Shown in pieces: positions 1 to 20,436 of a stretch of DNA of 20,436 nt. The stretch is taken from positions 1-20,436 of the IMG/VR virus record IMGVR_UViG_3300010153_000161; one strand, given 5' to 3'. Under the pieces are notes generated by a model, which searched no databases, was not told the origin of the DNA, and worked only from the letters and a program-made list of their open reading frames with translations. Position 1 is the stretch's first letter, and each line of letters starts with the position of its first letter. The translations under genes were made by a program, and so were the position numbers. The stretch is from a virus.

Positions 1-269
1 CTACGTCCACGACGCTGACGAGAAGCTTCGATTTTTTCTTCGATTTTTTCTTCTTTCACTTCTTCAGTTACTTCTATTTCGCCTTCACTTGCTTCAATTA
101 AGTCCATTGCCATTTGATGCACAGCTTCAGCTTGTTCAGCAGATAACCCCATCTCTACTAACAGATTTACAAAAACTTCGTGGGAGTCTGGGGTAGACTC
201 CTCTACTTCTGTGGTTTCTTCGACTTTCGTTTCTTCCACAATTTCTTCTTCAAATTTATACTTACTCAT
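1..269 (-). CDS. Acidic scaffold-like protein, N-terminal part (cut by window edge)
   Basis: An ATG at 269 opens a frame that runs off the left edge after 89 codons, so the 3' end is not seen. The visible part is dominated by Glu (runs such as FEEEIVEETKVEETTEVEE) and by KIEEKIEA-type helical segments, with a short helical stretch in the middle (VFVNLLVEMGLSAEQAEAV) and a basic patch SRQRRGR at the edge. Such Glu-rich helical proteins downstream of a prohead protease are often capsid scaffolds, with the major capsid gene next. That role is inferred from composition and position only. It follows the 86-aa gene after a 36-nt gap. Confidence 0.6.
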   Translation of the reverse strand, partial: MSKYKFEEEIVEETKVEETTEVEESTPDSHEVFVNLLVEMGLSAEQAEAVHQMAMDLIEASEGEIEVTEEVKEEKIEEKIEASRQRRGR

Positions 270-305
270 ACTTATATATATAAAGGCGTTTATTTGCCTG
301 TTTTT

Positions 306-566
306 TTAATAGCCATATTCGGCTTCGTCAATAATTTCTAAAAATAATTCTATGTCTATATTCCTTATAGTTTCTGGGGCGTATCTCTGGAATAAAAGGC
401 GTGTCCTTTCATAATCTTCGTCGTATACAGCGTCTTCTATTTGACCTATAACAGCTAAGAATCTAGTATCGTACTCATAGTCAAATGCAAACTCTTCTAG
501 CATAACTATTAACTCCTGTTGTGCTGAGTTAGTCCATACGTCCCATATTCTTCTAATTAAACTCAT
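306..566 (-). CDS. Small acidic alpha-helical protein (86 aa), unknown
   Basis: Starts at ATG 566, which overlaps the stop of the upstream gene as TAATG, so the two are probably translationally coupled. The protein has 20 Asp/Glu against 7 Arg and no Lys, and its hydrophobic spacing suggests an all-helical fold. I do not recognise a family. It is the last of three consecutive very acidic proteins after the ArdA-like gene and may belong with them as a DNA-mimic or capsid-internal protein, but that is inference. A faint resemblance in helix layout to the 91-aa protein at 1531-1806 (DA..D.D...TR/HRLL) is too weak to call homology. Confidence 0.72.
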   Translation of the reverse strand: MSLIRRIWDVWTNSAQQELIVMLEEFAFDYEYDTRFLAVIGQIEDAVYDEDYERTRLLFQRYAPETIRNIDIELFLEIIDEAEYGY

Positions 567-814
567 TAGTAGTCGTAAATTTCTCCTCCGTATTCGTCTG
601 ACAACTCTTCTATCATTTCAAATACTTCGTCTTCTAAATAAATGTCACCTGTATACTCTATCACAACATACCTTCTGTAGTCTCCTGCGTCGGCATCTAC
701 GTAGCCCCCATCGTCAAGAGAAAAATCGTCCTCTGTCCCTTTTGGCAGTTGGTTCTCTTCGTAAAAAAAGGCTTCTGCTTCTGCGTAGGATACTCCGTAT
801 AGTTCTACTATCAT
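566..814 (-). CDS. Very acidic small protein (82 aa), possible DNA mimic
   Basis: I place the start at ATG 814, 10 nt after the stop of the ArdA-like gene and behind an A-rich leader (TAATAAAAAGAAT). A longer frame exists from a TTG at 859, but it would overlap the ArdA-like gene by 35 nt. With the chosen start the protein has 25 Asp/Glu and 3 Lys/Arg in 82 residues, the most acidic product in the window. The C-terminal half looks like beta strand (RRYVVIEYTGDIYLED) followed by a helix (EVFEMIEELSDEYGG). No family is recognised. Its charge and its place next to ArdA make a DNA-mimic role plausible but unproven. Confidence 0.7.
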   Translation of the reverse strand: MIVELYGVSYAEAEAFFYEENQLPKGTEDDFSLDDGGYVDADAGDYRRYVVIEYTGDIYLEDEVFEMIEELSDEYGGEIYDY

Positions 815-824
815 ATTCTTTTTA

Positions 825-1529
825 TTAGTAAGGTCTAAAAATGTGACCGTCAATTTCAAGGTAGCCTTCAGCTTCTAAAGTACGCTCTAGCTTTTGATAG
901 TCAAAATAAGTTTCTAAAGTCTCTTGACCTAATTCTTTTAAGTCTCCAATACTTTCAATATACCATTCTGCAAAATCTTCGTCACTCATATCCATCATAT
1001 CTTCTGCTTCAGAAACAGAGTAGCCATATTCTTCTACAAACATCTCTACGCTATAATCCCATTGTAATTCTCTACCAAAACTTCCATAATCAAAATACCA
1101 TTCGTAATGGTCTGGGTTAAGCATTTTTTCTTCTACTATATGATACGCTAAGTTTCTCATACTTGGGTAATCGTATTTACCTTCATAAGAGTTTTCAATT
1201 ACGTCTTTAAGTTGCTCTACATCCCAACCATATTTCATAAGCTCTACTAGAACGTCACTAGGAATACCATACTCTCCTGAAATATCAAAAAAGTCGTTCC
1301 AAGCCTCCCATACGTCTTCTTTTAAAAAGATACCGTAAGCTGAAGACTCATCAATATAGTCATAGTCTACAATCTCATAGTCAGCAAAATTAAGCTCGTC
1401 TAGCTCCTCTTGAAACTCGTCTGCCCAATCTCTATAAGAACGAGCTATCAACGGTCTTTTCATTACGTCAACGCTGTCCCCATTCATAAGGTATACTCTA
1501 TACCAAATAATTACGTCATCTTTTTTCAT
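825..1529 (-). CDS. ardA: ArdA-family antirestriction protein (DNA mimic)
   Basis: The 234-aa protein is strongly acidic and follows the ArdA layout I know from Tn916 Orf18. There is an N-terminal segment with ADYEIVDYDYIDE (compare EEYAIHDYELP), then a helical middle (EAWNDFFDISGEYGIPSDVLVELM). A segment NLAYHIVEE matches the ArdA 'YDVARYYIEE' region. Two copies of an aromatic-acidic motif, WYFDYGSFGRELQ and TYFDYQKLERTLEAEGYLE, end in GHIFRPY, matching ArdA's 'NYIDYQAYGRDL...NHGIFEIVY'. ArdA proteins are elongated dimers that mimic about 40 bp of bent DNA and occupy type I restriction enzymes. At 234 aa it is longer than the usual 165-185, mainly by an insert between the two motifs. The position in the structural operon is unusual. 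ATG 1529 lies 1 nt after the upstream stop. Confidence 0.82.
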   Translation of the reverse strand: MKKDDVIIWYRVYLMNGDSVDVMKRPLIARSYRDWADEFQEELDELNFADYEIVDYDYIDESSAYGIFLKEDVWEAWNDFFDISGEYGIPSDVLVELMKYGWDVEQLKDVIENSYEGKYDYPSMRNLAYHIVEEKMLNPDHYEWYFDYGSFGRELQWDYSVEMFVEEYGYSVSEAEDMMDMSDEDFAEWYIESIGDLKELGQETLETYFDYQKLERTLEAEGYLEIDGHIFRPY

Positions 1530-1530
1530 T

Positions 1531-1806
1531 TTAATTGTATAATTCTAAGTTATAGACTTCGTGAATAAGAGCGTCTATTAAATCTGTTTCAAATCCTAAT
1601 CTATATTGACTGTCTGCTGTATCGTGAGCCATTTCTAAAAGCCTGTGCGTCGCATCTGTATCACCATCGGCTAAAGCGTCTGAAGCTTCAAATAATAAAT
1701 CTAAAAGCTTTCCAGTAGCTCCTATCTCTTCTAAAGCTATATCCATAATTACTATGGGTAACTCCCAAGTTCTTAGGTAATCTTGTACTATTCTTTCAGC
1801 ACTCAT
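1531..1806 (-). CDS. Small acidic helical protein (91 aa), family A copy 1
   Basis: ATG 1806 follows the upstream stop by 1 nt (TAATATG). The product has 20 Asp/Glu and 5 Lys/Arg and looks entirely alpha-helical. It shares a motif SQYRLG-x4-LID with the 91-aa protein at 3418-3693 (SQHQLG-x5-LID). Both follow a gene whose product begins MxYKxNR, so the two gene pairs look like diverged copies of one module. Function is unknown. It sits immediately before the ArdA-like gene in transcription order, so it may be part of the same antirestriction set. Confidence 0.75.
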   Translation of the reverse strand: MSAERIVQDYLRTWELPIVIMDIALEEIGATGKLLDLLFEASDALADGDTDATHRLLEMAHDTADSQYRLGFETDLIDALIHEVYNLELYN

Positions 1807-1807
1807 A

Positions 1808-2071
1808 TTAATATCTTATTACAACTTCCCATTGGTGTTCACCTCCTGCGTCATCGTAGTAAATATCGTCCTGCATACTCATACCGCTTCTAATTGACTC
1901 TTCAATAAAGTCAGGGTCTAAGTCTAAAGGAGCAAATACCCACATTGATAACGAGCCGTATTTTGGGTTATCTCTAATAACTGTTATCTCATCGTCGAGC
2001 CTTCTTATTGCCCACGCGAACTCTCCTGCCTCGTCAAATAAATCTTGGTCTCTGTTTAATTTATATCTCAT
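1808..2071 (-). CDS. Small acidic protein (87 aa), family B copy 1
   Basis: ATG 2071 follows the protease stop by 1 nt. The protein begins MRYKLNRDQDLFDEA, which resembles MDYKFNRNMDEAID at the start of the 80-aa protein at 3706-3948. The rest is a predicted mixed alpha/beta fold ending in a strand (HQWEVVIRY), as in the other copy (SFVLTIFPF). Composition is Asp-rich. It opens the block B-A-ArdA after the protease, parallel to the block B-A-78aa before the protease. I do not recognise a named family. Confidence 0.74.
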   Translation of the reverse strand: MRYKLNRDQDLFDEAGEFAWAIRRLDDEITVIRDNPKYGSLSMWVFAPLDLDPDFIEESIRSGMSMQDDIYYDDAGGEHQWEVVIRY

Positions 2072-2072
2072 T

Positions 2073-3155
2073 TTAACTTCCGTATTTAGCTTTTATTGAA
2101 CCGCAAATCTTTTCTGCTGTTTCTTTGTTTCCGTAGCGTTTCATCTGGTCAGCTATGCACTCGTCCCACGGGTAAGAAGCTAATTCAATATACTCTTCTT
2201 CTAGGTTGTTGAAGTTTTCGTAACTACCAAACATTCTTTTAAACCTTCCTTTAAGTAAGGCTTTGTAATACTTGACCTTTAATTGGTCTAATTCTACTTT
2301 TTCCATTTCTACTTCTTCTGTCTCTTCAATTTTCTTTTCTATCTCTTCCACCTCTCCATCGTACTCTATTAATACACCTTCAAAAACCTCTAGCTCTACA
2401 CCCCCTTCTGTTTTATATTTTCCGTTATCTAGTTCTATAGGTAAACCTTCTTCGTCTAAAGTAAATACCTTTGCGCCTGCTTCTAAGGCTTCACCTTCAG
2501 TTGCAATTACCTTGCCGTTGTCTAAGCTCACTTCTGCGTAGAACTTGCGCTTAAAGAACCCCCAGAGCTTTTTAACTACGTTAGACATACTTGAGCGTTT
2601 CACCTTAGTAGACATTTCTTGAACCGAGTCTACAAAAAATCCTTCAATAGAAAATCCACGTATTTCACCTTCTTTTACTTGCTCCCACATCTCATCGTTT
2701 CCTACGTGTACACGTACCATCCAAGTACCTTCTGGAACGCTTAAACCGTAGTGCTTAGACTTATCCATATCTGGGTCTTCTACTATCCACGACTCGACTA
2801 CGCTTACACCATCTACTTTTTCTTGGTGTTCAAACGTGTGTTCGTTGGTACGGTTAGATTTTAAGAATAACTCAGAAGCTAGTTTTACTGTGTCTTGAGA
2901 AAAGTATACGTCATACTCTTCGTCATTCATCTCGTCGTAACGTGGTATGTTCTTATCTGGAATAAGAGCTGCCCCTATTAGTGTGCGCTTGTCCTCGTCT
3001 ATAGCTGCTAGACTTAAAGCCTTTTGCTTCTTGTCTTTAGAGAAAAAGATAAAGTTCTCCTCTATTGCAGGAAACTTCACAAGGCTAATAGCCTCGACTC
3101 CAAAAGCGTCTTGGTCTTCTTCTATAAGTAGTTCTACTAATTTTCTGTTAGCCAT
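2073..3155 (-). CDS. xkdF-like: XkdF-type prohead protease with C-terminal extension
   Basis: 360 aa. Residues 1-180 match the phage serine protease XkdF/Peptidase_S78_2 pattern as I know it: EAISLVKFPAIEENF at 21-35, GAALIPDK at 61-68, a His-containing segment NEHTFEH at 104-110, VESWIVEDPD at 120-129, PEGTWMVRVHV at 141-151 and EIRGFSIEGFF at 164-174. S169 and H106 or H110 are the likely catalytic residues. Residues 204-270 carry a strand-rich repeat (LDNGKVIATEGE and LDNGKYKTEGGVELEV). A Glu-rich linker at 270-290 follows, then a C-terminal cysteine-containing domain (YPWDECIADQMKRYG..ETAEKICGSI). The enzyme would cleave scaffold and head proteins during capsid maturation. The start ATG 3155 has the repeated leader found before three neighbouring genes, here 2 nt shorter. 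Confidence 0.85.
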   Translation of the reverse strand: MANRKLVELLIEEDQDAFGVEAISLVKFPAIEENFIFFSKDKKQKALSLAAIDEDKRTLIGAALIPDKNIPRYDEMNDEEYDVYFSQDTVKLASELFLKSNRTNEHTFEHQEKVDGVSVVESWIVEDPDMDKSKHYGLSVPEGTWMVRVHVGNDEMWEQVKEGEIRGFSIEGFFVDSVQEMSTKVKRSSMSNVVKKLWGFFKRKFYAEVSLDNGKVIATEGEALEAGAKVFTLDEEGLPIELDNGKYKTEGGVELEVFEGVLIEYDGEVEEIEKKIEETEEVEMEKVELDQLKVKYYKALLKGRFKRMFGSYENFNNLEEEYIELASYPWDECIADQMKRYGNKETAEKICGSIKAKYGS

Positions 3156-3165
3156 TTAAGTTGTT

Positions 3166-3402
3166 TTAGTATTCTCTATTAGGGTAAACTTCCCAAATTG
3201 GGTCAGAGTTATTTGGAAACTCTTGCTCACATACAAAAATTCGGTAACCATTTATACCTCCTTGTGGGTCTTCAAAACTAATAAAAACGCTATTGATATA
3301 TTGAACCGAATCGTCATAACCAACATCATATAGAGTTTCTTCTATATCTCGCCTGTTAGTTATTAGCTCGTAGTCGTTTCCTAAATCTCTTACTGTGTCC
3401 AT
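3166..3402 (-). CDS. Small acidic protein (78 aa), unknown
   Basis: ATG 3402 is preceded by the repeated 18-nt leader. The sequence suggests a short alpha/beta fold: a helix (RRDIEETLYDVGY), then strands (YINSVFISFEDP and GYRIFVCEQEF) and a C-terminal WEVYPNREY. It is acidic with one Cys. No family is recognised. It is third in the block B-A-78aa just before the protease, the position taken by ArdA in the second block, but I see no ArdA similarity. Confidence 0.73.
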   Translation of the reverse strand: MDTVRDLGNDYELITNRRDIEETLYDVGYDDSVQYINSVFISFEDPQGGINGYRIFVCEQEFPNNSDPIWEVYPNREY

Positions 3403-3417
3403 CTTTAAGTTGTTTTA

Positions 3418-3693
3418 TTAAAAAGCCATATATACATCGTGACCGTTAGAGTAGTTCGCATCTACTATGTCTAACAAGTCATCAGTAATATCATTTCGCC
3501 AATCTATCAAAGTTTGAGGCATATGTCCAAGTTGGTGTTGGGAGCGTAAAATTTGTTCTAAGCTATCTAAATAATCATTTACCCTAAAACCCTCACTCTC
3601 TAAAAATAAACCAAGCATAATTCGTGCTTCGTTATGATTATTAATGTCCGTTAATTGCTCTATTTCAGCTATAACATATCTAGGAAATTCCAT
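3418..3693 (-). CDS. Small acidic helical protein (91 aa), family A copy 2
   Basis: ATG 3693 follows the repeated leader, whose TAA is the stop of the preceding gene. The product is all-helical by pattern (ARIMLGLFLESEGF and DYLDSLEQILRSQ) and has the motif SQHQLG-x5-LID shared with the equally long protein at 1531-1806. Length, motif and position after a MxYKxNR gene support common descent, although overall identity by eye is low. Function is unknown. Confidence 0.74.
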   Translation of the reverse strand: MEFPRYVIAEIEQLTDINNHNEARIMLGLFLESEGFRVNDYLDSLEQILRSQHQLGHMPQTLIDWRNDITDDLLDIVDANYSNGHDVYMAF

Positions 3694-3705
3694 CTTTAAG
3701 TTGTT

Positions 3706-3948
3706 TTAGAAGGGGAAAATAGTAAGAACGAAACTAGACTCGTCAAACCCTAAATCAAAGTTTATGTTATACAGTTGTTCTTGTAGGTCTTTGATACCTC
3801 TTAGTCGTGGGTTTCCTTGTGTAATTTCCCACGACATAAAGTCATCGTCACCAAACTGTAGTTCCACTAAATTAAGTCCGTAATTGTCTTCCCAATCGTA
3901 AACAATATCTATAGCTTCGTCCATATTTCTATTAAATTTGTAATCCAT
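3706..3948 (-). CDS. Small acidic protein (80 aa), family B copy 2
   Basis: ATG 3948 has the full repeated leader, here separated from the tape-measure stop by about 20 nt. The protein begins MDYKFNRNMDEAID, like the 87-aa protein at 1808-2071, and ends in a hydrophobic strand SSFVLTIFPF. It has several Asp-rich turns (FGDDDF). It is the first gene of the acidic cluster after the tail genes. No function can be assigned. Confidence 0.74.
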   Translation of the reverse strand: MDYKFNRNMDEAIDIVYDWEDNYGLNLVELQFGDDDFMSWEITQGNPRLRGIKDLQEQLYNINFDLGFDESSFVLTIFPF

Positions 3949-3984
3949 CTTTAAGTTGTTTTATACTATTCTATATAAGGTCGT

Positions 3985-5829
3985 TTATCCACCTCCTAAT
4001 GCTGTTTGATTATAAAGTTGATTCGCCTGTAAGTTAGCACCTTCTAGGTCACTTTGCACCACAAAAGACTTACCAACTGATTCTGTCCTTGAAACTTGTT
4101 CTGGCACTAAAGCTGCTGTCGGAGCTACACCACCACCACCACGACCAAAACCTCCTCCACTTGCTCCTGCTTCTTCTAGTAATTGTTTTACTCCTACAAA
4201 TGCAGTAACTATAGAAGCTACCGCCACAATAATATTAGCAACTAAAGAATAAGGGTCGCCTGAAGATTGTGAAGCAGCTCGTATAGCGTTAGCAGTTGAT
4301 ACAGCCTGAGCTAATAAAACATCCGCTATTGCAAAGGCTTTAGCTTGTTCAGCGTTTTCTCCTGCTAATTCTTCCATAGCTCCAAATAGCTGTCTGGTAG
4401 ATGAGACTAACAACTTCTGTCCTGCTTGTTTTATCCTAATCTCTTCGTCTGTCTCTTCTTGAGACTTATCTAGTCTTTCTTGTGCAAATTTGTCTGTTAT
4501 AATATCTAAGTCTTGTAAATACTCTTCCTGAACTTGTAGCAATAAAGCTACATTACCCTTTGCCATTTCTAAACGGTCATTGTATCTACTCTCTGCGTTT
4601 GCTCTTTCTCTCTCTTCATCACTTAAAGAGCTTAAATATAACTCTTCTTGTAAAGCTTCGTTGTCTGCTATCCTTTCTGCTTCGTTTCTTAGCTTTTCTG
4701 CTTCTTCTTCATCTGTAAATCTTTTACGTAATTTCCGTAAATCATTTTGATAATCTTCTTCTATTAACAGAAGTTGTGCTGCTGTAGCTCCTGCGTCCTC
4801 CGCTTTTTTCTTCTGCTCCTCCATACGAAGCTCTAAGACTTTCTCCTCTCTTAGCTGTTCACTTTCTATAGAGTTAAGTAATATCTCTTCATTAAGTTTC
4901 TTTTCTAAGTCAGCTAAATATTTAGCGTTAGCTTCTTCCTGTCGTAAGCTTTCAGCTTTTAACCTAGCAGCTTCTTTTTCTGCGTCTGCTCTGTCAGTAA
5001 TTAATTGATTTGCTTCTCCTATTCGCTTGTTATATTCTACAGTTTGAAAAGTAAGAGTCTCTGCTCTTATAGCTGCTTGCTCCTCCGCTTTTGCAACATC
5101 ATTAGCTAATCGTGTAGCTGTCTCTTTTTTTGATTCAAACCAGAGTGCCTCCCCTTTCTGTTGTGCTGCTCTTGCCTGTGTAACCTTTTCTAAAGCTGCT
5201 TCATTTTCTATTTGAGCAGTTTGAAATCTTATCGTAGCTTGTACTCCTACTCTGGCTTGCTCTCTTTGTGTTTCTAAATCCGCTTCCGTGTCTATTAACC
5301 CATTTAGACTTTCATTTAGCTTTTCTATAGCTACAGCTCTTTGTTGTTCACTTGCGTACTCATCGTCTAATACAGATAAATAAGCCTCCTGTTGTGCTAT
5401 TAAACTATTGGTTATCTCTTGTCTTTGCTCATTACTACGTTTAGTTATCTCAGCATTTCTTTTGTCTGCTGCTGAAGAAATACCTATAGCTTCAGATAGC
5501 TTGTCCCAATTTTCTATCAGTTGCTCTACAGCTATAATAGCAAGTCCTATTCCTACACTTGCCCAAGCTGCTTTTAACACTTTAAATGATTTTGATAGCC
5601 TACCTACAGACCTTGACGTAGAACGAAAAGACCTGACCGTTCTTTGCATCCCTCTGGGTAAAAGAGTAGAAAATAAATCACCTAATCCACTCCAGTCTTT
5701 TTTTAATGATTTAGAAGACTTAGCATTTCTTTGAGTAAAGTTGTCTATGTTCTTTTGAGCAGAAGCTAACCCCACCGAGGTTTCGTCTTCTATTATAATT
5801 CCCATTCCTATGTAACCTTTACTTGCCAT
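3985..5829 (-). CDS. Tail tape-measure protein (614 aa)
   Basis: Residues 1-100 are basic with RSFRSTSRSVGRLSKSF. A hydrophobic helix follows (ASVGIGLAIIAVEQLI). Residues 130-450 are a long charged coiled coil rich in E, K, R, Q and A. A second hydrophobic segment lies near 535-555 (SLVANIIVAVASIVTAFVGV). The tail is Gly-rich (GGGFGRGGGG) and ends with SFVVQSDLEGANLQANQLYN. This order (basic start, hydrophobic patches, coiled coil, Gly-rich end) is typical of tape-measure proteins, which set tail length and sit inside the tail tube. At 1.5 angstrom per residue it would predict a tail of about 90 nm. The start ATG 5829 overlaps the 55-aa gene by 11 nt. Confidence 0.82.
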   Translation of the reverse strand: MASKGYIGMGIIIEDETSVGLASAQKNIDNFTQRNAKSSKSLKKDWSGLGDLFSTLLPRGMQRTVRSFRSTSRSVGRLSKSFKVLKAAWASVGIGLAIIAVEQLIENWDKLSEAIGISSAADKRNAEITKRSNEQRQEITNSLIAQQEAYLSVLDDEYASEQQRAVAIEKLNESLNGLIDTEADLETQREQARVGVQATIRFQTAQIENEAALEKVTQARAAQQKGEALWFESKKETATRLANDVAKAEEQAAIRAETLTFQTVEYNKRIGEANQLITDRADAEKEAARLKAESLRQEEANAKYLADLEKKLNEEILLNSIESEQLREEKVLELRMEEQKKKAEDAGATAAQLLLIEEDYQNDLRKLRKRFTDEEEAEKLRNEAERIADNEALQEELYLSSLSDEERERANAESRYNDRLEMAKGNVALLLQVQEEYLQDLDIITDKFAQERLDKSQEETDEEIRIKQAGQKLLVSSTRQLFGAMEELAGENAEQAKAFAIADVLLAQAVSTANAIRAASQSSGDPYSLVANIIVAVASIVTAFVGVKQLLEEAGASGGGFGRGGGGVAPTAALVPEQVSRTESVGKSFVVQSDLEGANLQANQLYNQTALGGG

Positions 5830-5986
5830 TGTCTTTAATTAACATTAATTTTTCAAACACACTCGTATCTAAATCATACCTTCCATATATTACTTTATAC
5901 AAAGGGTTTCCTTTATATATATAAGATTGTGCAAATCGTACAGAGTGAGGTATACTATATCCTACTGCGTTTATCCAATGTTCCAT
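5819..5986 (-). CDS. Short unannotated gene (55 aa) before the tape measure
   Basis: The apparent 156-nt gap holds a complete frame: ATG 5986 overlaps the stop of the 1012-aa gene as TAATG, and the TAA at 5819-5821 overlaps the tape-measure start by 11 nt. The product starts MEHWINAVGYSIPHSVRF, contains YKGNPLYKVIYGRYDLDTS and ends KLMLIKDNGK. It is not hydrophobic enough to be a membrane protein. Overlaps at both ends are strong evidence for a real coupled gene. Function is unknown; a tail-tip or tape-measure-related role is suggested only by position. Confidence 0.78.
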   Translation of the reverse strand: MEHWINAVGYSIPHSVRFAQSYIYKGNPLYKVIYGRYDLDTSVFEKLMLIKDNGK

Positions 5987-8900
5987 TATAAGTTCCAAGT
6001 TAAATAAGGTGTTCCAGAAAGATTTAAGAAAATTATCTCATTATCTCTCAAGTCCCAAATTGCAGCATCATTTCTATTTGCTGAGTCAGGAAAAGTTAGC
6101 TGAAGCATTTTAACCTCTAATAACCAAGTAATATCTTTATTTGTTTCTCCCTCACACAGAACTTCCCAATTTGCTATTCTTCCTGTGTTATCTTGTTTCT
6201 GGTTTATCCTTATAGAGCGTGAAGCTCCTGCGTCTGCTTGATAAATTACTTGTGTGTTACCTACACTCCTTGAAGCTCCTGCTGAGTTGCCTAGAGCAGC
6301 TTGGTAACGCATAGTTGCCGTGTCACCTATTGTCGCTGCGCTCCCTCCAGTATCTACGCTTATAACGTCGGCTGTAACTAGATAAATGCAATTAGGATTA
6401 AAGGCTAAATTGCTGTCTCCTGAAATCGTAGTGGCTGCTGTATTCGCGCTGTCAGTAGTTTTACAAGTCATTAAAAACTCTTGCTTGCTACCTATAACTC
6501 CATCAGTATTTATTGTCTTAGCCTCAGAGCTAGAAACATCACCTATTACTTTACCTCCTGTATTACTTACCCCTCCGTTTTTTGTCCCATCTAATGCAGG
6601 GTTACTTCCTCCTCCGTTGGGGTTTGATGAACCTCCTCCGTTAGTTGCCCAAAAGCAAACACTATCTGTTTCGTCCCAAGTATAGCCAAAACTTGTACAA
6701 CAGTATTCTGTTGGAGAAGCAGCAGAACCAGTATCTAATTCTATAAAATTAACCGTTCCGTCTGTATTAAAACTAGTAGGAGCTAAGTTACATAGAGGCG
6801 TTCTGTTGTAGGTGCTAGAATTAATTAACTTCACTAACTCCAACGTACAAGGTAAAGAGCCTCCAGTAGCAAAATTAGAAACTTTAACTACCCTCCAAAA
6901 TGTATCGTTTATAAATATCTCATCTTGCCATAATAAATCGTATATGTCTAATGGGGTTAAATACGCTTTGCAAGTCATTACCCTAGATTCACTAGAATAT
7001 TCTTCGTGTAGTCTTCTTGCCCAGAACTTTCTTACTATGTATAGATTTGTTATTCCTGCTGTTGTTCCTGCGTTAATTAGTGGATGGTCTATATTATCTG
7101 GATAATCATAACCCCAATTTAAAGCTACACTAGTAGTAGTAACTGGCGTGGTGTTATACTGAGAAAAGAATGGGTAAGTAGTTACGTCTTGGTATCCAGT
7201 TTGGTCTGCTCCTATTCTAAACTGCCCTCCGTTTCCTATATCCTCTGTTCCGTGATAATACGCTAAAATAGGTTTGGCTTCTACTACATCTTTAATACCT
7301 TGAGTGTCCCATCCTACATCGTAAAGTCTAGGAATTAAAACATTAGGTATTACTGTTGTAGCGTTTTGAAAAGAGGATGGAATATGAGATAACCTAAGAG
7401 GTTGAAACATACCACCTATTCTTTGCTCTCCTGTGGCAAAGCTGTTGCTGTTTTCCTGTATCCACCTTCCTTTTACAAAATTATAATGCTCTTGCCACCA
7501 ATCGTTTCTCCAATCTTTACCCTCCCCATCTTCAAACCTAACTATCTTTTTTTGATACTTTAAAGTCGATTCAATCTCTATAGAGTCTATGTCAACTTTG
7601 TCAGACCAGTCTTTCTGTTCTGTTCCAGAGTCTAATACATTATTGTAGGTGTCTATATGAAGAATAGTTGGTTCGTCTATTTTAGAATAAACTATTAAAT
7701 TAAAACGGTTAAAAATCTCACCTAACCAGTCACCTACCTTTACGTCTGGAAAGTTAGCAGAGACATCAACAAAAGTTCCAGTAGAAGTATATTGCTGTAG
7801 CTCTACATAGCTAGTATATACACCAGAGACAGATTTAACTATAACTGAGTTGTTTGGGTTTGTAGCTCCGATATACCATTTGATAGTATCATTTATAGAA
7901 CAGGGAATTGTAATATTTTCTCCTATAAAATTGTATGCTACTCCATAAGTTAATGTCTGCGATTCATAAGCCACAAAACTCTCAACTCCTCCAGAAGTTT
8001 TATATGCCCATACCGTTACATCATATTCTCCTGTGTCTGGTGTAGCTACAGAAGAAATATAAAAGTTAAAATTAAATGTAAAAGAACCGTCAAAGGGAGC
8101 TGTAAAAATACCTCCAGTAAATAACCCATCTACATCGTTAAATGGTGTGGATTCGTTTAATAGTGGTAACTGGTTTTGTTGTACTGTTGTAGAGGTTGGA
8201 ATGGTAAAGTCTGAATTTAATCCTACTTTAGAACCGTATACTGGTCTTCCTGCTGTCCTATCTAACTCAGTAGCTAAAAACATATATAGGTGTCTAAATT
8301 CTGCTCCATCTAAAAAGGTAGATGAAATAGTAAATCCTGCTTTCTGAGCTATTCTTCTTAATAAATAAGGTACACTTATAGACGGTTTAAAGTTAAAGGC
8401 TCTAAGCTGCTCTCCTGCCCAACCTACTCCCATACCGTTTGATTCTGAGTTATAATAGAAACCCCAACCCTGTACATCGTTACCTCCTAAACCCCAATCG
8501 GATAAAGGATATACTATTACTCCTGTTCCCACGTTTCCTGAAGTAATATCGTTAGCTAAATTCCAACTACTTACAATATTAGAAGCTGTTAAAGCGTGGT
8601 CTAAATCTGTGTCTACGTCTCCATTTTCATCTATAAAAACCTCGTTAAAAGTTATGTCTTTAACTGCATCGAAAAAAGAAGCTACTTCAGAAAGTATACT
8701 TACACTATATTTTTTTAAAGGTAAGTTTACAGAGTGTAATTGTAACACACCTATCATTACCACAACCCCAGAGTCATATACTTCGACTTCAGTTTTTGTG
8801 CCTACATCAAACTTTTCACTTACAAAGTTTACGTTATAGAACTGACCGAAAAACTGATTGTTGTTATCTGTCATAGGCATATCAAACCTAAGAGAATGAG

Positions 8901-9024
8901 GCGCGCGAATATGAGAAATATCTCTCATTTCTTGAATAGAATAGTTGAACTCTACTGGAGCTTCTTGTACGTCTAAACTATATTGCGCTGCTCCTGTTTG
9001 AGCTTGTGCTAAAATTTCAATCAT
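5986..9024 (-). CDS. Large tail / baseplate protein (1012 aa), possible receptor-binding end
   Basis: The first 180 residues resemble the N-terminus of a large tail protein common in Bacteroidetes phages: RAPHSLRFDMPMTDNNNQFF, FYNVNF and VYDSGVVVMIGVLQLHSV. This fits a distal-tail or baseplate-hub-like protein. The middle is strand-rich with many Trp and Tyr (SDWGLGGNDVQGWGFYYN). A Cys-containing segment (PTEYCCTSFGYTWD) and a Gly/Asn/Ser linker (NPNGGGSNPALDGTKNGG) near residue 790 precede a 190-aa beta-rich C-terminal domain (ATIGDTATMRYQAALGNSAG). That last domain may bind a receptor or glycan, which is inference. ATG 9024 overlaps the preceding stop as ATGA. Confidence 0.75.
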   Translation of the reverse strand: MIEILAQAQTGAAQYSLDVQEAPVEFNYSIQEMRDISHIRAPHSLRFDMPMTDNNNQFFGQFYNVNFVSEKFDVGTKTEVEVYDSGVVVMIGVLQLHSVNLPLKKYSVSILSEVASFFDAVKDITFNEVFIDENGDVDTDLDHALTASNIVSSWNLANDITSGNVGTGVIVYPLSDWGLGGNDVQGWGFYYNSESNGMGVGWAGEQLRAFNFKPSISVPYLLRRIAQKAGFTISSTFLDGAEFRHLYMFLATELDRTAGRPVYGSKVGLNSDFTIPTSTTVQQNQLPLLNESTPFNDVDGLFTGGIFTAPFDGSFTFNFNFYISSVATPDTGEYDVTVWAYKTSGGVESFVAYESQTLTYGVAYNFIGENITIPCSINDTIKWYIGATNPNNSVIVKSVSGVYTSYVELQQYTSTGTFVDVSANFPDVKVGDWLGEIFNRFNLIVYSKIDEPTILHIDTYNNVLDSGTEQKDWSDKVDIDSIEIESTLKYQKKIVRFEDGEGKDWRNDWWQEHYNFVKGRWIQENSNSFATGEQRIGGMFQPLRLSHIPSSFQNATTVIPNVLIPRLYDVGWDTQGIKDVVEAKPILAYYHGTEDIGNGGQFRIGADQTGYQDVTTYPFFSQYNTTPVTTTSVALNWGYDYPDNIDHPLINAGTTAGITNLYIVRKFWARRLHEEYSSESRVMTCKAYLTPLDIYDLLWQDEIFINDTFWRVVKVSNFATGGSLPCTLELVKLINSSTYNRTPLCNLAPTSFNTDGTVNFIELDTGSAASPTEYCCTSFGYTWDETDSVCFWATNGGGSSNPNGGGSNPALDGTKNGGVSNTGGKVIGDVSSSEAKTINTDGVIGSKQEFLMTCKTTDSANTAATTISGDSNLAFNPNCIYLVTADVISVDTGGSAATIGDTATMRYQAALGNSAGASRSVGNTQVIYQADAGASRSIRINQKQDNTGRIANWEVLCEGETNKDITWLLEVKMLQLTFPDSANRNDAAIWDLRDNEIIFLNLSGTPYLTWNL

Positions 9025-10418
9025 TTTACATTAGGCTTTCTTCGGCTAATTTCTATGTTGATAGTGTAATTGTCCACCTTGTTGTTTAAAGCTGTTTTGT
9101 AAGATACAGAAGTGTCGGTAACTACACACCTTAACCAGTTTTTTGTTTTACCTAAAACTGCTGACTGTTGGAACGCTGTGCTATAAACATAAACTCTAGG
9201 GCTGTTTACTAAAGACATAATCAAAGAACTAATTACCTCTGGGTTTTCTTCTCTAGTGTTTAGTTGAACTGTCGTTACTGTTTGGTTTGTTGCTGAAATT
9301 AATCCACCTTCTTGTGCGTCCCTGCTATATTGCAGTAGGCTAGAAGCTGAAAAAGTGTTACCCCCTACTGTTCTGTAATTGTTTCTTGTTACCTGTTGAG
9401 TAACTAAAGAACCACCATCACATAAAAGGTTGTCTATACCTCCCAACTCATTCCACCAACTTAAAAAATACTCTCCTCTAAAGGTGTCTGTAGATAAACT
9501 TTTGTTATACCTAGTGTCACAAAGCTTTACAAACTTGTATACCGCGCTAGATTCGTTGCCAGATAAAGTAGTGCTTCTTGCAAATTGTACCTCATAGTAA
9601 CTCCAGTTAGCGTTATTTGAGGGGCGTAAGTCTGTGTCTATATTTTGTACTTCTAAATTCTCTGGAAAGCAACCTAGATACAATAAAGACTGTGAGTCAG
9701 TTAAACTAGCAGCAGGAGCATAACCTCCGTAGGTGCTGCTGTTTGTAAAATAACCTGTGTTTATGGTTGCATCACTAGAGTTTTTGTATGTTACGTGTAC
9801 GTAGTCTGAGTCATTACTTCCAACATCGTCTCCGTTTAAAAAAGCTAAAGCTCCAAATTGACCTTCAATTACATTTTGCACAGCTAAAGAAGCTGAGGGT
9901 AAAGGAACGGTTGAAAGGAATTTTTTAGTGTCTCCAGTAATAGCAAATTGGGTAGCGGAATTACTGTCGTTTGAATTAACTGTAAACGGTCTAAGGCTTC
10001 CATTTATAGCTTTAAAAGTGGTTTGCAACCCTCCGTCGAATGTTTGGGTAGGAGCGTCGTCTGCTGTAGCTGCAAATTCATAACCAAAATCAACAGTAAC
10101 AGTTTGGAGAGCTGTTTGGTTAGTAGAAAATATAGTAGTTGTGCTTAAAGCATTACTACTGTTATACTGACCTAACCTTAAAATCTGTTCGTCTTGGTGT
10201 ACGTAGTCTGAAACAATATCTTGTACCCTAAAGACAGCGCAATTCAAATTATTAGGCAGTTGTTTAAACGTACCTACAACCACGCTATCTATAGTTAATT
10301 TGCAGAGGTATCTATATTTCGGCTCTGCATAGTTTGTTGTGTCACGTACTTGAAAATATATGTCGTCTGCTACTCCTTGAACTCCTGTCCCAGAACTAAA
10401 GTCTACTGTATAAGCCAT
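9021..10418 (-). CDS. Virion/tail structural protein (465 aa)
   Basis: A strand-rich Ser/Thr/Asn-heavy protein. The N-terminal DIYFQVRDTTNYAEPKYRYL, then KQLPNNLNCAVFRVQDIVSDYV, matches a structural family I associate with Bacteroidetes phages, where it lies next to the large tail protein. There is no transmembrane segment or signal. The start ATG 10418 overlaps the previous stop (TAATG) and the end overlaps the 1012-aa gene (ATGA), so the two large proteins are likely made in fixed ratio. A tail-tip or baseplate role is inferred from position. No enzymatic motif is visible. Confidence 0.72.
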   Translation of the reverse strand: MAYTVDFSSGTGVQGVADDIYFQVRDTTNYAEPKYRYLCKLTIDSVVVGTFKQLPNNLNCAVFRVQDIVSDYVHQDEQILRLGQYNSSNALSTTTIFSTNQTALQTVTVDFGYEFAATADDAPTQTFDGGLQTTFKAINGSLRPFTVNSNDSNSATQFAITGDTKKFLSTVPLPSASLAVQNVIEGQFGALAFLNGDDVGSNDSDYVHVTYKNSSDATINTGYFTNSSTYGGYAPAASLTDSQSLLYLGCFPENLEVQNIDTDLRPSNNANWSYYEVQFARSTTLSGNESSAVYKFVKLCDTRYNKSLSTDTFRGEYFLSWWNELGGIDNLLCDGGSLVTQQVTRNNYRTVGGNTFSASSLLQYSRDAQEGGLISATNQTVTTVQLNTREENPEVISSLIMSLVNSPRVYVYSTAFQQSAVLGKTKNWLRCVVTDTSVSYKTALNNKVDNYTINIEISRRKPNVK

Positions 10419-11041
10419 TATATTGTAATTTTCATTTCAAAGGTTTGGTTAAATTCAGTAAAAAACCAAGCCTCGTAATCGTTTCTTAAAGCTTTAGCAA
10501 GCTTTTTCTTGTATTTCTTGTATGTCATTTCTAATGCTCCAGAATAAAAGTAAGAGCTTTCTATACCGTATAAATAAACCGACCTGCTAATATAGTTAGT
10601 CATTTCGTCGTAAGACATAAACCTACCTGTACCTTTCTTTTCTTTAGTTCCGTGCTTCCATTGCTTAATAGGTTTGTTGTCAATCCAACTTCTTATACCT
10701 CTTCTGAGACCTCCTGACTCTCCAGTTTTAGTTCCAAACTTAAACGGTGATTCTGGTGCTTTAGCGTCACTTATCTTACCTCTTACCCCATAATTTACAT
10801 ACTCCCAATATGGAGCTGTGGGAGCGTCAAAAGATAAAGTGATTTTGCTATTACCTACCTTCACACTACTCGCTAAACTGTTAGATAAATTGCCTGTAGA
10901 ATTTTTCTTAGCTACAGCTAAAGCAATTCTAGCGCGACGTATCACCTCTACAGCAAACTTGTTTAAAGCTTTAGTAAATTCTACCATAGGAATTTCACTA
11001 TCGTCATATCCATAGTCTATTTCAAGTAGTATAGGGCGCAA
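10418..11041 (-). CDS. HK97-gp10-like head-tail / tail completion protein (207 aa)
   Basis: Residues 20-100 show the gp10-like pattern: a helix with Lys/Arg (VEVIRRARIALAVAKKNSTG), then GNLSNSLASSVKV, a strand ITLSFDAPTAPYWEYVNYGV with the usual Tyr/Glu before a Gly turn, then KAPESPFKFG. This family joins head to tail or completes the tail tube. The C-terminal half (SRSVYLYGIESSYFYSGALEM) is longer than in minimal members. The frame starts with TTG at 11041, overlapping the upstream gene by 20 nt; an ATG at 10987 (residue 19) is the alternative start, and I cannot decide between them. Confidence 0.72.
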   Translation of the reverse strand: MRPILLEIDYGYDDSEIPMVEFTKALNKFAVEVIRRARIALAVAKKNSTGNLSNSLASSVKVGNSKITLSFDAPTAPYWEYVNYGVRGKISDAKAPESPFKFGTKTGESGGLRRGIRSWIDNKPIKQWKHGTKEKKGTGRFMSYDEMTNYISRSVYLYGIESSYFYSGALEMTYKKYKKKLAKALRNDYEAWFFTEFNQTFEMKITI

Positions 11042-11495
11042 TGCAGAGGTCTATTGCGTTAGGTACACTTATCTCAAAAGACGTACTCCAACCAGTTAGC
11101 ATATTAGAAAATCTTGCTGTAAAAGGTTCGCAAGAGAGAGGGGTTTCAAAACCCCAATGATGAGTTCCGTTATCTAAAAACGATTGACTATTCATACTCA
11201 GAACAAATTGAGCTATAACATCTTGCATTATTAAGAGCGTTTCTGCATATACTTCTGTAAGTAAGTCTGTCTGCTTTTCTATCACCAAGTCAGCAACTAT
11301 AACTTCGTATGTAAAAATTGTCACTCCTCCATCAATAGAGGCATTTGTACATTGAGCATAGAGAAGTGGAAAAAGGTCAATAGTTATTTTATCAATATCT
11401 ATTTCATCTAAGCTAAAAGTATAAAACTGCTTTAGTTGTATATGCTTAGTGACTATCTCTTGAAATATATTATTTATGTCTACTACTGTTTGCAT
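11022..11495 (-). CDS. Tail terminator-like protein (157 aa)
   Basis: The protein carries the pattern I associate with tail terminators of Bacteroidetes phages: DLLTEVYAETLLIMQDVIAQF in the middle, then PLSCEPFTARFSNMLTGW and FEISVPNAIDLCIAPY at the C-terminus. It would cap the tail tube at the head-proximal end. ATG 11495 overlaps the end of the frameshifted chaperone frame (stop at 11470-11472) by 26 nt, the tight packing expected if that frame is used. Neighbours on both sides are tail genes. Confidence 0.68.
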   Translation of the reverse strand: MQTVVDINNIFQEIVTKHIQLKQFYTFSLDEIDIDKITIDLFPLLYAQCTNASIDGGVTIFTYEVIVADLVIEKQTDLLTEVYAETLLIMQDVIAQFVLSMNSQSFLDNGTHHWGFETPLSCEPFTARFSNMLTGWSTSFEISVPNAIDLCIAPYTT

Positions 11496-11724
11496 TCAAA
11501 TTTACGTTTTGATTAATTCTTATGTCTCGTTCATAAGCCATAAAAGTTAAAGCTTCTTCTATATATATAAGAGTTACCGTTTCCATTTTAGTTACGTCAC
11601 CTCCTGCTAGTTCGTACATTATACCATACCACCCCCATTTGTTATGAATCTTATTTACTTCTTTTTCTTTTGTTGAAGAGAATAAAGGCGCGAATCTATT
11701 GCTAATCTCTTCCCTATACGATAA
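11470..11724 (-). CDS. Frameshift extension of the tail assembly chaperone (T-like part, 84 codons)
   Basis: This frame is -1 relative to the 199-aa chaperone gene and is open from the T9 tract at 11723-11731 to the TAA at 11470. After the slip it reads LSYREEISNRFAPLFSSTKE, then NKWGWYGIMYELAGGDVTK and a helical end (LIYIEEALTFMAYERD). It fills a 159-nt gap that otherwise has no gene and has no good start of its own near its beginning; the first in-frame ATG is deep inside, after WYGI. The arrangement mirrors G and GT of lambda-like phages, where a minority of ribosomes make a longer chaperone that joins tube subunits to the tape measure. The fusion would be 261 aa. Confidence 0.72.
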   Translation of the reverse strand, partial: LSYREEISNRFAPLFSSTKEKEVNKIHNKWGWYGIMYELAGGDVTKMETVTLIYIEEALTFMAYERDIRINQNVNLNANSSRHK

Positions 11725-12254
11725 AAAAAAACCACCGCACCAACCACAATATCCATAGTGCAGTCTAACATATTTTCCTGTTTTTTACGGTGTGGTGAAT
11801 ACGGCTCTATTCTATAGCTATCTATTTTCTTTTTTTCTATAGGTCTATACAGGACAGCTAAAGCTTTTTCCAGGTTGTCAAATAAACCTTTGCTAGAATA
11901 AGTTTCTAAGTCTGCAAACTCTCCGACTGTCAGTTTCGTCCAGTTAGGAATAAACCCATACTCCACCCCTTTCATAGTAAATGTATTTTGAAGAGGTAAA
12001 GCCAAAGCTAAAGGGTCAGGCTCACTAAGTAACCAACCTAATTTTTCAATCACTTTGCTCAAGTCTTTCCAGTTTGCGTGGTTAAGTTGTTTCCTGTCTA
12101 TATCACATAAAGCTGAGACAGCAGCTAAAGCAGCTTCTTTAGGGTCTTCTACCCCATTCCACCCTTCTAGCATCTTCTTATACTGTCTTACTGTTACCTC
12201 TGAATAGTTTTCAGGTATAATTACCTGTACATTTTTTTTACTCTTATTGGACAT
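11655..12254 (-). CDS. Tail assembly chaperone-like protein (199 aa, zero-frame product)
   Basis: The sequence IIPENYSEVTVRQYKKMLEG, NTFTMKGVEYGFIPNWTKLT, VGEFADLETYSSKGLF and LEKALAVLYRPI matches a family found near tape-measure genes in Bacteroidetes phages, which I read as the gpG-type chaperone. Such proteins coat the tape measure during tail assembly and are absent from the virion. The last 22 residues of this frame (YRIGKRLAIDSRLYSLQQKKKK) are the alternative to the frameshifted extension. The gene follows the large terminase after a 93-nt spacer holding three AAGTGAAC motifs. It is separated from the tape measure by five genes, whereas these chaperones usually sit directly before it. 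Confidence 0.74.
   Translation of the reverse strand: MSNKSKKNVQVIIPENYSEVTVRQYKKMLEGWNGVEDPKEAALAAVSALCDIDRKQLNHANWKDLSKVIEKLGWLLSEPDPLALALPLQNTFTMKGVEYGFIPNWTKLTVGEFADLETYSSKGLFDNLEKALAVLYRPIEKKKIDSYRIEPYSPHRKKQENMLDCTMDIVVGAVVFFYRIGKRLAIDSRLYSLQQKKKK
11723..11731 (-). promoter_or_regulatory. T9 slippery site for -1 frameshifting in the tail chaperone gene
   Basis: Nine consecutive T on the minus strand are read GTT TTT TTT TAT in the zero frame. They contain the canonical heptamer T TTT TTT, which allows perfect re-pairing in both ribosomal sites after a -1 slip. The -1 frame is then open for 84 codons. Transcriptional slippage on the same tract could give the same product. I did not establish a downstream stimulatory hairpin or pseudoknot. 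Confidence 0.68.
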
Positions 12255-12347
12255 ATAGGTGTAATTTGTTCACTTATTTACTTCTATAAACTACGTTCAC
12301 TTTTGGTTATGCTATTAGGTGAGTGTGTTCACTTGTTAACTCTTGTT
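12255..12347 (-). promoter_or_regulatory. Spacer with three AAGTGAAC motifs between terminase and tail genes
   Basis: This is the largest true non-coding spacer in the late region. On the minus strand the octamer AAGTGAAC occurs at 12327-12334, 12295-12302 and 12268-12275, each preceded by A-rich sequence (AACAAGTGAAC, AAAAGTGAAC, ATAAGTGAAC). There is no TAnnTTTG promoter. I read the motifs as possible binding or promoter elements for the tail operon, perhaps for the phage's own regulator; the function is not shown by the sequence. Confidence 0.45.
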
Positions 12348-13502
12348 TTAAGATATGTAATATTTTCCTGTTTTCCTTAAAATCTTATTTAGACAAACAT
12401 AACGCACCGCATCTATTAAATGGTTGTATGCGTCTACAGGTGTAGCTAACATTTTTCCATTCTTGTCTGTTTTCCACTTGTAGTTTCTAAACTCCTTTTG
12501 AGCATTAAGGCTGTCATCTTTAATAAATAGCTTGTGCCTACGCATTGTATCTATACCCACTCTAATGCTATCAGCTCCTTTCTTAGAGGGTTTAATATTA
12601 AAGTGGAGTCTATGTATAGTCTCTATACTTTTAGGCTCTGCTGAGTCAGCTATTATCTCGTCGTGTCTTCCTACTCCATACTCTGTTAGCTTCTCTGCTA
12701 TATCGCTATTGGTTAGACCACCTTGATAAATTACTTCTTCTATGTATATTCCATTATCACATAAGTAAACCTTAGCTAGAGCAGTAGGGTCATTACTAAA
12801 ACCAAAGTCTAAACCATAAGCTACTAACTTAGCTTTGTCTGGTAGCTCAGTATAAATCTCAGTTTGAAATATCGTCTCTCTACTCTTACCTCTAATACCT
12901 AATCCATAAACTCTCCAGTAGTTTTCGTCTGTTTCCTTGAGCCGTTCAATTTCTTTAATCGTCTCATATCCTAAGAACGGATTGTCAAGATATGTACTCC
13001 TGTAAAAGTTAGCATCCTCTCTTGGTATAACCTCATCGTAAATCCAATGGTATTCTTCTGATGGGTTATAGTCTAAAATCATTCTGTCTGTTGTTCGTAG
13101 TATGAGTTGTCTAAAGTCTTCAAGGTAAAGCTCGTTAGCTTCGTTTATAAAACAAAAATTCCTTTTCGCTCCTCTAATTTTCTGGGGTTGGTCTATGCTT
13201 ATAAACTCCCATTTCGTACCCCATAAGTCATATACGTTTTCTGTCTTGTTGTGGTATCTCTCATCATACCAGTCATTGTCTTTTAAGATATGTATAAAAT
13301 CTCTCAATACTGAAGCTCTAAGGCTAGGAAAAGATTTGCGTACTACTGTGATAAGATAGCCAGAGTTAATATTTATATGCGACCACTCTATTAGAACTTG
13401 TATTATAGAATAGGTTTTACCACTACGAGTACCACCCTGAAATACAGCTACCCTTTTCTTACACGATTTAAGGTCGTAATATGTTTTGGGTTGAATTTGC
13501 AT
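12348..13502 (-). CDS. terL: Terminase large subunit (384 aa)
   Basis: The ATPase domain has Walker A GGTRSGKT at 23-30 and Walker B CFINEANE at about 117-124, with the motif LDYNPS at 143-148. The nuclease domain has GLDFGFSNDPTAL at 230-242 (D232), IIADSAEP at 283-290 (D286) and VDAYNHLIDAVRY at 356-368 (D364). These supply the three acidic positions of the RNase H-like headful or cos nuclease. It packages DNA into proheads at the portal. The length is slightly short for the family (usually 400-450). ATG 13502 lies 47 nt from the divergent plus-strand gene and inside that gene's promoter region, and no minus-strand promoter is evident between them. Confidence 0.93.
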   Translation of the reverse strand: MQIQPKTYYDLKSCKKRVAVFQGGTRSGKTYSIIQVLIEWSHININSGYLITVVRKSFPSLRASVLRDFIHILKDNDWYDERYHNKTENVYDLWGTKWEFISIDQPQKIRGAKRNFCFINEANELYLEDFRQLILRTTDRMILDYNPSEEYHWIYDEVIPREDANFYRSTYLDNPFLGYETIKEIERLKETDENYWRVYGLGIRGKSRETIFQTEIYTELPDKAKLVAYGLDFGFSNDPTALAKVYLCDNGIYIEEVIYQGGLTNSDIAEKLTEYGVGRHDEIIADSAEPKSIETIHRLHFNIKPSKKGADSIRVGIDTMRRHKLFIKDDSLNAQKEFRNYKWKTDKNGKMLATPVDAYNHLIDAVRYVCLNKILRKTGKYYIS

Positions 13503-13527
13503 TAATATGGTTTTTACTCTATATTTG
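13496..13527 (+). promoter_or_regulatory. Bacteroidetes-type promoter on the plus strand
   Basis: TTTG at 13496-13499 is followed after exactly 20 bp by TATATTTG at 13520-13527, matching the Bacteroidetes consensus (-33 TTTG, -7 TAnnTTTG). Transcription would start near 13533, about 17 nt before the ATG at 13550. The same TTTG-N20-TATATTTG arrangement is found on the minus strand at 19607-19638. Confidence 0.78.
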
Positions 13528-13549
13528 TATTAAATAATACATAAATACA

Positions 13550-13738
13550 ATGGAAAATATAAAAGACGAGTTATACCAGTTATCAGAGAAAGTTCATAAA
13601 ATGGTTAGAGTTAAAAAAAGACAAGTACACAAATTTTCTGACGACGAGTTTAAAGTGTATTTAGAAGAGGGTGTAGCTTTAGAGAGGGTCGCTACACTAC
13701 TCTCTACAGCAGGATATATTCTTGACCGACTGAAGTAA
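13550..13738 (+). CDS. Lone plus-strand gene (62 aa), unknown
   Basis: This is the only plus-strand frame in the window that is not a shadow of a longer minus gene. It has a good promoter at 13496-13527 and an A-rich leader (ATAAATACAATGG). The product begins MENIKDELYQLSEKVHKM, continues through a basic stretch (VRVKKRQVHKF) into DDEFKVYLEEGVALERVATL and ends GYILDRLK. It looks like two or three helices and is soluble. It ends 1 nt before the stop of the minus-strand 48-aa gene, tail to tail, and its template is crossed by any transcript running from the packaging genes into terL. No family is recognised; a small regulator or host-modifying protein is possible. Confidence 0.77.
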   Translation: MENIKDELYQLSEKVHKMVRVKKRQVHKFSDDEFKVYLEEGVALERVATLLSTAGYILDRLK

Positions 13739-13739
13739 T

Positions 13740-13886
13740 CTACCATAAGGAGGCTAAAAATCCTATCAAAGAAAATACTATACAGATACCGTTGTTAGTG
13801 TCTATAGCGTCGTACTCCTTAACTTTGTAAATAAAGTCAGCAGTAGATAATATAAATATTACACCTAAACAAAATGATTGTATCAT
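13740..13886 (-). CDS. Small two-helix membrane protein (48 aa)
   Basis: A complete frame fills the gap. ATG 13886 overlaps the stop of the upstream gene as ATGA and TAG lies at 13740-13742. The product MIQSFCLGVIFILSTADF begins with one hydrophobic helix, has a polar loop (YKVKEYDAIDTNNG) and ends with a second helix (ICIVFSLIGFLASLW). The hairpin topology resembles small phage membrane proteins such as holins or superinfection-exclusion proteins, but no motif decides which. The overlap upstream and clean hydropathy support it as a real gene. Confidence 0.72.
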   Translation of the reverse strand: MIQSFCLGVIFILSTADFIYKVKEYDAIDTNNGICIVFSLIGFLASLW

Positions 13887-14140
13887 AGGTCGTTGAGGTA
13901 TATGGGTGCGTTACTCTGTTCAAATAAAGGCATCCTTACTTCTAGTTCAAATTCTTTGAATGCTCCGTTTCTATCTATTTTCTTTCTAGTCTTAATTAAG
14001 CCTATAACTTTAGACAAGCTGTAGATAGCTCTGGGTTTAGCTTCGTGAGTAATTCCAACTAAAGCGTTTTCGTACCCTGTTAGCTGTAATACATTAAAGT
14101 CTTTCTGCTCTACAAATTCAACGTCTTCTATATTACTCAT
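13883..14140 (-). CDS. Conserved phage protein of unknown function (85 aa)
   Basis: ATG 14140 overlaps the terminase-small-like stop by 8 nt and the end overlaps the 48-aa gene (ATGA). The pattern LTGYENALVGITHEAK, then RAIYSLSKVIGLI and EFELEVRMPLFEQSNAPIYL resembles a short phage family usually annotated as hypothetical ('GYDDAIVG...YS..K.I..L...'). It lies between the putative small terminase and terL. No catalytic motif is visible. Confidence 0.7.
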   Translation of the reverse strand: MSNIEDVEFVEQKDFNVLQLTGYENALVGITHEAKPRAIYSLSKVIGLIKTRKKIDRNGAFKEFELEVRMPLFEQSNAPIYLNDL

Positions 14141-14444
14141 CTATTGTGTTTTTCTGGTCTTCGCGCTCTAATACTTCAGCAAACCAACCAGGTTCATTTC
14201 TTGGTTCGTTTACTGTTACTTGAGTTTCTGTTTGTTTCGGAATAATGTATGGTAAATATGTCGCTAATATTTTTAAATACTCCTTTCCATTAGATTCTCT
14301 AAGTAAATCAAATTCATCTTCTACGTATTTTATCTGACCGTCCAGAAGTTTAAGCAGTATATTTCTAGCTGCTTCAGTAGTTTTACTTTTGAGTCCTTTT
14401 GGTTTTCCTTTAGGGTTTCCTGACTGTCCTTTTTTAAATGGCAT
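14133..14444 (-). CDS. Putative terminase small subunit / DUF5681-like protein (103 aa)
   Basis: The first ATG in a sensible context is 14444, giving MPFKKGQSGNPKGKPKGLKS. This is the hallmark N-terminus (KGQSGNP.G.PKG) of a phage family found beside terminases and often taken as the small subunit. A longer frame from TTG 14480 overlaps more of the winged-helix gene and loses this canonical start. The middle (AARNILLKLLDGQIKYVEDE) is helical. The small subunit recognises the packaging site. The location two genes before terL supports the call, but the family's function is not certain. Confidence 0.66.
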   Translation of the reverse strand: MPFKKGQSGNPKGKPKGLKSKTTEAARNILLKLLDGQIKYVEDEFDLLRESNGKEYLKILATYLPYIIPKQTETQVTVNEPRNEPGWFAEVLEREDQKNTIDE

Positions 14445-14691
14445 CGAATATATTGTATTGCATTTTATTGATATTATCAATGAGTTTGTATTCAGCTACT
14501 TTAGTAGTTGAACCAAATCTATTGGGTACTTCTACTGTTTTTGTTTCAAATATATGTCCCTCTTCTTTAAGGTTAAATATTGAAGCTGACAGTCTAGTGT
14601 TTCCTAAATCTCTTATTGCTTCTAATGAGGTTATTGTCCTATGCTTACGCAGATAATCTAACAGCCTGCTTGTGTGTGTTGCTTTACTCAT
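14434..14691 (-). CDS. Small winged helix-turn-helix protein (85 aa)
   Basis: Residues 1-45 read SRLLDYLRKHRTITSLEAIR, then DLGNTRLSASIFNLKEEGH, the HTH_39-type pattern (helix, 'TS.EA...LG..RL...I..L...G') seen in small phage DNA-binding proteins. A beta wing follows (HIFETKTVEV and TTKVAEYKLI). It probably binds DNA as a regulator or accessory packaging/recombination protein. It overlaps both neighbours by about 8-11 nt, so it is co-translated with them. The target is not known. Confidence 0.75.
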   Translation of the reverse strand: MSKATHTSRLLDYLRKHRTITSLEAIRDLGNTRLSASIFNLKEEGHIFETKTVEVPNRFGSTTKVAEYKLIDNINKMQYNIFDAI

Positions 14692-15049
14692 CTTCTAATT
14701 TATTTTTAAAGTGTTGTATTATTTCTTCTGTCTTTTGCTTATAGAATTTTTTATATTCTCCTGCCTCCCCTTGCTGTTTCCATAGAATATACAATACATT
14801 CCTAAGTCGTTGAGATTGTGATTTAGGTTCGTCGTATAAATCTAGGTCTATATTATCTAACTCCTCTATTTCATCTGGGTTCATTTTCTCCTCTCCTCTA
14901 AAATATAGAATGCCAAATTGGTCGAGAGCTGCATCTATATTCATAATCTCTTGGCTTGTCTTCTCTTGAGTTATAAATGTAATTGAAGCCGTCCTATCTT
15001 TGCGTCTTGAAAATCTGTCAAATATTACAGGGAAACACAATTTACTCAT
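14684..15049 (-). CDS. Conserved Bacteroidetes phage protein, unknown (121 aa)
   Basis: The segments IFDRFSRRKDRTASITFITQ, KTSQEIMNIDAALDQFG and LYFRGEEKMNPDEIEELDNI, then QSQRLRNVLYILWKQ match a protein I associate with Bacteroidetes phages and mobile elements, always of unknown function. It is soluble, helical, with an acidic middle and a basic, coiled C-terminus (YKQKTEEIIQHFKNKLEDE). It overlaps the previous gene by 8 nt (ATG 15049) and the next by 8 nt. The co-occurrence with the 139-aa protein before it suggests they work together. Confidence 0.75.
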   Translation of the reverse strand: MSKLCFPVIFDRFSRRKDRTASITFITQEKTSQEIMNIDAALDQFGILYFRGEEKMNPDEIEELDNIDLDLYDEPKSQSQRLRNVLYILWKQQGEAGEYKKFYKQKTEEIIQHFKNKLEDE

Positions 15050-15461
15050 CGCAAGCTGCTTCGTAGGCTTTTTCTATTTCTTTCATATAACTAAGCATAC
15101 AAGAACCGCATCTAGTTTTCTTTTTACGCTGTGAAAATACTCTCTCGTATACATCAATTACTAATTGCATCTCACCATCATATAAACGGTTGCGCATCAT
15201 AGCAGGCTTTAGAGTGTCTTCAAAATGTTTTTTATCCATATCGGTCATAGGTTTAGCGTATGGAAAACGTTTGTTTAGCCATTCTTTACGCTTACTACAA
15301 CCACAATCTTCTCCTAAGACTGTTTCAACTACCTTCTTAATTCCTGTCGCTTCAGTTATTTTCTCTATCGAGTCTCCTAAACCCTTTGATTTTTTCTTTG
15401 ACTTCTTCTTGCGCTTTTTTGAGGGCGTTGTAGAGGGTGCTTTTACTGATTCCTGTGGCAT
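15042..15461 (-). CDS. Conserved Cys-containing phage protein, unknown (139 aa)
   Basis: After a Lys-rich start (PSKKRKKKSKKKSK) the protein has GLGDSIEKITEATGIKKVVE then GEDCGCSKRKEWLNKRFPY. This is a signature I know from many Bacteroidetes phages, always without assigned function. A second Cys pair is in TRCGSCMLSYMKEI, so DCGC and RCGSC may bind one metal ion. ATG 15461 lies inside the sigma-like gene, giving a 110-nt overlap in another frame. There is no other Met before residue 72, and the Lys-rich start is usual for this family, so the overlap is likely real. Confidence 0.76.
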   Translation of the reverse strand: MPQESVKAPSTTPSKKRKKKSKKKSKGLGDSIEKITEATGIKKVVETVLGEDCGCSKRKEWLNKRFPYAKPMTDMDKKHFEDTLKPAMMRNRLYDGEMQLVIDVYERVFSQRKKKTRCGSCMLSYMKEIEKAYEAACDE

Positions 15462-15888
15462 TAGATAACGTTTTTAATGAGTGCGAATGGAGGTAATAAA
15501 TGCGAAATACCTCTGCATTAAACCAATCCATATCCTGCAATATACTATTAATATGCTTCATAGTTTTAGCTGTATCGTATTCCTTTTCAACATTATCCTC
15601 CACACTTTTAAGTAAAAATGCAGGGTAATTTACTATTTTTTCTGTGTGTTTTTTATACTTGTAATAGAATCTAGTGGTCTTACTAAAGCTACAAATTGCC
15701 ATAGTTCTACAGATATATTTTTTTAATTCTCCTTTTTTACATAGCTCTTCTAAAAGAGGTCTGGGTTCTTCTAAGTAATAAACAGCAAGGTCGTGAAGTA
15801 AGTCACCTCCGTATCCTTTAACATATCTTTTTGACACTTTAAGCAACTCGTCGTAGTTTTCTTCTAAGAATAACCTAACGCAACTCAT
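15352..15888 (-). CDS. Sigma-70-like / late regulator protein (178 aa)
   Basis: The N-terminal half has GGDLLHDLAVYYLEEPRPLL and KKYICRTMAICSFSKTTRFY, like sigma region 2-type helices with the usual 'DL.HD' and aromatic/basic face. The C-terminus has a region 4-type helix-turn-helix: YYLHSHSLKTLSNATGIS then KSTLYNALKKAQEEV. Sigma-like proteins of this size in phages direct host RNA polymerase to late promoters or bind DNA as RinA/ArpU-type activators. It follows NinG (14-nt overlap; ATG 15888) and precedes packaging genes, the usual position for a late switch. Which of the two modes applies cannot be read from sequence. Confidence 0.72.
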   Translation of the reverse strand: MSCVRLFLEENYDELLKVSKRYVKGYGGDLLHDLAVYYLEEPRPLLEELCKKGELKKYICRTMAICSFSKTTRFYYKYKKHTEKIVNYPAFLLKSVEDNVEKEYDTAKTMKHINSILQDMDWFNAEVFRIYYLHSHSLKTLSNATGISKSTLYNALKKAQEEVKEKIKGFRRLDRENN

Positions 15889-16273
15889 TAAATTTTCTCG
15901 TAAAATATTCTCTCATTTCAATCATTTCTTGTGTAGAAAACTTACGTGTTGTATTGCTCATAATTTCAATCTTTTCGGCTGTACCCTTCCCAAACACTTC
16001 GTCTAAGCGTTTACTAAAAATATACTGTTCTCCTCCTCTCATATTACACCGCTTACATTGTGGCATAACATTGACTAAACCGTTTTCAGGTTCGTACAAC
16101 CATCTTGTACTGTGCTTTGACCTACTCTGAAAGTGACCGCAATCCGTTTCATATAACCAGTCTTTTTTCGCACCACAAGTAAAACAGCTTATAAAACCGT
16201 TTTCGTCTGCGTTGCTCTTACGCACGTACTTACTTAGTGCATCGTCTAGCTTCTTTTTTTCTCGCTTTCTCAC
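15875..16273 (-). CDS. ninG: NinG/Rap-like recombination nuclease (132 aa)
   Basis: Cysteines C30-x2-C33 (ISCFTCGAK) and C73-x2-C76 (PQCKRCNMRGG) flank DCGHFQSRSKHSTRW (residues 44-58) and precede YIFSKRLDEVFG. This is the pattern of lambda NinG (Rap), a structure-specific endonuclease of recombination intermediates with an HNH-like zinc fold. The length is shorter than lambda NinG (about 200) because the N-terminal part is reduced to a basic stretch (MRKREKKKLDD). The start is GTG at 16273, only 11 nt after the T-tract of a terminator, so expression must come from read-through or an unseen promoter. Confidence 0.85.
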   Translation of the reverse strand: MRKREKKKLDDALSKYVRKSNADENGFISCFTCGAKKDWLYETDCGHFQSRSKHSTRWLYEPENGLVNVMPQCKRCNMRGGEQYIFSKRLDEVFGKGTAEKIEIMSNTTRKFSTQEMIEMREYFTRKFNELR

Positions 16274-16283
16274 GGTGTAATAT

Positions 16284-16310
16284 AAAAAAAAAGAGGGGCG
16301 TTTACCCCTC
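16284..16310 (-). terminator. Rho-independent terminator after the replication operon
   Basis: On the minus strand a GAGGGG/CCCCTC stem (16305-16310 with 16293-16298) with loop TAAACG is followed by nine T (16292-16284). It lies 58 nt after the end of the 192-aa gene and 11 nt before the GTG start of ninG, so it separates replication genes from the next set and may be a read-through control point. Confidence 0.85.
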
Positions 16311-16368
16311 CTTTAAAATAAATAATACACACAAATATTAAAATACTCAATTCAATTTAATATCCGTC

Positions 16369-16947
16369 TCAAAGATACGTTTTATTTTTTAATCTAGCAC
16401 CTACTCTAACTGGTTTTTTTAATTTAGGGACAGGCTCATTTAAAACATCTTTTAAATATTCACCTAACGGTTTATAATCTTTGGAGCGTTCTATGGGTTT
16501 ATAGTCTTCTGCTTTTTTCTCTCTATGCAACTTCTCCATTATTTCTGTCCTTATCTCACCTTCATACCTTCGTAAGCATTCTAAAATCTCTGCTGTCTTT
16601 AACCTCTCAAACAGTTTACCAAACTTCCCTTGCCTAATCATAATAAAGCAAGCTCTTAACTCTTCTAGTTTTAGAGTAGGATGTTCTTCTAAAATACTCC
16701 TACAACAAAATTGTAGCTCTTCATCTGTAGATAGGGTTTTGTTAGCGTCTATCTCTTTTATTAACCTACCTACCTCTGACATAATCCAACCGCGTACTAT
16801 AGCAGGGTTGTTTTTTACTGCTGTTCTAATGTTTGTGCCTTTTACCCAAGCATCTTTTGGGGTAACTAGCGAAGAGCTATCCTTTATTAACGAAATCGTG
16901 TAAGGCTTCAGGTGTGAAGTTGTCTTTGTTAAATCCTTTTTTTCCAT
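16369..16947 (-). CDS. Unknown protein after Rep (192 aa), possible helicase-loader equivalent
   Basis: The helical core ELQFCCRSILEEHPTLKLEE, LRACFIMIRQGKFGKLFERL and AEILECLRRYEGEIRTEI resembles a Bacteroidetes phage/mobile-element family ('FP.LK..D...CF..AK.G.YG..Y.....I..W...Y...R') that often follows the replication initiator. The C-terminus is Lys-rich (PKLKKPVRVGARLKNKTYL). By position it is where lambda P (helicase loader) lies, so a loader or replication accessory role is plausible but not shown. ATG 16947 overlaps the Rep gene by 71 nt; no nearer ATG exists before residue 56, so the overlap is accepted with some doubt. Confidence 0.68.
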   Translation of the reverse strand: MEKKDLTKTTSHLKPYTISLIKDSSSLVTPKDAWVKGTNIRTAVKNNPAIVRGWIMSEVGRLIKEIDANKTLSTDEELQFCCRSILEEHPTLKLEELRACFIMIRQGKFGKLFERLKTAEILECLRRYEGEIRTEIMEKLHREKKAEDYKPIERSKDYKPLGEYLKDVLNEPVPKLKKPVRVGARLKNKTYL

Positions 16948-17530
16948 TTGTGTGTGTTTTATTTCTTCTTTTCCATTGTCTAGCGCAAGCTTTCCAATCT
17001 TTTATTTTATTACCGCCTTTGACTTTCCATCCTACCCCGTCGTACCAATCTACAAATTTTTCTGCTTCTACTTTATCCAAACCCAAAGAAAAAAAGTAAT
17101 CTATACACTCCTCCAAAGAAGATGGTTTACCTTTCTTATTAGTAATATTGGTTAAAGTAGTATTGGTTATAGTATGTCTCACTAAAGTCTGGGTGTCACC
17201 CACACTAGATTCTGGGTGGGGGTCGCACTCAATTGAGGGTGTCACCCTCAGTAAAGTATGGGTGGCTTTTAACGTCCTATGACTACCACCCACTTTTTTT
17301 GTAACCTTTCTTTTTAGTAGTTTTTTCTTAACTAAACTAGCTATAGCTTTTTCTACTCCAGACTCACTTATACCTAACAAGTTAGCTAAATGACTATTAG
17401 AGACAAAACACTCTAAGTTGTTTTTAGAAAAAGAATCTACTTCTAAAAGAATTATTTTTTGCGTCCAAGATATTGTGGTGTCTAAATATAGAGCAGCAGG
17501 AATCCATACGCCTTTAAAGTTTCTACCCAT
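16877..17530 (-). CDS. Phage replication initiator (lambda O-like layout, 217 aa)
   Basis: The N-terminal part FKGVWIPAALYLDTTISWTQ, then KIILLEVDSFSKNN and SNSHLANLLGISESGVEKAI, SLVKKKLLKR is the winged-helix pattern (HTH_36-type) of phage replication proteins. Residues 87-117 are a low-complexity His/Pro/Thr linker whose DNA carries four 23-bp iterons. The C-terminal domain (EECIDYFFSLGLDKVEAEKF, DWKACARQWKRR) is typical of DnaD/DnaT-like replisome organisers and ends FTPEALHDFVNKG. The protein would bind its own origin inside the gene and recruit the helicase. The start ATG 17530 overlaps the 31-aa gene by 8 nt. Confidence 0.83.
   Translation of the reverse strand: MGRNFKGVWIPAALYLDTTISWTQKIILLEVDSFSKNNLECFVSNSHLANLLGISESGVEKAIASLVKKKLLKRKVTKKVGGSHRTLKATHTLLRVTPSIECDPHPESSVGDTQTLVRHTITNTTLTNITNKKGKPSSLEECIDYFFSLGLDKVEAEKFVDWYDGVGWKVKGGNKIKDWKACARQWKRRNKTHTNGKKGFNKDNFTPEALHDFVNKG
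17141..17169. repeat. Two A/T-rich 14-mers beside the iterons (possible unwinding element)
   Basis: On the plus strand AGTAATATTGGTTA (17141-17154) and AGTAGTATTGGTTA (17156-17169) are direct repeats 15 bp apart, next to the iterons and downstream of them in gene orientation. In lambda ori an A/T-rich stretch flanks the iterons in the same way. Because 15 is a multiple of 3 they also encode a repeated peptide (TITNTT-LTNITN), so the repeat could be protein-driven. Confidence 0.5.
17181..17272. repeat. Four 23-bp iterons within the replication initiator gene (putative origin)
   Basis: Plus-strand units start exactly every 23 bp at 17181, 17204, 17227 and 17250. Their first 15 bases are ACTAAAGTCTGGGTG, ACTAGATTCTGGGTG, ACTCAATTGAGGGTG and AGTAAAGTATGGGTG. 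Units 1 and 3 continue as GGGTGTCACCC, a palindrome. As 23 is not a multiple of 3, each unit is read in a different codon phase, so the repeat is kept at the DNA level, not the protein level. Iterons in the linker of the initiator gene are the lambda O/ori arrangement. Confidence 0.82.
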
Positions 17531-17618
17531 AAAATAAAAAGTGTGTTATTATTATTCCCAAAGTTAATAAAACGAGCGTTACTATTTTATTTTTTCTGGT
17601 GCTAGGGTTGAATAACAT
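17523..17618 (-). CDS. 31-aa single-span membrane peptide
   Basis: ATG 17618 lies inside the end of the 80-aa gene behind an A-rich leader (GATAAAGAAAAAGA). The frame crosses the whole 71-nt spacer and ends at TAG 17523, overlapping the Rep start by 8 nt. The product starts MLFNPSTRKNK, with basic residues before a clean hydrophobic helix (IVTLVLLTLGIIITHFLF). Overlaps at both ends and the hydropathy profile support a real gene. Function is unknown; a membrane anchor or small inhibitor is conceivable. Confidence 0.6.
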   Translation of the reverse strand: MLFNPSTRKNKIVTLVLLTLGIIITHFLFYG

Positions 17619-17844
17619 TCTTTTTCTTTATCTCTTCTACATCTAATTGACGTTGTTTTATCATAGAAATAATATCCTGCACAGGTTCATTACTCCATTT
17701 TTGTAGCTCTGGTAGATACATAAAAAACTTCTTAGGGTCTTTGTTATACCATCTTGAAACAGTATTTAAACCTAATTTCAAACACTCATTTAATCTCTTA
17801 TGAGATTTAAAATGAATTTTAATAAATGCTCCCATTGACTTCAT
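17602..17844 (-). CDS. Small HTH-like protein (80 aa), replication operon
   Basis: ATG 17844 overlaps the previous gene by 26 nt; a second ATG at 17835 (residue 4) is also possible. The sequence HKRLNECLKLGLNTVSRWYN, then KFFMYLPELQKWSN resembles a Cro-like helix-turn-helix with a recognition helix around LNTVSRWY. The end is a charged helix (QRQLDVEEIKKKN). It may bind DNA as a regulator of the operon. The family is not firmly recognised. Confidence 0.68.
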   Translation of the reverse strand: MKSMGAFIKIHFKSHKRLNECLKLGLNTVSRWYNKDPKKFFMYLPELQKWSNEPVQDIISMIKQRQLDVEEIKKKNVIQP

Positions 17845-18025
17845 CGCTTAATTGTTTTTTGGTTTTTAAAATATTTATTGCATAGTTCTTTATCCTGTCA
17901 AAATATGCAGCTTTAGGTTCGTGGTCTAATGCACCTGCTGACTGTATTGCGCTATCTATTGCCCATTTTATATCCTCACTTGTTACAGGCATATAGTCAG
18001 TTTCATAAATGTATTTTTTTTTCAT
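17819..18025 (-). CDS. Small protein, unknown (68 aa)
   Basis: ATG 18025 follows the previous stop by 1 nt (TAAAATG). The sequence has a basic start (MKKKYIYETDYMPVTSEDI), a helix KWAIDSAIQSAGALDHEPKA and a second helix YFDRIKNYAINILKTKKQL. It is soluble and roughly neutral in charge. It resembles nothing I can name. It lies in the replication operon with overlapping neighbours on the 3' side. Confidence 0.7.
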   Translation of the reverse strand: MKKKYIYETDYMPVTSEDIKWAIDSAIQSAGALDHEPKAAYFDRIKNYAINILKTKKQLSDEVNGSIY

Positions 18026-18026
18026 T

Positions 18027-18128
18027 TTACTCGTCTTCTAAAAATTCGCAATGCTCTAAACAATCGGGACATAACCCCATTTCGGTTTCGGTTGTCTCTG
18101 CTCCGCAGCAATCTGAGTAAGGTATCAT
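18027..18128 (-). CDS. 33-aa Cys-rich zinc-ribbon-like peptide
   Basis: ATG 18128 overlaps the stop of the 66-aa gene as ATGA; the TAA at 18027-18029 is 1 nt from the next ATG. The product MIPYSDCCGAETTETEMG continues LCPDCLEHCEFLEDE. The CC..(12)..CPDCLEHC arrangement resembles a short zinc-ribbon peptide ('CCGAE...ICPDCKEHCE') that I know from many phage genomes, with no known role. Tight coupling on both sides supports the call. Confidence 0.76.
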   Translation of the reverse strand: MIPYSDCCGAETTETEMGLCPDCLEHCEFLEDE

Positions 18129-18325
18129 TTTATTCTTTTCTTAATTAACTTATTTAAGTCATCTATATGTATTTTTTTTAAAGCATCAACATAATGACTT
18201 TCCATAAAATTTTGTACATCTTCTGGTTTTGCCCTTAAATAAACCTCAAAAGTTAAATCTGAATAATTGTTTTTTGTATCGGTGTTTCCTGCTACAACCT
18301 CAATAGATAGCGTGTCTTTATCCAT
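18125..18325 (-). CDS. Small protein, unknown (66 aa)
   Basis: ATG 18325 is 2 nt after the stop of the SSB-like gene. The product begins with strands (DTLSIEVVAGNTD and DLTFEVYLRAK), followed by helices (PEDVQNFMESHYVDALKKI) and a basic C-terminus (LNKLIKKRIK). The fold is probably alpha/beta. It lies directly after the SSB-like gene, so a replication or recombination role is likely by context only. Confidence 0.7.
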   Translation of the reverse strand: MDKDTLSIEVVAGNTDTKNNYSDLTFEVYLRAKPEDVQNFMESHYVDALKKIHIDDLNKLIKKRIK

Positions 18326-18327
18326 AA

Positions 18328-18858
18328 TTAAAAAGGTAAATCTTCTTGTGCAACCTCTTCTACTGGTAAATTATTTTCCTTTTCTGCTTCAGCGTTTAAC
18401 ATATCTTCTTTAGTCCACTTACTAGAGGATAAGTCTTCAGACTCGCTGTAAGGCATTTTAACGATGCTGTCGCGCACTTTTAAAAGTTTCTTAGCCATTA
18501 CCTCCACTCGGTTTAAATAAGCCTCTTTATCACCGCTTAAATTGCCTAGAGCTAAAACGGCTGTGTTAATTGCCCAAGAGCTTTCTATTCTCTTTACCGT
18601 TTCGTCTTTATTAGAGCTAGATTTATTAGAGCTAAAATTTACACTCTCTGGCTTTTTAACCTGACCCCAAGAAAAATTATCTCTTGAGCCTTTTACTATA
18701 ACCTCTACTTCGTCTCCACTTTTAAAAGGTGAGGTAAGTGTTTTATGATTTGCTTTGATAGTTGAATCGTCTTCAAAAACGTATTCAAAAGAGTAAAGCG
18801 TTCCGTGCTGACTTTCATAAGTTCCTGCACCTTGTATTGAATCTATAATTTTTAGCAT
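18328..18858 (-). CDS. SSB-like protein with acidic DLPF tail (176 aa)
   Basis: The first 70 residues are strand-rich (GTYESQHGTLYSFEYVFEDD, DEVEVIVKGSRDNFSWGQVK), consistent with an OB fold. A Ser/Asn-rich linker follows, then a helical part (SSWAINTAVLALGNLSGDKE). The C-terminus is acidic and ends EEVAQEDLPF, matching the SSB tip (DDDIPF) that recruits recombination and replication proteins. It is not a standard SSB sequence, so it may be an ssDNA-binding protein of a separate family or a related factor. ATG 18858 comes 9 nt after the previous stop with an A/T-rich leader. Confidence 0.68.
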   Translation of the reverse strand: MLKIIDSIQGAGTYESQHGTLYSFEYVFEDDSTIKANHKTLTSPFKSGDEVEVIVKGSRDNFSWGQVKKPESVNFSSNKSSSNKDETVKRIESSWAINTAVLALGNLSGDKEAYLNRVEVMAKKLLKVRDSIVKMPYSESEDLSSSKWTKEDMLNAEAEKENNLPVEEVAQEDLPF

Positions 18859-18867
18859 AATATATTT

Positions 18868-19323
18868 TTATGAATTTTTGTTTCTTACGTTTATCATTAA
18901 TAACCTTCTAGCTCTTGGTAATTGCCTACCATAATAGAAGCTTAAATATCTTTCCTTGTCTCCTTTAGTATGAAAGACCTCGTTATTTCTTTCTGAATTT
19001 AAAAGGTCTTCAGCGTCTTTACCCTGTAAACAGTATTGGAGCATCTGGTGAAACCTACACCCTTCATTACCCCAATATGATACATCTTTAAGTGAGCTGT
19101 CAAACATACCTTTATTACAGTAGTAGTGAATAAAACTAGGTACTCCTGCCCAACCTACCCATTCCCCATCTATTTGAGCTGTTACCACTTTTCCATAGAC
19201 TTTTGCTAAATCCTCATCAGTTAAACCCCTTGACTTTAAAACGCAACCTCCAAACTCAAACCCCTCCGCTTCTACTGCTGCGTATTCTGTTCCAAAGTAT
19301 TCTCTTATTTCTTTTCTTTCCAT
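18868..19323 (-). CDS. Protein of unknown function (151 aa), replication operon
   Basis: ATG 19323 follows the 83-aa gene with a leader TAATCAAACAAA. The sequence has many aromatic and Cys residues (VSYWGNEGCRFHQMLQYCLQ, WVGWAGVPSFIHYYCNKG) and ends basic (YYGRQLPRARRLLMINVRN). It begins MERKEIREYFGTEYAAVE. It appears to be a globular soluble protein. I recognise no motif and cannot assign a function; its position before the SSB-like gene links it to early DNA metabolism. Confidence 0.72.
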   Translation of the reverse strand: MERKEIREYFGTEYAAVEAEGFEFGGCVLKSRGLTDEDLAKVYGKVVTAQIDGEWVGWAGVPSFIHYYCNKGMFDSSLKDVSYWGNEGCRFHQMLQYCLQGKDAEDLLNSERNNEVFHTKGDKERYLSFYYGRQLPRARRLLMINVRNKNS

Positions 19324-19332
19324 TTTGTTTGA

Positions 19333-19584
19333 TTAACAGTATAATAATGTTGGTATATTTTCTTGTAACTCTCGTATCTTCTCAACGTGTAGAAACCATA
19401 GAAACGTTGTCTCGGCTTCTTTTAACACATTTTCCCAATCTTCTTCGTTCATACATTCGCGCATTGAGTTATTTAAACCATCAAGCTGACATAGCATTTC
19501 GTCGTTGTAGTCATACCCTCCATACTCTGAGAAGATAGACCAACATTGACCACTGAGTTTGTAAACTTTTTCTTTGTTATCCAT
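19333..19584 (-). CDS. Small acidic protein (83 aa), first gene of the early operon
   Basis: ATG 19584 lies about 23 nt after a good promoter (19607-19638). The product begins MDNKEKVYKLSGQCWSIFSE, is acidic and helical (NEEDWENVLKEAETTFLWF) and has four Cys spread without a zinc pattern. It is expressed first in the operon, the position often occupied by host-takeover or regulatory proteins in phages. The family is not recognised. Confidence 0.72.
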   Translation of the reverse strand: MDNKEKVYKLSGQCWSIFSEYGGYDYNDEMLCQLDGLNNSMRECMNEEDWENVLKEAETTFLWFLHVEKIRELQENIPTLLYC

Positions 19585-19606
19585 AGTATTATTTATTTAT
19601 TTAATG

Positions 19607-19638
19607 CAAATATAGTGTATTTAATCTATTAAAACAAA
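19607..19638 (-). promoter_or_regulatory. Bacteroidetes-type promoter of the replication operon
   Basis: On the minus strand TTTG (19638-19635) and TATATTTG (19614-19607) are separated by exactly 20 bp, matching the -33 and -7 elements. Transcription would begin near 19601, giving a leader of about 17 nt. This is the only strong minus-strand promoter I see in the window. Confidence 0.8.
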
Positions 19639-19668
19639 TACCGCAAATACCACCTTTTTTACCGCAAA
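19639..19668 (-). repeat. Paired 9-bp repeat upstream of the promoter (putative operator)
   Basis: TACCGCAAA occurs at 19639-19647 and 19660-19668 on the plus strand, 21 bp apart, which is two helical turns, just upstream of the -33 element. Same-face spacing suggests a binding site for a dimeric or cooperative regulator. The regulator is not identified; a phage or host repressor/activator is possible. Confidence 0.5.
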
Positions 19669-19683
19669 CAAATTACAGGGCAT

Positions 19684-19713
19684 AAAAAAAAGGGCAACCC
19701 TAAAGCTGCCCTT
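19684..19713 (-). terminator. Rho-independent terminator after the lysis genes
   Basis: On the minus strand a 7-bp stem AAGGGCA/TGCCCTT (19713-19707 with 19696-19690) has a 10-nt loop, and eight T follow (19691-19684). It ends the holin/amidase transcript and isolates the replication promoter that begins 46 nt further on. Confidence 0.85.
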
Positions 19714-19715
19714 AT

Positions 19716-19779
19716 CTTTTAACGAATATATGACTCAATCAAATACCACTAATTACATTGTATAGATTCTCGTTAAAAG
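19716..19779. repeat. 10-bp inverted repeat in the 3' region of the lysis transcript
   Basis: CTTTTAACGA at 19716-19725 is perfectly inverted as TCGTTAAAAG at 19770-19779, with a 44-nt A/T-rich interior that has no gene. It lies between the holin-like stop and the terminator. It could fold in the mRNA as a long-loop hairpin or be a pair of protein-binding half-sites; I see nothing else in this 67-nt stretch. Confidence 0.55.
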
Positions 19780-19780
19780 T

Positions 19781-19942
19781 TTATTTACCCCTGCTTCTTC
19801 CTAACACTACTGCCTGAAGAATACGAGATAGTATGTTTACGATTTTGTCGTCTTTCTTGGTTTCAGTCAAGGCTGTGTACGTTCCCAAAAAAGTGACTAG
19901 AGCGAGTAAAATCTCAACCCAGTTTCCTAAAAAAAATTCCAT
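19781..19942 (-). CDS. Holin-like small membrane protein (53 aa)
   Basis: ATG 19942 lies 4 nt after the amidase stop and TAA is at 19781. The product starts MEFFLGNWVEILLALVTFLG with one hydrophobic helix, then TKKDDKIVNILSRILQAVVL, and ends GRSRGK. The pattern (helix, T-K-K-D-D, amphipathic helix, basic end) resembles short phage membrane proteins encoded beside endolysins in Bacteroidetes phages. A holin role, letting the amidase reach the wall, is inferred from size, topology and neighbour. Confidence 0.78.
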   Translation of the reverse strand: MEFFLGNWVEILLALVTFLGTYTALTETKKDDKIVNILSRILQAVVLGRSRGK

Positions 19943-19946
19943 TTGT

Positions 19947-20360
19947 TTATCTATTTAAAAATTTATATTTCTCTTGAACATCAAAAGATGGACAAGCTTT
20001 GTTTGAATATTCGTTGTGTCCGTGTAGTTCTAATTTACCAAAGGTAACAGATAATGACTCAACTAAATGAAAAAAAGCATTTTCTTGAAAAATTGACATA
20101 GTATCTTTAGGCTTTCCGTTTTCGTCTAATCCTCCAACGTAGGCTATTCCTATGCTGTCTTCGTTTTCTCCTCTTGTGTGCGCTCCCTGCGTAAATACAT
20201 TACGTCCTAGATTAATCGAGCCGTCTAAGTAAATTACATAGTGATAACCTATATCTGAAAAGTTGCGTGCTAAATGCCATTTACGTATCGTGTCTACGTC
20301 TACGTGCGCACCTTCTTTAGTTGCTGTGCAATGTAGTATGATACGTTTAATATCTCTCAT
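19947..20360 (-). CDS. N-acetylmuramoyl-L-alanine amidase, endolysin (137 aa)
   Basis: From ATG 20360 the sequence is MRDIKRIILHCTATKEG. Zinc ligands are predicted at H10, H115 and C123 (HGHNEYSNKACPSFD), with catalytic Y39 (IGYHYVIYLDG) and K121. The spacings Y-H = 29, H-K = 6 and K-C = 2 are those of T7 lysozyme (H17, Y46, H122, K128, C130). The GTG at 20423 would add a 21-aa basic leader overlapping the preceding gene and is less likely. The ATG overlaps the preceding stop as ATGA. It cleaves the stem peptide from MurNAc at lysis. No signal peptide is visible, so a holin is needed. Confidence 0.9.
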   Translation of the reverse strand: MRDIKRIILHCTATKEGAHVDVDTIRKWHLARNFSDIGYHYVIYLDGSINLGRNVFTQGAHTRGENEDSIGIAYVGGLDENGKPKDTMSIFQENAFFHLVESLSVTFGKLELHGHNEYSNKACPSFDVQEKYKFLNR

Positions 20361-20436
20361 CTGTTTAAGTCTCTTACTCTTGAACGTATTTCTTTTAGAA
20401 ACTCTTTTTTTGTATCCCCCCACTCATCTTTTCTAA
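20357..20436 (-). CDS. 3' end of an upstream gene (25 codons seen)
   Basis: A frame entering from the right edge ends in TGA at 20357-20359, overlapping the amidase ATG (ATGA). The visible end reads KDEWGDTKKEFLKEI, then RSRVRDLNR, a charged helical tail. The overlap and codon content favour this frame over the other two, one of which reads out only a short peptide to a TAA at 20395 and the other is stopped at once. Function is unknown because the rest is outside the window. Confidence 0.6.
   Translation of the reverse strand, partial: RKDEWGDTKKEFLKEIRSRVRDLNR

Follow-up and report, generated by a model that had tools for sequence, protein, structure and literature searches.

Introduction

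In bacteriophage lambda, the middle of the O gene contains an A/T-rich tract and iterons that are imperfect inverted repeats of 19 bp (PMC7466680). The annotated lambda iterons are 18–19 bp long, and their starts are 20, 24 and 23 bp apart. In plasmids of the pSK41 type, four Rep boxes are located centrally in the rep gene, and the origin encodes the linker between the DNA-binding N-terminal domain and the C-terminal domain of the protein (PMC5703833).

The DNA studied here, called the window in the following, is a viral record of 20,436 bp whose main genes are located on the minus strand. An earlier note on this DNA had described an origin with the lambda O/ori arrangement and a different repeat. 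The dyads found inside the gene and the adjoining A/T-rich tract support this description.

The initiator gene and its repeat array

The features of the locus are the following:

16369–16947, minus strand: downstream gene, 192 aa, DUF6633-like, overlapping the 3′ end of the initiator gene
16877–17530, minus strand: predicted replication initiator gene, 217 aa (PHROG 270/428, Pfam HTH_36)
17141–17174, no strand assigned: A/T-rich 15-bp repeats of the AGTAATATTGGTTAA type, proposed unwinding element (TRF, 2.3 copies)
17180–17202, plus strand: putative iteron unit with GGGTGTCACCC at 17191–17201, 23-bp spacing
17203–17225, plus strand: putative iteron unit, 23-bp spacing
17226–17248, plus strand: putative iteron unit with GGGTGTCACCC at 17237–17247, 23-bp spacing
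17249–17271, plus strand: putative iteron unit, first in coding order, 23-bp spacing

The product of the initiator gene matches PHROG 270 (E 1e-18) and PHROG 428 (E 5e-14), which are both assigned to replication initiation, and also PHROG 186. It scores above the cut-off of Pfam HTH_36 (PF13730; 31.9 bits, cut-off 25, E 1e-7), and this domain is matched at E 0.01 by 52 of the 53 members of the initiator family. The matches to PHROG 270/428 and HTH_36 support the placement of the array within a replication initiator gene. The protein remains under the cut-offs of Phage_rep_O (18.1 vs 28.7 bits for PF04492 and 18.1 vs 45.5 bits for TIGR01610) and under the curated cut-off of DnaD_N (PF21984; 19.6 vs 27 bits), and no match to RepA_N (PF06970) was found in Pfam at E ≤ 0.1.

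The AlphaFold2 model, obtained with a 53-row alignment and having a mean pLDDT of 71, predicts a winged helix (residues 12–96), a disordered linker (99–130) and a helical C-terminal domain (139–194). The comparison of this model with known structures returned a generic winged helix and picked out no single initiator family. Among the many winged helices to which the predicted N-terminal domain can be aligned is one from a solved Rep–DNA complex.

The array consists of four units on the plus strand, which start at 17180, 17203, 17226 and 17249 with a pitch of exactly 23 bp, just as the earlier note had stated. The palindrome that the note had assigned to two of the units is present as GGGTGTCACCC, whose only exact copies in the window are those listed above; the chance expectation for this word in the window, with up to one mismatch allowed, is 0.06. 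The array encodes approximately residues 87–117. Its placement in the linker is thus correct for most of its length and does not hold for the first unit in coding order, which overlaps the last strand of the wing (91–96). The GC content of the array is 0.50, compared with 0.33–0.35 for the gene. The adjoining segment 17141–17174, which encodes approximately residues 119–130, has a GC content of only 0.27. The A/T-rich repeats that the earlier note had placed beside the array are present; their units are 15 bp long and are not a pair of 14-mers.

The significance of the period was assessed by permuting synonymous codons within the gene, which leaves the protein and the codon counts unchanged. 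At 23 bp the initiator gene has a self-match score of 16, which is reached by none of 1000 shuffles (mean 5.8, maximum 14). The top score over all periods, 24, is found at 46 bp, corresponding to two units, and is likewise reached by none of 1000 shuffles (mean 11.2, maximum 16). Of 17 other ORFs of the window put through the test, 16 do not exceed their own synonymous shuffles. The sole exception, the ORF at 15352–15888, has a period of 12 bp, which is a codon multiple. The lambda O gene, used as a positive control, was detected by the test (0/500). The rep gene of TP901-1 gave a period of 15 bp, for which 13 of 500 shuffles scored as high, and showed no comparable non-codon period. The dyads of the window array, scored as three-unit inverted symmetry at fixed pitch, are borderline (2/60 shuffles reach the score).

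Selection at the DNA level

The use of synonymous codons was compared between subclades of clades A, B and C by taking the conserved amino acids and determining the fraction with an identical codon. This fraction is highest in the A/T-rich part (0.89/0.94/0.93 for clades A/B/C), followed by the array (0.83/0.68/0.71), the C-terminal domain (0.78/0.68/0.49) and the N-terminal domain (0.51/0.59/0.32). Because the array and the C-terminal domain have equal values in clade B, it is the A/T-rich part that shows the clearest contrast; the codon pairs compared are, moreover, not independent of one another. The period is out of phase with the codons and synonymous codons are over-conserved in the array; both observations agree with the selection on the DNA itself that had been claimed for the repeat.

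Conservation of the period and replacement of the repeat word in relatives

From the viral collection, two scans retrieved 67 distinct viral genes related to the initiator gene with 30–100% identity. A tandem repeat is present at the same location of the gene in 59 of them, with a period of 23 bp in 33 and of 22 bp in 26. Two further genes score best at 21 bp without reaching significance, and in the remaining six no repeat of 21–24 bp exceeds the threshold. The unit spacing is thus conserved in relatives; this comparative evidence is decisive, and its signal is unusually clear. The earlier note had named the loss of the DNA period from genes that retain the linker as an observation that would speak against an origin. 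The comparison favours the origin, because 59 of the 67 genes keep a period of 22 or 23 bp, also in clades whose repeat word is wholly different.

The word is CACCC/GGGTG in the clade of the window and CCTCAC/GTGAGG in the next two clades. More distant relatives have CCGTA/TACGG, TGTCTA/TAGACA, CCCCAA and others. Among the relatives, the words follow the sequence of the recognition helix; this tracking is descriptive and does not constitute a test, because word and helix are inherited together. The distant branches formed by L125 and by the clade of L074–L087 have differing recognition helices and the common word CCGTA/TACGG, possibly as a result of convergence.

A maximum-likelihood gene tree was calculated with the linker left out. 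The 22-bp label requires a single change on this tree, at a modest support of 87/63. All period labels together require 7 changes, compared with 24 for shuffled labels, a clustering to which close relatives contribute.

In most of the representatives tested, three-unit dyads exceed the shuffles (0/60). The L088 gene has no tandem score, yet it contains dyads spaced by 23 bp; in L089 both tandem repeat and dyads are absent, and L068/L069 give a weak result. When whole contigs were scanned for non-codon tandem repeats of 18–30 bp, the array came out in most of them as the strongest or the only one, whereas G006 and G014 were found to be without such an array. The G002 contig (L154/L155) contains a 19-bp tandem repeat, TTTACGGGAAACGTACGGG, at 5496–5531 in initiator orientation, approximately 3 kb upstream of the initiator gene. 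This repeat is not a codon multiple and is possibly a second regulatory site.

Gene context and host

The same DUF6633-like gene directly follows the initiator gene and overlaps it in all 14 contigs checked. The similarity of the downstream gene of the window to DUF6633 (E 2e-4) is under the Pfam cut-off, and its AlphaFold2 model, with a pLDDT of 48, is too poor for use. No similarity to helicase loaders and no relation to P were detected. In cultured phages with distant homologues of the initiator, the next gene encodes a DnaB-type helicase, a P protein or a DnaC-like loader. By analogy of position with lambda P, we propose that the DUF6633-like protein may be a helicase loader or recruiter. 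Arrays within the gene are also present in some of these cultured phages, with a period of 22 bp in Vibrio phage 1.155.O and Pseudomonas phage HU1, of 23 bp in Vibrio phage 1.167.O and of 21 bp, a codon multiple, in Vibrio phage 1.061.O. No significant array was found in Flavobacterium phage morran9-1, in Vibrio phage 1.236.O or in the Porphyromonas phage homologues.

The second gene after the initiator gene (15875–16273, minus strand) encodes a NinG/Rap-like Holliday-junction endonuclease (PHROG 5034, E 3e-18; Pfam NinG above cut-off) and is part of a replication/recombination module. The gene at 15352–15888 on the minus strand encodes an ECF-like sigma factor (TIGR02937, E 6e-8; Sig70_bacteroi1, E 4e-6; both under the cut-off). 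The 12-bp tandem repeat of this gene, which exceeds the synonymous shuffles, is located in its 3′ part.

The relatives' contigs L152/L153 (G001), L162/L163, L164/L165, L166/L167 and L168/L169 are 28.4–29.4 kb long and have identical ends of 99–123 bp, which is the pattern that complete circular assemblies should show. The window probably represents part of a phage of approximately 28.5 kb. Over whole contigs the GC skew keeps the same sign, with no switch at the array; it is uninformative as an origin marker, because nearly all genes point in one direction. With 46 DnaA boxes against an expectation of 55, the window is not enriched in them, and the scan for promoters and terminators gave no result above chance.

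The virus belongs to a group of uncultured marine bacteriophages. Among named isolates, the terminase is closest to that of Flavobacterium phages (39%), and 8 of 100 genomes from the family of a Saprospiraceae MAG contain related initiators, several of which match weakly. A Bacteroidota host, in line with the Bacteroidetes phage named in the earlier note, is plausible on these grounds.

The array as a probable replication origin

We consider it highly probable that the array is an iteron-type replication origin located within the gene of its own initiator and adjoining an unwinding element. The 217-aa protein would bind the imperfect dyads 23 bp apart through its N-terminal winged helix, and the bound initiators would stack into a nucleoprotein complex. 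This complex would melt the adjoining A/T-rich repeats at 17141–17174. The C-terminal domain, perhaps assisted by the protein from the downstream gene, would then recruit the replicative helicase, so that replication would start at the array. Against this reading stand the six relatives with no repeat above the threshold, the borderline dyad score of the window and a GC skew that keeps its sign at the array, although co-directional genes do not require a switch. The earlier note identified the features correctly and very probably interpreted them correctly as well.

Binding of the initiator to the array could instead repress its own gene, with replication beginning elsewhere. A winged-helix protein with dyad sites would suit a repressor equally well, and the predicted domain resembles MarR-type regulators. 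However, the array is located 260–350 nt inside the coding sequence and not at a promoter, the conserved A/T-rich repeats that come after it are an origin feature, and most whole contigs scanned contain no second comparable array, so that an autoregulatory operator is improbable. Partition and packaging sites can also consist of dyad-containing repeat arrays, and the array might accordingly be another cis element, located in the gene by coincidence, such as a packaging (pac/cos), partition or recombination site. We regard this as slightly less probable still, because in 59 relatives with unrelated words the array stays within the initiator gene, which is most simply explained by a binder that this gene itself encodes and that co-evolves with the array. 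In the window, moreover, the terminase gene is several kb away.

The explanation in which the DNA repeat is a by-product of a low-complexity linker peptide retains almost no probability. The linker is predicted to be disordered, and the A/T-rich repeats of 12 and 15 bp are codon multiples encoding a Thr/Asn-rich peptide, as this explanation would have it. In the array itself, however, the units cycle through the three reading frames, since neither 22 nor 23 is divisible by three: among the relatives, units begin in each of the three codon phases, and the peptide encoded changes from one unit to the next. The A/T-rich part of clade B has a period of 13 bp, which is not a codon multiple either. 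The over-conserved synonymous codons and the absence of the window gene's period from all 1000 synonymous shuffles likewise speak against this explanation. In its simple form, the protein-repeat explanation is ruled out by the codon phases and the synonymous shuffles.

If the origin keeps its pitch and changes its word together with the recognition helix, for which the chances are about even, each of these genes would be a self-contained and self-specific replicon, able to switch its specificity at constant geometry. The relatives form a natural series in which the protein, its recognition helix and the DNA word vary at fixed spacing. With this series it can be asked what an initiator array must keep (the geometry) and what it may change (the word). 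For this group of uncultured marine phages, several of whose contigs of approximately 28–29 kb look complete, the origin is predicted with confidence from sequence alone. The synonymous-shuffle test for periods of 22 and 23 bp could be applied in a search for origins elsewhere; it also detected arrays in Vibrio and Pseudomonas phages.

Comparison with known systems

No description of such arrays in Bacteroidota phages was found among the papers searched. A close parallel is lambda ori/O, where the initiator gene likewise carries roughly four dyad iterons midway along its length with an A/T-rich tract after them, and where a partner gene, a putative one in the window, comes directly downstream. 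It differs from the window in its irregular spacing of 20/24/23 bp, as opposed to exactly 23 (or 22) bp here, and in its repeat words; furthermore, the window protein is under the Phage_rep_O cut-off, and no relation to P was detected for its downstream neighbour. The RepA_N origins of the staphylococcal pSK41/pTZ2162 type share the four units in the centre of the initiator gene, in the part that encodes the linker. In contrast to them, the window protein has no RepA_N match and belongs to a phage and not to a plasmid, and the host is probably a member of the Bacteroidota and not of the Firmicutes. In Firmicutes phages, the DnaD-like or replisome-organiser initiators, for example TP901-1 rep and that of Erysipelothrix phage SE-1, belong to the same broad winged-helix superfamily as the protein; it differs from them in scoring under the DnaD_N cut-off and in the non-codon period, for which the shuffle test gave no counterpart in TP901-1 rep.

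The system of the window would therefore work like the lambda and pSK41-type origins and, judged by its sequence, belongs to neither protein family. The chances are about even that what is conserved is the pitch of 22 or 23 bp, approximately two helical turns, together with the A/T-rich element, and that the word has been replaced repeatedly along with the recognition helix. The arrangement itself is already known; what is new is the family of its members and the comparative demonstration that the pitch is kept and the word is replaced.
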